Of a stretch of DNA of 64,000 nt, positions 1-64,000 are shown piece by piece. Both the position numbers and the translations under genes were made by a program. The notes under the pieces were generated by a model. That model saw nothing but the letters and a program-made list of their open reading frames with translations. It was not told the DNA's origin and made no database searches. How positions within the stretch are numbered: position 1 is the stretch's first letter; every line of letters starts with the position of its first letter. Origin of the DNA: Phycisphaerae bacterium (GTDB lineage: Bacteria > Planctomycetota > Phycisphaerae > UBA1845); assembly GCA_028289375.1 (NCBI GenBank), contig JANQQK010000093.1, positions 62,001-126,000 on the forward strand, read 5' to 3'.

Positions 1-308
1 TTGTCCAGCACAATGACGCGATGCATGCGCGCCCCCGCCACCGATGCCATCGCCGATAGCGGCAGAAACGGTCTTGCCAGCGCCAGACCGAACAAGCCGA
101 TGACGACCATACGCATCAACAACAGCAGCCATTGCTCGAGTCGCATCCGTCGAGCACGCTGCCGCACCGCCGCCTCCAGAAACCGCATCGCCGCCCACTC
201 AATGGGCCGATACCGACGCCGATTCAAAAGATGAATCAACAACGGTATCGCCATCGCCCCAAGCGCGACCAGGACCATCATCGGATTGGCGACAGGCCAA
301 GACGACAA
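1..308 (-). CDS. BatA-like N-terminal membrane domain protein (partial, 3' end off window)
   Basis: Only the first ~102 codons are inside the window; the gene runs off the left edge. The visible part has a hydrophobic segment, then a LLIHLLNRRRYRPIEWAAM motif and a second hydrophobic segment with LLLLMRMVVIGLFGLALARP. This is the pattern of the aerotolerance-regulator (BatA) N-terminal domain. I chose a TTG start at 308 because AGGAG lies 8 nt upstream; ATG codons follow 9-10 codons later. It sits directly behind the DUF58 gene and shares the MoxR-DUF58-BatA order known from many bacteria. In that arrangement the membrane protein is thought to work with the MoxR ATPase in envelope or stress functions; that role is inference here. 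Confidence 0.75.
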   Translation of the reverse strand, partial: MSSWPVANPMMVLVALGAMAIPLLIHLLNRRRYRPIEWAAMRFLEAAVRQRARRMRLEQWLLLLMRMVVIGLFGLALARPFLPLSAMASVAGARMHRVIVLD

Positions 309-319
309 ACCAACCGCTC

Positions 320-1270
320 CTAACCACCACCCATCACACGCGACGAACGCTCACGAATGCGCAGACTGCGACTCGACAGATACGCACTCAGCGTCACATC
401 CAGCGGCGACGACGTATCCACCATCACATAGTCCGTCTGCATCTTCCGACACCCACGTCGCAACCGCTGCACAAACGCCTCCACCTCGTCCAGATACCGA
501 GATCGCAACGACTGGGGATGCGTCATCAATCGCCCAGCCCCTTCAAGACCGCGAAACTCCGTCGGCCCGACAAACGAGAACCGCAGTTCCGCCGGGTCCC
601 ACACATGACAAACGATGACCTCATGATTGTGATAACGAAGCTGCTGGATCCCCCGCAGAATCTCATCCGGCTCATCGAATAGATCGCTCATCACCACGAC
701 CATCGAACGCCGCCCCAGTCGCTCCGCCAGATCGAACAGCACGCTTTTGATCGACGTCTTCCCGCTTGCCCCCTCACGACACGCGACATCCAACTCACCC
801 GTCAACACCTTCCAATGACCGGGATGACTCGACGGCTTCACATACGTCCCCAGCACCGCGTCGAACAACGCCACACCAACAGCGTCATGCTGCTGAATCG
901 ACAGATACGCCAGCGCTGCCGCCGCACAGGCTGAGTAGTCCAGCTTCGACATGACCGCCCCGTCCGACTTCAACCGCATCGACTCGCTGCGATCCACGAG
1001 CAGCACGCAATTCAGATTCGTCTGCTGCTCATACTCCTTGACGTAGAATTTGTCCGTCCGCCCGTAGACCTTCCAATCGATGTGCCGAATGTCATCGCCC
1101 GGCGTGTAGCTGCGATGATCCGCAAACTCGATGCTCAACCCGCGATACGGACTGCGATGCGCCCCGGTGATGTACCCCTCCACCACCAGCCTCGCCCGCA
1201 ATTCCAGCGCATCGATCTTCGACAGCACCGACGGGTCCAGGTACTTGCGATAGGTTCCCGCCGGTGTCAT
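320..1270 (-). CDS. DUF58 domain protein (VWA-like)
   Basis: 316 aa. The DUF58 signature is clear around residues 50-75: YTPGDDIRHIDWKVYGRTD, followed by a von Willebrand A-like core beginning LLVDRSESM (a DxSxS-type MIDAS motif). No signal peptide or membrane segment is visible. The start ATG overlaps the stop of the upstream MoxR gene by 4 nt (1267-1270), so translation is probably coupled. DUF58 proteins regularly accompany MoxR ATPases and BatA-type membrane proteins, as here. The molecular function is not known for this family; it is probably an adaptor or substrate of the MoxR ATPase. Confidence 0.9.
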   Translation of the reverse strand: MTPAGTYRKYLDPSVLSKIDALELRARLVVEGYITGAHRSPYRGLSIEFADHRSYTPGDDIRHIDWKVYGRTDKFYVKEYEQQTNLNCVLLVDRSESMRLKSDGAVMSKLDYSACAAAALAYLSIQQHDAVGVALFDAVLGTYVKPSSHPGHWKVLTGELDVACREGASGKTSIKSVLFDLAERLGRRSMVVVMSDLFDEPDEILRGIQQLRYHNHEVIVCHVWDPAELRFSFVGPTEFRGLEGAGRLMTHPQSLRSRYLDEVEAFVQRLRRGCRKMQTDYVMVDTSSPLDVTLSAYLSSRSLRIRERSSRVMGGG

Positions 1271-2370
1271 GACCCGTCAGGCTTGGCGAACACGCGGTCC
1301 GCCAGCGTCTCATCCAGTTTGTCCGATGGATCAATACGCACTTCGTCGAGCAGCATCTGAATGACGCGATCGCTGCTGATCCCGTCGGCTTCGGCGTTGA
1401 AGTTCGTGATCACCCGATGACGCAACACCGCCGGAGCAGCCTGCTTGACGTCATCAACCGACACCGCAAATCGCCCGGCCAACAGCGCCCGCGCCTTACC
1501 CGCCAGAACGAGATACTGCGACGCCCTTGGCCCCGCCCCCCACGCGATGTAATCCTCCGCAAACGCCGGCGCCGTCCCACGCCCAACCCGCGTCGCCCGC
1601 GCCAACGCCATCGCATACCGAATCACATGATCCGCACACGGCACCCGCCGCACCAGGTCCTGCAACGCCAAAATGTCCTCAGCCGACCACTGCTGCGACA
1701 CCGCCGGTGCACCCGCCGCCGTCGTCATCTTCACAATCGCGAATTCTTCATCCTCGCTCGGATAGTCCACCAGAATCTTGAACATGAACCGATCCAGCTG
1801 CGCCTCCGGCAACGGATACGTGCCCTCCTGCTCGATCGGATTCTGCGTCGCAAGCACGAAGAACGGATCCGGCAGCACATGTGTCTTGCCCCCCGCACTG
1901 ACCTGCCGATCCTGCATCGCCTCGAGCAGCGCGCTCTGCGTCTTGGGCGGTGTGCGATTGATCTCGTCCGCCAGCACCACGTTCGCAAACACAGGCCCCG
2001 GCACGAACCGCATCGCCCGTCCCCCCGTCGAACGATCCTCCTCGATCACTTCCGTCCCCGTGATGTCACTCGGCATCAGATCGGGCGTGAACTGAATCCG
2101 CGAGAACGACAACGCCATCGTCCGCGCCACCGTGCTCACGAGCAGCGTCTTCGCGAGTCCCGGCACCCCTTCCAGAATGCAGTGCCCCCGACAAAACAGC
2201 GCGATCAAAAGCTCCTCGACCACCGACTCCTGCCCGATGATGACCTTCACCAGCTCATCGCGCATTCGGCCATACGCACCGAGCAACCGCTCCGCAACAG
2301 CAACGTCGTCATGCCCCGCCGCATTCGGCGATCCACCCGCCGCACCGCGCGATTCTGACTTCTCTGACAT
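1267..2370 (-). CDS. MoxR family AAA+ ATPase
   Basis: About 367 aa from the ATG at 2370, which has GGAG about 8 nt upstream; an in-frame ATG at 2397 lacks such a site. Walker A is GVPGLAKT, Walker B is VVLADEINR, followed by the MoxR-typical TPPKTQSALLEAMQD and then FVLATQNPIEQEGTYPLPEA. The C-terminal lid contains the RASQYLVLAGKARALLAGR motif. MoxR ATPases act as chaperone-like unfoldases that mature or activate partner complexes, often with DUF58/VWA proteins. It is the first gene of the MoxR-DUF58-BatA operon transcribed leftward. Confidence 0.95.
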   Translation of the reverse strand: MSEKSESRGAAGGSPNAAGHDDVAVAERLLGAYGRMRDELVKVIIGQESVVEELLIALFCRGHCILEGVPGLAKTLLVSTVARTMALSFSRIQFTPDLMPSDITGTEVIEEDRSTGGRAMRFVPGPVFANVVLADEINRTPPKTQSALLEAMQDRQVSAGGKTHVLPDPFFVLATQNPIEQEGTYPLPEAQLDRFMFKILVDYPSEDEEFAIVKMTTAAGAPAVSQQWSAEDILALQDLVRRVPCADHVIRYAMALARATRVGRGTAPAFAEDYIAWGAGPRASQYLVLAGKARALLAGRFAVSVDDVKQAAPAVLRHRVITNFNAEADGISSDRVIQMLLDEVRIDPSDKLDETLADRVFAKPDGS

Positions 2371-2492
2371 GCAACCATCTCCAGACACAGGCGACACATG
2401 CGCCTATCAATCTGTATCGGTCGCAACCCCCCAAAATCAACAAGCAGACGAACCCAATCGCCCGCAACCGGTAGCTGCACGATCCCCCTGCA

Positions 2493-2540
2493 CGGGGTGG
2501 CCCATTCCCGGCGCGCCGGGAGTGGGGTAGTCGAATTGGA
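2493..2540. repeat. Short palindrome-bearing element, copy A
   Basis: The element reads GGGTGGCCCA, then the perfect palindrome CCCGGCGCGCCGGG (2507-2520), then AGTCGAATT. A related copy without the palindrome lies at 2870-2909, and the same 14-bp palindrome recurs at 21938-21951. It lies upstream of the MoxR operon and has no adjacent T-run, so it is not a classical terminator. Confidence 0.45.
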
Positions 2541-2626
2541 TGGTCATTGATGTCGGTAAGCGTCAGATCTGCACGCAGAAACTGCACGCGTGCGCGTTCA
2601 CTGCGCGTTTGTGTGTCGCCGAGATT

Positions 2627-2845
2627 TCAACCGCGCCCGTCGCTTGCACGATCCCGCCGCGACGCGCCCTTCCCCTGCCGTTCAAACACATGACGCAGAA
2701 CGAGCATCGGAATAACGAATGGCCCCATATACGCGCCAAGGAGGAAACCCTCCCACCACTCGTCGTCACCTTGCATGCTCACCGATATCCAAACGCACGG
2801 AGTCCAGAGCATGGTAACCACCAGCAACCAGAAAAGTACTTCCAT
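2627..2845 (-). CDS. Small membrane protein (hypothetical)
   Basis: 72 aa. Two hydrophobic stretches (residues 3-22 and about 36-50) are separated by a short acidic loop (GDDEWWEG), and a basic tail follows. The balanced composition and hydrophobic pattern argue for a real two-TM peptide, but I see no convincing ribosome-binding site before the ATG at 2845. It stands alone between two related short repeats (2493-2540 and 2870-2909). I cannot assign a function. Confidence 0.45.
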   Translation of the reverse strand: MEVLFWLLVVTMLWTPCVWISVSMQGDDEWWEGFLLGAYMGPFVIPMLVLRHVFERQGKGASRRDRASDGRG

Positions 2846-2869
2846 GCAGAGATATTACAGCCGCGTGGC

Positions 2870-2909
2870 AGGGTGGCCCACCCATTCATGGTTGGGGGAG
2901 TCGAATTTC
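2870..2909. repeat. Short repeat element, copy B
   Basis: It shares GGGTGGCCCA and AGTCGAATT with the element at 2493-2540, in the same order and spacing class. The central part is CCCATTCATGGTTGGG, an imperfect palindrome, instead of the GC-rich one. The two copies flank the small ORF at 2627-2845. Confidence 0.4.
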
Positions 2910-3059
2910 AGCGGAATTCACCCGTAGTAGAGCCAGGACTGCACAGGGGTACTGCCGGTTGCGCGTCGACGGCACGCCTTTTACAGCACCGTATGAAAGG
3001 ATTGTTCTGTCGAAGTAATGGATGGATTCCCGGCAAATGCTTCGCGGTCATTGCGAATG

Positions 3060-3455
3060 TCAGTCACCAGCGGCCGTCAATGGAAAACCCATGTCCCGCG
3101 CACGCATCGCCAAGTGACGAAGCTGACGCAACCAAGCGAGAAACTGATTCAAATCGTACGGATCGGGCGGCTGCGTCGATGAAATTGGATCTCCGATTAG
3201 ATCAGGGACCAGAACACGGATGCTGCCATCAGCTTGGCCGCTCAATAAGTCATCGATGTCAGTGATCAAACCGACAAGCCAATCGCCCTCGACCAGCGTG
3301 TCATCATAAGGATCACATTCACTGAGACGAGCCAAGTGGGGAAAGCGCGTCAAGCTGCCAAGAAACTGAAGCAGGTCATAAGGACCGGGAACCTGCTCAT
3401 CCTCAAATCGGGGTCGCTGTCCCGCAACTCGATGAATGATTGCGAACGCCAGCAT
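3060..3455 (-). CDS. Hypothetical protein downstream of the LOG gene
   Basis: 131 aa, soluble, with acidic and hydrophobic patches such as WLVGLITDIDDLL. The sequence PYDLLQFL near the N-terminus and PYDLNQFLAWL near the C-terminus look like an internal repeat, so the protein may consist of two similar halves. Its ATG at 3455 starts just 3 nt after the stop of the LOG-family gene, so the two are probably co-translated. I do not recognise the family. Confidence 0.6.
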   Translation of the reverse strand: MLAFAIIHRVAGQRPRFEDEQVPGPYDLLQFLGSLTRFPHLARLSECDPYDDTLVEGDWLVGLITDIDDLLSGQADGSIRVLVPDLIGDPISSTQPPDPYDLNQFLAWLRQLRHLAMRARDMGFPLTAAGD

Positions 3456-3458
3456 ACG

Positions 3459-4505
3459 TTAATCGCACTCGTTCACCACATTGATCAGCATCCGCAACCG
3501 CCCCAGACTGCGACGATTGAACCGGAAGATCAACCGCGGCAGATCGGCAAGCTCGCCATCCTCTTCCGGCAACGCCTCGGAGACCTGCTCAAACTTCCCA
3601 TCCTTGAGAATGTCTACAAATTCATCATTGATCTGATCGACAGCCGCCTGCGGCAATGGCGAATTCATCCGCATCACATAGGTATCGCGAACATACCGCG
3701 AGGAATTGTACCGCCGATAGAACTTCAACACTTCGTCTACCGCCTCTTCCGCACTGTCCGTCAGGTAGAACAGGTCCATATCCTCCGGGCTGATCATGTT
3801 GTTGCCCAGAAGCTCGGCCTTCACATACGTCCGCCAATGCTGCCAATACGTCCCGCCCGGCTCATCCACGAGCACCACCGGCACCGGATCACTCTTGCCC
3901 GTCTGGATCAACGTCAGTGCTTCAAACCCCTCGTCCTGCGTCCCGAATCCACCGGGAAACAACGCGATCGCTCGGGCTTCTTTCACAAACAACAGTTTAC
4001 GCGTGAAGAAGTATTTGAAATTAACAAGTTTCGAGTCCCCCTTGATGATATCATTCGCATCCTGTTCAAATGGCAATGATATATTGACACCAAAACTCGA
4101 CTCGCGCGTCGCCCCTTCGTGACCGGCCCGCATAATCCCGTCACCCGCCCCCGTGATGACCATCCAGCCCTTGTCACGAATCAACTGCGAAAACTTGACC
4201 GCCTCCTGATACTGCGGATGACTTGGCTGCGTCCGCGACGATCCGAAAACAGATACCTTTGGCACTTCCTCGAACGGTGCGAAAATCTTGAACGCGTAGC
4301 GCAGTTCCTTGAGCGCCCGATTCAGAATCTTCAACTCACCCCGACCACACTTGTCCGCCGACAACCGCGTGATCGTCACCATCATCTCGCTGAGCAGATC
4401 GTGATCATCCCCCGGTGCAAATTTCTGCAAAAACTCCGCCGCCGACTCCGCACGGGCGGCGGACCGCTCCGCGCGGTCTGTAAACACTGATGCCTGTTCG
4501 TTCAT
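3459..4505 (-). CDS. LOG family protein (TIGR00730-type Rossmann fold)
   Basis: 348 aa. The LOG-family signatures are present: GAGDGIMRAGHEGA in the Rossmann nucleotide-binding region and PGGFGTQDEGFEAL (PGGxGTxxE), the substrate/catalytic motif. Family members hydrolyse nucleoside 5'-monophosphates to a base and ribose 5-phosphate; some activate cytokinins and others act on AMP or related nucleotides. This is a long version, with about 100 extra N-terminal residues and about 70 C-terminal residues compared with the ~190-aa plant-type enzymes. The actual substrate cannot be read from sequence. Confidence 0.9.
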   Translation of the reverse strand: MNEQASVFTDRAERSAARAESAAEFLQKFAPGDDHDLLSEMMVTITRLSADKCGRGELKILNRALKELRYAFKIFAPFEEVPKVSVFGSSRTQPSHPQYQEAVKFSQLIRDKGWMVITGAGDGIMRAGHEGATRESSFGVNISLPFEQDANDIIKGDSKLVNFKYFFTRKLLFVKEARAIALFPGGFGTQDEGFEALTLIQTGKSDPVPVVLVDEPGGTYWQHWRTYVKAELLGNNMISPEDMDLFYLTDSAEEAVDEVLKFYRRYNSSRYVRDTYVMRMNSPLPQAAVDQINDEFVDILKDGKFEQVSEALPEEDGELADLPRLIFRFNRRSLGRLRMLINVVNECD

Positions 4506-4605
4506 GTTTCACTCCAAAAAGTCAAAGCGAGGCATTGTACCCCCAACCCCGTCGACGCGAAACATTTTCACAATATTATGTCAAATCGAAGGTTACATGC
4601 GTCGA

Positions 4606-6666
4606 TCACTTCAGCCGAAGGATGCGCACCCCATCCTGATCGAACAGCGGCTCGAAGAACTCGCCGTCCTCAAATCGCTCCAGACTGCCCCAGAGCGTCG
4701 CCTCGCGCGTGCCAAGATAGACATGGGTGATGCCATACCGCGAAAGCACGTCATGAGTCTTCGCCGACGATTCGCCAAGTTGCAGGACATGGCTGACCGC
4801 CTCGTAGCATGAGAGATAGTCCCCCATCCCCGTCGCCGGCGGATCGAACACCATCACATCTTCCTGCGGACCAATCACCCCGAGTTGCCGCCGCGCGATC
4901 TGCGCAAGATCCGCGCCCTTCGCCAACGCCGTCCCCTGTACCACCGCGTCTGCCGGCAGTTCATGACGCAGAAAAAGGTAAGACGCCCGTTCGGCCGCCG
5001 ACGGCTGGCCCTTCAGATAGCGTTTCACCCCGCTTCCCGGAGCTTCCATCAGGCTGATCGACAGTCCCAGCGTGCCCATGACCACGAACGGACCGATCGA
5101 CCATCGCGGAACGAATGGGCGAAACCGCCAACCAAGCGGGTTCCAGAATCGCGGTCGCCCGAATTCACCCTCGACGATCTGCGACGAGGACAGCGCGAAG
5201 AACAGCATCGCCAACATGATGATCCGCTGGCCAAACGCGTTGTAGGTCATGTTGCTGTGGAAGATGGTGATCCCGACAACCGCGATAACCCCGCCGAACA
5301 TCAGCCAGCGCAATCCATTGTCATTCCAAAACTTGCGCCAGACGCCCCGCGGTAGAAACACCCAATACATCGCCACCCCGAATTCCACCACGAACCGGAT
5401 CGGCAAATCCAGCCAATTCGCGAGAATCCCCGGCCCCGTCAGTCGTCCCAGTGTTGCGAACCGATTGTAAGGCCAATCCGTCGACAGGCTCGGTCCATGG
5501 CGTGACCCCGCTTCCAGATAGCCCGCAAGCGATGGATAAGCGGCCGCCGTCATCAGCACAGCCACGACAACGGCATGCGGAATCAGTCGTGGTTTGGTCA
5601 GGACCCAGATCGCCAGCGCCGGCAGCGCCCCGATCGCCACCCAGATGCTCGACCCGACCATGGCCGCCCCCCAGATCGGTCCGAAGACGTACCACCCACG
5701 CCATGGTCCACGGGCAGACAGTTGATACACGCCGAGCACTACCACGAGCATGCCGATCAGGTTCTGGGGCGCCCACACCATCTGGTTCAGAAAGTTGTGC
5801 AACCGGTAGTGTTGAGCGGCCCATGCGTCCTGAATGATGATCAGCACGCCGCGCTCGATCATGTGGTTCACCAGCGGGATGATGTCCAGCCCCCCCACCA
5901 GCGTTACCAGCACTGCCGCCAGGGTTGCGTTGGCTTCCGAGCCGCTGAATCGTTTCGCGAAGGCATAGGTCATCCCCGCGAACGCGATGCCGACCAGCGC
6001 ACTGCCCAATCCGAACGCAAGCTCGAGATCGAGCGCGTGATTCGTGAACAGCCGCACCGTGGCCGGGACCAGGTAGAAAAAGTGGTAGTAGTGGACCGGT
6101 GTGTCGGCGCCGGGCGCATAGAAGATGTTCCCGATTGGTAGGTGTCGCTGCTCCATGGAGTGGAGCATGGCGTGATGCTTGATGTGGTCATGAATTCCGC
6201 ACGGAAGTGGATACCCGAATAGTTCGGTCGGCCAATAGGGAAAAACCGTACCGAGCACGATGATGAACAGTATGAAGCCAGCCAAACAGCGCGTGCGGCG
6301 GTGCTCGAAAAACGGGGTCGGCGGGCATTCGGTGGCGTGGCGAGGCTGGAAAAGAATCAGCAGCACGTTGATCAGCCAGACGTACCCGAGCATCAGGAAT
6401 CGGTCATGGGTCAGATGCCACGCCGGGTTGAGCAGAAACGGCACCGTCGCAAGCGACACACCAATACTGAAAACAGCCCTCCCAGGCTGATCCCAGTGCT
6501 GCGAAATGCCCAAATGCGGCAGCAACGCCCTGCCCGGCAGGTAGGCAATGAGGGCAATGCCGGCCAACGTCGCGATCGGCCAGAATGGCGCAATCGCCAA
6601 TCCAGCCAAAACGCTGACGCCGAGGATGTGCGTGATCGTCGTGCGAGACATCTGGGGCGAATTCAT
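4606..6666 (-). CDS. Polytopic membrane protein, possible GT-C-type glycosyltransferase
   Basis: 686 aa with roughly a dozen hydrophobic segments from residue 10 to about 540, then a soluble C-terminal domain of ~120 aa. Between the early TM segments lies a polar loop containing CGIHDHIKHHAML and DTPVHYYHFFYL, reminiscent of the acidic/His catalytic loop of GT-C enzymes, but I cannot place it in a named family. The C-terminal part (YLFLRHELPADAVVQG... YGITHVYLG) resembles the soluble tail common in planctomycete polytopic proteins of this sort. No operon partner is close. The start is uncertain; an internal ATG at 6651 is also possible. Confidence 0.7.
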   Translation of the reverse strand: MNSPQMSRTTITHILGVSVLAGLAIAPFWPIATLAGIALIAYLPGRALLPHLGISQHWDQPGRAVFSIGVSLATVPFLLNPAWHLTHDRFLMLGYVWLINVLLILFQPRHATECPPTPFFEHRRTRCLAGFILFIIVLGTVFPYWPTELFGYPLPCGIHDHIKHHAMLHSMEQRHLPIGNIFYAPGADTPVHYYHFFYLVPATVRLFTNHALDLELAFGLGSALVGIAFAGMTYAFAKRFSGSEANATLAAVLVTLVGGLDIIPLVNHMIERGVLIIIQDAWAAQHYRLHNFLNQMVWAPQNLIGMLVVVLGVYQLSARGPWRGWYVFGPIWGAAMVGSSIWVAIGALPALAIWVLTKPRLIPHAVVVAVLMTAAAYPSLAGYLEAGSRHGPSLSTDWPYNRFATLGRLTGPGILANWLDLPIRFVVEFGVAMYWVFLPRGVWRKFWNDNGLRWLMFGGVIAVVGITIFHSNMTYNAFGQRIIMLAMLFFALSSSQIVEGEFGRPRFWNPLGWRFRPFVPRWSIGPFVVMGTLGLSISLMEAPGSGVKRYLKGQPSAAERASYLFLRHELPADAVVQGTALAKGADLAQIARRQLGVIGPQEDVMVFDPPATGMGDYLSCYEAVSHVLQLGESSAKTHDVLSRYGITHVYLGTREATLWGSLERFEDGEFFEPLFDQDGVRILRLK

Positions 6667-6782
6667 ACGGTGGAGCGCGCCGATTCACAATGGCGTAGTG
6701 GCACGCGGGCGTGATTAAATCGGCGAATTGACCGTCGGGACTTCGCGAATTCGGGCTGTGACGGGTCGTGGCGGAGCGAAAG

Positions 6783-8309
6783 TCATGATGGGCCGGTGAA
6801 CTGATCGCGGAACGCGGCGTAGTCGTTCAGGTCGACATCGTCGTCCGCATCCGTGTCGAAAGTCGCGCACATTGCGTCGGAGGATGGTGTCAGACCGAAG
6901 CAGCGCTGGAGGATGGCGAAATCGGCCAGGTCGATGTCGCAGTCGCGGTCGGAATCCATGGCGGGCGGTTCGTAGACGATCCGGAAGATGTCGCCGTCCG
7001 CGATGGAGACGATGTGGACGTCGCCGGTGATCGGATGGGTTTCGGCGTCCACGGGGCTGTTCAGGTTGTCGTAGAACAACTCGGCGGTGACCATCTCGTT
7101 GCGCTCGCCGAGCTGCATGACAGCGACCCAGTCGCGGACGTAGTCGGTGAAAAACAAAGCTCCCCGGTAGCGTGGCGGATAGGCGTCGTGCGTGTAGAAG
7201 ACGCCGCCGGTGGCGCTTCGTCCTTCCAATCCGAATGGCTGTGAGAGATTTCCATTGTTGCGATGCCACCACGCGATGGGCCAGGATAGCAATCCAGGGT
7301 TGTCCGGCGATCCGATGGTGTCACAGGCGGCGCTGGTCGGTTCGGCATCGAAGTACTCGGGCTGCTGAGTCGGGCCTTCGTAGCAAGGCCAGCCAAAATT
7401 CTCTCCGCCGGTTGCGACGTTCAATTCCTCGAAATCATGCCAACCGACGTCGGCGATGAGAAGCGTGCCGGGTGATGGTGAGTCGGGCTTGATCGTGAAT
7501 CGAAATGGATTGCGGAATCCGTACGCCCACGTCTTTGACGCGACGTCGTCGGCGTTGCCGGTCCAGAACGGATTGGAAGGCAGGCCTTGTCCGGTTACGG
7601 GGTCGATGCGCAGGATTTTGCCGGCCAGCGACGTCAGATTCTGGGCGCGGAAGGCCCCAATGTCATGGATGGGATCAAACAAGGACGGATCGAAGCAGTC
7701 GGGCGTTTCCATGCCGGCGTCGACGAATACGAAGTGGGCACCGTCGCCGAGGCTGACGAACAAAGATCCGTCATGACCGAAGCGCAACGCCCCAACGGCG
7801 TGCGTACGGAAGCAATGGATAAAACCGTCGGCGGGCGTGTCGCCAATCAGCACCTGTCGTGAGGACAGATCGGCGGTCAGTCCGCCGGTCGCGTTGTCTC
7901 CGCGATAACGCACGAGCCGGCCAAACGTCGGGATGCTGCCGGTCGTATCGGGGTCATCCGGATCGGGTTCCACAACGTACAAAAGATAGACCCAAGGCTG
8001 TGTGTCAAAATCGGGGTCGAGTGCAATACCCAGGAGGCCGCGATCGTGCACGTTGTTGACCTCGTCGCGGAGATCGATGAACGGCTGTCCAAGTACGGTG
8101 CCGTTGTCCACGATGCGGACCACGCCCGCCTTTTCTGCGACAAAGATGCGTCCACTGTCGTCGAAGGCCATGTCGACCGGCAGGTCTAGTCCACTGACGG
8201 CGGTTTCGATGGAAAAGCAGTCGGGAAGTCCCCCGGCGTGGGCGACAGATGACGCGATGATGACCAACAGGAACGTCACGCGAATTGCGGGAATTAAAGG
8301 GTGGGCCAT
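6783..8309 (-). CDS. Secreted PQQ-type sugar dehydrogenase with dockerin-like C-terminus
   Basis: 508 aa. An N-terminal signal peptide (about residues 1-25, ending SSVAHA) is followed by a glucose/sorbosone-dehydrogenase beta-propeller. Typical blades include GLDLPVDMAFDDSGRIFVAE, RGLLGIALDPDF, LAGKILRIDP and WAYGFRNPFRF. The last ~60 residues carry two Ca-binding-type repeats, DSDRDCDIDLADFAIL and DTDADDDVDLNDYAAF, the dockerin-I-like module frequent on planctomycete exported proteins. It probably oxidises sugars or related substrates outside the cytoplasmic membrane with PQQ as cofactor. The substrate is unknown. It is monocistronic. Confidence 0.88.
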   Translation of the reverse strand: MAHPLIPAIRVTFLLVIIASSVAHAGGLPDCFSIETAVSGLDLPVDMAFDDSGRIFVAEKAGVVRIVDNGTVLGQPFIDLRDEVNNVHDRGLLGIALDPDFDTQPWVYLLYVVEPDPDDPDTTGSIPTFGRLVRYRGDNATGGLTADLSSRQVLIGDTPADGFIHCFRTHAVGALRFGHDGSLFVSLGDGAHFVFVDAGMETPDCFDPSLFDPIHDIGAFRAQNLTSLAGKILRIDPVTGQGLPSNPFWTGNADDVASKTWAYGFRNPFRFTIKPDSPSPGTLLIADVGWHDFEELNVATGGENFGWPCYEGPTQQPEYFDAEPTSAACDTIGSPDNPGLLSWPIAWWHRNNGNLSQPFGLEGRSATGGVFYTHDAYPPRYRGALFFTDYVRDWVAVMQLGERNEMVTAELFYDNLNSPVDAETHPITGDVHIVSIADGDIFRIVYEPPAMDSDRDCDIDLADFAILQRCFGLTPSSDAMCATFDTDADDDVDLNDYAAFRDQFTGPS

Positions 8310-8547
8310 GATTGGTTGACTCGCGATTCCGCGGCGATACGGTTATCGGACGCGTGTGTTCGATCGTAGCGACCGCAAAGCGCGTGTTTCAAGTGCCGAT
8401 GTTGTGTCGCGATACAATTGAGTGCAAAGAACTTGCATCGGTCAGTGCCGGTGCAATTTGTCGATCTAGAGCGGTCGCGTTGTCGATGGAATCAAGAGGG
8501 TCCTCGCACATGTTGCGGGGCGACCGGTACATAGGAACGGACTGCTG

Positions 8548-9102
8548 ATGAACTTGGCCTGGAAATCTGCGATTGCGATGTGCTTGATGGCGTCGGTCGG
8601 TGTGTTGGCCGACGGCGATGCCAAGGTGCAGGTCGACGGATCGGTGGATGCGTCTGCCCACAACTACGAGTGGACCGTCACGAACCTGCACGAATCACCG
8701 ATCGTGTCGGTCGAGGTCGAGCATTTTCGTGGCGATACATGTGTCCAGCCATCGGATTGGGATCAGACCTTCACGAACAAGCACAGCATCGACGGGAGCA
8801 CCGGTTTGTGCGGCGGGAAGGCGCCGACCAACCGTGGCATTCGCAAGGGCCGGTCCAAGAAGTTTCAGATGCGGATTGGCCAGATGGGCGCTCCGGTAGG
8901 CCAGGGGCCGATGACGATTACGTTTGCCGACGGCAGCACGGTGACGATCATGACGACGGTTTCTATCCCGCCATCGGTTTTGGAACGATACGCCACGCTG
9001 TTCGGGATGGGTGGACTTGTGCTGATCGTGGTGCTTTTCAAGCTGATCAAGGGTGCCGTCGGTGGGCGGAGGGTCACCGCGACGGAAACGCCGGACGCGT
9101 GA
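8548..9102 (+). CDS. Secreted/membrane-anchored hypothetical protein
   Basis: 184 aa. Residues 1-21 form a signal peptide (MASVGVLA at its end). A ~115-residue extracytoplasmic domain follows with two cysteines (in RGDTCVQPS and GLCGGK) that could form a disulfide. A single TM helix lies at about residues 150-166 and a short basic cytoplasmic tail follows. The middle region reads like an immunoglobulin-type beta domain (EWTVTNLHESPIVSVEVEHF), but this is only a guess from the alternating pattern. It is divergent from the dehydrogenase gene and followed by the GNAT gene. Confidence 0.75.
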   Translation: MNLAWKSAIAMCLMASVGVLADGDAKVQVDGSVDASAHNYEWTVTNLHESPIVSVEVEHFRGDTCVQPSDWDQTFTNKHSIDGSTGLCGGKAPTNRGIRKGRSKKFQMRIGQMGAPVGQGPMTITFADGSTVTIMTTVSIPPSVLERYATLFGMGGLVLIVVLFKLIKGAVGGRRVTATETPDA

Positions 9103-9146
9103 GACATCTGGTCGGGACGGCGTTTTGCGGGTAAGAATGACACAGC

Positions 9147-9635
9147 ATGGGACCGGTTCCGATTACGGATGCAGATCGCGAGGAAGTGTCGCAATTCGTG
9201 GCTGACCATTGGGGCAGCACGAAGGTGATGTCCTGCGGCAACGTCTACTATCCGCATGAGCTTGAGGGCCTGATTCAGCGGACCGACGGCAAGATCGTCG
9301 GGTTGCTGACGATGCGTGAGGATGGCGACGGGCTGGAGGTGTTGACGCTGAACAGCACGCTTGAGGGTCGGCGGATCGGCTCGTCGATGATGCTGTCGGC
9401 GATCGACGTGGCCCGCGATCGTGAGTTGAAGCGCATCTGGCTGACGACAACCAATGACAACCTTCGGGCGATCGGTTTCTACCAACGTCTTGGATTTCGG
9501 ATGACGGAGATTCATCCCGGTGCGGTGGACCAGGCGCGGAAGATCAAGCCGCAGATCCCGGAGGTTGGGCAAGGCGGGATTCCGGTGCATGACGAGATTG
9601 TGCTCGAGCTACAGATTCAACCCTTTGACGCCTGA
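9147..9635 (+). CDS. GNAT family N-acetyltransferase
   Basis: 162 aa, one GNAT domain. The acetyl-CoA-binding motif A is seen as STLEGRRIGSSMMLSAID (R/Q-x-x-G-x-G/A pattern), followed by the beta-strand RIWLTTTNDNLRAIGFYQRLGF, the classical motif B. The substrate is unknown. It lies 32 nt upstream of ribH and in the same direction, so it may be part of the ribH-nusB-ftsY transcript. Confidence 0.9.
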   Translation: MGPVPITDADREEVSQFVADHWGSTKVMSCGNVYYPHELEGLIQRTDGKIVGLLTMREDGDGLEVLTLNSTLEGRRIGSSMMLSAIDVARDRELKRIWLTTTNDNLRAIGFYQRLGFRMTEIHPGAVDQARKIKPQIPEVGQGGIPVHDEIVLELQIQPFDA

Positions 9636-9667
9636 TGCGAGCGTGAATTCAACCCTGACGGTGAAGC

Positions 9668-10132
9668 ATGAAAGAAATAGCGGGACAACTGATTGTTGAA
9701 GGCCAGCGGTTCGGGATCGTGGTGGCTCGGTTCAACGAGTTTATTACCTCGAAACTATTGGGCGGTGCGGTGGACATGATTCAGCGTCATGGCGGGTCGT
9801 CGGACGACATCACCGTCGCCCATGTTCCTGGTACGTTTGAAATACCGGCTGTCGCGTTGAAGATGGCGAAGACGGGCAACTACGACGCGATCATCTGCCT
9901 TGGGTGCCTGCTGCGTGGTGAGACGCCGCATTTTGACTACATCTGTTCGGAAGTGACGCGTGGTGTGGGGCGGGTCGGCGTCGACACAGGTGTGCCGGCG
10001 ACGTTCGGCGTCATCACGGCTGACTCGCTGGAACAGGCGGTGCATCGCGCCGGAGCAAAGGCGGGCAACAAGGGTGCGGAAGCGGCTGCGGCGGCCATCG
10101 AGATGGTCAGCGTACTGGGCCAGATCTCCTGA
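9668..10132 (+). CDS. ribH: 6,7-dimethyl-8-ribityllumazine synthase
   Basis: 154 aa, the usual length of lumazine synthase. Conserved features: RFNEFITSKLLGGA near the N-terminus, VPGTFEIPAVA, and the active-site stretch LGCLLRGETPHFDYIC. The enzyme condenses 5-amino-6-ribitylamino-uracil with 3,4-dihydroxy-2-butanone 4-phosphate in riboflavin synthesis. One departure: the loop usually reads GxVIRGxTxHF, here GCLLRGETPHF, which keeps the Arg, Thr and His. It is followed by nusB, the widespread ribH-nusB pairing. Confidence 0.97.
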   Translation: MKEIAGQLIVEGQRFGIVVARFNEFITSKLLGGAVDMIQRHGGSSDDITVAHVPGTFEIPAVALKMAKTGNYDAIICLGCLLRGETPHFDYICSEVTRGVGRVGVDTGVPATFGVITADSLEQAVHRAGAKAGNKGAEAAAAAIEMVSVLGQIS

Positions 10133-10152
10133 GAACAAGTGAGCGTGCGTAC

Positions 10153-10560
10153 GTGAGCATGGATCGACGACAGGCACGGGTGTTGGCGATGCAGACGTTG
10201 TGCCATTGCGATGTGCAGGCAGGCAATGGTCTGGGGCCGCTCGACGAACTTGCGAAGGAGGCGGAAGCGAAGTCCGGTACGAAGCGGTACGCGTCTGATC
10301 TGTGCTCGCATTATCTCGAATCGTCGCGATTCACGGATCAGCAGATTACGCAGAATCTCAAGGAATGGACGCTGGAGCGTTTGAATCCGGTCGATCGCAA
10401 TGTGCTTCGGATTGCGACGGTTGAACTGGAACAACGGAAGATTCCCGTGAATGTCGTGCTCGACGAAGCCATCGAGATCGCGCGGGAGTATGGATCGCCG
10501 GAGTCGGCGAAGTTTGTCAACGGTGTGCTTGATGCGATCAAGAGATCGCTTCTGGAATAG
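10153..10560 (+). CDS. nusB: Transcription antitermination factor NusB
   Basis: 135 aa from GTG (10153) or 133 aa from ATG (10159); the NusB fold normally begins at the RRQARVLAMQTL segment, so either works. The C-terminal half has the diagnostic VDRNVLRIATVELE...IPVNVVLDEAIEIAREYGSPESAKFVNGVLDAI. NusB binds boxA RNA together with NusE/S10 in rRNA antitermination. It sits between ribH and ftsY. Confidence 0.96.
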   Translation: MSMDRRQARVLAMQTLCHCDVQAGNGLGPLDELAKEAEAKSGTKRYASDLCSHYLESSRFTDQQITQNLKEWTLERLNPVDRNVLRIATVELEQRKIPVNVVLDEAIEIAREYGSPESAKFVNGVLDAIKRSLLE

Positions 10561-10584
10561 GAAGCGCGGGAGAAGCAGTTAGCG

Positions 10585-11514
10585 ATGGGTTTGTTTGATC
10601 GGATCAAGAAGGGGCTGTCGCGGACGCGAGAGAAGGTGGCTGCCGGTTTTCGGGCGGTGCTGCCGTTCGGTCGGAAGATCGACGAGAACATGATCGATGA
10701 GCTTGAGACGACGATGTTGTCGGCGGATATGGGGCCGGCGATGGTCAACAAGCTGATCGACTCGGTGCGGAAGGAATGGAAGCGCGGCAAGCTCGCGGAA
10801 TCGCAGGACATCATCGAGCACCTCAAGAGCAAGGTGGTTGAGCTGTGGCCTGAGAGTGATCGGTCGATTCATTACGCCGAGAGCGGGCCGACGGTTGTGC
10901 TTGTCACGGGGATCAATGGATCGGGCAAGACGACGAGCGTGGCCAAGCTGGCGAAGCATTTCAAGGACGAGGGCAAGACGGTGATTCTGGCGGCGTGCGA
11001 TACGTTTCGTGCGGCTGCGGTGCAGCAGCTGACGGAGTGGTCGGAGCGGATCGGCGTGCAGATCGTCAAGCACAAGCAGGATGCCGATCCGGGGGCGGTG
11101 GCGTATGACGCGTGTGAAGCCGCTATCGCGCGAAACGCCGATGTGCTGCTGATCGACACGGCTGGTCGTTTGCACACGCAGGACAACCTGATGCGTGAGC
11201 TGGGCAAGATCCACAAGGTCGTCACTCGGAAGATTCCGGGGGCGCCGCACGAGGTGTTGCTGGTGCTGGATGCGACGATCGGACAGAACGCGGTCAACCA
11301 GGCCCGTGTGTTCAGCGAGCACGCCGAGGTGACGGGCATCTTCCTGGCGAAGCTGGACGGCAGTGCGAAGGGTGGCGTGGTGATCGGTATTCGCGAGCAG
11401 TTGGATGTGCCGGTCAAGTTCGTCGGGCTGGGGGAGACGCCGGAGGATGTCGAGCCGTTTGATCCGCAGGTGTTTGCGCCGGCGTTGTTCGAGGTCGGCG
11501 AGGAGCAGGCATAG
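10585..11514 (+). CDS. ftsY: Signal recognition particle receptor FtsY
   Basis: 309 aa with the N domain (residues 1-90) and G domain. GTPase motifs: G1 GINGSGKTT, G2 region DTFRAAAVQQL, G3 DTAGR, G4 in AKLDGSAKGG, then GLGETPEDVEPFDP at the end. The acidic A domain found in E. coli is missing, as in many non-proteobacterial FtsY proteins. It docks SRP-ribosome complexes at the membrane for co-translational insertion. Confidence 0.98.
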   Translation: MGLFDRIKKGLSRTREKVAAGFRAVLPFGRKIDENMIDELETTMLSADMGPAMVNKLIDSVRKEWKRGKLAESQDIIEHLKSKVVELWPESDRSIHYAESGPTVVLVTGINGSGKTTSVAKLAKHFKDEGKTVILAACDTFRAAAVQQLTEWSERIGVQIVKHKQDADPGAVAYDACEAAIARNADVLLIDTAGRLHTQDNLMRELGKIHKVVTRKIPGAPHEVLLVLDATIGQNAVNQARVFSEHAEVTGIFLAKLDGSAKGGVVIGIREQLDVPVKFVGLGETPEDVEPFDPQVFAPALFEVGEEQA

Positions 11515-11517
11515 TCG

Positions 11518-11925
11518 ATGCGCGAGGGGTTCGCCCGAGACGAGTTGGCCGACATGGAGCGGACGCTCTCATACTCGGTCTATTGCAACGGGTGCGGGTT
11601 CGACTTGAGGCACCAGACGTATGTCGGGCGATGTCCGGAGTGCAATGGGGAGTACAACGCGCGACCAACGTCGATGAAGGGGATTCTGAACGTCGGGGAG
11701 TTGAAACTGCCGTTCGTGGATGGGTTCTTGGCGGTGATCTGTCTGGGGTTTGGGGGGATGTGGCTTGCGGCGAATCTGAACCCGGTGAACGACTGGCTCG
11801 TGATGCTGGCCAGTTTGGTGATACTTCTGGGGTTGGGTCTGGCACGGCGCGTGTGGGTGGACGCGCATCGCTTCTTTCGCCTGCGGCATGTGTTCACGCG
11901 CATCGAGCACGACGACGACGCGTGA
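11518..11925 (+). CDS. Zinc-ribbon membrane protein
   Basis: 135 aa. An N-terminal zinc ribbon (CNGCGFDLR...GRCPECNGEY, two CxxC pairs, residues 23-45) is followed by two TM segments (about 67-85 and 92-109) and an acidic tail. It begins only 3 nt after the ftsY stop, so it is probably translated from the ftsY transcript. This is one of a family of zinc-ribbon membrane proteins in the window (see 21477-21917 and 33251-35281). The function is unknown. Confidence 0.8.
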   Translation: MREGFARDELADMERTLSYSVYCNGCGFDLRHQTYVGRCPECNGEYNARPTSMKGILNVGELKLPFVDGFLAVICLGFGGMWLAANLNPVNDWLVMLASLVILLGLGLARRVWVDAHRFFRLRHVFTRIEHDDDA

Positions 11926-11954
11926 CGCTTTTCTTTGTTGCAAATGCGACAGCG

Positions 11955-12335
11955 CTAATCAGGAAATGCTGCCGGCGACGTGCCGATGTCGACGATCGCG
12001 CAGGCCTGGATCGGGTCGAGACCGGCTTCCTTCGCGGCTGCGATCAGTTCGTCGGACTCGGCGCCGGGGTTGACGAAGAACTCCTCCGGCTTGGCGGCGG
12101 CGATGTCGGGGATGAGCGTGACGCCGACCTGGGCCGGGACGTACATGGCGACCCGTGTCAGTGGCGTGGGCACATCGGTGATGGACGTGCAAGCGTCGAG
12201 GCCTTCGATATTTCCACCCTTGGGATGAACGGGGTAGACGGTCCAGCCTTGGGCGATGTGTGCGCGGACGGCTTTTTTGCCGAATTTTGATCGATCTGAT
12301 GAAGCGCCGATGACGGCGACAGACTTGTCGGGCAT
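11955..12335 (-). CDS. CoA-binding domain protein (YccU-like)
   Basis: 126 aa from the ATG at 12335, which has AGGA 7 nt upstream; a longer in-frame reading (to 12602) only overlaps the upstream gene and is rejected. The sequence MPDKSVAVIGASSDRSKFG and YPVHPKGGNIEGLDACTSI is the CoA_binding_2 pattern, with FVNPGAES at the end of the fold. These small proteins bind CoA or acyl-CoA; no enzymatic activity is established. It follows the cobalamin-domain gene in the same direction with a gap of about 100 nt. Confidence 0.88.
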   Translation of the reverse strand: MPDKSVAVIGASSDRSKFGKKAVRAHIAQGWTVYPVHPKGGNIEGLDACTSITDVPTPLTRVAMYVPAQVGVTLIPDIAAAKPEEFFVNPGAESDELIAAAKEAGLDPIQACAIVDIGTSPAAFPD

Positions 12336-12439
12336 GCGGAAGTCCTTTCGGTAACCACCATGTGAAAACGAGTCCGGGCCATCGCCCGAACTCGCTTCAG
12401 TATACGCAGAGTCACGATATTCTGCCCGAGGCTGGCTGC

Positions 12440-13165
12440 CTATGCTTCGGCGGCGGCCAGGACCGGAGTGCGGCGACGGCGGCGACGCTTCTTCGGGGCG
12501 CCGGGTATTCGGATTTCGGGAATCTTGGGTTCGGCTGCGTTGGCGACTTCGATGGCTTCGCGAGCGGTGGCGGCGAATAGGTCGGCGTTGATCTCTTCCC
12601 ACAGACCGTCAGCCCGGTTGAACACGCCGCCGGAGATCATGATGTTCATGGTCGGATTCGAGCCGATGTCGCGGACCAGATCGATCAAGGCGCGCACCTC
12701 GGGAACACCGTGCGGCATCGTGCCGAAGACGAGCAGGATGTCGGGCCGTAACTGGCCGATCAGTGACACCACCTCGTCATTGGGAACCCCGCCACCGAGG
12801 AAATAGACATCCCAGCCGTCGGCTTCGAAGAGATCGCTGCACATCTGCGCACCGAGTTCTTCCGCTTCACCGGGAGCGCACATGATCAGAATACGCTTGC
12901 CGTTTTCGGGGTTCTTCTGCAGGGCGGGTTGGAGCTGGTCGGCGAGGGAGCGGTTGATGCGGGTGGCCATGTGCTCGGTGACGATGTTGATCTCATCGCG
13001 GCGATAGAGCTGATCGATTCTCTCCATCGCCGGCCAGATGATGTCCTCGTAGACCTTCTGTGAAGAACCGGTGCGGGCGAGTTCGTTTTGAATGAACTGG
13101 CGACAGGCGATGCGATTTCCGGCCAACAGTGGTTCGAGAAAACGGTGGACCATGGGTGTGGACAT
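12440..13165 (-). CDS. Cobalamin-binding-like domain protein, Co-ligand His replaced
   Basis: 241 aa from the ATG at 13165, chosen because GGAGGAGTT lies just upstream. Residues 1-80 are a helical B12-binding cap domain with a Y54-x9-E64-H65 pattern, like the W-x9-EH motif of the CarH light sensors but with Tyr for Trp. Residues 90-215 are a Rossmann-like B12-binding domain with WDVYFLGGGVPNDEV and NIMISGGVF. The D/E-x-H-x-x-G motif that supplies the lower axial His reads E-A-E-E-L-G (100-105), so the His is Glu. There is no MerR-type DNA-binding domain. The tail is Arg/Lys-rich (KKRRRRRRTP). It may be a cobalamin sensor lacking His ligation, or a decayed relative. Confidence 0.8.
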   Translation of the reverse strand: MSTPMVHRFLEPLLAGNRIACRQFIQNELARTGSSQKVYEDIIWPAMERIDQLYRRDEINIVTEHMATRINRSLADQLQPALQKNPENGKRILIMCAPGEAEELGAQMCSDLFEADGWDVYFLGGGVPNDEVVSLIGQLRPDILLVFGTMPHGVPEVRALIDLVRDIGSNPTMNIMISGGVFNRADGLWEEINADLFAATAREAIEVANAAEPKIPEIRIPGAPKKRRRRRRTPVLAAAEA

Positions 13166-13506
13166 AAACCAACTCCTCCGCGGGGGACCGAGCTCGGGAG
13201 TATCCAGATCTTGGGCCTCCTGCCCGGTCCTGGAGTGGTCCGCCGCCTCTGTCTGATGTCTGCAAGTATCCCGGACTCCGCCGGGGTGGGTCAGTTCAGC
13301 ATTCGTCGCCTCATCGGTGACGACCCTTGGGAAGAAGCTCAACAGCTGACTGTGGCTTACCCCCTTGGGCGGGATTTACATCGGCGCGGCTTCGTTCGAT
13401 TCTTGAAGCGAGTTGAGTTGGTAACCGGGTCGGACGTTGAATCGTCTCGACACGGTTGGCAGGGGTGATTTTTCCGGAACATTGCACACCGTGCGCGATG
13501 GTGTGT
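13166..13506. other. 341-nt intergenic region
   Basis: It separates two leftward genes. The strong Shine-Dalgarno GGAGGAGTT of the cobalamin-domain gene is at its left end. An imperfect hairpin (GCACACC/GGTGTGT, 13484-13506, loop 9) lies just beyond the stop of the gene at 13507-14118, but no T-run follows in the leftward direction. I see no other gene or RNA in it and could not recognise a cobalamin riboswitch B12 box. Confidence 0.4.
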
Positions 13507-14118
13507 CTAGGCTGGCGGGTAATTCCTGCGCGATGGTGCCGCATCTTGCTCGGCTTCAATGCGGATGAGCTTGCCGAGGTGGCGACGGAGGATGACATGT
13601 GGCGGGAGATGCACGTCGCGGTAGATGCCGGGTGGGCAGTCAAGTCCGAGAATGTAGACGTTTTCGCCGGCAATTGTGGCGCGGAAGACGCCGAGCAGAT
13701 CGTCGCCGGCGCGGAAGATGGCGGCTGTTGCGAGCTCCGCCACAGTCTCACCGGGTGCGACGGTCTCGATGAAGGTCGTGATGGCGGCACGTTGCTCTTT
13801 GGTCACGTCGACGTCGTGGACGATGGCGATCTCCATGACGAGCATGAACCGCGTGCCGAGATGCAGACTGTAGACGTCGTCGGCGGGCAGATCCCAATCG
13901 GGGTAGTAGTTGGGTTGGGTCTGTCCGGAGACGACCCAGTATTCGGCCTGCTCGTCGTTTCCGATGCGGGCATTGAATCGGAACAGCGACATGTCGCCTT
14001 CGTTTTCGAGCGGCTCACCGGCGAAGCTGGCGACGTGGGTGATCTCCTTGGGCGCGTTTGTCTGCAACTGCTGCGTCAGAAAATCGCGGGCTTGTTGTTC
14101 GTGCGTTTCCGTTGTCAT
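13507..14118 (-). CDS. Hypothetical soluble protein
   Basis: 203 aa, no signal peptide or TM segment. The pattern SLFRFNARIGNDEQAEYWVVSGQTQPNYYP, then LHLGTRFMLVMEIA, suggests a mixed alpha/beta domain. I do not recognise the family. It is divergent from the RNase R gene (starts 123 nt apart), so the intergenic space probably holds both promoters. Confidence 0.7.
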   Translation of the reverse strand: MTTETHEQQARDFLTQQLQTNAPKEITHVASFAGEPLENEGDMSLFRFNARIGNDEQAEYWVVSGQTQPNYYPDWDLPADDVYSLHLGTRFMLVMEIAIVHDVDVTKEQRAAITTFIETVAPGETVAELATAAIFRAGDDLLGVFRATIAGENVYILGLDCPPGIYRDVHLPPHVILRRHLGKLIRIEAEQDAAPSRRNYPPA

Positions 14119-14241
14119 GATTCCTGTTGGTTGATCCCGGATTGCCAGTAGTCTGGGCTGTCCCTACGATGACGGTCGGTCCTCGTCGCTGCAGGATGAT
14201 AGTAGCGGCTGCGACCGGCGACGTGAAACAGGGAGGTGGCC

Positions 14242-16560
14242 ATGGCGCGGAAACAGCTCGAAACCCAGATTCTGGATTTCCTCTCCAAGAGCAAGCAGCC
14301 ACCGAAAAAGCCGCGGCAGCTCGCGCGGTCGATGGGGATTGCCGAGGCGGAATACGGTGACTTCCGGGCAGCCGTCAAAGCGCTGACCAAGACCGGTCGC
14401 GTCGTGGCGGGTGCGGGCAGTGCCCTGCTGCTCCCCGAACCGGCCAAGCAGATGGTCGGTCGCTTCCGTGCGAATCCGCGTGGGTTTGGATTCGTCATTC
14501 CCGAGTCGCCCACCTCGCACGGCGATCTGTATATCCCGCAGGGCGCAGCCGGTAACGCCATCACGGGTGATCTGGTGTCGGCCACGGTGTACCGTCGCGG
14601 CAAGCGTCAGGGTAAGCACATCCTTGAAGGCTCGATCACGAAGATCATCGAGCGCGGCCGGTCTCAGTTCGTCGGCGCGCTCTACAAGGAAGGCACTCAG
14701 TGGTACGTGCTGCCGGATGGTAAGATTCTGCACGGGCCGATCAAGGTCGATGACGTCGGGGCCAAGCGTGCGAAGGCTGGCGATCAGGTGGTCGTCGAGA
14801 TCACCGAGTTTCCGTCGGAGTATTCGCAGGCGCGCGGTGTCATCAGCAAGGTTCTCGGCAAGAGTGGCGAGCCGGAAGTCGACACGCTGAGCGTGATTCA
14901 TCAGTTCCAATTGCCGCACGAGTTTCCACAGGCGGTGCTCGACGAAGCGCGGCAGGTTGTCGATCAGTATGATCCTGATGCGGTCGCACTCGAGCGCGAC
15001 GACATTCGCGACGTGCTCGTGATCACCATCGATCCGGACGATGCGCGCGATTTTGATGATGCCATTTCGATTCAGGACAAGGGACGGGGGCGGGTTGAGC
15101 TTGGCGTCCACATCGCGGACGTGAGCTACTTCGTCCGCGATGGCAAAGCGCTGGATACCGAAGCCAAGGAGCGTGGGACGAGTACCTACTTTCCGGGGTA
15201 CGTTGTGCCCATGCTGCCGGAGATTCTCAGCAATGGGCTGTGCAGCCTGCAGGAGGGGCAGCCTCGATTGTGCAAGAGCGCGTTCATTACCTACAACCGC
15301 AGCGGGGACGTGGTCGGTCAGCGGTTGGCTGAGACGGTCATTCATTCCGACAAGCGGCTGACCTATCTGGAGGCGACGGCTGCGCTCGAAGGCAAGACGG
15401 GCGGCTTGTCTGCGGAAATCGTCGATCTTCTGGAGAAGATGGAGAAGCTCGCACGGGCGATCGAGAAGCGACGTCGCAAGGAGGGCATGATCGAGTTGTC
15501 TCTGCCGGAGGTGGAGTTGCAACTCGATGCCGACGGAGCCGTGATGGGTGTTCAGCCGGCCGACACGAGTTATTCGCACAAGATTATCGAGATGTTCATG
15601 GTCGAGGCGAACGAAGCCACGGCGCGCGTCTTGCGGCGTCACGGCATGCCGGCGCTTCGACGCATCCACCCGCCGCCCGATCGAACGACCAACGAGGAGT
15701 TGCGCAAGTTTCTGAGAGCGCTCGGGCTGACACCGCCGAATCTAGATGATCGCGTGGGCATGCAGGCGTTGCTCTCAAGCGTCAAAGGCACGCCGATCGA
15801 ATACGCGGTGAACCTGGCCGTCCTCAAGACGATGAACCGCGCGATTTACTCGCCGGAACTGGTCGGTCACTTCGCGCTGGCGAGTGAGGACTACGCGCAC
15901 TTTACTTCGCCGATTCGTCGTTACCCGGATCTGACCGTGCATCGCATGATCAAGGCATACCTCGACGAGCAGGTCGCGGAAACCGACATGTCCGAGGAGG
16001 GCGCCGAATTTGAGGCGCAGATGGAACTTGGCGAGCATTGCAGCGAACGCGAACGTCGCGCGGAGGATGCGAGCCGCGAGCTGCGGATGGTCAAGCTGTT
16101 GCGATTGTTGGCTGGTCACGTCGGCGATGAATTCGACGCGGTCGTGACGGGCGTGACGAGTTTCGGGGTGTTCCTGCAGATCAGCAAATATCTTGTCGAA
16201 GGATTGTGCCGGTTTGAGGATATTGGCGATGACTGGTGGGACGTGGACGCGTCGCGCGGGATGGTCGTCGGCGAACGGTCGGGGATGAAAATCGCGCTCG
16301 GGCAGACGGCGCGCGTGGCGATCGCCGGTGTGGACATTCCCGGGCGTACGTTGGACATCACGATCGTGGAGTTGAAGGGCCGGGCGATCAAGCCATCGAC
16401 CAAGAAGACGTCGCGCGGTCGCTCGACAAAGAAAAAGCCCGACGTTCGCGGCAAGCCGCGTGGCCCGGTTGTGCGTGCAAAAGCGAAGAAGGTGAAAAAG
16501 GCCACGAAGCGCAAGACCACCCGAAAGAAAACCACCCGCAAGACGCGGAAGAAGCGTTGA
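14242..16560 (+). CDS. rnr: Ribonuclease R
   Basis: 772 aa from the ATG at 14242 with GGGAGG 5 nt upstream (an earlier GTG at 14236 is inside the Shine-Dalgarno). Order of domains: N-terminal helix-turn-helix (1-60), cold-shock/OB domains (GRFRANPRGFGFVIPES; DLYIPQGAAGNAITGD), the RNB catalytic core with ITIDPDDARDFDDAIS (metal-binding Asp cluster), ASEDYAHFTSPIRRYPDLTVHR, and an S1 domain (FDAVVTGVTSFGVFLQI). The last ~75 residues are Lys/Arg/Thr-rich (KKTTRKKTTRKTRKKR), the low-complexity basic tail seen in many RNase R proteins. It degrades structured RNA 3' to 5'. Confidence 0.97.
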   Translation: MARKQLETQILDFLSKSKQPPKKPRQLARSMGIAEAEYGDFRAAVKALTKTGRVVAGAGSALLLPEPAKQMVGRFRANPRGFGFVIPESPTSHGDLYIPQGAAGNAITGDLVSATVYRRGKRQGKHILEGSITKIIERGRSQFVGALYKEGTQWYVLPDGKILHGPIKVDDVGAKRAKAGDQVVVEITEFPSEYSQARGVISKVLGKSGEPEVDTLSVIHQFQLPHEFPQAVLDEARQVVDQYDPDAVALERDDIRDVLVITIDPDDARDFDDAISIQDKGRGRVELGVHIADVSYFVRDGKALDTEAKERGTSTYFPGYVVPMLPEILSNGLCSLQEGQPRLCKSAFITYNRSGDVVGQRLAETVIHSDKRLTYLEATAALEGKTGGLSAEIVDLLEKMEKLARAIEKRRRKEGMIELSLPEVELQLDADGAVMGVQPADTSYSHKIIEMFMVEANEATARVLRRHGMPALRRIHPPPDRTTNEELRKFLRALGLTPPNLDDRVGMQALLSSVKGTPIEYAVNLAVLKTMNRAIYSPELVGHFALASEDYAHFTSPIRRYPDLTVHRMIKAYLDEQVAETDMSEEGAEFEAQMELGEHCSERERRAEDASRELRMVKLLRLLAGHVGDEFDAVVTGVTSFGVFLQISKYLVEGLCRFEDIGDDWWDVDASRGMVVGERSGMKIALGQTARVAIAGVDIPGRTLDITIVELKGRAIKPSTKKTSRGRSTKKKPDVRGKPRGPVVRAKAKKVKKATKRKTTRKKTTRKTRKKR

Positions 16561-16665
16561 CGTGGTGCACGGTTTGGTGTGGTTGACAGGTGGTGAGGGC
16601 AAATCTAGCCTTCCGCAAGTGGCAGAATTTCGACCCATGTGTGTTGGCATGTGAAAGGCGACCCC

Positions 16666-17757
16666 GTGCACGATTCCCCGTTGAACGATTTCCATACGTC
16701 GCTGGGCGCGAAGATGATCGACTTCGCCGGCTGGTCGATGCCGGTGTTTTATCGTGGCATCAATGATGAGCATCTGCACACGCGCAGCAAGGTGTCGGTG
16801 TTCGACGTGTCGCACATGGGACGCATCCGCGTCGACGGCGGTGAGGGTGAAGCGTTTCTCGATCATCTTTGCACGCGAAAACTCGCGGGGACAGCCGTCG
16901 GGCAATCCAAGTACACGCACATGTGCCGGGAAGATGGCGGGATCCTCGACGACCTGATCGTCAGCCGGCACGCCGATCACTGGTACGTCGTCTGCAACGC
17001 GTCCAATCGCGAGAAGATCGTCGCGTGGCTTGATCAGCACGCCGACGGTCGCGATGTGTCCATGACCGATGAAACGTTTGAGACGGCCATGCTCGCCGTG
17101 CAGGGGCCTATGGCGATTCCGTTCATGGAGGAGCAGTTTTCGCTGTCGCTGGCGGAACTGAAACGCTATTGGTTTGTTGACGGTGAATTTTCCGGGCTGA
17201 ACTATTCGATCGCGCGCAGTGGTTACACCGGTGAGGACGGGATCGAAGCCATCGTGCCCGCGATCGCCGTGCCGTTTCTGCTGCCCATCCTGTTCGGCGA
17301 TGACATGCAGGCGGAAGGTGATTGCAAGCCGGCAGGTCTGGGCGCGCGGGACACGCTGCGACTGGAAGCGGCGATGCCGTTGTATGGCCACGAGTTGACC
17401 GAGGAAGTCGATTCCATCACGGCGGGTCAGGGCTGGTGCGTGCATGTTGATGACAAGGATTTCATCGGTGCAGACGCGATGAGGACGATCAAGGCCGACG
17501 GTCTGAAGCAGAAGATGGTCGGCATGGAACTGGACGGCAAACGGATCGCCCGAGAGAACTATCCGATTCTGAAAGACGGCGAGAGGATTGGAACGGTGAC
17601 GAGCGGCACGTGGAGTCCGACGTTTCAAAAGAGCATCGCCATGGGATTCGTGAAGACCGACGCATCGGAAGTCGGGACGAGTTTGAGTGTTGATCTGGGG
17701 CGGAAAGAAAACGCGGCCACCATCGTGCCGTTGCCGTTCTACAAGCGGGCCAAGTGA
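16666..17757 (+). CDS. gcvT: Glycine cleavage system T protein (aminomethyltransferase)
   Basis: 363 aa from the GTG at 16666, which has AAGG about 8 nt upstream and gives an N-terminus (DSPLNDFHTSLGAKMIDFAGWSMPV) matching GcvT proteins. Other GcvT landmarks: VFDVSHMGRIRV, YTHMCREDGGILDDLIV, SRSGYTGEDGIE-type segment (ARSGYTGEDG), LGARDTLRLEAAMPLYGHEL and GTVTSGTWSPTF. The enzyme transfers the methylene of aminomethyl-lipoyl-GcvH to tetrahydrofolate, releasing ammonia. gcvH follows 51 nt downstream; no gcvP is in the window. Confidence 0.96.
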   Translation: MHDSPLNDFHTSLGAKMIDFAGWSMPVFYRGINDEHLHTRSKVSVFDVSHMGRIRVDGGEGEAFLDHLCTRKLAGTAVGQSKYTHMCREDGGILDDLIVSRHADHWYVVCNASNREKIVAWLDQHADGRDVSMTDETFETAMLAVQGPMAIPFMEEQFSLSLAELKRYWFVDGEFSGLNYSIARSGYTGEDGIEAIVPAIAVPFLLPILFGDDMQAEGDCKPAGLGARDTLRLEAAMPLYGHELTEEVDSITAGQGWCVHVDDKDFIGADAMRTIKADGLKQKMVGMELDGKRIARENYPILKDGERIGTVTSGTWSPTFQKSIAMGFVKTDASEVGTSLSVDLGRKENAATIVPLPFYKRAK

Positions 17758-17808
17758 GACTGACATTCCGTCGGCGCGGCGGATCGAATTGAGAGGAAGC
17801 AATAGTCG

Positions 17809-18195
17809 ATGTCGAATCCAACGGATCTGAAGTACCTGGAATCGCATGAGTGGATGCGCGTGGACGGCGACGTGGTGACGCTGGGGATCACGCAGTTCGC
17901 GGCGGACGAACTGACGGACATCACCTACGTCGATCTGCCTGGCGTGGGGACGTCGGTGGATGCCGGCAAGGAGGTTGGCGAGATTGAGTCGGTCAAGGCG
18001 ACGTCCGAGCTGATGAGCGGCGTATCCGGTGAAATCGTCGAGGTCAATGAGAAGTTGGCCGACGCACCGGAGCTGGTGAACAGCGATCCGTTCGGCGACG
18101 GGTGGATGGTGAAAATCAAGGTGAGCGATACGTCGGCGTTGGCGTCGGCGATGGACGCCGCCGCGTACGAGCAGCACATTTCCTCGCAGGGTTAG
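17809..18195 (+). CDS. gcvH: Glycine cleavage system H protein
   Basis: 128 aa, the standard length. The lipoyl domain is complete: YLESHEWMRVDGDVVTLGIT, then the lipoylation site in GEIESVKATSELMSGVSG (Lys of ESVKA), and NSDPFGDGWMVKI. It shuttles the aminomethyl group between GcvP, GcvT and GcvL. It is co-transcribed with gcvT. Confidence 0.98.
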   Translation: MSNPTDLKYLESHEWMRVDGDVVTLGITQFAADELTDITYVDLPGVGTSVDAGKEVGEIESVKATSELMSGVSGEIVEVNEKLADAPELVNSDPFGDGWMVKIKVSDTSALASAMDAAAYEQHISSQG

Positions 18196-18203
18196 CGTCG
18201 CGG

Positions 18204-18276
18204 ATATTATCGGATGTGGGTGCGGTGCGTGGTGCCGGACGGAGGTCAGATTGGCGTGGTTGACTGCCGATAATAT
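18204..18276. repeat. 10-bp inverted repeat ahead of the FemAB-like gene
   Basis: ATATTATCGG at 18204-18213 and its exact complement CCGATAATAT at 18267-18276 are 53 nt apart, in the gap between gcvH and the FemAB-like gene. The right arm ends 5 nt before the GTG start at 18282, where a Shine-Dalgarno would lie. Both an operator pair and an RNA hairpin that hides the start are possible. Confidence 0.5.
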
Positions 18277-18281
18277 GGGTC

Positions 18282-19340
18282 GTGACGACCCGGAACACTT
18301 CACATGAACTGGCGATTCAGCCGCTCGACGATGGGCGTGCTGCCGAATGGGATGCGTTTGTCCACGCGGATCCCGAGGGGTCGGTTTTTCACACTGCGGG
18401 TTGGCTGCGGGCAGTGACAGCTGCGTTTGGGCATCGTTGCCGGAGTCTGGCGGCGATGCGTGGGGCGACGGTCTGCGCGGTGTTGCCGCTGATGGAAGTC
18501 CGCAGTCTTCTTGGCGGAACGATGCTTGTCAGTGTGCCGTACGGGATTTACGGCGGCGCGATTGGCGATGCAGATGGTGTGGCGGTGTTGCTGGATGAGG
18601 CGGTGCGGTTGGGGGAATCGATCGGTGCCAAGAGCGTCGAGCTGCGCAGCGTGACGGCGAAGGCGACTGACTGGCAGACAGCCAATCGTCATGCAACGTA
18701 TCGCAAGGCGTTGCCCGACACGGTGGACGGATGTCTGGCTGCGTTGCCGCGGAAGGCGCGGGCGGCGGCGCGACTGGCACGGGATCGACATGGTTTAACA
18801 GTGCGGTTTGGTGATGACGGTTTGCGGCCGTGTTGGCGATTCTATTGTGGCAACATGCGGCGGTTGGCGTCGTTGGCGTACCCGTTTTCGTTCTTCGAGG
18901 CGTTGATGCGTGAACTGCCGGAGGTGCCGGTGGTTTCGTTGTTTGAATACCAGGGGCGAACGATCGGCGGACTGATGACGCTGATGTTTCGCGGGACGGC
19001 GATGCCCTACTTCGTGGGCGTCGATGAACGCTATTCGCGGTTGAATGTCTACAACTACATCTACCTGACGGCGATGGAACAGGCGGTGGCCGATGGTTGC
19101 GGCGTGTTCGATTTTGGTCGGTCGCGGCTGGACAACGAGGGCGCGTGCGCGTTCAAGCGGAATCAGGGGTTTGAACAGCAGGTGTTGCAGTATCAGACGT
19201 ATTGGCCAAGTGGCGCTTCGCCGGTGTCGCTGACGCCGAGCAATCCGAAGTTTGCGATGGCGCGGCGGGTCTGGCCTATGTTGCCGGCCGCGGTGACGCG
19301 TCCGTTGGGTGGCTGGTTGAGCAAGCATGTGCCGGGGTAG
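18282..19340 (+). CDS. FemAB-like protein, PEP-CTERM/exosortase-associated type
   Basis: 352 aa. It opens with AAEWDAFVHADPEGSVFHTAGWLRAV, a hallmark of the FemAB-related GNAT-fold proteins linked to XrtA/PEP-CTERM polysaccharide loci. A C-terminal GNAT-like half contains GGLMTLMFRGTAMPYFVG and FDFGRSRLDNEGACAFKRNQGF. These proteins are thought to transfer amino acids or acyl groups onto extracellular polymers or peptidoglycan. It is directly followed by the TIGR03087-type glycosyltransferase, which supports the assignment. The start is a GTG with no clear Shine-Dalgarno. Confidence 0.85.
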   Translation: MTTRNTSHELAIQPLDDGRAAEWDAFVHADPEGSVFHTAGWLRAVTAAFGHRCRSLAAMRGATVCAVLPLMEVRSLLGGTMLVSVPYGIYGGAIGDADGVAVLLDEAVRLGESIGAKSVELRSVTAKATDWQTANRHATYRKALPDTVDGCLAALPRKARAAARLARDRHGLTVRFGDDGLRPCWRFYCGNMRRLASLAYPFSFFEALMRELPEVPVVSLFEYQGRTIGGLMTLMFRGTAMPYFVGVDERYSRLNVYNYIYLTAMEQAVADGCGVFDFGRSRLDNEGACAFKRNQGFEQQVLQYQTYWPSGASPVSLTPSNPKFAMARRVWPMLPAAVTRPLGGWLSKHVPG

Positions 19341-20585
19341 TTGGACGTGACCGAACGCAAACGCATCTTGTACCTGGCCCATCGGATTCCGTATCCGCCA
19401 AACAAGGGGGACAAGATCCGTTCGTATCGTCAGCTTGAGCACCTTGCCGGGCGGCATGACGTGTGGTGTGCGTTCTTCGTGGATGATCCCGACGATTGGC
19501 GCCATGTGGCGACGCTGCAAAAAATGTGCCGCGCGGTGGCGGCGGTTCCACTGTCGCCACGGTGGGCGAAGATGCGGGCGATGGTCGGGTTCGCGGCTGG
19601 TCGGACGCTGTCGGAATCCTATTTCGATGATCCGCGAATGCGGCGGGTGGTGCGGCGATGGGCGGCGGATGTCGGGTTTGACGCGACGCTGGTGTTTTCA
19701 TCGAGCATGGCTGGGTATGCGGATGCTGTGCCCGGTGGTCGGAAGGTGCTGGATTTCTGCGACTGGGACAGTCTGAAGTTTGCCGAGTATGGCCAGCATG
19801 GCGGACGGTTCACGCGTTCGATCTGGTCGGGCGAGGCGAAACGACTTGGTCAGCGTGAGCGGGGGTGGTTGGCGGCGTTCGATGCTTGTGTCGTGGTGAC
19901 GGATCAGGAGGCGGCGGCGATCGATGCGGGCGTTGCGGCAAATCGGTTGCACGTGATCGGCAATGGTGCGGTGGTCGGGAAGATGCCGCGGCGAAAAACG
20001 CGTGAGGCGGGGCCGGTCGTCGGGTTTGTGGGGCAGATGGACTATCGCCCGAATGTGGAGGCGGTGACGTGGTTTGTTGAGCACGTATGGCCGATGGTGC
20101 GGGCATCGGTCCCGGATGCGACGTTTCGGATCATCGGGCGATCGCCGACGGGTGAGGTGCTGCGACTGGGGCGGCAAGATGGTGTTGAGGTGACGGGGGC
20201 CGTCGCATCGGTGCGGGATGCGTTGGAGGCGTGTGCGGTGAGCGTGGCGCCGTTGCGGATCGGGCGCGGGATTCAGAACAAGGTGCTCGAGGCGATGGCG
20301 GTGTGTCGGCCGGTCGTGCTGACGACCGCAGCTGCCACCGGGATCGGAGGTACGGATGGAGCGGATTATGAGCTCGCCGACGAACCGAGGGAATTCGCCG
20401 AACGGGTGATTGGCCTGTTGCTTGATCCCGACGAGCGCGACCGGCTTGGGTTGGCTGGGCGGTCGTTTGTTCAGACGCAGTTCGACTGGTCGCGCGAAAT
20501 GGGCAAGCTGGAATCGCTGGTTCTGCACGGGGAGATCGAGGCTTCTCAACCTGAGTCCGCAGACCTGCTGGCCGTCACAAGTTGA
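19341..20585 (+). CDS. TIGR03087-type sugar transferase (PEP-CTERM/EpsH1-associated)
   Basis: 414 aa, GT4-like GT-B fold. The N-terminal signature ILYLAHRIPYPPNKGDKIRSYR is the distinctive opening of the PEP-CTERM/EpsH1 system-associated sugar transferases. The C-terminal nucleotide-sugar half has VGFVGQMDYRPNVEAV, FRIIGRSP and APLRIGRGIQNKVLEAMA, the last being the conserved donor-binding Glu region. It starts (TTG 19341, or GTG 19347) right after the stop of the FemAB-like gene, so they form an operon. It likely builds an exopolysaccharide for the exosortase-linked envelope. Confidence 0.9.
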   Translation: MDVTERKRILYLAHRIPYPPNKGDKIRSYRQLEHLAGRHDVWCAFFVDDPDDWRHVATLQKMCRAVAAVPLSPRWAKMRAMVGFAAGRTLSESYFDDPRMRRVVRRWAADVGFDATLVFSSSMAGYADAVPGGRKVLDFCDWDSLKFAEYGQHGGRFTRSIWSGEAKRLGQRERGWLAAFDACVVVTDQEAAAIDAGVAANRLHVIGNGAVVGKMPRRKTREAGPVVGFVGQMDYRPNVEAVTWFVEHVWPMVRASVPDATFRIIGRSPTGEVLRLGRQDGVEVTGAVASVRDALEACAVSVAPLRIGRGIQNKVLEAMAVCRPVVLTTAAATGIGGTDGADYELADEPREFAERVIGLLLDPDERDRLGLAGRSFVQTQFDWSREMGKLESLVLHGEIEASQPESADLLAVTS

Positions 20586-20657
20586 CCCCCCTACTGATCT
20601 GATGCACGTCATGCGGAGCGGTTGGCGGAATGGCTGCCGCACGATATCATCTCCCGA

Positions 20658-21467
20658 ATGGGTCAGTCATTTTTCTGTTCAATTGCCGGCGGCATGCTGG
20701 CGGTTCTTGCAATGAACCGCGTGGAGTGGATCGCGCCGAAGTTCGTGCGTCTGATCGGGATGCTGGCGTTGGCGTGTGCGGCCGTCGTGTGCCTGTGGTC
20801 GTGGACGCAGACCGAGGGCGCGGTCATCGGATCGCAGCGGACCGCCCTGCTGCTGTCGACGGCGTGTGTGGCTGGTGCGATGGTTGTCGTTGTGGCTGCG
20901 GGCAAGGCGGCGGAGCGGGCGATGGTGATTCGCCTGTTATCGCTGATCGGCGGATTGGCTGGAGTTGCGGCGGCGTGTGTGTGGGCGTGGATGGGGGTTG
21001 ATGCGGCCAATGTGACGGGTTTGATAGCGGCGTTGACGGTCGTGGGCGATGTCCTTGGGTCGTTCCTGATCGGATCGGTGACGATCGCATGGCTGCTGGG
21101 GCATGCCTATCTGACGGCAACGAAGATGACGATTGCGCCGCTGCGACGATTCAGCAATTTGTTTTCGCTGGCTGTCATTCTGCGGGCCGGGTTCGTCGTT
21201 GTGTGTGCCCTGCTGATCTGGTTTGGCGGGCCGCTCGGGATTCCCGATCAGGTGTCGGCTCGGCTGGGGGGATCGTGGCTGATTTTGTCGATGCGTGTTG
21301 CGGTGGGCCTGGTGGCGGTGGGCGTGTTTGCTTACATGGTGCGGGATTGTGTGCGTTTGCGGAGCACGCAGTCTGCTACGGGGATTCTCTATTTCGCGTC
21401 GGTGTTTGTGTACATCGGGGAGTTGAGCAGCCGCCACCTGATGAGTGCGTACGGGCTGCCGTTGTAG
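20658..21467 (+). CDS. Polytopic membrane protein (hypothetical)
   Basis: 269 aa from the ATG at 20658 (an upstream in-frame ATG at 20622 has a hydrophilic leader). About eight hydrophobic segments alternate with short loops over the whole length and no large soluble domain is present. There are no recognisable motifs. It follows the sugar transferase after 72 nt and precedes the small zinc-ribbon gene, so it may be in the same transcript. Confidence 0.75.
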   Translation: MGQSFFCSIAGGMLAVLAMNRVEWIAPKFVRLIGMLALACAAVVCLWSWTQTEGAVIGSQRTALLLSTACVAGAMVVVVAAGKAAERAMVIRLLSLIGGLAGVAAACVWAWMGVDAANVTGLIAALTVVGDVLGSFLIGSVTIAWLLGHAYLTATKMTIAPLRRFSNLFSLAVILRAGFVVVCALLIWFGGPLGIPDQVSARLGGSWLILSMRVAVGLVAVGVFAYMVRDCVRLRSTQSATGILYFASVFVYIGELSSRHLMSAYGLPL

Positions 21468-21476
21468 GTTGAAACG

Positions 21477-21917
21477 ATGCAGGTTCGATACCATTGTCCG
21501 AATTCGGAGTGCGTGGCGATCATTGAGTATGAGCCGCTGGAGTCGTCGCCGGGGAGCATCGACTGTCCGCGTTGCAAGCAGACGCACCCGCTGAACGTGA
21601 GCGAGTCGATGGTTCGCGAGAAGACGGTGGATAATTGCGCGGTGTGCGGCAACCGGGAATTGTTTATCCGCAAGGACTTTCCGCAGAAGATCGGCTTTGC
21701 CGTTGTGCTCGTGGCGGGGTTGTCGAGCATCTATTTCTTCCGCACGAATTTCATGTTGGCGTACATCGTGCTGGCGGCGGCGGTTGTCATCGACCTGCTG
21801 TTGTACTTCGTGATCGGGAAGGTGACGACGTGTTATGCGTGTCGGGCGGAGTATCGCAAGTCAGTCTTAAATCCGGCGCATGAGGGGTTTGATCTGGCGA
21901 CGTCGGAGAAGTATTGA
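21477..21917 (+). CDS. Double zinc-ribbon membrane protein
   Basis: 146 aa. Three metal-binding-type Cys pairs are visible: an N-terminal ribbon (CPNSEC...CPRC), a second pair CAVCGN, and CYACRAEY after the membrane part. Two TM segments lie at about residues 70-88 and 91-110. It overlaps nothing but starts 9 nt after the preceding membrane protein gene. The function is unknown; it is a member of the broader zinc-ribbon membrane protein group seen in this window. Confidence 0.8.
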   Translation: MQVRYHCPNSECVAIIEYEPLESSPGSIDCPRCKQTHPLNVSESMVREKTVDNCAVCGNRELFIRKDFPQKIGFAVVLVAGLSSIYFFRTNFMLAYIVLAAAVVIDLLLYFVIGKVTTCYACRAEYRKSVLNPAHEGFDLATSEKY

Positions 21918-21937
21918 CGGGCCGGTCGTCAGGTCCT

Positions 21938-21951
21938 CCCGGCGCGCCGGG
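21938..21951. repeat. GC-rich palindrome between convergent genes
   Basis: CCCGGCGCGCCGGG is perfect and identical to 2507-2520. It lies between the ends of a rightward (21917) and a leftward (21980) gene, where a hairpin could block read-through in both directions. There is no T-run. Confidence 0.4.
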
Positions 21952-21979
21952 ATTGCACTGAACTAACGAGGCGACGGGA

Positions 21980-22708
21980 CTACCTGCGGTCGCGGGATGG
22001 GGCGGAGTAGCTCCATTGGCCAGTGAACGGATTGAGGTAGTCGACCGTGCCGTCGGTGTTTTCGAAACCGAACGCGGTCTGGCCTGTTCGGGAATTCAGC
22101 AGATCCTGACCCGTTTCCCCGCTGCGGAAACCGAACAGGTAGTTTTGCCGACGGACGTTGAAGTAGTCGACCGATCCATCACTGCGTGTTTGGCCGATGG
22201 CGAGACTGTTGGCACTTCGGCCGATGCGATCTTCCGCGCTGCGATTGCTTGGATTGTTGGGATTCTGTGAGCCGATCAAACGCTGGGCCTGAAGCTGATC
22301 GAATTGGCCTGGACGCAGAGTTGAGTCGCGTTGTGGTCCTTCGAACGTGACGTAGCCAGTGTTGGGATCGGGGCGCAGGAAAGGCAGCGTCGGGGGTCCG
22401 AAGAGTCGCTGCGGATCGTGGACGACGCGGGTGTTGGATGAGCGGACCTGCTCGTTGCCCTGTGTGGTTTGGGCGGCTTGCCGCACGCGGACCTGATGGG
22501 CATGCCAGTTGTTGCGGAGTCGCATGTTGGTCTGCTGCTGTCGCCGCGATGGGGTGCGTTCCTGTGATCGCGGGATGCTGACACGCCGCTGGATGCTGGG
22601 CTGGCGGGTGTTGCGGTTGGATGTCTGGGCACGGGTGACGTCCGCGGTCATGAACATCACCGTCACCGCACAGCCCGCAATCCAAACATTCGTTCTCATG
22701 GTGGTCAT
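21980..22708 (-). CDS. Secreted hypothetical protein
   Basis: 242 aa from the ATG at 22708, preceded by GGAGGT 6 nt upstream; the longer reading to 22765 has no such site. The signal peptide covers about residues 1-27 (ending ADVTRA). The mature part is Gln/Arg/Asn-rich and low in hydrophobics. It ends in a series of short similar units (DYFNVRRQNYLFGFRSGETGQDLLNSRTGQ; FGFENTDGTVDYLNPFTGQWSYS) that look like divergent repeats. I do not recognise a family. Confidence 0.7.
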   Translation of the reverse strand: MTTMRTNVWIAGCAVTVMFMTADVTRAQTSNRNTRQPSIQRRVSIPRSQERTPSRRQQQTNMRLRNNWHAHQVRVRQAAQTTQGNEQVRSSNTRVVHDPQRLFGPPTLPFLRPDPNTGYVTFEGPQRDSTLRPGQFDQLQAQRLIGSQNPNNPSNRSAEDRIGRSANSLAIGQTRSDGSVDYFNVRRQNYLFGFRSGETGQDLLNSRTGQTAFGFENTDGTVDYLNPFTGQWSYSAPSRDRR

Positions 22709-22893
22709 CACGACACCTCCAGCCTCGCTAACGCCCATTATACCTTTCGGCCACCGCGAGACCACGGGTTAATGGACGTTGCGCGTGAATTGTCACGGCT
22801 GTGTTGCGTTACGCGGCCGTGATTGTGTGGGCTGGGCGTTTTCCGATGAAATGGGCGTGTCGGTTCTGGTTTCCACTGAACGGGAGGTGATGC

Positions 22894-23754
22894 ATGGATC
22901 GGTTGTTGGCGATCGCGGTTTGGACGCTGCTTGGTCAGGGTGATGTTGGCCCGTCGATGGGGCCGAATGTCGACGTGGACGTGGTGGCGGCGTTGGTGAC
23001 ACCGAACGGGGTGGTCCTCAAATCGGCGCATGGCGTCGATGTGGGTGTTCCGGGGACGCGCGGTTCGCGAGCGGTCGCGTTTGATCGAACGAACAAGACG
23101 CTGTACGTGGCTGGCCCGCATGCGATTCGGCAGATGTCATTCGAGGGGCAGGAGATCGCGTTGCTTTCGGATGGCTGGGAGATGATCGACGGGATTTCGG
23201 TTTCTCCGGATGGCCGGTCGATTGCGTTCGGAGGCTATACGCGGTCGGGCAAGTGGGCGATCTACACGTTGACGGGACGGAATGCCAATCCGGAGTTTGT
23301 CGCCAAGGGGGCATTTCCGGCGTGGACGCACGATGGCCGGACGATTCTGTTCGAGAATTACACGGATGCGTCAGCGCAGATCTATCGATTTGATCCCGAT
23401 ACGCGTGCGGTGTCGCGGGTGTCCTACGATGATCTTGGCGAGATTCAGAGTGCAGTCTCGATTGCCGTCAGTGCGGACGGCCGATATCGATCCTTTGCGA
23501 CCCAGGGTGGATTGTGGCTGAAGGATACGACGTCTGACGAGACGCAGCAGTTGACGGATGGGTCGTACTACGATGGCCACCCTGCATTTTCGGCGAGCGG
23601 ATCGGCGTTGTGGTTTGTGCGGAAGCGACGTGATCCAAAGCTCGGACGCGTCGACCCTCGGGTGTATCGGATGGACCTCGGATCGGGACGAATTATGTTG
23701 ATGCACTCCGGGGATGCGTCGTCTGTGGCATTGCCGCATTCATCGGGATGCTGA
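22894..23754 (+). CDS. TolB-like beta-propeller protein
   Basis: 286 aa. Repeated WD40/TolB-type blades are visible: DGISVSPDGRSIAFGGYT, FPAWTHDGRTILFENY, SIAVSADGRYRSFAT and HPAFSASGSALWFVRKRR. A weak N-terminal hydrophobic stretch (LLAIAVWTLLGQG) could be a signal peptide. It has GGGAG-like purines (CGGGAGGTG) about 7-9 nt before the ATG. It is divergent from 21980-22708 and convergent with the lipoprotein gene. No enzymatic motifs. Confidence 0.75.
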   Translation: MDRLLAIAVWTLLGQGDVGPSMGPNVDVDVVAALVTPNGVVLKSAHGVDVGVPGTRGSRAVAFDRTNKTLYVAGPHAIRQMSFEGQEIALLSDGWEMIDGISVSPDGRSIAFGGYTRSGKWAIYTLTGRNANPEFVAKGAFPAWTHDGRTILFENYTDASAQIYRFDPDTRAVSRVSYDDLGEIQSAVSIAVSADGRYRSFATQGGLWLKDTTSDETQQLTDGSYYDGHPAFSASGSALWFVRKRRDPKLGRVDPRVYRMDLGSGRIMLMHSGDASSVALPHSSGC

Positions 23755-23768
23755 CCCGGGCGAATTGG

Positions 23769-24518
23769 TCAGTTTGTGGCCGTCAACGTCACGGATACTT
23801 GCTGGTAGAAGAGTTCGGTGCGACCTTCAAAGCCGGAGTCGGTGCCGATCAGAATCCACAGGTTTCCGTTTTGATCAGCAGTGATGGGCATGTCGTGCAT
23901 GTGGTCCACGGTGAGTGACACGTAGGGCGCGTTGTCGAAGTCGACGATCGATTCGCAGGCGATGCCGTTGGCGATGTTGGAGGCGACCGAGGCGGCCGGC
24001 CCGTCGTTGCTCTGGATGCCCTTGTCGACATTCATGCTGAAGAACCCGTCCGTGAGGATTGACCGCGGTTCGGTCTGCGCGCCGCCGGCTTTGAGGTAGA
24101 CGCTCTCGCCCGGGGCGCCGCCGATTCCGATGCAGCCGCTGGGTGCGTTCGAGGCGACGGTGATGCGGAAAGAGAGTTCGTAGGTCGTGTTGGGTTGCAC
24201 GCCATCGTCGGCGGTGAGTTGACGCGTGAGGAACATGAAGAGGTCGTCGGACCGGTTGGTGCCGCCGATTCTCAGCCCCTGCCCGTCAGCATTCAGGCCG
24301 TCTGGAATAGGCGCGATCTCATTGGTAAATTCAAATATCTCGTCCTGCCCCTCCGGATAGTCGGCGAATCCACTGCGCCAGCCGTGCAGGCCGTCGTTGA
24401 AATTGGTCGCAAACTCCACCGAACCTTCGGGCGGTGGGACAACCGGTACGCAGCCGGTCAGTGTGAACATGAGCATCGCAGCGAGCAGAGGGGCGTTCGA
24501 CTTGGACAGGATCGACAT
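23769..24518 (-). CDS. Lipoprotein (hypothetical)
   Basis: 249 aa. Signal peptide with lipobox LTGC (Cys at about residue 23). The mature part contains a carbohydrate-binding-module-like beta domain: FNDGLHGWRSGF, then a region with TTYELSFRITVASNAPSGC and YVSLTVDHMHDMPI, typical of jelly-roll modules. The role is unknown; the domain idea is inference from pattern. No neighbours in the same direction are close. Confidence 0.75.
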   Translation of the reverse strand: MSILSKSNAPLLAAMLMFTLTGCVPVVPPPEGSVEFATNFNDGLHGWRSGFADYPEGQDEIFEFTNEIAPIPDGLNADGQGLRIGGTNRSDDLFMFLTRQLTADDGVQPNTTYELSFRITVASNAPSGCIGIGGAPGESVYLKAGGAQTEPRSILTDGFFSMNVDKGIQSNDGPAASVASNIANGIACESIVDFDNAPYVSLTVDHMHDMPITADQNGNLWILIGTDSGFEGRTELFYQQVSVTLTATN

Positions 24519-24655
24519 GATAAATGACTCCGTGGTACAGGGATCAGCCGCTTTGTTGCTGCGATGTTAGTGCCCGCCAAGTGTCCTGTCCTGTATGGGA
24601 TTGGAAGCTTGCATCGGTCGATGCGCGACGAGGGTGGATCGGGGAATGAGAGATT

Positions 24656-24728
24656 GCGCCCGGGAGGACTCGAACCTCCAACCGTCAGATTCGAAGTCTG
24701 CTACTCTATCCAATTGAGCTACGGGCGC
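24656..24728 (-). tRNA. tRNA-Arg (anticodon TCG)
   Basis: 73 nt, read on the minus strand: acceptor stem GCGCCCG pairs with CGGGCGC, the D arm contains AGCTCAATTGGATAGAGTA, the anticodon loop is CTTCGAA (anticodon TCG, reading CGA and probably other CGN codons), and the T loop is GGTTCGAGTCC. The first base pair of the anticodon stem is a G-A mismatch. CCA is not encoded. No other tRNA is next to it. Confidence 0.95.
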
Positions 24729-24844
24729 GGATGAGTCGTTCTCGATGACTTCGCGGCGAATTGTAAGCGCGGTGTTCGGGTGTGGGCAAGTCGAAAAAGT
24801 CGCTGCCGTGCGTGACGGACTTTGATTGTCGGTGCGACGCGTTC

Positions 24845-26236
<1,392 letters not shown>

Positions 26237-26489
26237 GGCTGTCTTCCCGATCTATATTGGCGTATCGCGACCCCCTGTCGCAACGCAGACCTAGTGCGTA
26301 TCGGCTAGTGACAGTGTACGATTTCGCGTCGTTCGGCGGACAAGATGTGAGACGCGGTGATTATCGGTTCTGCCCGATCGGCTTGTCGGAACTTACGGTT
26401 GATGATACAAAACGTTGATTCTTACCGGACGCGGCGGGTGATCGGGGTGGTGTGGCCCGAGCCGGGCGTCGACCGATGGAACATTCTCG

Positions 26490-27179
26490 ATGGCAAGCGA
26501 AGAAGCGACCAAGGAAGAAACGAAGGCTGAAGGAACCGAAACTGCAAAGGACTCGGGCACGGCCAGTGCGCCCGCAAAGCGTGGGCCTGGTGCCAAGGAA
26601 GTTCCGCAGATGCAGTGGAAGCTCGTGGGCGTGTCGGCTGGGACGCCGGTCGTGCTGCTCAAGTGCGTCGAACGTGAGGACGCCGAGGCGCAGATGACGC
26701 GGCTTGAGGCTGAGCAGTACTACGATGAATTGAAGATCTATGAGATCGATGCAAAGGTGAAATTGTCGTCCACGCAAGCGAAGGAACGACAGAAGCTCCT
26801 CGATCAGGTCTTCGCCGAAAAAGCCGCCCCCAAGAAAGCCAAAGCAACCAAGAAGTCTGCCGAGCCAAGTCAGCCGACGGTGATTGTTGCCAAGGCCAAA
26901 CCGCAGCGTGGTGGGAAGAAAGCGGCCGAGGAAGAAGCCGAAAAGGCGACCACCAAGGCCAAGAAGAAGACGACTGCGAAGGCGAAGAAAGCCAAATCGA
27001 CAGCGAAAGCGAAGACCACCAAGACCGCAAAAACCGTCAAAGCGAAAGCGGCAAAGAAGACCTCAACGACCAAGAAGGCCAAGGCCAAGACCGCCGCCAA
27101 AAAGGCGAAAGCAACCAAGACGGCGAAGAAGAAAACCGCGAAGAAAAAGACTGCAAAGAAAACGACCAAGAAGAAGTAG
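26490..27179 (+). CDS. Histone H1-like Lys/Ala-rich protein
   Basis: 229 aa. Residues 1-40 are acidic/Ala-rich. Residues 40-110 form a compact region (QMQWKLVGVSAGTPVVLLKCVEREDAEAQ). Residues 110-229 consist of repeats of Lys, Ala and Thr such as KAKKKTTAKAKKAKST and KKTAKKKTAKKTTKKK, with no regular repeat length. This resembles the C-terminal tail of bacterial histone H1-like proteins, which condense DNA. The folded part could set the specificity. It is monocistronic and divergent from the AAA ATPase. Confidence 0.75.
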   Translation: MASEEATKEETKAEGTETAKDSGTASAPAKRGPGAKEVPQMQWKLVGVSAGTPVVLLKCVEREDAEAQMTRLEAEQYYDELKIYEIDAKVKLSSTQAKERQKLLDQVFAEKAAPKKAKATKKSAEPSQPTVIVAKAKPQRGGKKAAEEEAEKATTKAKKKTTAKAKKAKSTAKAKTTKTAKTVKAKAAKKTSTTKKAKAKTAAKKAKATKTAKKKTAKKKTAKKTTKKK

Positions 27180-27257
27180 CGCTTCCATGCGGCGGGCGTT
27201 TTGAATCATCGTCGCAACGGGACTCAGGAATCAGCGGAGCAGGGAGGTGCATCGGCG

Positions 27258-28373
27258 ATGACCAAGTCCAGGTCCACCAGGAAGACAATCCCCGATGAGA
27301 TCAAGGAGCGGCTTTCGCGCATTCGCCGCGCGATGTCCAAGGCCAGTCTGCCTGCCTTTCTGATCACGAATCACATGGACACGTTCTACGCGACCGGATT
27401 CACCGGTGAGGATTCTGCGATCCTCGTTCAACCCCGCGCGGTGCACGTGATCAGCGATGGCCGCTTCGATGAGACGATCAACGAGGAGATCCCCTGGGCC
27501 ACGCGGCACATGCGGAAGGGATTGTTGGCGGCGGAAGTCGGCAACGTTTGCAAGAAGCTGGGGCTGAAGGAAGTCGGTATTCAGCCATCGGGCATGATGC
27601 TTTCGGAGTATCAGGCGATCAAGAAGGCGATCCGACCGTGCAAGCCGATCGACGCACCGCCGATCATGGCCAATCTTCGCGAGATCAAGTCGTCGGCAGA
27701 GCTTACCGTGCTTCGCAAGTCGATGCGGATTGCCCAGGATGCCATGAAGGCGACGCTGGCGACGATCAGGCCGGGACAGACGGAAATCGAGGCAGCAGCC
27801 CGACTCGAATTCGAAATGCGGCGGCGTGGTGCGTCCGGGATTGCATTCGGGACGATCTGCGCGACGGATGGCAATGCTGCCCACCCCCACGCCATTCCAG
27901 GAAAACGGCGGTTCAAAAAGTCCTGCATGATTCTTTTCGATTGGGGTGCACGGTGCGGGTTCTACTGCAGCGACTTGACCCGGGTATGCTTCATCGGTAA
28001 GATTCCGCCGCGCATCGCGGAGGTGTACAGGATCGTCCTGGAGGCCCAGTTGGCCGCCATCGACGCGATCAAGCCGGGCCAACGTTGTTGCGACATCGAT
28101 GCCGTAGCGCGGGGCATCATCAGCAAGGCTGGTTTCGGTGAACAATTCAACCATGGGCTTGGGCACGGACTTGGTTTGGACGTGCATGAAGCCCCGTCGC
28201 TCAGTTGGCGATCCGACAAGCCGCTGAAGGAAGGCATGTTGGTGACCGTCGAACCGGGGATTTATCTGCCCGGTGTCGGTGGTGTGCGAATTGAGGATGA
28301 TGTATTGGTGACTGCTCGTGGTGCGAAGGTGCTGACATCCATGAGTAAGGATTTGAACGAGGCGCTTCTGTGA
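27258..28373 (+). CDS. M24 family Xaa-Pro aminopeptidase
   Basis: 371 aa from the ATG at 27258 (GGAGG about 10 nt upstream; another in-frame ATG lies at 27201). The creatinase N-terminal domain is followed by the pita-bread fold. Metal ligands: the two Asp in LFDWGARCGFYCSDLTR, the His in FNHGLGHGLGLDVHE, and Glu in VEPGIYLPG and RIEDDVLV. The position before accB and accC matches the well-known yqhT/pepQ-accB-accC order of several bacteria. It cleaves N-terminal residues before Pro or processes Pro dipeptides; which is not resolved. Confidence 0.94.
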   Translation: MTKSRSTRKTIPDEIKERLSRIRRAMSKASLPAFLITNHMDTFYATGFTGEDSAILVQPRAVHVISDGRFDETINEEIPWATRHMRKGLLAAEVGNVCKKLGLKEVGIQPSGMMLSEYQAIKKAIRPCKPIDAPPIMANLREIKSSAELTVLRKSMRIAQDAMKATLATIRPGQTEIEAAARLEFEMRRRGASGIAFGTICATDGNAAHPHAIPGKRRFKKSCMILFDWGARCGFYCSDLTRVCFIGKIPPRIAEVYRIVLEAQLAAIDAIKPGQRCCDIDAVARGIISKAGFGEQFNHGLGHGLGLDVHEAPSLSWRSDKPLKEGMLVTVEPGIYLPGVGGVRIEDDVLVTARGAKVLTSMSKDLNEALL

Positions 28374-28420
28374 TTCGGCCCGCGCATGGGCTGGTCACCC
28401 TGATATAGGCATGTCACGTC

Positions 28421-28903
28421 GTGGAAATCGATAAAGTCAAAGAGTTGGTGCAATTGATGGTCGACAACGAGTTGTCGAGCATTTCGATTCGCACCGAAAA
28501 CGATGAGATCACGTTGAGACGTCCGGGTAAGCATGCAGTGACGGCTGCGTCGGTTGAGCAGGTTCTGGCGACGCCCATCGCCCAGCAGATCCCGCAGGCG
28601 CCGGTTGCACCGCAGCCTGCCGCCCAGCCGCCGGCAGCAAGTGAGCCGGAGGTGGATGAGGGGCTGGTGCCGATTCCCTCGCCGATGGTGGGGACGTTTT
28701 ATCATTCACCCAATCCGGATTCGCCCGCGTTCGTCAAGGTGGGCGACAAGATCCGCAACGATTCGGTCGTCTGCATCATTGAGGCCATGAAGGTGTTCAA
28801 TGAGATACGAGCCGAGGTGAGCGGCGTGATCGAGCGCATTCTTGTCGGCAATGAAGAGCCGATCGAATATGGCCAGCCTCTTTTCCTCGTGCGTGCTGGC
28901 TGA
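28421..28903 (+). CDS. accB: Biotin carboxyl carrier protein of acetyl-CoA carboxylase
   Basis: 160 aa from a GTG. N-terminal part VKELVQLMVDNELSSI is the AccB helical segment; a Pro/Ala/Gln-rich linker follows (about residues 60-80). The biotinyl domain ends with IIEAMKVFNEIRAEVSG, where the Lys of EAMK is biotinylated. Upstream of accC by 30 nt. It carries the carboxyl group between AccC and AccAD. Confidence 0.97.
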   Translation: MEIDKVKELVQLMVDNELSSISIRTENDEITLRRPGKHAVTAASVEQVLATPIAQQIPQAPVAPQPAAQPPAASEPEVDEGLVPIPSPMVGTFYHSPNPDSPAFVKVGDKIRNDSVVCIIEAMKVFNEIRAEVSGVIERILVGNEEPIEYGQPLFLVRAG

Positions 28904-28933
28904 TCCCCTTGGTGCAGGTCGACCCATAGCAAC

Positions 28934-30283
28934 ATGTTCAAGCGAGTTCTGATAGCCAATCGTGGCGAAATCGCCCTCCGTATCCTCCGTGCGTGTCACG
29001 AGATGAACATCGAGGTTGTCTGCGTCTACTCCGAGGCGGACAAGGACGCTGCGTACGTGCAGATGGCTGACCGTGCGATCTGCATCGGTCCGGCTGCCGC
29101 GCGTGACAGTTACCTCAAGAGCGACCGGATCATCGCGGCGGCCGAGGTCGCCAACGCTGATGCCATTCATCCCGGGTATGGATTCCTCGCGGAAAACGCG
29201 GTCTTCGCGGACAAGTGTCGCGGGTCCAACGTTGAGTTCATCGGCCCGACGGCGGAAGCGATGAGCAAATTGGGCGACAAGGCGACGGCGTTGGAAGTTG
29301 CCCGGGCGGCCAAGGTGCCGACGATTCCGGGAAGCGAGGGCGCGCTCGAAAACCCGCGCGAAGCGGTGTTGGTCGCCAAGAAGCTCGGCTATCCGATCAT
29401 GCTCAAGGCCAGCGCCGGTGGTGGTGGACGCGGCATGCGGATCGCGCGCAACGCCAAGGAACTTGAAGAACAGTTCGCACAGGCTCAGGTCGAGTCGCAG
29501 GCGGCGTTCAACGACAACCGCATCTATCTCGAACGCTATCTCGAACATCCGCGGCACGTGGAAATCCAGGTGTTGGCGGACCAGCATGGCCACGTGGTGC
29601 ATCTGTACGAGCGCGACTGTTCGATTCAGCGACGTTATCAGAAACTGATCGAAGAGGCTCCGTCGCCGGGTTTGGATACGCGGACGCGCGCCGATTTGTG
29701 CAAGGCGGCCGTGCGACTGGCGAAGGCAAGTGGGTACTCGAGTGCGGGGACGGTTGAGTTCCTCGTTGAAGGCAAGCGCAGTTTCTACTTCATCGAAGCC
29801 AACACGCGCATTCAGGTGGAGCATCCGGTGACGGAAATGATCACCGGCGTGGACCTGATCAAGGCGCAGATTCGCGTGGCCGCCGGCGAGCAGTTGCCGT
29901 TCACTCAGCGCGACATCAAGTGCAACGGTGCGGCGATCGAGTGTCGCATCAATGCCGAGGATCCGGAGCGCGGGTTCATGCCGTCGGCTGGCACAATCGA
30001 GACATTCCGCCCGCCGGGTGGGTTTGGCGTCCGCGTTGATTCCCATGCGTACGACGGTTATCGCATTTCGCCAAACTACGATTCGATGATCGCCAAGCTG
30101 ATTGTGTTCCAGAAGACCCGCGAGGATGCGATTGACACGATGCTGCGCTCCCTGCGGGAGTTTGAGATTTCACCCAACAAAACGACCATCCCGTTGCACC
30201 GTCGCATTCTGTCGATGGACGCTTTCCGCAACGGCGAAGTCGATACCGGGTTCATCCCACGCCATCTCGACAACGTCGGTTGA
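28934..30283 (+). CDS. accC: Biotin carboxylase subunit of acetyl-CoA carboxylase
   Basis: 449 aa, normal length. Motifs: [20 protein letters not shown] at the start, the ATP-grasp Gly-rich loop [11 protein letters not shown], the HVEIQVLAD strand, [41 protein letters not shown], and [11 protein letters not shown]. It carboxylates biotin on AccB using bicarbonate and ATP, the first step of fatty acid synthesis. accA and accD are not in the window. Confidence 0.98.
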
Positions 30284-30299
30284 TTCCGCCCTATCGGTC

Positions 30300-31157
30300 C
30301 TATTCGCTTTGGTTGGCGCGACCCCAGTGATTCAGTCGCCTGTCGAAGGGAATACGGTGCACGCTGTACCCGACGGCGGTGTTCAGCCATTGTCTGCGAA
30401 CGGCGCCCGCCTGGTGTACGACGACATCGTGCAACGACGCTGAGCCGGCGTTGGTGCGTTTCTGATACTGGTTCACGAACGCTTCGGCGTGATCGAGAAT
30501 CGCCGATCCAACAAGCAGCCACTGCTCTACATGGTCGATTGTGACGAGCGCATGGTTGTCCATCGCGCGTTGGGCAGTCTTGCGGAGTTGTTCCTCAAGC
30601 CCTGTTGATCGCAGCGGTGTCGATTGAATCGGTGGAGAGCCGAGCGCGGCGTCACAGAGTGTCAGATAGACGCGCGCGTCGCCTTCGGCGTGTTGCATTG
30701 CCAGTTTGCGGATGTCATCCAACGTTCGCCGCTGCCCGTCGATCATCGTGCGGAAACGATGGTCCGGGTTGCCGAGATCTGTGTTATGCATCGACCCGGG
30801 AACGTCGGAGACCAACACCGCCTGCAACATGAACGCGTTGTACGCATTGATGTAGTAGCAGAGTTTGTCTTCGCGGGTTGGGAACGTCTCGGGCGTCGTT
30901 TCCGGGCCTGTGTCTGCGAGAATCGCGAGGTAGGTGTCGAGCGGTTCGGCATGTTCGGCGAGGTGATCGTAGCGGACCAGCCCGTCGGTGACGTTCTCAC
31001 GCAAGACCGTCGCCCAGGACACATCGCTGTATCGCAGCGCAGCGTCCGACTGCGGTTTGTCGACGACAATGTCCGTCCGCTCCCCGCCGCAGCCAACGAG
31101 CGTGGCCAACAGTGTCGACGCCAGTAGTCGATGCCTCGCGATTCGCATGATGATCAT
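30300..31157 (-). CDS. DUF547 domain lipoprotein
   Basis: 285 aa. Signal peptide with lipobox LVGC (Cys at about residue 23). The DUF547 core is present: GLVRYDHLAEHAEPLDTYL, KLCYYINAYNAFMLQAVL and the DLGNPDHRF region. DUF547 proteins are of unknown activity; many are exported. The start ATG overlaps the stop of the DUF1015 gene by 4 nt (31154-31157), so the two are probably translationally coupled. The functional tie is not known. Confidence 0.9.
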   Translation of the reverse strand: MIIMRIARHRLLASTLLATLVGCGGERTDIVVDKPQSDAALRYSDVSWATVLRENVTDGLVRYDHLAEHAEPLDTYLAILADTGPETTPETFPTREDKLCYYINAYNAFMLQAVLVSDVPGSMHNTDLGNPDHRFRTMIDGQRRTLDDIRKLAMQHAEGDARVYLTLCDAALGSPPIQSTPLRSTGLEEQLRKTAQRAMDNHALVTIDHVEQWLLVGSAILDHAEAFVNQYQKRTNAGSASLHDVVVHQAGAVRRQWLNTAVGYSVHRIPFDRRLNHWGRANQSE

Positions 31158-32401
31158 GACAGCGGGTTGATGAGCAGGCCGGTGGCGATCTTCGGATAGA
31201 AGAACGTGCTCTTTTGCGGCATCACATCGCCGGATTCGCTCACAGCCTGCATCTCCTTCATCGTTGGCGCCTTGCAGAGAATGGCCACGCCGTCATTGCT
31301 GGCAGCCAGCGTGCGGGCGTCGGACTCGGCTTTGATGTAGCGCGTCGCCGGCACGTCGCCCCGCCTGGATGCCAACAGATCCTCGATGAGATACCGATGC
31401 AGGTAGGCCAAGTCGAGCGTTCGCCACGCTTCGGACTTTTCCGCTTCCAGCGCGTTGAGAACTTCGGGTTTCGTGAAGCGGACCGGATGATCCTGTCCGT
31501 CACTGCCCACGACCACCAGATCGGCTTCGGATGCATCGCACGCAGCCACGCCATCGGACCAGTGCCCCAGCAGATCGCCGCTTGTCATGCCTCCGGTTTC
31601 GACGAACACGCGGTGCGTCGGCAGGATCAGATTGCCCGGATCGTCCATGCTCGCCAGCGAGATCAGCACGAACCGCGCGGGGTGATCTGCCGGCAGCGAT
31701 CCGCCTGCTTGCTCGACCGCCCAGTCGCAGTAGTTCAGCGATGTCGTGTAGCGATGATGGCCGTCGGCGATGTAGACATTTTCCGGAGCCAACACCGACT
31801 GCAGCGTCGCAATGACGGCCTCATCCGTAATGACCCAGAGTCGGTTTTCAACGCCTTCCATCGTGCCCACGGCGTCCGGCTTGTTCGCGACGATCGACGC
31901 GACGGCGCGGCCTGTCTTGTTCTCCGGATCGCGGAACAATCCGAAGACCGGCGACAGGTTGGCCGAGGTGGCCTTCATCAACGCGAGGCGATCCTCCTTG
32001 GGACCGCCGAAGGTCAGTTCATGGGGCAGGACCTTGCCGGCGGAAAACGGCTCGAGTCGCAACCGGGCGAGAATCATCGGGCGTGTGTAGGTCTTGCCGT
32101 CGTAGGTGAAAAGCTGGTGATAGGCGTAGATGGCAGGCTTGTCTTCCTGCACCAGAGTGCCATCGCCCTTCCATGCGTCGAACGTCCGTGCGGCTGCCTC
32201 GTAGCACTCAGCCGGTCCCAGCGATTTGGGCGGCATGTGCGGCAGATCGATGGCCACGATGTTGCGATCGTCCTGACCGAGCAGTCGGGCCTTGTCGTCC
32301 TCGTCGAGCACGTCGTATGGCGGGGCGATCCGCTTGGAAACGTCGCCGCCGTTTGCCTGAAAGTCGTATCGAAACGCCCGAAATGGTGCGATCTCTGCCA
32401 C
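31154..32401 (-). CDS. DUF1015 family protein
   Basis: 415 aa from a GTG at 32401, with AAGGA about 8 nt upstream; this gives the typical N-terminus VAEIAPFRAFRYDFQANGGDVSKRIAPPYDVL. The longer in-frame reading to 32668 covers a non-coding-looking region. Other family landmarks: FGLFRDPENK, VYIADGHHRYTTSLNY and the final TFFYPKIATGLLINPL. Bacterial DUF1015 proteins occur near serine/glycerate metabolism genes but no biochemical function is certain. Here it is paired with the DUF547 lipoprotein. Confidence 0.92.
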   Translation of the reverse strand: MAEIAPFRAFRYDFQANGGDVSKRIAPPYDVLDEDDKARLLGQDDRNIVAIDLPHMPPKSLGPAECYEAAARTFDAWKGDGTLVQEDKPAIYAYHQLFTYDGKTYTRPMILARLRLEPFSAGKVLPHELTFGGPKEDRLALMKATSANLSPVFGLFRDPENKTGRAVASIVANKPDAVGTMEGVENRLWVITDEAVIATLQSVLAPENVYIADGHHRYTTSLNYCDWAVEQAGGSLPADHPARFVLISLASMDDPGNLILPTHRVFVETGGMTSGDLLGHWSDGVAACDASEADLVVVGSDGQDHPVRFTKPEVLNALEAEKSEAWRTLDLAYLHRYLIEDLLASRRGDVPATRYIKAESDARTLAASNDGVAILCKAPTMKEMQAVSESGDVMPQKSTFFYPKIATGLLINPLS

Positions 32402-32600
32402 GGTTGCATCCTTTCTCGTGATTCCCGACCCGGTGGGACACCATATAACCCCCCTATCAGCCGATCGCAACCAAATCCGCCGACGCGACGCTGATTTCGC
32501 GACGGTGACGGCGGTTGCTTGCCGATAGACCCGATAAGGTCTGGGGCGCGCGAATCGGGCGACCCCCGCGAAGCGCTGATATTCACCGGGAGTTGTCGAC

Positions 32601-33254
32601 ATGGACACCGCGCTCATTCTGGCCACGGGCGGACTCAACAGCACCGTCGCCATCTCACGTCTGGTCACGGATTTCCGTGTGCATGTCCTGCATGTCGATC
32701 ATGGGCAGCCCGCCGCCGCCAAACAGCGTGATGCCGTTCGGCGCATCGCCGATGCGCTGGCGTGCGAGATGCACACGATCGACTTCGGACTGGGTGAGAG
32801 CGGGTTCGACGTGCCCGAAGATGGTCGCCGAGCTCCGGGGACCATGTTGGCCATCCTGTCCCACGCCCAGCATCTCGCGTTCAAGCAGAATTTCTCGCAG
32901 ATCGTGCTCGGCACGTCGCAACTGTGCAACGAAGAGGATCTCGAGGTGGAGCATGGCGGCGGCGATGCGGACATGAAGCACGTGTTCCTGCACGCAGCCA
33001 CGATCGCCATGGAACTGAATCTGCCGTCGAAACGCATGCTCGAGGTGGAACTGCCGTTCATCGACGTGAACCGACTCGACATTCTGCGACTCGGCCAGCG
33101 CATCGGCACGCCGTTTCACCTGACATGGTCGTGCGATGAACCCACGGCCGAACCATGCGGCGAATGTCGTGGATGCCGATCCCGCGCGCGGGCGTTCGAA
33201 CAGCTCGGTATGCCCGATCCACTTCTGGCCACCGCCTCACCTGCGGCCAGTTAG
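32601..33254 (+). CDS. QueC-like PP-loop protein with altered P-loop
   Basis: 217 aa. The C-terminal zinc site CGECRGCRSRARAFEQLGMPDP closely matches the CxxC(x)C zinc/substrate tail of QueC (7-cyano-7-deazaguanine synthase). However, the PP-loop SGGxDS reads TGGLNS (9-14), with Asn for the Asp. The QueC segments ahead of the zinc site are also different. QueC makes preQ0 from CDG, ammonia and ATP. Whether this protein keeps that activity is doubtful. Shine-Dalgarno GGGAG lies 8 nt before the ATG. It ends 4 nt inside the convergent gene. Confidence 0.75.
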   Translation: MDTALILATGGLNSTVAISRLVTDFRVHVLHVDHGQPAAAKQRDAVRRIADALACEMHTIDFGLGESGFDVPEDGRRAPGTMLAILSHAQHLAFKQNFSQIVLGTSQLCNEEDLEVEHGGGDADMKHVFLHAATIAMELNLPSKRMLEVELPFIDVNRLDILRLGQRIGTPFHLTWSCDEPTAEPCGECRGCRSRARAFEQLGMPDPLLATASPAAS

Positions 33255-33991
33255 TCTTCGAACGTGTACCAGTCTGGTGCGACTCGCTGACGCGTGCCCC
33301 CGACGGGATAGCCGGGTTGCGGATCAAACTCAAATCCAATCGGGCCGAATGCGCTGAACCCGGTGACGAATCCGATGCGCGTTCCACCAGGCGGACCAGA
33401 TTCCACGATGACATGATGGACACGGTAGAGACCGACCCACCGATCGCCGCGAAATCGACCGGCGTTGTGGTCAATGAGCGCGCGTTCAAAAGACGACTGG
33501 CTGATGCCAAACCTGAGCAGCATGGGCCAAGGTCGTGCTGTTGCGGTGGACAAGCACAACGCGACGCAGACGGGTATCGTAAGCCACCTTGCCGAGAAGA
33601 ATCGCGAATGACCGTCGTCAGGGCGATCCGGAGCCCCCCCTTCTGTGTGGCAAGTGTGCATTTTGCCGGCCCACACAATGAGGATCGGTACCATGATTGG
33701 CAGCGCAGGGAAGAGGATGCAAGCAACCCAACCGTACCTGAAATTGACTGGTTCACTGGCACCAATGAGAATTACGAAGGTAAAAAATGCGAAGACGCGA
33801 TTCGCCGTCAGCGATGGAGGGCTGGACCAATCAACGGGGCGAAACCTAACGCGATCAGGATGCCAATAAGAATCAGGATCAGCCGGGTCGAATGCCCTGC
33901 CGCACTCCGGGCAACGCGGATCGGTCAGTCCCGTCAGGGTGTACCCGCAATCGAGGCACGAGGAATTCCTATGCGATGATCTAGCGACCAT
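33251..33991 (-). CDS. Zinc-ribbon membrane protein, paralogue 1
   Basis: 246 aa. Zinc ribbon at residues 12-32 (CLDCGYTLTGL...RCPECGRAFDP), then TM segments at about 66-83, 86-107 and 140-160. The C-terminal ~85 residues are soluble, with RPWPMLLRFGISQSSFERALIDH and WVGLYRVHHVIVES. The same order and similar wording (RPWPLVVRFALSKPAFEQAIEAH; WLGLYRVSGITLET) occur in the gene at 34090-34827, so they are paralogues. The function is unknown. It is convergent with, and overlaps by 4 nt, the QueC-like gene. Confidence 0.78.
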   Translation of the reverse strand: MVARSSHRNSSCLDCGYTLTGLTDPRCPECGRAFDPADPDSYWHPDRVRFRPVDWSSPPSLTANRVFAFFTFVILIGASEPVNFRYGWVACILFPALPIMVPILIVWAGKMHTCHTEGGAPDRPDDGHSRFFSARWLTIPVCVALCLSTATARPWPMLLRFGISQSSFERALIDHNAGRFRGDRWVGLYRVHHVIVESGPPGGTRIGFVTGFSAFGPIGFEFDPQPGYPVGGTRQRVAPDWYTFED

Positions 33992-34089
33992 GAGTGACCA
34001 GTTGACGTCCTGCCGAATTCAAAATTAACACATCTCCAATCGCGATGAATCGATCGCTTGCTCCAGCGAGCGTCCGGTCTGAACTGATG

Positions 34090-34827
34090 TCACGATCGCC
34101 TGAACGCATACCAATGCTCATCCAGTATAATGTCGCGCCGGTTCCGGCGGCTTGTCGATTCATCATGACAGAACGCGATGTCCTCCCATCCGTTGTACGA
34201 AAGGAGAACAACGTAGCCTGTTTCACCGATGCCGCGTGTCTCCAACGTGATACCGCTGACTCGGTAAAGACCCAGCCAGCCACTTGGAACTGCGTTGCCG
34301 GTACGGTGGGCTTCGATCGCCTGCTCGAACGCCGGCTTGCTCAATGCGAATCGCACGACGAGCGGCCATGGACGACTGCCGAATGACGTCGCGAACAACA
34401 CGACGCAAATGGGAAATGTAAGCCACCTCGCAGACTTGAAATTCGTGTTCCAATGCGGATTACGATCATGAAACGATCCGGCCTTCCCGACGACGTACAC
34501 GCGGTACAACCAGCAAACGGCAAGGCCTCCCAGAATGGGAATCAGCAGGAAGGATACGCACCCACTGCCGAGGAAAACGGCGCGAAACGGAAAGCTCGCG
34601 AAGTAGACCGTCACCAGCGTCATCGCCACCACCAACCAATTTGCCACACGCGAAGGCTCGCCCCACATGCTCGTCGGGACCATGCCGCGAACGGGGTCAT
34701 AGAACGTGTCCGGATCACCAAGATCGAAGCCACGTCCGCACTCGGGGCAGCGAGGCTCGGGCAGATTGCGCAGGTCGTACCGGCAGTTGAGGCACTGTGG
34801 GTGGAAAGTCGCCCTACGCGTGTTCAA
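34090..34827 (-). CDS. Zinc-ribbon membrane protein, paralogue 2
   Basis: 245 aa. Zinc ribbon CLNCRYDLRNL...RCPECGRGFD (residues 12-33), three or four hydrophobic segments (about 62-80, 82-112, 138-155) and the same C-terminal domain as its neighbour at 33251-33991. Its start overlaps the end of the upstream gene (34814) by 14 nt, so the upstream pair is probably translationally coupled. A duplicated gene family is the simplest explanation. Confidence 0.78.
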   Translation of the reverse strand: MNTRRATFHPQCLNCRYDLRNLPEPRCPECGRGFDLGDPDTFYDPVRGMVPTSMWGEPSRVANWLVVAMTLVTVYFASFPFRAVFLGSGCVSFLLIPILGGLAVCWLYRVYVVGKAGSFHDRNPHWNTNFKSARWLTFPICVVLFATSFGSRPWPLVVRFALSKPAFEQAIEAHRTGNAVPSGWLGLYRVSGITLETRGIGETGYVVLLSYNGWEDIAFCHDESTSRRNRRDIILDEHWYAFRRS

Positions 34828-35281
34828 GGGACTTCACCATCACGCCGCACTCCGGGCAGCGACCCGATTCGTTGCCGTGCAGGTCGTAGCCGCAATTGAC
34901 GCAAAGCCCGGCTCGTCGTTGGCGAGCCCGGTACCAAACGAAGCCGGTCGGAACCAGACAGGTGCTAAAGACGAACCACGATGGAACCACAACGCCCACC
35001 ATCGATCCGTTCCGCCGTCGCATGGCGTCGAACCAGTAGTTGCTCCGCCAATGAATGATTGTCTGCGCGTGGGTCCATCCGGGCCTCAGACGCCTGTAGT
35101 GTTTCCCTTCCCAGATCAAAATGACCCGTCCGCTGCCGCCGTAGGCAATGTAGGATCGGTCGCTGCTGACCCACTGCACCGAGTGCATCAGGCTCATCAG
35201 CGAGGCGAAGGCAATCGCCAGCAGCAGGAGCACGCCCATCCAGAGAAGCACGCGTCGCGTTCGGGTCACAGCTTCATGCAT
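34814..35281 (-). CDS. Zinc-ribbon membrane protein, C-terminal ribbon type
   Basis: 155 aa. Two TM segments (about 10-30 and 98-117) with a ~65-residue extracytoplasmic region between them, then a C-terminal zinc ribbon (CVNCGYDLHGN...RCPECG, about residues 127-147). Here the ribbon sits at the opposite end of the protein compared with the two downstream paralogues. It is the first gene of the three-gene cluster and overlaps the next by 14 nt. I cannot assign a function. Confidence 0.75.
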   Translation of the reverse strand: MHEAVTRTRRVLLWMGVLLLLAIAFASLMSLMHSVQWVSSDRSYIAYGGSGRVILIWEGKHYRRLRPGWTHAQTIIHWRSNYWFDAMRRRNGSMVGVVVPSWFVFSTCLVPTGFVWYRARQRRAGLCVNCGYDLHGNESGRCPECGVMVKSLEHA

Positions 35282-35403
35282 GAATCAACGACACTCCGCA
35301 CCCGATCCACTCAGGATTCGTCCGAATTGCACCACCCGTTGCCCTCATGCTACGATGACCCGAAATTAACACCCAACGCTGAACCAATCTTAGAGCAACC
35401 ACC

Positions 35404-36444
35404 ATGAATAAAGCCATCGACCTCCGCAGCGATACCGTCACCCGACCCACACAGGCCATGCTCGAAGCCATGACCACCGCCGAACTCGGCGATGACGTCC
35501 TGGGTGATGACCCAACCGTCCTGAAACTGCAGGAGCGGATGGCCGCATTGTTCGGGACCGAAGCCGCCCTGTTCGTGCCGTCCGGATCGATGGCGAATCA
35601 AACCGCGATCAAAGCCCAGACTGATCTCGGCGACGAGATCATCACCCACCAGGACAACCACATTTACCACTACGAAGCCGGCGGTCCCTCTGGCTTGTCA
35701 GGCTGCTCTTATCGCTTCCTGACGGGTGAGAAGGGTCAGTTCACGGCCGACGACGTCAAAGCCGCCCTACGCCCGACCGAATCGCATTTTCCGCAGTCGA
35801 GCCTCGTTGTCGTTGAGAACACGCACAACCGCGGCGGCGGGTCGATCTGGTCGATGGATCGCATCAAGGCCATTCACGCGGTCGCCCGGGAGCACCACCT
35901 CAAGCTGCATCTCGACGGCGCGCGCATCTGGAACGCCTGCGCGGTCACCGGCCAGTCGCCGGCGGACTTCGCGCCCTATTTCGATACCATGTCGGCCTGC
36001 TTCTCGAAGGGACTGGGTGCTCCGATCGGTTCGGCAGTGATGGGCGACCGGGCGACGATCCGCCGCTGTCATCGCTACCGGAAGATGTTCGGGGGCGGAA
36101 TGCGGCAGGCGGGGATTCTGGCGGCGGCGGCGCTGCATGCCCTCGACCACCACCGGGATCGTCTCGTCGAGGATCACACCAACGCCCGCCGGTTGGCCGA
36201 GGCGCTCGCGGACATGCCACACGTTTCGACAACGCCCGGCGAGGTGGAAACGAACATTCTCTACTTCGATGTTGATCCTAATTATATGTCAGCACGTGAT
36301 TTATCTTCGAGGCTCGACTCAGCGGGGGTTCGCATGCTCGCGACCGGCCCGCAGCGCATCCGAGCGCTGACCCATCTCGACGTCTCGGCGGGCGATGTCG
36401 ATCGCGCGATCGGTATCATCCGGGACGTGCTCGCGGTTGCCTGA
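35404..36444 (+). CDS. ltaE: Low-specificity L-threonine aldolase
   Basis: 346 aa. It begins [21 protein letters not shown], the usual opening of threonine aldolases. The PLP-binding Lys is in [19 protein letters not shown]. Also present: [25 protein letters not shown], and [13 protein letters not shown], the Asp that pairs with the pyridine ring. It cleaves threonine to glycine and acetaldehyde. The gene is independent of the gcv genes at 16666-18195, although both touch glycine metabolism. Confidence 0.95.
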
Positions 36445-36598
36445 ACGCCGTTTTGAGAGCCTCTGGCGTCGATTCTGCCGCCGAATGCGTGGTAAGCAGG
36501 GGGCGGATTTTGTTCCCTTTTTGCGGGCGTTCTGCTATTCTATGCAACATTGTAGCGGAGTTTGTAAAGCAGCAGTTCATCTGGAAGGGAATTGGCAC

Positions 36599-39127
36599 AT
36601 GTTGGCGAGCAATCGTCTTGGTGGGCGGCGTACAACGTGGGGGTCTTGTCTGGCGGCTTTGTTGATCGCGGGCGGAGTTGCGTCGCCGACGCTGGGTCAG
36701 CATTCCGTTGCACGTGAGTGGAATGAAGTTCTGCTCGATGCGATTCGCAATGACCTTGCCCGGCCGACGGTACACGCGCGAAATTTGTACCACGTGTCGG
36801 CTGCGATGTGGGATGCGTGGGCGGCGTACGCTGGTCCCGGCCCGCAGCAGGTGTTCCACCAGGAGACAGCGACAGCGGGTGACATTCAGGCGGCCCGTGA
36901 GGAGACGATCAGCTACGCGGCTTATCGCATCCTCGTGCACCGTTTTCAGAACTCAGTGGGCTCGGCGACGTCACTTCCGACGTTCGATGCCAAGATGGCT
37001 GACCTTGGTTACAACATCAATGTCACGGATACGGTGGGAAACACACCGGCGGCGTTGGGCAATCGAATTGCGGCGACCGTTATTGCTTTTGGCGCTTCCG
37101 ACGGTGCGAACGAGGCGAACGACTACGCCAATCAGTTCTATCTGCCAATCAATGATCCACTTGTGCCAGCCCTGCCGGGAAACCCGGACATCACCGATGC
37201 CAATCGCTGGCAGCCATTGGCGTTGCAGTTCTTTGTCGATCAAGGCGGCAACTTGATTCTGGGTGGGTATCCGGAGTTTCTCAGTCCGGAATGGGGGCAG
37301 GTGTCTTCGTTCTCGCTGACGACGGACGACCTTACAATCTACAACCGCGACAATTTTGACTACTGGGTTTTTCACGATCCGGGACCGCCGCCCTACTTCA
37401 ACGGTGTGGAAGATGAATACTACCGCTGGGGATTCGAGATGGTGTCGGTCTGGTCTGCGCACCTCGATCCTTCGGACGGTGTGATGTGGGACATTTCGCC
37501 GGCGTCGATCGGCAACGCACCGCTGGCGGATGCGAATGACTACGAGCAGTACTACGACTTTGAGAATGGTGGCGACTGGGGAACGGGGCATCCGGTGAAT
37601 CCCTTTACCGGTCAACCGTACGCGCCGCAGATTGTGCCGCGGGCCGACTATGCACGCGTTCTTGCCGAGTTTTGGGCGGACGGTCCGGACTCCGAGACAC
37701 CGCCGGGTCACTGGTTCTCGATTGCGAACTACGTCTCGGATCACCCGATGACCGAGAAGCGTATTGAAGGTGACGGGCCCATCGTCGATGACCTTGAATG
37801 GGACGTGAAGTTGTACCTTCTTCTCGGCGGCACCATGCACGATGTCGCGATTTCCGCGTGGGGGGTGAAGGGCTGGTATGACTACCTGAGACCGATCTCG
37901 GCGATTCGTTATATGGCCGACCAAGGCCAGTGCTCAGATCCCTTGGAATTGTCCTTCAACCCGAACGGTATCAACCTGCATCCGGGCTTCATTGAGGTGA
38001 TCACACCGGCGACGACCGCGAGCGGTGGACAGCATGATCATCTGGTCGGACTTGAAGGGAAGATTGCGGTGAAGGCTTGGCGTGGGCCGGCGTTCATCTT
38101 CAATCCCGCGACAGACGTTGCGGGCGTCGACTGGATCCTGGCGGAGAACTGGTGGCCTTATCAGCGACCGAGCTTTGTCACGCCGCCGTTTGCGGGCTAT
38201 GTGTCGGGACACAGTACCTACAGTCGAGCAGCGGCCGTTGTGATGACGGCGTTCACCGGGTCGCCCTACTTCCCCGGCGGGTTGGGGGAATTTGAAGCGC
38301 CGCAAAATCAGTTCCTTGTGTTCGAGGATGGTCCCAGCGTGGACATCACATTGCAGTGGGCCACATACGCCGACGCTTCGGATCAGACAAGCCTGTCACG
38401 AATCTGGGGTGGTATCCACCCACCGGCTGACGACCTGCCGGGTCGCCACATGGGTCAGGCGATTGGCGAGGAGTCGTTCGATTTCGCCCTTTCGCTGTTC
38501 GGCTCGATCTGCGGAAATGGCACGATCGAGGGTGATGAAGAGTGCGACGATGGGATGGCCAACTCGGATACGACGCCGGATGCGTGTCGCACCGATTGCA
38601 CGAGCCCGGTGTGCGGCGACGGTGTGCAGGACTCCGGTGAAGAATGCGACGATGGTGCGGGCAATGCGAATGCCCCCGATGCCTGTCGGCAGAGTTGCTT
38701 GCTGCCAGCGTGCGGAGATGGCATCGTCGACAGCGGCGAGCAGTGTGATGATGACGGCGAATCGTCCTCCTGCGACAGTGATTGTACGACGCCGGAGTGC
38801 GGCGACGGTGTGACCAACGTGGCTGCCGGTGAGCAGTGTGATGATGGTGGCGCGTCGGTCACGTGTGACGCAGATTGCACGGCTGCCGAGTGTGGCGACG
38901 GTGTTCTGAACGTTGAGGCCGGCGAGCAATGTGACGATGGCAATGTCGACGATGGCGACGGCTGCTCGGCCGTATGCACAGTTGATGGTCCTGCGCCGGT
39001 GCCGGCGCTTTCGGGTGTTGCGATGCTGGTCCTGATGCTCGGGCTTGTCGCGGGGCTTGTGATTCGGTTTGGTCGGCGACGCGGTGTTCCAGTAAGGATT
39101 TCGACGCGGCGGACGCGTAGGCGTTAG
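36599..39127 (+). CDS. Secreted vanadium-haloperoxidase/PAP2-like protein with Cys-rich repeats and C-terminal sorting signal
   Basis: 842 aa from the ATG at 36599 (GGAAGGGA upstream; a longer in-frame reading begins in the threonine aldolase gene). Signal peptide ends around ASPTLGQ. The middle part has vanadium-chloroperoxidase-type motifs: YDYLRPISAIRY, GYVSGHSTYSRA and SRIWGGIHPPADDLPGR. Residues from about 635 hold five CGDGxxxxGEECDDG repeats of the myxococcus cysteine-rich (TIGR02232) type. It ends with PVPALSGVAMLVLMLGLVAG and RFGRRR, a hydrophobic helix plus basic tail, like exosortase- or IPTL-type sorting signals. The enzyme activity is predicted, not shown. Confidence 0.9.
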   Translation: MLASNRLGGRRTTWGSCLAALLIAGGVASPTLGQHSVAREWNEVLLDAIRNDLARPTVHARNLYHVSAAMWDAWAAYAGPGPQQVFHQETATAGDIQAAREETISYAAYRILVHRFQNSVGSATSLPTFDAKMADLGYNINVTDTVGNTPAALGNRIAATVIAFGASDGANEANDYANQFYLPINDPLVPALPGNPDITDANRWQPLALQFFVDQGGNLILGGYPEFLSPEWGQVSSFSLTTDDLTIYNRDNFDYWVFHDPGPPPYFNGVEDEYYRWGFEMVSVWSAHLDPSDGVMWDISPASIGNAPLADANDYEQYYDFENGGDWGTGHPVNPFTGQPYAPQIVPRADYARVLAEFWADGPDSETPPGHWFSIANYVSDHPMTEKRIEGDGPIVDDLEWDVKLYLLLGGTMHDVAISAWGVKGWYDYLRPISAIRYMADQGQCSDPLELSFNPNGINLHPGFIEVITPATTASGGQHDHLVGLEGKIAVKAWRGPAFIFNPATDVAGVDWILAENWWPYQRPSFVTPPFAGYVSGHSTYSRAAAVVMTAFTGSPYFPGGLGEFEAPQNQFLVFEDGPSVDITLQWATYADASDQTSLSRIWGGIHPPADDLPGRHMGQAIGEESFDFALSLFGSICGNGTIEGDEECDDGMANSDTTPDACRTDCTSPVCGDGVQDSGEECDDGAGNANAPDACRQSCLLPACGDGIVDSGEQCDDDGESSSCDSDCTTPECGDGVTNVAAGEQCDDGGASVTCDADCTAAECGDGVLNVEAGEQCDDGNVDDGDGCSAVCTVDGPAPVPALSGVAMLVLMLGLVAGLVIRFGRRRGVPVRISTRRTRRR

Positions 39128-39156
39128 TCGCTTCACAGACATTCGGTGACAGCTTC

Positions 39157-39198
39157 AGGGACCGCTTGGCGTGTATGGCGTCGGCGGTCCTGTTTTTT
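39157..39198 (+). terminator. Rho-independent terminator of the haloperoxidase gene
   Basis: AGGGACCGC and GCGGTCCT form a stem (one bulged G) around a GC-rich loop, followed by GTTTTTT, 30 nt after the stop codon at 39127. Confidence 0.75.
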
Positions 39199-39256
39199 GC
39201 GCGTGGCGTGGGTTCTGCGAAGAACCTCCGTGCATGGTTGCAGACGTGTGGTTGGA

Positions 39257-41059
39257 TCAGGCGGTTGCGGGAATGAGACAAACGTCCTGCACGGAGCGGC
39301 CGGTGATGCGGGCGATGGGTAGTACGGCGGCGGGCGATGCGGGTTGCGATGGTCGCCAGACGAAGACGCGGTCGCGGGCTTCGTTGGTGCCGACGATCAG
39401 ATCGGCCGCCACCTCGACGCGGCGGATGGTCTGCCCACCTGCTTCGAATCGGCTGATGAATTCGTCACCCATGATGCGGGCGAAGATGGCCGGCGATGTA
39501 TCGGTGTAGAACAGGCGTTCGATGCCGGCGAACTCGATCATGTGGATCGATTCGCAGGAGCGCTGGCGGCCGTTGTGGAGGATGGATGGCTGGGATGGAT
39601 CATCGAGTGACCATCGGATGATTTCGCCGTCAGCATTGCCTGCGTATAGTTCTCGGTCGGTCACGCAAAGGGCCGTGATCATTGATCTGGACCCGACGAA
39701 TGGTTGCGGTTTCTCCGGCTCGCCGCCGATGGTGAGTCTCAAGATGGCATGATCGGCGGAGAAGAAGATGTTGTTGTGCTCAAAGTGCGCGCAGCGGACG
39801 ACGCGGGCTTCGTTTGTGATGCCTTCAAGAAGTTTGCGCGCCGGTGCATCGCTTCCGCGTGACCATGCGAGCAACCCGAGTTCGGAGTGGGTCGCATAGA
39901 TGCTGTCGCCGGCGAGGGTGACGGCGTTCATTCCGCCACGGACGCCGCCGTCATGCTCGACGCCGTAAGCGCGAAAGCCGGCCTGCAGGTCCGACGCTGA
40001 CTCGTAGATGCCCACAGACGCACCAATGCACAGGCGATGTTGGCCTGTGGCGTCGATGGTGGCCTGTATGGAACGGACCGGACCCACCTCGCCAGGGACG
40101 GTTACGCGTTGGAGGGGTTCGTTCAAAGAATGGGGATCGAATGCGAGAATCTCGTCGCCGGCGCCGACCATGATGCGGTCGGTGACGAGCGTGTCGTCGC
40201 AGGTGGCGAAGAGCGCCTCGTACAATTGCGCGCGTTCCTGCGCATCGAACGACCGGATCAGCGACATCATCGACTCGTTCGGCGATGCGTCGGCGGCTCG
40301 TGTCAGTTGAGCGAGCCTCTTCTGCAAGTCGGCGGCTTGTGCCGTTTCGGCTGCCTGGCGGGCTTGCTCGATGTGTTTCTTCGCGGAAAGTTCTGCGCGT
40401 CGCTGCCGGCGATGTTCCCGGGTGCGTTGGGTCTGGCGGTATGAGGGGGCGTCGAGGTGGATGGTGATCGACGGGTCGACCTGAATCCCCGCCTTGAATG
40501 CGACGGGTTTGATGGCTTCGTAAACCTCCTCGGCGATGGTGGACGCGTTCTCGATGTCGATCAAGGCGCCGACACCGCGACCGTCGGCTGCCGATGACAG
40601 ACCGGCCAAGATGTGTGGTCGGAAATAGTCTGCCACCGCTGATCGGTCAGCCGTCGAGGAACTGCCCATCACGCGATTGCGAAACCCGACAAGCTCAGCC
40701 GCATCCGCGATCAACGTGGCACTGAGCTTGACCTCGGCCCGACAGGCGTGGTGATCGATGGAGTGGACGGTGAGGTCGGCATAGGTCAGCGGCACTGCCC
40801 CGACGCGTGCCCACACGACCTCGGCAACGTCGTCGTCGGTCAATTCCGCGCCGGCATTGCAGATGACGCGTTCGCCGGACGTGCGGATGACCAACGCACA
40901 TTGGCCTGCGGGGACGCGGTGCGCCCGGTTCCAGAAGGAGAACAGATCCACCGGGTCGAGCGCAGCCGCGAGTGTCTGCTCGTTTTCGAGAAAGGCCTTG
41001 AGTTGGGTCAGCCTGGTCGACATCGTTTCGGCATCCGGCGTTGGGCCATCACGAACCAT
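39257..41059 (-). CDS. SPFH-like domain, coiled-coil and beta-propeller protein
   Basis: 600 aa. Residues 50-205 have the feel of an SPFH/band-7 domain (VKLSATLIADAAELVGF, then FKAGIQVDPSITIHLDAPSYR). Residues 205-260 are a charged coiled coil (QRRAELSAKKHIEQARQ). From about 295 to the end come seven-blade-like propeller repeats such as LLAWSRGSDAPARKLLEG and IIRWSLDDPSQPSILHNG. No TM segment is present, so membrane contact would be through partners. The ATG overlaps the stop of the MIT-AAA gene by 11 nt; an ATG 12 codons later is an alternative start. The SPFH part is less certain than the propeller. Confidence 0.65.
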   Translation of the reverse strand: MVRDGPTPDAETMSTRLTQLKAFLENEQTLAAALDPVDLFSFWNRAHRVPAGQCALVIRTSGERVICNAGAELTDDDVAEVVWARVGAVPLTYADLTVHSIDHHACRAEVKLSATLIADAAELVGFRNRVMGSSSTADRSAVADYFRPHILAGLSSAADGRGVGALIDIENASTIAEEVYEAIKPVAFKAGIQVDPSITIHLDAPSYRQTQRTREHRRQRRAELSAKKHIEQARQAAETAQAADLQKRLAQLTRAADASPNESMMSLIRSFDAQERAQLYEALFATCDDTLVTDRIMVGAGDEILAFDPHSLNEPLQRVTVPGEVGPVRSIQATIDATGQHRLCIGASVGIYESASDLQAGFRAYGVEHDGGVRGGMNAVTLAGDSIYATHSELGLLAWSRGSDAPARKLLEGITNEARVVRCAHFEHNNIFFSADHAILRLTIGGEPEKPQPFVGSRSMITALCVTDRELYAGNADGEIIRWSLDDPSQPSILHNGRQRSCESIHMIEFAGIERLFYTDTSPAIFARIMGDEFISRFEAGGQTIRRVEVAADLIVGTNEARDRVFVWRPSQPASPAAVLPIARITGRSVQDVCLIPATA

Positions 41060-42170
41060 CCCTGGAGAAGGATTCGTATTTGGTCAGCGAAGATTTGTCC
41101 ACGGAGGGCGGTGTGATGGCGATAATCTGCTCGATGTCGGACATGTTGATCGGGCGAGGCTCGCGGCCGGCGATGGCGTCGGTGAAAGGAATGGTTGCGG
41201 ATCGCTGGATGATGTTGCGGATGTCGGCACCACTGTAACCCTCGAGACGGTCACAAAGATCGCCGAAGTCGACATCCTCGTCGATCGGACGGTCGCCGAT
41301 TTGGATTTCCAGCAGGCGGAACCGGGCTGTCGCGTCCGGCAAGCCGACGTAAATCTTTGTATCCAATCGTCCCGGGCGGAGCATGGCTTCGTCGAGCATC
41401 CATGGTTTGTTGGTGGCACCGATAAAAAGCAGAGCTCGATCGGAATTGCGATCGAAGCCTTCCAGTTCCTGCAGGATCTGCGGAACGACGCGTTGCATGA
41501 CCGTCGATGATCCGCTGCGACGCTTGGGCACGAGCGCTTCGCACTCGTCGATGAAGATGACCGACATCTGCTCCTGCTTGGCCGCTTCGAAGAGCTTGCG
41601 GATGTTCTGCTCGGCTTCGCCGACCCACTTGCTCATGATCTGAGCGGGGCTGATGACGAAGTAGGTCGCGTCGAGTTCGTAGGCGATCGCCTTGGCCATC
41701 ATGGTCTTGCCGGTCCCGGGCGGGCCGTAGAGCAGGACGCCGCCGCCGAGTCCGATGCCGTATCGCTTGGCCAATTCGGGGTGCGAGAGCGGGTAGATCA
41801 TCTTGAGGCGGATGTCTTGTTTGACGTCTTCAAGTCCGGCGATGTCATCGAAGCCGATGGACGGTTTTTCGCGGACGATCCAGTCGGCGGCGTCGGTGTT
41901 GTTTTCGTCTTCCTTGACGGTCTGACGACGTGGGCCGCCACGGTTGGGCGAGGCGTGCTGACGGTCACAGTCCTTGGCGAGTTCGATCAGTTCGGCGGCG
42001 ATTTCCTCGTGTTGGCGGCGGGCGTCTGGCGATTTGGTTTCCTCGGCAAGCGCCACGAGACACTCGGCCGCGTCGACGAGATACGCCTTGGCTGTCAAGT
42101 ACTCGCCCTTCTGATAGGCGGCGATGCCTTTGGACTTGAGGCGGTCGAATGTTGCGAATGAGGTGGCCAT
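41049..42170 (-). CDS. Vps4/katanin-type AAA ATPase with N-terminal MIT-like domain
   Basis: 373 aa. Residues 1-70 form three amphipathic helices with the MIT pattern (KGIAAYQKGEYLTAKAYLVDAAE; then PDARRQHEEIAAELIELAKDCD). After a ~30-residue linker comes one AAA domain: IGFDDIAGLEDVKQ, Walker A GPPGTGKT (149-156), pore loop 1 K181-W-V-G as in Vps4 (KWLG), Walker B VIFIDE (204-209), sensor 1 GATN (251-254), Arg fingers R265/R268 and GYSGAD (311-316). The C-terminus SSLTKYESFSRDGS resembles the C-terminal helix of Vps4/katanin/spastin. This is the meiotic-clade architecture, rare in bacteria. It lies between the ESCRT-III-like genes and the SPFH-like gene. Confidence 0.85.
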   Translation of the reverse strand: MATSFATFDRLKSKGIAAYQKGEYLTAKAYLVDAAECLVALAEETKSPDARRQHEEIAAELIELAKDCDRQHASPNRGGPRRQTVKEDENNTDAADWIVREKPSIGFDDIAGLEDVKQDIRLKMIYPLSHPELAKRYGIGLGGGVLLYGPPGTGKTMMAKAIAYELDATYFVISPAQIMSKWVGEAEQNIRKLFEAAKQEQMSVIFIDECEALVPKRRSGSSTVMQRVVPQILQELEGFDRNSDRALLFIGATNKPWMLDEAMLRPGRLDTKIYVGLPDATARFRLLEIQIGDRPIDEDVDFGDLCDRLEGYSGADIRNIIQRSATIPFTDAIAGREPRPINMSDIEQIIAITPPSVDKSSLTKYESFSRDGS

Positions 42171-42246
42171 TGGTGTTATTCTGCTCTGCGATCGTACGTT
42201 GCGGCAGTCAGATCGTCGTCCTGTTCTGAAACATGTAGCGGGGAAT

Positions 42247-42666
42247 TCAGGGCAACTTTGACGCTACGATGAGAATCCACGCGAAGAGGGCGACGCACAG
42301 CCCCGCGATTGCAAGCGCATACCATTTCTTCGTCACATAGTGCAGGAATCTTGCAAGTACAAACCCTGCAACAACAAGCGGCCCGTAGAACATAAAGGAG
42401 AACACCTGTGACAGAGTGACGCCTGGCGGTCGCTCCGACAACAACTGCCCACTACCGAGACCTGGCATTCCGATTCCGCGCGCCGTTTCCGGATCAAGAC
42501 GAGATACTTGAATCGTCGTGTCCACAGCATGATACGCAAGCAACCCGACAATGAAGGTCAGCAAGACGGCAGTTGGTATTATGGCCCATAACTTCCAGAA
42601 GTCGTCGTCTGGCGGCTCATCCTGGACTTCGTGTCGCGGCTCGAATGGATAAACGTGCGGATTCAC
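42247..42666 (-). CDS. Small membrane protein, ESCRT-cluster paralogue 2
   Basis: 139 aa from a GTG at 42666. A Pro/acidic N-terminus, then three hydrophobic segments (about 28-46, 88-106 and 117-136). The end, FLHYVTKKWYALAIAG, parallels LLAHVTGKQFFYNTLAAG of the gene at 42862-43296, with the same spacing to a final TM helix, so the two are paralogues. The GTG overlaps the stop of a degenerate ESCRT-III fragment (GTGA). It may anchor the AAA ATPase or filament proteins to the membrane; that is inference from position. Confidence 0.75.
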   Translation of the reverse strand: MNPHVYPFEPRHEVQDEPPDDDFWKLWAIIPTAVLLTFIVGLLAYHAVDTTIQVSRLDPETARGIGMPGLGSGQLLSERPPGVTLSQVFSFMFYGPLVVAGFVLARFLHYVTKKWYALAIAGLCVALFAWILIVASKLP

Positions 42667-42878
42667 GCGTCCTGTCTTTCATTACTTCTGCTTCTCGCCC
42701 TCTTTTTGAGGGCATTGAGTTCGGCGCGGAGGCCGGCGAGTTCCTTCTGGAGCCCTGCTCCTGCTTCGGCATTGATCATGCGTGTGGTTTTCACGTTGTT
42801 CAACTGTTCACAAATCCAGTGAGGGCTTGAAACGAATGTTGTGTTCTCCGATTGCAAATGCCTATACTCCCATCGCAA
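42663..42878 (-). pseudogene. Degenerate copy of the ESCRT-III-like 3' end (MIM1-like tail)
   Basis: The stretch 42678-42782 matches 43292-43406, the end of the ESCRT-III-like gene, nearly base for base. The copy has a 9-nt in-frame deletion (codons DKL missing) and a 1-nt deletion just after NALKK, which shifts the frame. The shifted reading ends in a TGA that overlaps the GTG of the next gene by 4 nt. An open frame of 71 codons remains, starting inside the previous gene, and it still encodes LQKELAGLRAELNALKK. It may be a leftover of a tandem duplication or a small expressed MIM1 peptide. Confidence 0.7.
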
Positions 42879-43296
42879 TGATAAACAGTTGCAGGACGCA
42901 GAGAGCCGCGCACCCTGCCGCGAGGGTATTATAGAAAAACTGCTTGCCTGTCACGTGCGCCAGCAGTGCAGCCATTCCGACGGCGAGCATTGTTGGAATG
43001 CCACAAAAGAACAGCGAAACGGTCACCCGAAAATTCCTAAACGACTCGGGGGACTGGCGACGTGAGAGAAACGGGATCAATCCCTGTGACGACTGCCGTG
43101 GCATAGTTCTTATTCGCTGAGTGCGAGCAAATTCGTCTATGACCCCGTTAGCCAACCAGAGGAACACGACGATGACAAGAAACGTCCCAGGCAAGACCAG
43201 CACCGGCTTCCAGATGCCGGGTTGCGTCAAGCGCGAGTCCATGTCGCTTGGGCCTTCATCCGAGTGTCTTGTGTCATCAACCACAGCGTCGTTCAT
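42862..43296 (-). CDS. Small membrane protein, ESCRT-cluster paralogue 1
   Basis: 144 aa. The N-terminal 28 residues are acidic and polar. TM segments lie at about 30-50, 92-110 and 118-140. A basic, Gln/Ser-rich loop of ~35 residues lies between the first two. The ATG overlaps the TAA of the ESCRT-III-like gene (TAATG), so the two are translationally coupled. This argues for a shared job, such as recruiting the filament to the membrane. No family recognised. Confidence 0.8.
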   Translation of the reverse strand: MNDAVVDDTRHSDEGPSDMDSRLTQPGIWKPVLVLPGTFLVIVVFLWLANGVIDEFARTQRIRTMPRQSSQGLIPFLSRRQSPESFRNFRVTVSLFFCGIPTMLAVGMAALLAHVTGKQFFYNTLAAGCAALCVLQLFIIAMGV

Positions 43297-43904
43297 TACT
43301 TCTGCTTCTCGCCCTCTTTCTTGAGGGCATTGAGTTCGGCGCGGAGGCCGGCGAGTTTGTCGAGTTCCTTCTGGTGCTCGGCTTCTGCTTCGGCCTCGAT
43401 CATGCGGTCGATCTCCTCGTCGCTGACGACGCTCTCGGCATCGGTGACGTTGACGTTGTCCGACGCCATCGACTCGACCGAATCGAGGAACATGTCCATC
43501 CGCTCCTCCATCGTCTCCGACTGCAGCATCGCCTTTTCCCAGTCGGCCTGCGTTTTCATCAGATCCGTCTCGCCGAACATGCGACCGATTTCGCTGGCCA
43601 TCAGGCCCATGCTCTTGGCGAAGTCGGAAGATGCTTCGGCCTGTCGCTTGATGAGCAGCGCGTTCTTCACGGTGAGCAACTGACGCTCGAGCATCTTCTT
43701 GATGGTGGCAGTCTTCTTGAGCGAGTTGCGGATGAATTGGTACTGCTGGGTATCGCCGATGCGTTTGGCGTTCTGCGCGTTCTTGACGAACTCATCGGCG
43801 AACTTGTTCTGCTCGCGGATGGACTTCTCGATCCGCCGAATGCCCTGACGGATCTTCATGTCCCGCTCGATGCGACGCTCGTCAGCCGACTTGAACAAAC
43901 CCAT
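43296..43904 (-). CDS. ESCRT-III-like helical protein with C-terminal MIM1-like motif
   Basis: 202 aa, almost entirely helical. Residues 8-80 form a basic hairpin (RIERDMKIRQGIRRIEKSIRE; then IGDTQQYQFIRNSLKKTATIKKML). Residues 80-140 carry TVKNALLIKRQAEASSDFAKSMGLMASEIGRMF, close in layout to CHMP1/CHMP2 helix 3-4. An acidic linker (VSDEEIDRMIEAEAEAE) follows. The C-terminal helix L184-AGLRAELNALKK matches the MIM1 pattern LxxRLxxL(K/R), with Glu190 in place of Arg. PspC is encoded just upstream, and the MIT-AAA ATPase downstream. It could also be scored as a PspA-type protein, since PspA/Vipp1 belong to the ESCRT-III superfamily. Confidence 0.75.
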   Translation of the reverse strand: MGLFKSADERRIERDMKIRQGIRRIEKSIREQNKFADEFVKNAQNAKRIGDTQQYQFIRNSLKKTATIKKMLERQLLTVKNALLIKRQAEASSDFAKSMGLMASEIGRMFGETDLMKTQADWEKAMLQSETMEERMDMFLDSVESMASDNVNVTDAESVVSDEEIDRMIEAEAEAEHQKELDKLAGLRAELNALKKEGEKQK

Positions 43905-43936
43905 GGCAGCTCCTCAACAGAACGCGTCATCCGCGA

Positions 43937-44131
43937 TCAATAATACTCTCGCTCCGGGATCACCAACCACAAAACGAAGTAGACCAACACACCGGCGAAA
44001 GCGGTGAACAACGACAACAACACATATCCAACGCGTACGGCGGTCGGATCGACGTCGAAATACTCTGCCAGTCCCCCGCACACACCGGCGATCTGTCGGT
44101 TCATCTCGGATCGTCGCAATGCTTTCGGCAT
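43937..44131 (-). CDS. PspC domain protein
   Basis: 64 aa, one PspC domain: RQIAGVCGGLAEYFDVDPTAVRVGYVLLSL followed by a TM helix ending WLVIPE. PspC is an inner-membrane protein of phage-shock systems, where it binds the PspA partner and responds to membrane stress. Its position between two ESCRT-III/PspA-like genes ties the cluster to membrane-stress systems. The genes on either side are 13 and 33 nt away. Confidence 0.93.
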   Translation of the reverse strand: MPKALRRSEMNRQIAGVCGGLAEYFDVDPTAVRVGYVLLSLFTAFAGVLVYFVLWLVIPEREYY

Positions 44132-44143
44132 CTTCTCCTCCTG

Positions 44144-44755
44144 TTACTCGTCGGCAGCTGCCTGTTGCTGATCGCGTACGCGGCGGTCGGCTTCATCGAA
44201 TGCTTCGGTGGTGTCGGCAATCGCGCCGGTGTCCATGCGTTCCCAGATGCGCATGACCTCCGAGCCGGAACCGGTCCGCTCGGCTGCGGCTTCGTCGACC
44301 TCGGTGCCGAGTTTGAGAATCTCGTCGAGGCGTTCCTGGTAGACCTCGGCACGGATGGCGTCGGATTCAATCATCTTGCCGAGCTTGAGCATGTCGCGCT
44401 CGCTGACGAGACCGAGCTTGCCACCGACCTTGGCGGAGCGATCGTGCGACTCGCGCATCATGCGCAATCGCGATACGGTCAGCAGTTCCTTGGATCGCAG
44501 ATTCAACTGCCGTGCGACCATCAACTGCTCGGTGGTCTTCATCTCGAATTCCTGCGCGAGCGCCTGACGGACCTCGGGCGTTTTTTCCGTCGCACCAGAC
44601 TCGAAGACCTTTCGCTTGTCCTCGGCCAGCTTCTTGATGCGCGTCATCATGCGCGACCGATCCTTCTCGATCAGCAGTTCCTGACGCCGCAGCTCAGAGC
44701 GCGACAGATCGGCCAGGCCTTTCTTGCGACTTGTCAGCCAATCCAGCAATGTCAT
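44144..44755 (-). CDS. ESCRT-III/PspA-like helical protein
   Basis: 203 aa from the ATG at 44755 (AGGTG upstream; a GTG at 44764 is an alternative). Helical throughout with a basic first hairpin: RRQELLIEKDRSRMMTRIKK and QALAQEFEMKTTEQLMVARQ. A second run (RSKELLTVSRLRMMRESHDR) is followed by ERDMLKLGKMIESDAIRAEV, an acidic region and EVMRIWERMDTG. No clear MIM at the C-terminus. The layout resembles ESCRT-III or PspA, and it lies inside the cluster with two similar proteins, but alone it would be hard to classify. Confidence 0.6.
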   Translation of the reverse strand: MTLLDWLTSRKKGLADLSRSELRRQELLIEKDRSRMMTRIKKLAEDKRKVFESGATEKTPEVRQALAQEFEMKTTEQLMVARQLNLRSKELLTVSRLRMMRESHDRSAKVGGKLGLVSERDMLKLGKMIESDAIRAEVYQERLDEILKLGTEVDEAAAERTGSGSEVMRIWERMDTGAIADTTEAFDEADRRVRDQQQAAADE

Positions 44756-44776
44756 GCGTGCCACCTGCCGGTCATG

Positions 44777-46210
44777 TCAGGACGCCTCCGGATCGGCACG
44801 TCTGGGCTCGGGTTGTTCTTCGGGAATGTCCAGCGGCGGTGACTCCTGAGCAGCGGTTGGTGTCGTACGTCCGGCGGCTGGTGTCTCCGGCTCGCCGGCG
44901 GTCGCCGGATCGGCATCGAATTCCTGCAGGATGGCCATCTCCTCATCGCTTGTGCCGATGTCGGCCAACCCCGTTTCGAGACTGGAGACCATGTCGGCGT
45001 CTGCTTTGAGGGTTTCAAGCATTTCCTCGGCTTTGACGGCGTTCTCGGTCAGTTCGTCGGTATCGGGCAACTGTGCGACGTTGCCCTGCATGATGAGCGT
45101 CAGGTTGTGGATGTCGGTCGAGATGATGTTGATCTGCTGATTGAGCATGCTCGCCGTCGTGTTCTGACGGGCGATGTCCTTGCGCACCTGTGCGAGTTGG
45201 GCGGCCAACCGGCGTTTGACGACGCTCGACGTCGCCTCCTTGCCCTGCTTGAGGATGTCGGCTTCGCGATTTTCCATCTTGCCGATATCGTCGTACAGAC
45301 GATCCCGACGGCTCGATAGCTGCGCACGCCGCTCAGCCAGCACGTTGATTTTTTCCGTTTCATCGCCCTCTTTCGCGAAGAGCTGGCGAATCCGATCCAC
45401 AACACTCATGGGAGATTTCTCCGGTTTGGCGGCCACACCCCGATAGAGTAGCACGTCTCCGTCCTTTTGTGTGACATAAAGTTCGGGGTCGTCTGCGGCC
45501 AGTTGGGCGATGGCAGCGGCGACTTCCTTTTCCGGCACATTCAGCTTCTCCGACATATTCTCGGCGGAGATGCCGCCGGTCAGCAGCGCGGCGCTGTCGG
45601 CCTGGATACGCTCCTTGACGCGTTCGACCTTCTGATCGGCGGCTTCGGGATCGAATATGCCGAGGATGTGTTCGGGTAGAGTCTCGTCCGGCGTGAACAC
45701 ACGCCACCCGCCCTGCTTCTGCGGCTCGACCAGGACCAGTGAGACGTTGGGGATGTCGAGTTTGCAGTTTCGGGCATCCTCGGTGAATCCTGATGGGGCG
45801 CAGATGCCGATGATGTGCGGCGTGTCATCGTCGGTCACGATGTGTCGCACATGTTCCACCAGATCGGTCATGTCCATCGGTGGTGGCGTTCCTTCCGGCG
45901 ACGCGACGATATCCTCAAGCGGATTGAGCACGGACGCGATGGCGACGCCGGTCGACTTCTTGCGAAACCACCATGTTCGCTCGAAACCGTGAACGGCGAT
46001 GCGGCGGTTGTGCGGGAGTTCGCCGACCTTCTTGCGATCGTACACGCGGTGATTGGCCATGATCGCGCGCAGCCTATCGCTGTCATCGTGGCGCGTGGTC
46101 TTCCAGATCGATCCGTTGAGCTGCTTGCCCTTGGCAGACTCCAGCCGCGACTCGACGATGGCGAGATAGGCGTACTCGGCTTTGAGCATGTCACGGGCGT
46201 TGTCGTTCAT
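44777..46210 (-). CDS. Winged-helix plus ESCRT-III-like protein with Pro-rich tail
   Basis: 477 aa from the ATG at 46210, which overlaps the stop of the small zinc-ribbon gene (ATGA). Residues 1-190 are an unassigned alpha/beta domain (PHIIGICAPSGFTEDAR). Residues 200-260 look like a winged helix (GGISAENMSEKLNVPEKEVAAAI, then ELYVTQKDGDVLLYRG). Residues 270-430 are helical: SVVDRIRQLFAKEGDETEKI, TSSVVKRRLAAQLAQVRKDI, ASMLNQQINIISTDIHNLTL and DEEMAILQEFDADP, a close layout match to Snf7/CHMP proteins. The tail contains SPPLDIPEEQPEP, similar to a MIM2 motif. CHMP7 and archaeal CdvB also join winged-helix and ESCRT-III parts. Confidence 0.7.
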   Translation of the reverse strand: MNDNARDMLKAEYAYLAIVESRLESAKGKQLNGSIWKTTRHDDSDRLRAIMANHRVYDRKKVGELPHNRRIAVHGFERTWWFRKKSTGVAIASVLNPLEDIVASPEGTPPPMDMTDLVEHVRHIVTDDDTPHIIGICAPSGFTEDARNCKLDIPNVSLVLVEPQKQGGWRVFTPDETLPEHILGIFDPEAADQKVERVKERIQADSAALLTGGISAENMSEKLNVPEKEVAAAIAQLAADDPELYVTQKDGDVLLYRGVAAKPEKSPMSVVDRIRQLFAKEGDETEKINVLAERRAQLSSRRDRLYDDIGKMENREADILKQGKEATSSVVKRRLAAQLAQVRKDIARQNTTASMLNQQINIISTDIHNLTLIMQGNVAQLPDTDELTENAVKAEEMLETLKADADMVSSLETGLADIGTSDEEMAILQEFDADPATAGEPETPAAGRTTPTAAQESPPLDIPEEQPEPRRADPEAS

Positions 46211-46440
46211 CTTAATGCTTGTCCGCAACGGGCGCAAAAGCGTGCTTGTCTTTCATTGGTTGCTCCACACTCGGCTCGGTGGCACAGTCGCCTGCCGATG
46301 GCTCCTCGGATCGTCGATCGACTGCCGGATGATGGATGATCCAGGATGGCGGCGAGCACCTTCATGCAACCAAACGCAATCAGCGCGAGCGTGCCAACGA
46401 CGAGGATCAGAAACAGCAATGACGCGATCAACGAAACCAA
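46207..46440 (-). CDS. TM plus zinc-ribbon small protein
   Basis: 77 aa from a TTG at 46440, with AGGTGA about 7 nt upstream. One TM helix (residues 8-28) is followed by a zinc ribbon (CGATNERQARFCARCG, CxnC pairs). Its stop overlaps the start of the winged-helix/ESCRT-III-like gene by 4 nt, so it is coupled to it. It starts 25 nt after the kinase gene stop. Perhaps a membrane adaptor; the role is unknown. Confidence 0.75.
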   Translation of the reverse strand: MVSLIASLLFLILVVGTLALIAFGCMKVLAAILDHPSSGSRSTIRGAIGRRLCHRAECGATNERQARFCARCGQALR

Positions 46441-46464
46441 TGCTCTGTCACCTGCGGCGGTACG

Positions 46465-47499
46465 TCAACTCGTTTTCACCCGAAGATCATTCCCGCAGAA
46501 AATGCAAAATCGGTCCGACGCCCCGACGAAACCCTGGCACATCGGGCAACGCGGAATATGTTCGGCCAACTGCTCGCCGCAATGGATGCAAAACTGATCG
46601 CTCGGCTTGACCTGCTGCCGGCATTGCGGGCAGCGATTGGATGTCCGGGCAGCGCGTGGCACTGGCGGCGGTGTCGAAATCGGTGCGACGGATCGCAAGG
46701 CCTGCTGCATCTCGCCGGCGTTGGCAAAACGACGATCAAGGCGGACGTAGCAGCGTCGGAATACATCATCCAGCCAGCGCGGGACGTCGGTCCGAAGATC
46801 GCTCGGCATCTCAGCCCCATGCGGTCGCGACCCGGTGAGCATCTCAAACAGGACGATGCCGCACGAGTAAAGATCCGCCCGCCCGTCGACGTCGCGTCCT
46901 TCCTTGTGCTCCGGAGCCATGTACGCCAGCGTTCCGCCGATGCCGGTGTCTGCGTTGTTGTCGAGACTGCCCGATTGCAAGATGGACTTGGCTGTCACTC
47001 CGCCGGCGCGACCAAGTCCGAAATCCGTCACCTTGACGCACTGCTCGGTCACCTCGTCGATCTGGTCGGCACGCTTGGTCAGCAGGATGTTGGCTGGCTT
47101 GATGTCGCGGTGAATGACGCCGGCGTCATGCGCGACGACGAGCGCATTGAGGATCCCGCGCATGATGCCCTTGGCGGTCTCGATCGGCAGTCCTTTCGGA
47201 TGGGCATCGAGCAGATCACGTACGGACGCGCCATCGACATATTCCATCACGAGGTATGGCGGATCGCCGTAGGGATCGAGATCGATCGCCCGCACGATGT
47301 TGGGATGCTGCAGGCCGTGGATCGTCACGCCTTCGCGACGCAGATTCTGAACGAAGTCCGCGTCGGTCGGAATCTTGATTGCCACCACTTCGTCGAAGAT
47401 GTGGTGTTTGGCACGCCACACCTGCCCGAAGCTGCCCTGCCCGACCGGACGGTCGAGCAGGTAGTTGCTGATTCGATCACCTTGCTGGAGCTGCATCAT
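46465..47499 (-). CDS. Ser/Thr protein kinase with C-terminal double zinc ribbon
   Basis: 344 aa. Kinase landmarks: GQGSFGQVWRA (P-loop), VAIKIP (Lys42), HRDIKPANILL (catalytic loop), DFGLGRA and GTLAYMAPEH. Residues from about 285 to the end hold two CxxC...CxxC zinc ribbons (CPQCRQQVKPSDQFCIHCG; CPMCQGFVGASDRFCIFCG). There is no TM segment. It sits immediately upstream of the TM-zinc-ribbon protein and the ESCRT-III-like genes. It may control the cluster by phosphorylation, with the zinc ribbons as docking sites; that is inference from context. Confidence 0.9.
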   Translation of the reverse strand: MMQLQQGDRISNYLLDRPVGQGSFGQVWRAKHHIFDEVVAIKIPTDADFVQNLRREGVTIHGLQHPNIVRAIDLDPYGDPPYLVMEYVDGASVRDLLDAHPKGLPIETAKGIMRGILNALVVAHDAGVIHRDIKPANILLTKRADQIDEVTEQCVKVTDFGLGRAGGVTAKSILQSGSLDNNADTGIGGTLAYMAPEHKEGRDVDGRADLYSCGIVLFEMLTGSRPHGAEMPSDLRTDVPRWLDDVFRRCYVRLDRRFANAGEMQQALRSVAPISTPPPVPRAARTSNRCPQCRQQVKPSDQFCIHCGEQLAEHIPRCPMCQGFVGASDRFCIFCGNDLRVKTS

Positions 47500-47528
47500 G
47501 GTTGCACAAAACCCGCGTCAGGACAGGA

Positions 47529-47933
47529 TCAGATTGCATCGTCCATCTTCTCGGCGATGAACTCACAAACCAGAAAATTATAAACCCCGGCAGAGAGGAA
47601 TCCAACGATCAGCACAACCCACGCGATCGCGTTCGAAACACTCCAGCCACAAAGCCAAAGCGCGACCAGCAAGTCGATGACAAGAAGAAGTGCCAGCAGT
47701 CCCACGCCAGCCGCATTCGAGTCTGCCTTGACCGTCTTCACCGTCAGGAAAAACAACCCCCAGGGCAACGCCAACGCAAAGCCAATCCAGAGCAGAGCGC
47801 CCTTGATCGCTGCCCAGAGTGCCTTCGCGTCATCCGGGTGATTCCAGAACCAAATCAGCGAAGCACCGGCCCCGACCACGAGAATCGCCGTCAGGACCTT
47901 GCCGCCGATGTATTTGGATGCCGCAGCCCACAT
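47529..47933 (-). CDS. Four-TM membrane protein (hypothetical)
   Basis: 134 aa with hydrophobic segments at about 14-30, 44-66, 76-96 and 100-122. No charged pockets or motifs that would suggest a transporter family. It ends 30 nt before the kinase gene start and is likely in the same transcript. I do not recognise it. Confidence 0.7.
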   Translation of the reverse strand: MWAAASKYIGGKVLTAILVVGAGASLIWFWNHPDDAKALWAAIKGALLWIGFALALPWGLFFLTVKTVKADSNAAGVGLLALLLVIDLLVALWLCGWSVSNAIAWVVLIVGFLSAGVYNFLVCEFIAEKMDDAI

Positions 47934-48102
47934 GATCTTACAATCCTCTTGCGACGCCCGAACCGCGTCGTCAGCGCCAACTGCATGTTACCATTTCAAT
48001 TCGGCCTCGGCGATTAGAAACAAAACCGCAACTTGGAACGAGCACGTCTTGTGGCCGAGGACGACAGGAGCGACCTGCTTGGTATTCGCATGACTGCTCG
48101 AA

Positions 48103-49506
48103 TTATTGCGAAATCGTCTGGCCTGACATGATCTGGTTCTTCCCGCCTTCTTTGGCGCGATACATCGCCTCGTCGGCGGCCTGGATCAACGCATCGGTGG
48201 TCCGAGTGGTCTGTCGGGACAGGCAGGCGACGCCGACGCTCAGCGTGATGAGCGGACGACCAAATTGCTGGTTGAGGTCGTGATCGAGCTTTTCCATGAT
48301 CCGGGCAGCGAGCACGCGGGCGTCGCCACAGCTGGATTCGGGCATGAGCACGGTAAATTCGTCACCACCGAAGCGCGCTGCAATGTCCATCGTGCGCAGG
48401 GCTGACTGAATGCTGGTGGCCAGTGCGGAGAGTACCCGGTCGCCGTCCTGGTGTCCGAACGTGTCGTTCACGTTTTTGAAATCGTCGACGTCGATAAGGA
48501 TGACCGCGAGATCCTTGCTGTAGCGATCAGCTTCGGCGAGACGACGCGTGAGTTCCTCGTTGAAGTGGCGGCGGTTGTACAATCCTGTCAGGGGATCGCG
48601 GGCGGCCAGGTCACGCAGTTGTGCCGTTCGTTCGCGGACGCGGTGCTCGAGATGTTCGTTGAGTCGGGTGACCTGCTGCTGCTTCTGCTGAACCTGGTCG
48701 GCCATTTCGTTGAATCGCCTGGCGAGCAGTCCGATTTCATCGCGCCGACTGACCTCGGCGCGGGCGTCGAGATCTCCGTCTGAGAAACGTTCTGCGGTGT
48801 TGGCCATCACGTGCAGCGGTTTCACCACGCGACGCCCGATCAGAAACCCGAACGGGACGACCAGCAGGACAATCGCAATGGCTGATCCGGTCAGAACATC
48901 GGCGTTGGCATCAAAACGCTGAATCGAACCGCTTCGGTCGATGCCGAGTGAGACATACCCCAGAATCTGCCTGGTTTGACGGGATGACGTTGCGGAAGCT
49001 GTGACAGGCAGCGTGACGGATAGAATGCGGCTGTCGAGTTCGACGGCGTGCCATTCGATCGGCGTGCCGACCGGAGCGCGATGTTTCGGGGCGAGGTTGG
49101 TGATGGTATTCGGCGTGATCATACCGGCATGCGCAAGCACTTTTCCTCCCAGCGAGGTGACCTGAGCAAAGGCTGTGCCGATCGTTGCGTCGGCGTCTTC
49201 GAGCAAATTTTGAACGCGCGACGATTGTCCTTCTCCCAAAGGCTCGGCCAACGACAACGCCAGCAATCGACCGGTCAACATCAGTTCACTGCGGTCATTC
49301 GCCAGTGCCGACCGCCACGCCATGTCAACAGCCTGTCCGCAGAGAATTGTGGTCACAGCGACGATCAACGCCATCACCAGAACCGTGACACGAAACTGCA
49401 GGCCAAGCAGCGTCGCGCGCAGGCGCGTCAGCCATGTCTCCGGGTTTGTTGCGGGTGAATTGCGAAGGCCCAAAGTTCTTGTCCGCACAGCCCATGATGG
49501 GCGCAA
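48103..49506 (-). CDS. Diguanylate cyclase with periplasmic sensor and HAMP
   Basis: 467 aa. A TM helix at about residues 40-60 and another at 205-226 enclose a ~145-residue extracytoplasmic sensor domain. A HAMP domain follows (about 224-278; RRVVKPLHVMANTAERF), then a coiled coil and a GGDEF domain with DPLTGLYNRRHF and an intact GGDEF (380-384). The inhibitory I-site RxxD is present as RTMD (371-374). It should make cyclic di-GMP and be subject to product inhibition. No EAL or PilZ genes are in the window. Confidence 0.95.
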   Translation of the reverse strand: MRPSWAVRTRTLGLRNSPATNPETWLTRLRATLLGLQFRVTVLVMALIVAVTTILCGQAVDMAWRSALANDRSELMLTGRLLALSLAEPLGEGQSSRVQNLLEDADATIGTAFAQVTSLGGKVLAHAGMITPNTITNLAPKHRAPVGTPIEWHAVELDSRILSVTLPVTASATSSRQTRQILGYVSLGIDRSGSIQRFDANADVLTGSAIAIVLLVVPFGFLIGRRVVKPLHVMANTAERFSDGDLDARAEVSRRDEIGLLARRFNEMADQVQQKQQQVTRLNEHLEHRVRERTAQLRDLAARDPLTGLYNRRHFNEELTRRLAEADRYSKDLAVILIDVDDFKNVNDTFGHQDGDRVLSALATSIQSALRTMDIAARFGGDEFTVLMPESSCGDARVLAARIMEKLDHDLNQQFGRPLITLSVGVACLSRQTTRTTDALIQAADEAMYRAKEGGKNQIMSGQTISQ

Positions 49507-49646
49507 GGAAGACCCACGCCGGCGTGACAGACCGGCGACACCGAGTGCGTGTGTATCGGCAGGAATTGAATCGCGGCTGGATGGGGGAAACGGGGACGGG
49601 CGTGTTGTCTTGGCAGCGTCCGATAAGGATCAACTTGTCAGTACAG

Positions 49647-50687
49647 CTACGAAGCGGCGTCGGCGGGCGTATCCTGCGCGGTGGACTTGGCGATGACCTC
49701 GACATCCGACGGAATTCCCGCACGTGAACGCAGGGCGGCCATGTGCTCGTCGACCTCCTTGGCCATCCGCGAATTGGGAAACTCCTCGACAATCTGCAGA
49801 CCGGCGGCCAGTGCATCGCGCCAACGGCGTTCCTTGACGGCAAATTGGAATGAGATGCCAAGCTGCAAGAGACGTTCCTTGAACAGATCGCGGGCCGTCG
49901 CCTGCATCGCGGCAGCCTCTTCTCGTGACACGTACTGATCCAGTTCCTTCAGCGTGTCGATGCCCATCTCGACGTTGCTGTCCTGGATGGCTTGGTTCCA
50001 CTGCCGCATCAACGCCTGCTTGCGTTCCTCGCGTTTCTCCTCGAGTACCTGCCACAGTTCGTTGACACGCGATTCATTGGGAATGAGACGATTGAGACGC
50101 TCGATTTCGTTGGTCGCACGGTCCCACGACGCTTCATCAAGCAATTTGTGCACGTGATCGAGGGCGGCGCGAAGTTTGTCACGGAGGGCGTCTGCACACA
50201 TGGACCGCGTTTCTTCGCGGATGTTCTCTGCCTCCTCGCGGTAGCCCAGGCGTGATTCAAGATCGTCGATCAGGTGGAAAGCGGCTTCGAAGTCTTCGCG
50301 ACGAACTTCCTCATAAATCGCGCCACGCAACGCCTCACGCTCGCGAGAGCGGTGCGCCACCGACTTGGCGGCATCTGAGATTGAGGTGTTCTCGGAAATC
50401 TGCCCGATCAACGTGCCATGTCGCTGCACCTGCTCGAACAGATCGAAAACCTGATTGTAAAGTCGGGAAGTATTCGATTCGATCTTCAGTGCCAGCCGCA
50501 CGATAATCGCCGCGACAGTGACCATCACGGAGACGGCAACGCCGGCGAGTACCAGCCAAATGCCCTCGGGTGTGTTGAATCGCAGAACGCCGAGGACAAT
50601 CGCCGCCACACCCAACGCCACGCCCGCAACCGTCACAAGGACGGCGAGCAAACGGAGACGGGACAATCGTGTCGTTGCACTCAGCAT
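49647..50687 (-). CDS. Membrane-anchored helical (TPR-like) protein
   Basis: 346 aa. Two TM helices at about 12-34 and 44-66, then a long helical part with YNQVFDLFEQVQRHG, FHLIDDLESRLGYREEAEN, EIERLNRLIPNESRV and a final unit WRDALAAGLQIVEEFPNSRMAKEV that resembles a TPR. It stands about 140 nt upstream of the diguanylate cyclase. It may be a membrane-bound scaffold; no family assigned. Confidence 0.75.
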   Translation of the reverse strand: MLSATTRLSRLRLLAVLVTVAGVALGVAAIVLGVLRFNTPEGIWLVLAGVAVSVMVTVAAIIVRLALKIESNTSRLYNQVFDLFEQVQRHGTLIGQISENTSISDAAKSVAHRSREREALRGAIYEEVRREDFEAAFHLIDDLESRLGYREEAENIREETRSMCADALRDKLRAALDHVHKLLDEASWDRATNEIERLNRLIPNESRVNELWQVLEEKREERKQALMRQWNQAIQDSNVEMGIDTLKELDQYVSREEAAAMQATARDLFKERLLQLGISFQFAVKERRWRDALAAGLQIVEEFPNSRMAKEVDEHMAALRSRAGIPSDVEVIAKSTAQDTPADAAS

Positions 50688-50805
50688 GGGGGCACCTGCA
50701 GTGTCCGATAACAGACGACCGCCTCACTGTAGGTTTGAACGTATAACCGGTCAACCGAGAAATGCGGTCGTCCATCATGCAAATGTCAACGCGCCCGGTA
50801 ACGCA

Positions 50806-51033
50806 TCAGGCGGCGGTTGGCCCCTCGTCGGACACGTGTTCCGGATTCACGACGACCACGTCGTCATCGTCGTCAGCCGAAGCTTCCAACTCCGCGGCCT
50901 CACGCTGCCGTTGCCGCTTTTGCACGAACGCGAGTTCCCGATACACCACGTCCGACGTAATGCTCAAGAAGAGCAACGCGCCGAGCGCGGGAAAGACAAC
51001 GTACAAGATCCAAGCGAACTGGCCGAGCATCAA
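50806..51033 (-). CDS. Small membrane protein (hypothetical)
   Basis: 75 aa. One TM helix (residues 5-24), a basic segment (QKRQRQRE) and an acidic tail (DDDDDVVVV). GGAGGT lies 7 nt before a TTG at 51033 and 10 nt before the ATG at 51030, so translation is likely. Between ilvE and the helical protein gene. Confidence 0.6.
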   Translation of the reverse strand: MMLGQFAWILYVVFPALGALLFLSITSDVVYRELAFVQKRQRQREAAELEASADDDDDVVVVNPEHVSDEGPTAA

Positions 51034-51120
51034 GCGTCACACCTCCGACACTCCACGCTATCGGAAGAACGCGGGGGCGTGTTTGGCAAGCTCGGCGTGC
51101 CGCAGCGATCAATTCGTCAC

Positions 51121-52035
51121 TCAATTCGAGCGGTAGGCGATAAAGTCCTCGGTCAACTGCTTCGTTATCGGACCGGGCTTGCCATCCTTGATCAGCCGTT
51201 TGTCGAGTGATACCACGGGGACGATTTCGGCAGCCGTGCCCGTGAGGAACACTTCATCAGCGACGTAGATGTCATGGCGGATCAGCAGCGACTCGCGGAC
51301 CTCGATGCCGCGCTTGGTCGCCAGTTCCATCACGATCTCACGCGTAATGCCGTCCAGAATTCCGCAACTGACCGGCGGCGTGTGCAGCACACCCTTCTTG
51401 TAGATGAACAGGTTGTCGCCCGTTCCTTCCGTGGCGTACCCGTTGGGGTTGAACAGAATCGCCTCGTCAGCACCGGCGTTGGTTGCTTCCAACTTGGCCA
51501 GGATGTTGTTGAGGTAGTTCAACGACTTGACGCGCGGGCTGACTGTCTGCGGGTGGTTCCGCAGTGTCCCAGCCGTGATGCAATTCAAACCACGCTCGTA
51601 GACCTCCGCCGGATACAACTCGATGCTGGCGGCGATCACGATGACCGACGGGCAGGCCGCCTTCTGAATCGCAATGCCAAGAAGACCCACGCCCCGCGTG
51701 ACGAGCAATCGAATATACCCATCGACGATGTTGTTGGCTTCCATCGCCTGACGCATCGCCACACGCATCTGCTCAGGTGTCATCGGGATTTCAAGGGCGA
51801 TGCACTTCGCCGACTCGTAGATGCGTTCGATGTGCTCGGCTTCTTTAAAGATCTTGCCGTTGTAAATGCGGATGCCCTCGAAGACGCCGTCCCCATAGAG
51901 CAGGCCATGATCAAAGACGCTCACTTTGGCTTCGGTGACAGGAATTAGTTCTCCGTCCTGCCATACCTGCAGATTCGGATCGGGTGCGAATGGATTGACA
52001 CGGGTGGATAACGACGGTTGGGGAGCGGTGATCAT
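51121..52035 (-). CDS. ilvE: Branched-chain amino acid aminotransferase
   Basis: 304 aa, class IV PLP aminotransferase of the IlvE type. Motifs: VSVFDHGLLYGDGVFEGIRIY, the PLP Lys region SPRVKSLNYLNNILAKLEA, EAILFNPNGYATEGTGDNLFI, and the C-terminal TGTAAEIVPVVSLD. It transfers amino groups between glutamate and Leu, Ile or Val. It has no obvious partner gene next to it. Confidence 0.95.
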   Translation of the reverse strand: MITAPQPSLSTRVNPFAPDPNLQVWQDGELIPVTEAKVSVFDHGLLYGDGVFEGIRIYNGKIFKEAEHIERIYESAKCIALEIPMTPEQMRVAMRQAMEANNIVDGYIRLLVTRGVGLLGIAIQKAACPSVIVIAASIELYPAEVYERGLNCITAGTLRNHPQTVSPRVKSLNYLNNILAKLEATNAGADEAILFNPNGYATEGTGDNLFIYKKGVLHTPPVSCGILDGITREIVMELATKRGIEVRESLLIRHDIYVADEVFLTGTAAEIVPVVSLDKRLIKDGKPGPITKQLTEDFIAYRSN

Positions 52036-52070
52036 AGGCCGGTCCTTTCTAGCTGGAGTAACAGTCTATT

Positions 52071-52793
52071 CTAAGGACGACCTGGTACGTTCGTGTCGGT
52101 ATCGTCTTCGATTTTGCCGTCCCTTAGATTGACGCAGCGGTGGGCGTACCCTGCCGACTGAGCGTCGTGCGTGACCATGACGATGGTCTGACCTTGTTCA
52201 TTGAGACTGGACAAAAGATCAAGTATCTCTTTTCCTGTCTTCCTATCTAGGTTACCGGTTGGTTCGTCAGCGAGCAAGAGTTTTGGCCGATTGACCAGGG
52301 CGCGGGCGATGGCGACGCGCTGCCGCTCGCCGCCGGAAAGCTCTGCGGGACGGTGACTTACGCGCTCACCAAGCCCGACGCGTGCGACAACTTCGTGCGC
52401 GATGTCCTTCGCTTTGCGGCGGGCAAATGGCCAGGTGAGCACACCGCTGGCGATCATGCTCGGGAGCAGCACATTCTCGATGACGTTGAGCTCGGGCAGC
52501 AGGTGGTAGAACTGGAACACGAAACCAACTTCCATGCACCGCAGGCGCTCGCGTTCACGGTTGCCCAGTGCGAATAGATCGATGCCGTCGTAAACAACCG
52601 TGCCGCCGTCTGGAGAATCGAGACTGCCGAGAATGTGCAGCAAGGTGCTCTTGCCGGAGCCGCTCGCACCGCGGATGGCGAGGAATTCACCCGCGTGAAC
52701 GGCAAGGGTTGCACCATGCAGGACCTTCAGGGTTGCAGGTCCGATGCGGTAGTGCTTGTGGATGTGCTCTGCAGTGAGGAGTTTCTTACTCAT
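52071..52793 (-). CDS. LolD-type ABC transporter ATP-binding protein
   Basis: 240 aa. Walker [10 protein letters not shown], signature [19 protein letters not shown], Walker [13 protein letters not shown], and [15 protein letters not shown]. The sequence matches the LolD/MacB group, which handles lipoproteins or macrolides rather than sugar uptake. It overlaps the permease gene by 8 nt (52786-52793). Together they probably release outer-membrane-directed lipoproteins from the inner membrane. Confidence 0.93.
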
Positions 52794-54363
52794 AGCGCAA
52801 CGCCTTCACAGGCCAGACACGTCCGGCGATGGTGGCGGGTATGAGTGCACCAATGGCAGAGGCCACGACTGCGATCAGGCAGATGACGAGGACTTCGTCG
52901 ACTTTCACGACGTTCGGGATGGAGTCGAATGTGTAGACGTCTGGACTCCAGACGCGCAGGTTGGGATCGAGGCTGACCAGGAAATCCTGAATGTCGTTGA
53001 TGTACCAGACGAACAGCGATCCGGTCGCAGCGCCCAAGGCTGCGCCCAACACCCCGACGGCGACGCCGAATCCGACGAAGATCATCGCCACACCACGAGC
53101 CGATGCACCAATGCTCTTGATGATGCCGATGTCACGCGTCTTCTGAACAACAATCATCCAGAAGATGCAACCGATCAACACGACCGCCACCATGCTGATG
53201 ACGCCGAACAGTGCGGTCACGAGAATGCGTTCCTTCTCGACGGCGGCGATGAACTGCACCTGTCGTTCTTCCCAGGTCTCAACTTCGACGAAACTCATCA
53301 GTCGATGATCGAGGCGGCTGACGCGGTCAGCCACGGATGCGCGAAACGCCTCCCACTCGGCATCGACCAACTTGCGACCCTCGATAGTGTCCACGCCCGG
53401 CTTCAGCGAGATCAGAAGTTGCGACGCGCGGGCCGGTGTCTCACCGCCATCCTCCAGTGGCTGCGGTGACATGAGCAGCCATTCCTGCAGTCGCTTGAAG
53501 TCGACATAGCAGCAGACATCGTCGATCTCGAAGACGCGGGTCCGAGAATCGTCGGCCAATCGTGTGACGACGGTGGTCGCGCCCTCGATGCCAACCTTGC
53601 CGGTGATGGTAAGTGGCAGAATGGTTACGATGAGCTTGGACCCGCGTGGTTGGCTGCGACGATATTCACCCGTGCCGGGGGCACGCTCGTTGATGATGTT
53701 GCAGCCGACGATGATGCCGGGGGCCTTGTCACGCTCTTCACCGAAGTATCCGGGGATGCCATCGAAGTTGACATCGAAATTCCCCGGTCCTTCAAACGGA
53801 CGGTTTGGCAGGCGTTTCCAGTCCCTTAGTTTTTCGTCGTCCGGGTTTCTCTCAGCAAAACGCTGGAGCGCCTGTTCATGATCGGGCGGCAGGATGGCGG
53901 TATCGTGCTCATCGAAGCCGGCGTAGGGTTTCCACTGCTCATCGAGTGATGTCGTGCCGGGGTAGTACTTGTCGTAGAAGAGGCTGTTGCCGAAGTCGTT
54001 GACGCGTTTGTACTCGTCGAGTCGGACGCCGACGACGCGCACGGGCTTGGTGAAGGACGTCGCCTCGATTCGCAGAATACCGTAATTGTAGATGACGGGC
54101 GTGGCAGTATCCACGACATCGGGCAGCTTGCGGTGCAGATGCTCGATGAATTCCTGATAGAACGGGAAACCCTGCAACGTCGCGTTGTCGACGACGATGT
54201 CGCTCAGCAACCCGCGTGATCGCTCCTTCAGTGTGTCGAGAAACCCGCCCATCACCGACCCGACGATGATCACCATGGCCACGCACAGCCATACGCTGAT
54301 GACGGCGAAGATGGCGATGCGTCTCTTGCGCAGATAGCGAAGGGTCAGAAAGAGTTTGTACAT
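52786..54363 (-). CDS. LolC/LolE-like FtsX-family permease
   Basis: 525 aa. One TM helix near the N-terminus (about 16-40), a large extracytoplasmic domain (about 40-370) and three more TM segments at the end. The C-terminal core reads VVQKTRDIGIIKSIGASARGV, the FtsX signature. It is larger than E. coli LolC (~400 aa) mainly in the periplasmic domain. It is coupled to the LolD-type ATPase downstream. Confidence 0.9.
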   Translation of the reverse strand: MYKLFLTLRYLRKRRIAIFAVISVWLCVAMVIIVGSVMGGFLDTLKERSRGLLSDIVVDNATLQGFPFYQEFIEHLHRKLPDVVDTATPVIYNYGILRIEATSFTKPVRVVGVRLDEYKRVNDFGNSLFYDKYYPGTTSLDEQWKPYAGFDEHDTAILPPDHEQALQRFAERNPDDEKLRDWKRLPNRPFEGPGNFDVNFDGIPGYFGEERDKAPGIIVGCNIINERAPGTGEYRRSQPRGSKLIVTILPLTITGKVGIEGATTVVTRLADDSRTRVFEIDDVCCYVDFKRLQEWLLMSPQPLEDGGETPARASQLLISLKPGVDTIEGRKLVDAEWEAFRASVADRVSRLDHRLMSFVEVETWEERQVQFIAAVEKERILVTALFGVISMVAVVLIGCIFWMIVVQKTRDIGIIKSIGASARGVAMIFVGFGVAVGVLGAALGAATGSLFVWYINDIQDFLVSLDPNLRVWSPDVYTFDSIPNVVKVDEVLVICLIAVVASAIGALIPATIAGRVWPVKALRYE

Positions 54364-54369
54364 GCGTGA

Positions 54370-55848
54370 TCAGCCCTCCGTGGCTGGACGCGGTCTCTGC
54401 AATGGGAAAAGAATGACGTCGCGAATACTCTGGCTGTTGGTCAGCAACATGACGAGGCGGTCCAGTCCAACGCCCAACCCACCTGCCGGCGGCATGCCGT
54501 ACTCCAGGGCGAGCACGAAGTCCTCGTCCATGACGGCCATCGTTTCGTCCTTGCGTTCACCCGCCAGACTACGCCTGAAATTCTCTTCCTGCACCTTGGG
54601 GTCATTGAGTTCGGTGTAGGCGTTGCCGAGTTCCATGCCGTTGACGAATGCTTCGAATCGCAGGGCGATGTCCGGGTTTTCCGGATGGCGGCGCGTCAAC
54701 GGGCAGATGGCGGCTGGGTAGTCGTAGACGAACGTCGGCTGGATCAGCTTGTCCTCCACGGTGGCTTCGAACACTTCGTTTGTGACGACGGCGTCGTCGA
54801 GTTTCTCATGTTTGATGCCGAGTTCATCCGCCTTGCGACGGATGCCGTCGACATCATTCATGTCCACTTGTGCGTATTCGGCCAACAGGTCGGCATATTT
54901 GCGGCGTGCCCACGGAAGCGTGTAGTCGATCTCCTTGTCACCGTATCGACGCTTCATCTCACCGTCGAGTCGTTCGATGGCCAACGCGGTCATGCCCTCG
55001 ACCCGCTCCATCATGACGTTGTAGTCCGCGTAGGCTTCGTACAGCTCAACCATGGTGAACTCGGGATTGTGCTTCGTGCTGATGCCCTCGTTGCGGAAGT
55101 TGCGGCTGATCTCAAAGACGCGCTCCATGCCGCCGACGAGCAAACGCTTGAGGTACAGCTCAGGGCTGATCCGCAGGAAGAGGTTGATGTCCAGCGTGTT
55201 GTGATGCGTCGTGAAAGGCTTGGCCGCCGCCCCACCGTAGATCGGCTGCAACGCGGGTGTTTCGACTTCAATGTAGTCGCATTGCGTCAGGTAGTCGCGG
55301 ACGGCTTGAATGATCGTGCTGCGCTGGATGAACGTGTCGCGAACTTCCGGATTGCTGAACAGATCAACGTAGCGATGGCGGTAGCGCAGCTCGACATCGC
55401 TCAAGCCATGCCACTTCGATGGCGGCGGCTGGGTCGTCTTGTTGAGGATTTTGACATCGTCCGCCCAAAGCGTGAGTTCGCCGGTCTTGGTCTTCCCGAT
55501 GTCGCCGTCGGCACCCACGATGTCGCCGAGGTCGAGCAGCTTCAACGCGGGCCAATGTTCCTTGAGGTTCTTCTTGGACAAGCCGAATTGGAGGTCGCCG
55601 GTCTGGTCGCGAACGGTCAAGAAAATCAGATTGCCCATGACCCGCTGCAGCACGACCCTTCCAGCCACGCGTGCACGTTCGCCTTCGCGGATTTCGCCGG
55701 TTTCAATGTTGAGTGTCTCCGCGCGGGCTCGCACCGATGACGTGGATTCCACGTTTTCGTATCGCCCGCCGTAGGGGTCGATGCCCATCTCGCGGAGCTT
55801 GTCGATCTTGCCGATGCGTTCCTGCTTGAGTTCGTCTTCGTAGCTCAT
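54370..55848 (-). CDS. lysS: Lysyl-tRNA synthetase (class II)
   Basis: 492 aa. N-terminal OB-fold anticodon domain (VRARAETLNIETGEIREGE; VLQRVMGNLIFLTVRD). Class II motifs: motif 2 around VFEISRNFRNEGISTKHNPE and motif 3 around EYGMPPAGGLGVGLDRLVM. It charges tRNA-Lys. It ends 6 nt before the start of the permease gene, in the same direction. Confidence 0.97.
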   Translation of the reverse strand: MSYEDELKQERIGKIDKLREMGIDPYGGRYENVESTSSVRARAETLNIETGEIREGERARVAGRVVLQRVMGNLIFLTVRDQTGDLQFGLSKKNLKEHWPALKLLDLGDIVGADGDIGKTKTGELTLWADDVKILNKTTQPPPSKWHGLSDVELRYRHRYVDLFSNPEVRDTFIQRSTIIQAVRDYLTQCDYIEVETPALQPIYGGAAAKPFTTHHNTLDINLFLRISPELYLKRLLVGGMERVFEISRNFRNEGISTKHNPEFTMVELYEAYADYNVMMERVEGMTALAIERLDGEMKRRYGDKEIDYTLPWARRKYADLLAEYAQVDMNDVDGIRRKADELGIKHEKLDDAVVTNEVFEATVEDKLIQPTFVYDYPAAICPLTRRHPENPDIALRFEAFVNGMELGNAYTELNDPKVQEENFRRSLAGERKDETMAVMDEDFVLALEYGMPPAGGLGVGLDRLVMLLTNSQSIRDVILFPLQRPRPATEG

Positions 55849-55940
55849 GGTCTGGTGATCTTCGGGGTTGGTCCTGATCGGTTGTCGCGTGGCGGGATGG
55901 TAGCGGCATCGACGATCAGCGGCAATCGCGATTGTGCGCG

Positions 55941-56942
55941 CTACGCCGGATCGGGAACGTCGAACCGTTTGGCGAACAGCAGGCCTGCCTCAAAAAGCAC
56001 GTACATCGGGGCAGCCAGCAGCATCAGACTGGCTGGATCGGGCGGGGTGAGAAGCGCCGAGGCGACGATGATCCCGAAGAGCACGAATCGCCGGGCTTTG
56101 GACATCTCCACCGACGACACGATCCCGGTGGCTGCGAGAAAGACGACAAGCACCGGAAGCTGAAACGCGACGCCGAACGCAATCGCCAGCGTCAGGGTGA
56201 AAGCGACCAAGTCCTGCAGTCGGTACTGGCTGGCGATGATCTTGTTGTTTGCCGCGGGCTTGAACGACGAGACCATCAGGCCGTCCTCGGTCATGATCTT
56301 GGTGGCGTTTTCCAACGAATTGAACCACATCTGCCCGATCGCGGGGTCTGCCGGATCGCCGGGGATGATGGGCATCTGCACGCCGCTGACGGCAGCATCA
56401 TCCGCGTCGACCATGACCGATGGCGGAGATGCCAGCAGCCCGGGCACCTGAATCGCCTGGCTGAACTCGATCAACACGCCAAGCACAAGCGGCAGCACGA
56501 CAAAGTACATAAACGCAACACCCGCCACAAACAGCCCCACAGACAACGGGAAGAACCGCTTTGCGAAGCGGCGCTCCTTTTCGTACAGTCCAACGCTGAT
56601 GAACGACCACGCCTGGTGCAGGATCCATGGCATGGCCACGACGAGTCCGGAATAGATGGCCACGCGAATCGCAAGCAGGAATGGTTCGGGTGGACTGAGG
56701 GTCAGGAATTCCGCCGTCTCGCCGCGACTTTGCAGTGCACGAACCGCTGGCGCGAGAATGATGGCGATGACCTGCTCGACGAAGGCGAACGACAGAATAA
56801 CGCCGACCACGAGTCCGATCAGCGACTTGATCAGGCACTGCCGCAACTCCTCGAGATGCTCGGTGAGCGGCATGCGATGGCCGTCGACGGGTTCGTCTGC
56901 AACGGGGGCGAATGGTGCCTGAGCGTGGGCGTCGTCGGGCAT
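55941..56942 (-). CDS. tatC: Sec-independent protein translocase TatC, extended loop
   Basis: 333 aa from the ATG at 56942; a longer reading to 57107 overlaps the divergent gene. TatC motifs: MPLTEHLEELRQCLIKSLIG at the N-terminus, and FEAGLLFAKRF at the end. About six TM helices. The loop between TM3 and TM4 is about 70 residues longer than in E. coli TatC (VPGLLASPP...NNKIIASQ) and would face the periplasm. It recruits twin-arginine substrates. No tatA/B genes are in the window. Confidence 0.93.
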   Translation of the reverse strand: MPDDAHAQAPFAPVADEPVDGHRMPLTEHLEELRQCLIKSLIGLVVGVILSFAFVEQVIAIILAPAVRALQSRGETAEFLTLSPPEPFLLAIRVAIYSGLVVAMPWILHQAWSFISVGLYEKERRFAKRFFPLSVGLFVAGVAFMYFVVLPLVLGVLIEFSQAIQVPGLLASPPSVMVDADDAAVSGVQMPIIPGDPADPAIGQMWFNSLENATKIMTEDGLMVSSFKPAANNKIIASQYRLQDLVAFTLTLAIAFGVAFQLPVLVVFLAATGIVSSVEMSKARRFVLFGIIVASALLTPPDPASLMLLAAPMYVLFEAGLLFAKRFDVPDPA

Positions 56943-57000
56943 GGGCGGGATTCTAGGATCGGCTGATTTGAGGGTCAATTTGCATACGGATGTATCGACG

Positions 57001-58581
57001 ATGCCCGCCGAGGCGATTGAGACATATGTTGAGCGGATGGGGCCTTTTCCGACGCAGACGGTCTGTTTTGTCGGGACTGGGCCGGGTGATGGCGGGCTGC
57101 TGACCATTCGCGGGGCATGCCGGATTCAGCAGGCGGATGTCGTCGTGCACGCAGCCAGTGAATCGCCGGCGTGGCGAACGCTCGTGCGGAGAGATGCTCT
57201 GCTTGTGTTCGCCGGACGGGCTGACGGTAGCGAACGCATCAAGCCGGACGCGTTTCTCAACATTGTCAAGCCGCACGTCGAGGCAGGTCGTCGCGTGGTC
57301 CGACTCAAGAGCGGCGATCCGTTTGTGTTCAATCGCACGGAGGAAGAGTGCGAGGCGTTGGCGTCGGTGGGCATTGGGTTCGAGATTGTTCCGGGTGTGA
57401 CGTCGGGATTGGCGGGGCCTGCGTTCGCTGGAATTGGCACGACCCATCCGGGGATGGCCGACGCCGTCACGCTGGTCATTGGCTACGATGATCCTGAGTC
57501 GGCGGCCGCGAAGGTGGACTATGCGCAGCTCGCGCGTGGCGGGACGGTCGTCGTTTACTTCGGCGAAAGCCATCTTGGCGGAATCTGCCGGCAGATGATC
57601 GCGCGGGGAGCGGACGCCGACACGCCCGTCGCAATCATCCATGATGCGACCAAGCCCTCGCAGCGCGTGCAGATCGCAACATTGGCAGAATATGAATCGT
57701 CGCAAGGTGTGCCGCGCCCGGCCATCATCGTGATTGGCACAGCTGTTGAAACACGTCGTTCACTGGCATGGCGCGATTCGTTGCCGCTGGCTGATCGGTC
57801 GGTCCTCGTCACCAGGCCCGAGACGCAGGCGGCAGGTTTGGTGGGTCGTTTGGCCGCCGCAGGTGCGGAGGTGCTCGAGGCCCCGACACTGCGCGTCGTC
57901 CGTCTGACGGATGATGCGGTGCTGCGCGAGGCGATCGCAGCCATTCATCGGTACGACTGGCTTGTGCTGACCAGCGTCAATGGAGTCGATGCATTGGCGT
58001 GGCAGTTGCGGATGGTGGGGTTGGACGCGCGGTCGTTGGCGGGCGTGCACGTGGCAGTGGTCGGTCCTTCGACGGCAGAACGATTGAACGCGTTGTTCAT
58101 CAAGCCCGATCTGGTGCCGCGTCAATATCTGACGTCAGCCCTTGGTCGGGAATTGATCGCGACGGGCGTAAAGGGCGCCCGGATTCTTCTGCTCCGAAGT
58201 TCCGAAGCGAACGATGAACTGCCAGCCATGTTGGTGTCCGCTGGTGCGGTGTGTGACAGCGTCGTCGGCTATGAGGCGGCGGCGGTGAACGCCCTGCCGG
58301 TGGACGTCATGACACGCATCATCGATGACACGCTCGATTGGGCGACCTTCACCAGCCCGTCGACCTTTTGCAACTTCCACGACATCCTGAATCGCCAATC
58401 GATACCGTGGCCGACGCAATTGCGCGTCGCGAGCATTGGGCCTGTCACGTCTGCCGCCATGCGGGAACGAGGCGTCGACCCAACGGTCGAGGCCACCGAA
58501 CACACGATCGCGGGGTTGGCCGACGCGCTGATTGAATTCGTGTCCGGCATTACCGAGCGTCGAGAAACGACTGAAGGATGA
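57001..58581 (+). CDS. CobA-HemD fusion: uroporphyrinogen-III methyltransferase and synthase
   Basis: About 526 aa from the ATG at 57001; the true start could be 56941 or 57034. Residues ~10-250 are a SAM uroporphyrinogen-III C-methyltransferase: VGTGPGDGGLLTIRGA, RLKSGDPFVF (active-site region), PGVTSG. Residues ~270-510 are a uroporphyrinogen-III synthase: SVLVTRPETQAAGL, VLTSVNGVDAL and FTSPSTFCNF. The two consecutive steps lead to siroheme and cobalamin precursors. It is divergent from tatC, and its end overlaps the ruvX-like gene by 32 nt. Confidence 0.93.
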   Translation: MPAEAIETYVERMGPFPTQTVCFVGTGPGDGGLLTIRGACRIQQADVVVHAASESPAWRTLVRRDALLVFAGRADGSERIKPDAFLNIVKPHVEAGRRVVRLKSGDPFVFNRTEEECEALASVGIGFEIVPGVTSGLAGPAFAGIGTTHPGMADAVTLVIGYDDPESAAAKVDYAQLARGGTVVVYFGESHLGGICRQMIARGADADTPVAIIHDATKPSQRVQIATLAEYESSQGVPRPAIIVIGTAVETRRSLAWRDSLPLADRSVLVTRPETQAAGLVGRLAAAGAEVLEAPTLRVVRLTDDAVLREAIAAIHRYDWLVLTSVNGVDALAWQLRMVGLDARSLAGVHVAVVGPSTAERLNALFIKPDLVPRQYLTSALGRELIATGVKGARILLLRSSEANDELPAMLVSAGAVCDSVVGYEAAAVNALPVDVMTRIIDDTLDWATFTSPSTFCNFHDILNRQSIPWPTQLRVASIGPVTSAAMRERGVDPTVEATEHTIAGLADALIEFVSGITERRETTEG

Positions 58582-58966
58582 TCTGGGCCGCCAGCGCGTC
58601 ACGTCGCGATTTCTTCTTCTGTCGCGTCAACCCGCTTCCCGCCATGTAGGCGTCAGCCTGATGCGACGACAACCGCTCGTCCCAGAGATGGACAGGCTGC
58701 TCGGTGAGCTTGGCCAGGTGGTCAGCGAACTGTCGCGTGATGTTCGCCTGCGGCCCTTCGGTGCCATCCATGTTGAGTGGCAATCCGACGACCCATTCAT
58801 CCACGTCAAACTCGCCAAGCTCCTTCTGAATGGCGGCGATCTGCTGTTCGACCTTCACTTTCGCGGAAACGGCGGAGATGGGCGACGCGAGAGTGCCGTC
58901 AGGATCGCTGACCGCCAATCCGATCCGAGCCGTCCCGTAGTCAATACCGGCAAAGCGTGAGGACAT
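58550..58966 (-). CDS. ruvX: YqgF/RuvX-type Holliday junction resolvase-like nuclease
   Basis: 138 aa. Landmarks: FAGIDYGTARIGLAVSD, VVGLPLNMDGTEG, and LWDERLSSHQADAYM with DAQLAAQIIL-like end (DALAAQIILQSFL). The RNase H-like catalytic Asp (GIDYG) and Glu (DERL) are in place. YqgF processes 16S rRNA ends in E. coli; the resolvase role is inferred. It ends within the CobA-HemD gene on the other strand. Confidence 0.93.
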   Translation of the reverse strand: MSSRFAGIDYGTARIGLAVSDPDGTLASPISAVSAKVKVEQQIAAIQKELGEFDVDEWVVGLPLNMDGTEGPQANITRQFADHLAKLTEQPVHLWDERLSSHQADAYMAGSGLTRQKKKSRRDALAAQIILQSFLDAR

Positions 58967-58975
58967 GCGACGGGA

Positions 58976-60046
58976 CTAGAGGTACTGCGTGTTGTACCGT
59001 TCTTCGACGGCTTTGACGAGTTCTTTGATGCTCTGCGTGTCGCGTTTGGTGCAGATGAGCGTGGCGTCTTTGCTGTGAATGACCACCATGTCGTTGATGC
59101 CGACTGTGGCAACGAGGTGGTCATCCTCCGAGACAACGATGTTGCCTTTGGACGCAAGGTTGATGCCCCTCGCACCGACGACGACGTTGCCGTCTTCGTC
59201 ACCGCCAACGACCTGCTCAAGCGCCGTCCACGATCCGACGTCGATCCACTGGCAGTTCATCTCCACGACAAGGACGCTCTTGGCCTTCTCCATCACCGCG
59301 AAGTCGATCGAGATTTTCATCAACTCCGGGTAGATGCGATTCAGCAATTCTTCCTTTTGTGGCGTGTCCCACGCCTGACCGCACTCGACAAGTCCGTTGT
59401 AAGAACCGGGCAGGTGCTTCTTCAACTCGTCGAGAATCTTCGACGTCTTCCACGTGAACATTCCACTGTTCCAGTAGTATTCGCCGCTCGCGACATACTT
59501 CATGGCTTCGGTGACGTTGGGCTTCTCGGTGAACTGCCCGACGCGGTAGATCCCGTCTTCGATCCGCTCGTCGCGATGGACATAACCGAATCCGGTATGG
59601 GGCGAGCTTGGTCGAATGCCGAACGTAACCAGGTGGTCTGGGTGTTTTTCGACGATGTCGAACGCCGATTCCACCGATCGCGTGAACTGCTCCTGCGGAT
59701 TGATGATGTGGTCAGCCGTGAAAATGCTCATCAGCCCGTCCGGATCACGCTGGTGCAGAATCGCTGCAGCCAGACCGATCGCGTTGGCCGTGTCACGTCC
59801 CGATGGTTCGCCGAACAGGTTCTCTTTGGGAATCTCCGGAATGTCCTCTGCGACCAGATCCAGGTGCTTCTGCCCCGTGATGACATAGATCGACTCGGGC
59901 GGCAACATCGCCGCCAGCCGCTCATAGGACTCGCGCAACAGGCTGCGACCGCTGAAGAGTTTCAGGAGCTGTTTAGGCCGACTTGATCGGCTTAGGGGCC
60001 ACAATCGCGTGCCCGCCCCACCGGCCATGATGACGGCGTGTCTCAT
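58976..60046 (-). CDS. Mannose-1-phosphate guanylyltransferase
   Basis: 356 aa. The nucleotidyltransferase signature AGGAGTRLWPLSRSSRPKQLLKL is at the N-terminus, then ADHIINPQEQFTRSV, FGIRPSSPHTGFGYVHR, YYWNSGMFTW and IDFAVMEKAKSVLVV. It makes GDP-mannose for polysaccharides. The isomerase domain found in bifunctional ManC/AlgA proteins is absent. It may supply the polysaccharide genes at 18282-20585, though it is far away. Confidence 0.95.
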   Translation of the reverse strand: MRHAVIMAGGAGTRLWPLSRSSRPKQLLKLFSGRSLLRESYERLAAMLPPESIYVITGQKHLDLVAEDIPEIPKENLFGEPSGRDTANAIGLAAAILHQRDPDGLMSIFTADHIINPQEQFTRSVESAFDIVEKHPDHLVTFGIRPSSPHTGFGYVHRDERIEDGIYRVGQFTEKPNVTEAMKYVASGEYYWNSGMFTWKTSKILDELKKHLPGSYNGLVECGQAWDTPQKEELLNRIYPELMKISIDFAVMEKAKSVLVVEMNCQWIDVGSWTALEQVVGGDEDGNVVVGARGINLASKGNIVVSEDDHLVATVGINDMVVIHSKDATLICTKRDTQSIKELVKAVEERYNTQYL

Positions 60047-60136
60047 GATGTCGTTCCTTCAGGAAGTGTGCTCTGCCATCCAGCGTTGACTCAAACGCGG
60101 GCGCACAAACTCCTGTGGCCCATCCCGTGGGATAAT

Positions 60137-62323
60137 CTAACCGACCTCGTCAAATTCCACACGCTCCAAATTCGCAAACTCCAGCACCCAACTCTGCTGA
60201 TGTCCGCTCTTGAACAGGATATTCACGTGCGTCCGACGCGCTCCGCGGAACATTTCCTGAATAACGCCCAAACCGTGCGTCGGGTGTTTGACCAGCGTCC
60301 CGACCTGCCACTGCTCAATGTCGGGTGGCAACTCGCCAGCCGTCGATCGCCGTCGTCGTGTGACGCCGGCTGACGCTCCAATGAATTCGACATGCTCTTC
60401 CGGCAACACGTCAAGGAACATCGAACGCCGCATCGATTGAAACGCTCCGCGCACCATCCGCCGAGCCGCCGACGAAATCGTCAATCGCTGCTTGGCCCGC
60501 GTCATCCCGACGAACATCAGACGACGCTCCTCCTCAAGGTCGTCCGACGCGTCGCCCCGAGTCATCGGCAGGATGCCCTCCTCGGCTGCAACGATGTAGA
60601 CGCAGGGGAATTCGAGTCCCTTGGCTGCGTGCAGTGTCATCAGTGTGACACCCGCTCTCTCACCCTCGACCATGTCCACGTCGCCCAGCAGACTCGTGTA
60701 CGACAGCCATTCCACCAGCGTTGCGGACGCGTTGGCCGACTGGTATTCCGCCGCCGCCGATACAAGCTCGGCCACGTTCTCCAGCCGCTCCGGCTCGGCG
60801 TCGACATTCTGCTTCAGATCCGCCATCAGCCCCGACAGCAGCAGTGTCTGCTCGAGCGCGAGCTGCGGTGGCTGATCGACCAGCGACTGCATCGAATCGA
60901 GGATGTCCACGAAGACCTTGAGTTTCGTGCTCGCCCGCTTGAACGTGTCTTTGTCTGTCGATCCGCGCTTCACCGCGTCCAGTAGTGAACAGCCCTGCTG
61001 CTGGGCAAACGCCTTCAATCGGTCGATCGTCGTCTTGCCGATGCCCCGCGTCGGCGTGTTGATGATCCGCTCAAGCGACACGTCGTCGGCCGGGTTGAGC
61101 AGCACGCGCAGATAGGCCAGGACGTCCTTGATCTCCTTGCGCGCATAAAATGCAGTGCCTCGCGCGATACGATAAGGTACGCCCGCCCGCAGCAGTTCTT
61201 CCTCGAGCGTTCGGCTGATCGCATTGATGCGGTAGAAAATCGCGACATCGCCGGGCGACTGGCCCTGCTTGCTCAGTGATGCGATCTCCCCCACCACCGC
61301 CCGCGCCTCATCGGCCGCGTCTTCAAGCTCGATGACCCGAACGGCCGGACCGTCATCGTTCTCGGTCCACAGCGATTTCTCTTTCCGCTGCATGTTGCCG
61401 ACGATCACCGCATCCGCCGACGCCAGAATCCGCTTGGTCGACCTGAAATTCTGTTCGAGTCGCACCACCTGCGCATCGGGATAGTCCTGCTCGAATGACA
61501 GGATGTTTTGAATGTCCGCACCGCGCCATGCGTAGATCGACTGATCCGGATCGCCCGTCACGAACAGGTTGCGGTGCTCCTTGGCAAGCAGATTCGCGAT
61601 CCGATACTGCGCGACGTTTGTGTCTTGATACTCGTCAACGAGCACGTAACGGTATTGATCCCGCAGATCCGCCGCCACGGCGTCATTCGTCCCGACCAGC
61701 ACGGCTGCCTTGAACAGCAGATCGTCGAAATCGACGCCCTGCATGTTTGCCAGCAATTCCTCGTACACGTCGTAGACGCGCGCAACCGTTTGATCGATGA
61801 AATCCTCCGCATCGTCGGCGTACGCCTGCGGGCTGATCATCGCGTTTTTCGCCCGGCTGATGCGCTGATCGACCATGCCCGGAGAAAAGTTGGCCGTGCT
61901 GAGTCCCGCCGCGATGATCGACTGCTTGACGATCTGCCGCCGGTCAGACTGGTCAAAAATCGTAAAGTTTGGCGACAGGTTGGCCGCCGCATGGTGGCGA
62001 CGCAGAATCCGCACGCAAAGCGAGTGAAATGTGCAGACCGTCATCCCGCGATGGTCGCCCAGCGCGTCGATCCGCTCGCGCATCTCGTTGGCGGCTTTGT
62101 TGGTGAAGGTGATCGCCAGAACGTTCCACGGCTTCGTCGCGTTGGCTGCCAGATACGCCGCTCGTCGCGAAATGACCCGCGTCTTGCCGCTGCCCGGACC
62201 CGCCAGCACCAGCGCAGGCCCCTCGGTATGCGTGACCGCCTCAAGTTGCGGTTCGGTCAGCCCCTCCAGAAGCCCCCCGCCGTCATCCGTGACGTTGAAA
62301 CCGAATGCAAAGTCGTCAGACAT
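60137..62323 (-). CDS. UvrD/PcrA-like ATP-dependent DNA helicase
   Basis: 728 aa from the ATG at 62323 (AGGA upstream). Superfamily 1 motifs: Q-motif LTEPQLEAVTHTEGPALVLAGPGSGKT (I), LAITFTNKAANEMRER (Ia), VDEYQDTNVAQ (II), VTGDPDQSIYAWRGA (III), RLEQNFRST (IV), VTLMTLHAAKGLEFPCVYI (V) and LMFVGMTRAKQRL (VI). It unwinds DNA 3' to 5' in repair or replication restart. PcrA and UvrD cannot be separated by eye. Confidence 0.95.
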   Translation of the reverse strand: MSDDFAFGFNVTDDGGGLLEGLTEPQLEAVTHTEGPALVLAGPGSGKTRVISRRAAYLAANATKPWNVLAITFTNKAANEMRERIDALGDHRGMTVCTFHSLCVRILRRHHAAANLSPNFTIFDQSDRRQIVKQSIIAAGLSTANFSPGMVDQRISRAKNAMISPQAYADDAEDFIDQTVARVYDVYEELLANMQGVDFDDLLFKAAVLVGTNDAVAADLRDQYRYVLVDEYQDTNVAQYRIANLLAKEHRNLFVTGDPDQSIYAWRGADIQNILSFEQDYPDAQVVRLEQNFRSTKRILASADAVIVGNMQRKEKSLWTENDDGPAVRVIELEDAADEARAVVGEIASLSKQGQSPGDVAIFYRINAISRTLEEELLRAGVPYRIARGTAFYARKEIKDVLAYLRVLLNPADDVSLERIINTPTRGIGKTTIDRLKAFAQQQGCSLLDAVKRGSTDKDTFKRASTKLKVFVDILDSMQSLVDQPPQLALEQTLLLSGLMADLKQNVDAEPERLENVAELVSAAAEYQSANASATLVEWLSYTSLLGDVDMVEGERAGVTLMTLHAAKGLEFPCVYIVAAEEGILPMTRGDASDDLEEERRLMFVGMTRAKQRLTISSAARRMVRGAFQSMRRSMFLDVLPEEHVEFIGASAGVTRRRRSTAGELPPDIEQWQVGTLVKHPTHGLGVIQEMFRGARRTHVNILFKSGHQQSWVLEFANLERVEFDEVG

Positions 62324-62447
62324 CGCATCCTGTATAGCCCGCTCACCGATGATGGTCAAAAGCACAACAATTCACAGGGTTGCAAGCTCTTTGTCCGTCC
62401 ATAACCGCGCTTGTCGCAGCCATGTCGCATCGCTAGGCTGGTTCACC

Positions 62448-62828
62448 ATGAACGTCGTCGCCCACGGTATTGACCTCATCGAGACCGCCCGGATCGCCGC
62501 CGTTCTCGACCGACACCGCGACCGCTTCTGCGAACGCATCCTCACCGAAGCCGAGCGCGCCCGCTCAGCCGAATTCAAGCAACCTCTGCAGCACATCGCC
62601 GGTCGTTTCGCCGCCAAGGAAGCCATCCTCAAGGTTCTCGGAACCGGTTGGCGTGGCGAAATCAGTTGGAAGGACATCGAAATCCTCAACAACCCCGCCG
62701 GTCAACCATCCGTCACCCTGACCGGCGAATGCGCGCGTGTCGCCGACGGTCTTGGCATCAAACAAATCTTCCTCTCGATCACGCACACAAAGGACCACGC
62801 CGCCGCCAGCGCGATCGGCGTGGCTTAG
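62448..62828 (+). CDS. acpS: Holo-acyl-carrier-protein synthase
   Basis: 126 aa from the ATG at 62448. AcpS motifs: HGIDLIETARI (Mg-binding Asp) and GRFAAKEAILKVLGTG (the conserved KEA), then LSITHTKDHAAASAI. It moves the 4'-phosphopantetheine group from CoA to ACP. It overlaps the convergent MBL-fold gene by 4 nt and is divergent from the helicase gene. Confidence 0.95.
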   Translation: MNVVAHGIDLIETARIAAVLDRHRDRFCERILTEAERARSAEFKQPLQHIAGRFAAKEAILKVLGTGWRGEISWKDIEILNNPAGQPSVTLTGECARVADGLGIKQIFLSITHTKDHAAASAIGVA

Positions 62829-63670
62829 AAAGACGCTGTCAGTCGCAATCCGTCGTGCGCAAGGGCCATCCCGTCGGGCAGGTCGGCGTTGGTTTCGGCA
62901 TGCTTGAGTTCGTGGGCGATGTGGGTGAAGTAGGTCTGCTTTGCGCCGATTTTCTTCGCGGCCTCGACTGCCTGTGCGAGCGTGAAATGGGTCGGATGCG
63001 GCGTGTGACGCAATGCGTCGAGGATCAGCACATCAAGGCCTTCGAGCTTGGCCATCGATTCGTCCGGTATGAGGTTGCAGTCGGTGCAGTAAGCGACGTT
63101 GCCGACGCGATAGCCGAAGATCGGCAGCGGACCGTGAAACAACCGGATCGGGATGATGGTCCGACCAAACAGCTCCAGCGGCGATTCATCAATCACGTTG
63201 AGCGACAGCTTCGGCGCCGCCGATGGATAGGTCGGATCGTGCGTGAAGGCATACCCGAACATCTGCTTGAGCACGGCCGCTGTCTCCGCCTCCGCGTACA
63301 CCGGCAACGTGCATCGCTGCAGCCAATTGAACCGCCGCAGGTCGTCCAGCCCCGCCACATGATCCGCGTGAAAATGCGTGTACAACACGGCATCCACGCG
63401 ATCGATCCCGCACGCGATCGACTGCAGCCGCAGTTCCTGCGACGTATCGATCAGAATGGTCCGATCGTCGAATCGCATCGCCACGCTGGGTCGTGTTCGC
63501 CGATCGCCGTGGTCGTCGGACGTGCACACGGGACAGTCGCAGGCGATCATGGGAATCCCATGCGACGTCCCCGTGCCGAGGCAAATGACTTCGATCTCTG
63601 TTCCGCCTGTCAACGCCTGTCCCGCCCTTTCCAGCGTCCCCGTCGATCTGTTGCATGCTAAACCGCCCAA
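62825..63670 (-). CDS. MBL-fold metallohydrolase (PhnP-like)
   Basis: 281 aa as read from a TTG at 63670; a TTG at 63613, close to the fold, is an alternative. The fold starts at EVICLGTGTSHGIPMIACDCPVC, a PhnP-like opening with CxxC pair, then ILIDTSQELRLQ, the metal site THFHADHVAGLDDLRRFN, and AYCTDCNLIP. The TYFTHIAHELKH segment supplies a late His. PhnP-group enzymes hydrolyse cyclic phosphate or lipoyl-type esters; the substrate here is unknown. Confidence 0.88.
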   Translation of the reverse strand: MGGLACNRSTGTLERAGQALTGGTEIEVICLGTGTSHGIPMIACDCPVCTSDDHGDRRTRPSVAMRFDDRTILIDTSQELRLQSIACGIDRVDAVLYTHFHADHVAGLDDLRRFNWLQRCTLPVYAEAETAAVLKQMFGYAFTHDPTYPSAAPKLSLNVIDESPLELFGRTIIPIRLFHGPLPIFGYRVGNVAYCTDCNLIPDESMAKLEGLDVLILDALRHTPHPTHFTLAQAVEAAKKIGAKQTYFTHIAHELKHAETNADLPDGMALAHDGLRLTASF

Positions 63671-63762
63671 CGACCGCCGACCAGCGACGGGCCGTTGTCT
63701 CAGCCCATCACGCTCCCTAGAATTCCGGCTATCACACGAACGTGGTCGAAAGGAGCAACGGC

Positions 63763-64000
63763 GTGCTGGACAAGATGTTCGAACTGCAGGCGGAACTCAA
63801 TCAGCGGATGGGCATGGACACCAAGGCCCTCAAGGGCGACTTCGATCCACAAAAGGCCGGCCAATGGCTCAACGACTACATCATCGCCTCGAGCAACGAG
63901 CTTGAGGAACTCCGCGACTGTACTTTCTGGAAGCATTGGTGCGCCGAAGCAAAGGCCGGTGAACGCTTCAAGCTCTTTGATCTGCAAAACGCCCGCGTCG
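63763..64000 (+). CDS. dUTPase-like protein (partial, 5' end)
   Basis: 79 codons of a gene that continues past the right edge. The GTG start has AAAGGAG about 8 nt upstream. It begins LDKMFELQAELNQRMGMD, and the segment SNELEELRDCTFWKHW resembles the dUTPase_2-like (all-alpha, MazG-related) family, where Campylobacter-type enzymes have an AELIDSFTWKHWK pattern. It would hydrolyse dUTP to dUMP. The metal-binding Glu residues are seen only in part. Confidence 0.6.
   Translation, partial: MLDKMFELQAELNQRMGMDTKALKGDFDPQKAGQWLNDYIIASSNELEELRDCTFWKHWCAEAKAGERFKLFDLQNARV

Follow-up and report, generated by a model that had tools for sequence, protein, structure and literature searches.

The 64,000-nt stretch of a Phycisphaerae contig analyzed here (the window) contained twelve tightly packed genes on the minus strand, forming an operon with intergenic gaps of -17 to 76 nt. 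The first gene, conserved in this position of the cluster, encoded a hydrophobic membrane protein of 134 aa (47529-47933). It was followed by the genes for a Ser/Thr kinase with a C-terminal double zinc ribbon (46465-47499; Pfam Pkinase, 5.4e-41, and DZR) and for a 77-aa protein with a hydrophobic N-terminus and zinc-ribbon-like cysteines (46207-46440), the latter overlapping by 4 nt the gene of main interest here, P0001 (44777-46210, 477 aa). Downstream of P0001 were the genes for an ESCRT-III-like protein of 206 aa (44144-44764), a PspC-domain protein of 64 aa (43937-44131; Pfam PspC, 3.1e-25) and an ESCRT-III (Snf7) protein of 202 aa (43296-43904), then three small genes seen only in the window, an AAA ATPase of the Vps4/CdvC type (41049-42170, 373 aa) and a conserved partner of 600 aa (39257-41059). 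This last protein matched no Pfam family, and its C-terminal half, as read from the sequence, was probably beta-propeller-like. The order kinase, P0001, 206-aa protein, PspC, 202-aa protein, ATPase and propeller-like protein recurred in related loci. The kinase gene was conserved there upstream of P0001, the 600-aa gene kept its position beside the ATPase gene in many loci, and the PspC gene was present in many, though not all.

Over about 115 bp, the 3' end of a 71-aa ORF at 42663-42878 (minus strand) duplicated that of the 202-aa gene at 43296-43904 almost exactly. Each of the duplicated ends (42663-42878, and beside 43296-43440) was followed by a small membrane-protein gene, and these genes were not seen in related loci. 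Upstream of the operon, at 48103-50687 on the minus strand, two proteins were encoded, one GGDEF-like and the other a membrane protein with coiled coils, and their genes are conserved next to the cluster in many Phycisphaerae loci.

The first-pass annotation had called a gene at 44777-46210, and a frame of 477 codons, with ATG at 46210 and the stop at 44777, was indeed open on the minus strand and kept across relatives. As 51 of the 60 related planctomycete genomes had homologues with 28-81% identity, P0001 was regarded as a real, conserved gene. Among named records, homologues were found almost only in Phycisphaerae/Planctomycetota MAGs. The most conserved member of the cluster was the 202-aa family (65-90% identity), which showed a patchy distribution both in the class (82 of 298 sampled genomes) and across the phylum (56 of 392). 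P0001, the 202-aa protein and the ATPase were co-present or co-absent over the 60 genomes (Fisher 1.5e-7 and 8.8e-10, uncorrected for phylogeny), and among genomes with a completeness of 90% or more and a contamination of 5% or less, four from one family lacked all three.

The homology of the 202-aa protein to ESCRT-III was demonstrated by sequence match, helix order and charge polarity. Pfam Snf7 matched 16 of the 22 phylum-wide members (best 2.7e-6), with the window member alone scoring none. The phylum-wide profile, when compared with all PDB sequences, gave seven matches, all of them to the ESCRT-III proteins Snf7 (0.0015), CHMP3 (0.015) and CHMP2A (0.54); members of the window lineage alone gave no PDB match for either the 202-aa or the 206-aa family. 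The AF2 model (pLDDT 74, pTM 0.58) consisted of helices at residues 7-49, 52-110, 115-148 and 162-201, which agree with the a1-a5 order and the a1-a2/3 hairpin of ESCRT-III. Foldseek ranked CdvB of S. islandicus first for this model (prob 1.00, E 0.011), and its further matches were enriched in ESCRT-III (CdvB2, CHMP2A/CHMP3 and Loki CHMP4-7). A second structural comparison placed BAR domains first, as is usual for long helical hairpins. The mean charge was +10 in the core and -16 in the C-terminal region. The C-terminus carried a conserved amphipathic MIM1-like helix, LxxLRAELxxLK, which in the window protein fitted neither the strict nor the relaxed MIM1 pattern. The strict form, (D/E)xxLxxRLxxL(K/R), was found in one of 30 lineages, a divergent one; the relaxed form matched 6 of the 30 tails, where 0.24 matches were expected. 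The 206-aa protein had a basic core (+9) and an acidic C-terminal half (-8), and gave no match to Pfam Snf7.

The best NCBIfam match of the ATPase was CdvC, which aligned over residues 16-369 with 2.6e-72 and did not reach the equivalog cut-off of 650 bits. The ATPase contained the Pfam domains AAA, AAA_lid_3 and Vps4_C, the last at 21.5 bits, just above the cut-off of 21.3. With its single AAA domain, Vps4-type C-terminal helix and conserved pore loop KWVGE, the protein was assigned to the Vps4/CdvC type. Its identity to yeast Vps4 was 33% in an alignment reaching through the C-terminal helix. Of the yeast sequences used as queries, Vps4 was exact, and Snf7 was exact against the PDB in the core and slightly off over the last 60 or so residues. 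PDB profile searches ranked two-domain Cdc48 proteins first, because the scores of their two domains add up. The N-terminus matched weakly, Pfam MIT being detected in 2 of 20 members (best 0.011) and TPR_2 in 10 of 20 (0.0024), and the CdvC alignment covered the region; MIT-like N-terminal helices are suggested at most.

The Vps4-type ATPase was encoded in the same operon as the ESCRT-III protein, with conserved linkage, co-loss, the domain layout described and gene fusion/fission, and there is good support for the view that this operon encodes a bacterial ESCRT-III/Vps4 system. Membrane remodelling is the likely activity of the system, and its polymerization, nucleation, MIT binding, membrane cutting and physiological role are predictions. 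The openly licensed literature searched placed the ESCRT-III/Vps4 pairing only in archaea and eukaryotes, and no description of the cluster was found in it. That bacterial operons can combine homologues of Snf7 or PspA with AAA+ ATPases was already known, as were transfers of archaeal Vps4 to bacteria in which snf7 was displaced (Ravi et al. 2024, PMC11237479). Unlike the planctomycete cluster, the loci of that study either feature a TM segment or encode a two-AAA protein together with transporters, and its main text contains neither a multi-paralogue ESCRT-III/Vps4 locus nor a mention of Planctomycetes. The cluster resembles the bacterial PspA/Vipp1 (PSP) system in belonging to the ESCRT-III superfamily and in the PspC partner. 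It differs in the pairing with a Vps4/CdvC-type ATPase, in the match of the 202-aa family to Snf7, and in residing in a genome without PspA above the cut-off.

The genome also gave no hit for FtsZ/tubulin in a search that was positive in 13 of 14 controls. As both FtsZ and PspA were lacking, division and membrane stress both remain candidate roles. The operon could be a replacement for PspA, providing ESCRT-III-based membrane repair under the control of PspC and the kinase and having no part in division, which we consider quite possible, if somewhat short of probable. A stress or repair role of this kind is suggested by the absence of PspA from the genome and by the PspC gene, which lies between two genes for ESCRT-III-like proteins, and the kinase with zinc ribbons encoded upstream is consistent with it. 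Most relatives were also without PspA, which exceeded the cut-off in 8 of 60. On the other hand, five relatives (G036, G038, G040, G051 and G055) had PspA in addition to the cluster, two (G039 and G045) had neither, and some loci lacked PspC. No clean anticorrelation of PspA with the cluster was seen across the relatives, and strict replacement of PspA was not supported.

Binary fission in Phycisphaerae proceeds without FtsZ and by an unknown driver (PMC6952346). This fission, the lack of FtsZ/tubulin in the genome, and the fact that CdvB and CdvC were the closest structural and profile matches would fit a system constricting or cutting the division neck, as Cdv does in Sulfolobales. We nevertheless regard a division role as unlikely. 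The cluster was missing in the near-complete relatives G039, G045, G049 and G052, and only 82 of the 298 sampled class genomes were positive, in a phylum that as a whole has been described as lacking FtsZ. The cluster is therefore not a general FtsZ replacement, and an obligatory role in division is disfavoured, as some FtsZ-less relatives do not have the cluster.

P0001 as a whole matched no Pfam family and gave no meaningful NCBIfam match. The AF2 model, built from 27 sequences, had a mean pLDDT of 78 and a pTM of 0.51, so that single domains were good and their placement relative to each other was uncertain. It comprised an alpha/beta domain (residues 1-187, nt 46210-45650 on the minus strand, pLDDT about 90), a winged helix (residues 190-258), ESCRT-III-like helices a0-a5 (residues 270-434), and a variable disordered tail (residues 436-477) ending in a conserved PEAS-type C-terminus. 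No family had previously been recognized in the N-terminal 190 or so residues, in agreement with the searches of this domain, which gave neither a Pfam match nor a PDB sequence match above chance. It is at most a candidate for a new domain. Its GFTxxA motif led us to consider a restriction-endonuclease-like fold as a candidate.

The helices of P0001 (residues 270-279, 284-325, 329-378, 385-417 and 421-432) followed the ESCRT-III order in the model. A basic core with acidic C-terminal helices is the known polarity of ESCRT-III, and the P0001 family showed a core of +4.8 and an a4-a5 region of -13.1; P0001, the 202-aa protein and the 206-aa protein all had this arrangement. Residues 266-440 were paralogous to the 206-aa protein in hhalign (prob 87-89, P 2-4e-6, with reversed-profile controls at 1.4 or less; score 44-45, with reversed controls at about 20 or less). 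Neither of these two was connected by hhalign to the 202-aa protein, and a profile link to it was discarded for both. The searches with Pfam Snf7 and profiles provided no secure link from P0001 itself to ESCRT-III, as Snf7 matched residues 266-440 in 4 of 25 members (best E 0.1) and CdvB appeared at 0.045, listed among coiled coils. For the helices of the model, Foldseek assigned a prob of 0.97 to CdvB2, Asgard ESCRT-IIIB and Vipp1, whereas VIA-align placed the coiled-coil hairpins CT398/HP0958 (Z 13.2 and 12.3) above CHMP (11.1), with CHMP2A/3 and Snf7 at about 11; long hairpins are frequent, and Z below 13 for helical bundles may reflect a common arrangement only. The VIA-align ranking and the missing profile link to the 202-aa protein would agree with P0001 being merely a scaffold with a coiled-coil hairpin, leaving the 202-aa protein as the sole true ESCRT-III of the operon. 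We find this rather doubtful in view of the five-helix order, the polarity of basic core and acidic tail, the Foldseek matches to ESCRT-III/Vipp1, the paralogy with the 206-aa protein, and the amphipathic helix at the start of the ESCRT-III-like genes in split loci. The winged-helix/ESCRT-III fusion proposed in the first-pass annotation was supported by structure, by paralogy and by the natural split.

The winged helix, for its part, withstood structural comparison. The model contained helices at residues 191-204, 206-211, 216-223 and 227-240 and strands at 244-249 and 252-257, and Foldseek aligned the wing to the Zalpha domain 1qbj with prob 1.00 over 66 columns (rmsd 2.4 Å, TMt 0.73). Its Foldseek matches were mostly DNA-binding domains (Zalpha, GntR and HlyU), but it is very improbable that P0001 is a DNA-binding regulator of the operon, as the window wing is acidic (net -5, recognition helix net -2; family means -0.5 and -0.2), P0001-type wings are fused or adjacent to ESCRT-III parts, and the winged helices of ESCRT-II serve protein contacts.

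In other planctomycete classes, P0001 often corresponded to two adjacent genes with the same cluster partners, cut at residues of about 257/273 into a winged-helix gene and an ESCRT-III-like gene opening with its own amphipathic helix. The split was seen in the loci L089, L094, L095, L097 and L101, and by position also in L098, L102, L108 and L112. Since the two halves are separate neighbouring genes in these classes, P0001 of the window was regarded as a fusion. The gene splitting is the strongest support for the predicted domain boundary and for the view that the wing and the ESCRT-III part are linked in function.

CHMP7 has winged helices N-terminal to its ESCRT-III part (PMC5069351), and the parallel drawn earlier with this protein stood in so far as P0001 also carries a wing before ESCRT-III in one chain; the adaptor/nucleator role of P0001 is proposed by this analogy. 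The parallel did not extend further, as CHMP7 contains a tandem pair of VPS25-related wings, whereas P0001 has a single wing after an alpha/beta domain of about 187 residues, and no sequence match of P0001 to CHMP7 was found. A CdvB-like layout, also suggested earlier, was ruled out on domain order, the winged helix of CdvB lying C-terminal to ESCRT-III (PMC12818579) and that of P0001 N-terminal. By composition and order of its domains, P0001 belonged to neither CHMP7 nor CdvB. At the level of the locus, the cluster is similar to archaeal Cdv (CdvB/CdvB1/CdvB2 and CdvC) in combining several ESCRT-III paralogues with a Vps4-type ATPase. It differs in being bacterial, in having no visible CdvA and no MIM2, in the wing on the opposite side, and in the addition of the kinase, PspC and the propeller-like protein. 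The Asgard ESCRT locus (Snf7, Vps4 and an ESCRT-II winged-helix gene) likewise places a winged-helix gene next to those for ESCRT-III and Vps4, and the split planctomycete loci follow the same logic; in contrast to Asgard archaea, no ubiquitin or ESCRT-I parts were noticed in the examined loci, and the N-terminal domain of the wing protein is different.

A MIM2-like Pro-rich tail had also been assigned to P0001 and was excluded. The MIM2 core pattern phi-P-x-phi-P (PMC8970359) was absent from P0001 of the window and occurred in the P0001 tails of 6 of 53 relatives against 5.3 by shuffling, which was no excess. The Pro-rich SPPLDIPEEQPEP lay within a variable linker in the alignment and was not conserved. 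The extreme C-terminus was conserved as PE[AMLP]x in 37 of 60. In Phycisphaerae homologues, the PE(A/P/M)x end (window 44777-44800) was kept behind the variable linker.

In our view, P0001 is probably one of the subunits of a bacterial membrane-remodelling system of the ESCRT-III/Vps4 type that is encoded in one operon and works as proposed below, with P0001 itself, by analogy, likely acting as its adaptor or nucleator. The alpha/beta domain and winged helix would form the targeting/adaptor part, like ESCRT-II and the N-terminus of CHMP7 in eukaryotes, and the helical part would join, and probably seed, a filament with the 202-aa and 206-aa ESCRT-III-like proteins. The amphipathic helix in the tail of the 202-aa subunit may then recruit the Vps4-like ATPase by contacting the MIT-like domain of this enzyme, and the ATPase would remodel or disassemble the filament, by which the inner membrane would be bent or cut. 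The kinase and PspC would probably couple the system to an envelope signal. A more far-reaching reading, which we offer only tentatively, is that of a complete planctomycete ESCRT with a winged-helix adaptor, three ESCRT-III paralogues and one or two Vps4-type ATPases, performing scission in FtsZ-less cells, including division or internal membranes, with P0001 as a lineage-specific fusion of ESCRT-II-like and ESCRT-III parts. A conserved bacterial locus combining ESCRT-III and Vps4 with a winged-helix protein, in a phylum that lacks FtsZ and is known for unusual membranes, would change the picture of where this pairing occurs. It would bear on the origin of ESCRT, by transfer or deep ancestry, and would provide a concrete gene set for studying cell division or membrane repair in these bacteria.

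The cluster in other planctomycete classes carried two ATPases. The second AAA ATPase gene, which was not in the window locus, was located at L089:8361-9593, L098:6394-7638, L108:8621-9925 and L112:9731-10981, and its product had an MIT-like N-terminus and a pore loop of the SKYFGES or SKWVGDS type. Another protein encoded within the cluster, at L098:5199-6347, apparently had two MIT-like helical repeats. A second P0001 paralogue, about 37% identical, was found in genome G035 (L077:8171-9520), with no other cluster genes within the 10 kb locus. The same cluster, closely resembling the Phycisphaerae ones, was also present in a contig labelled Alphaproteobacteria (L028, JANQQE010000024.1), which is probably a mislabelled planctomycete bin.
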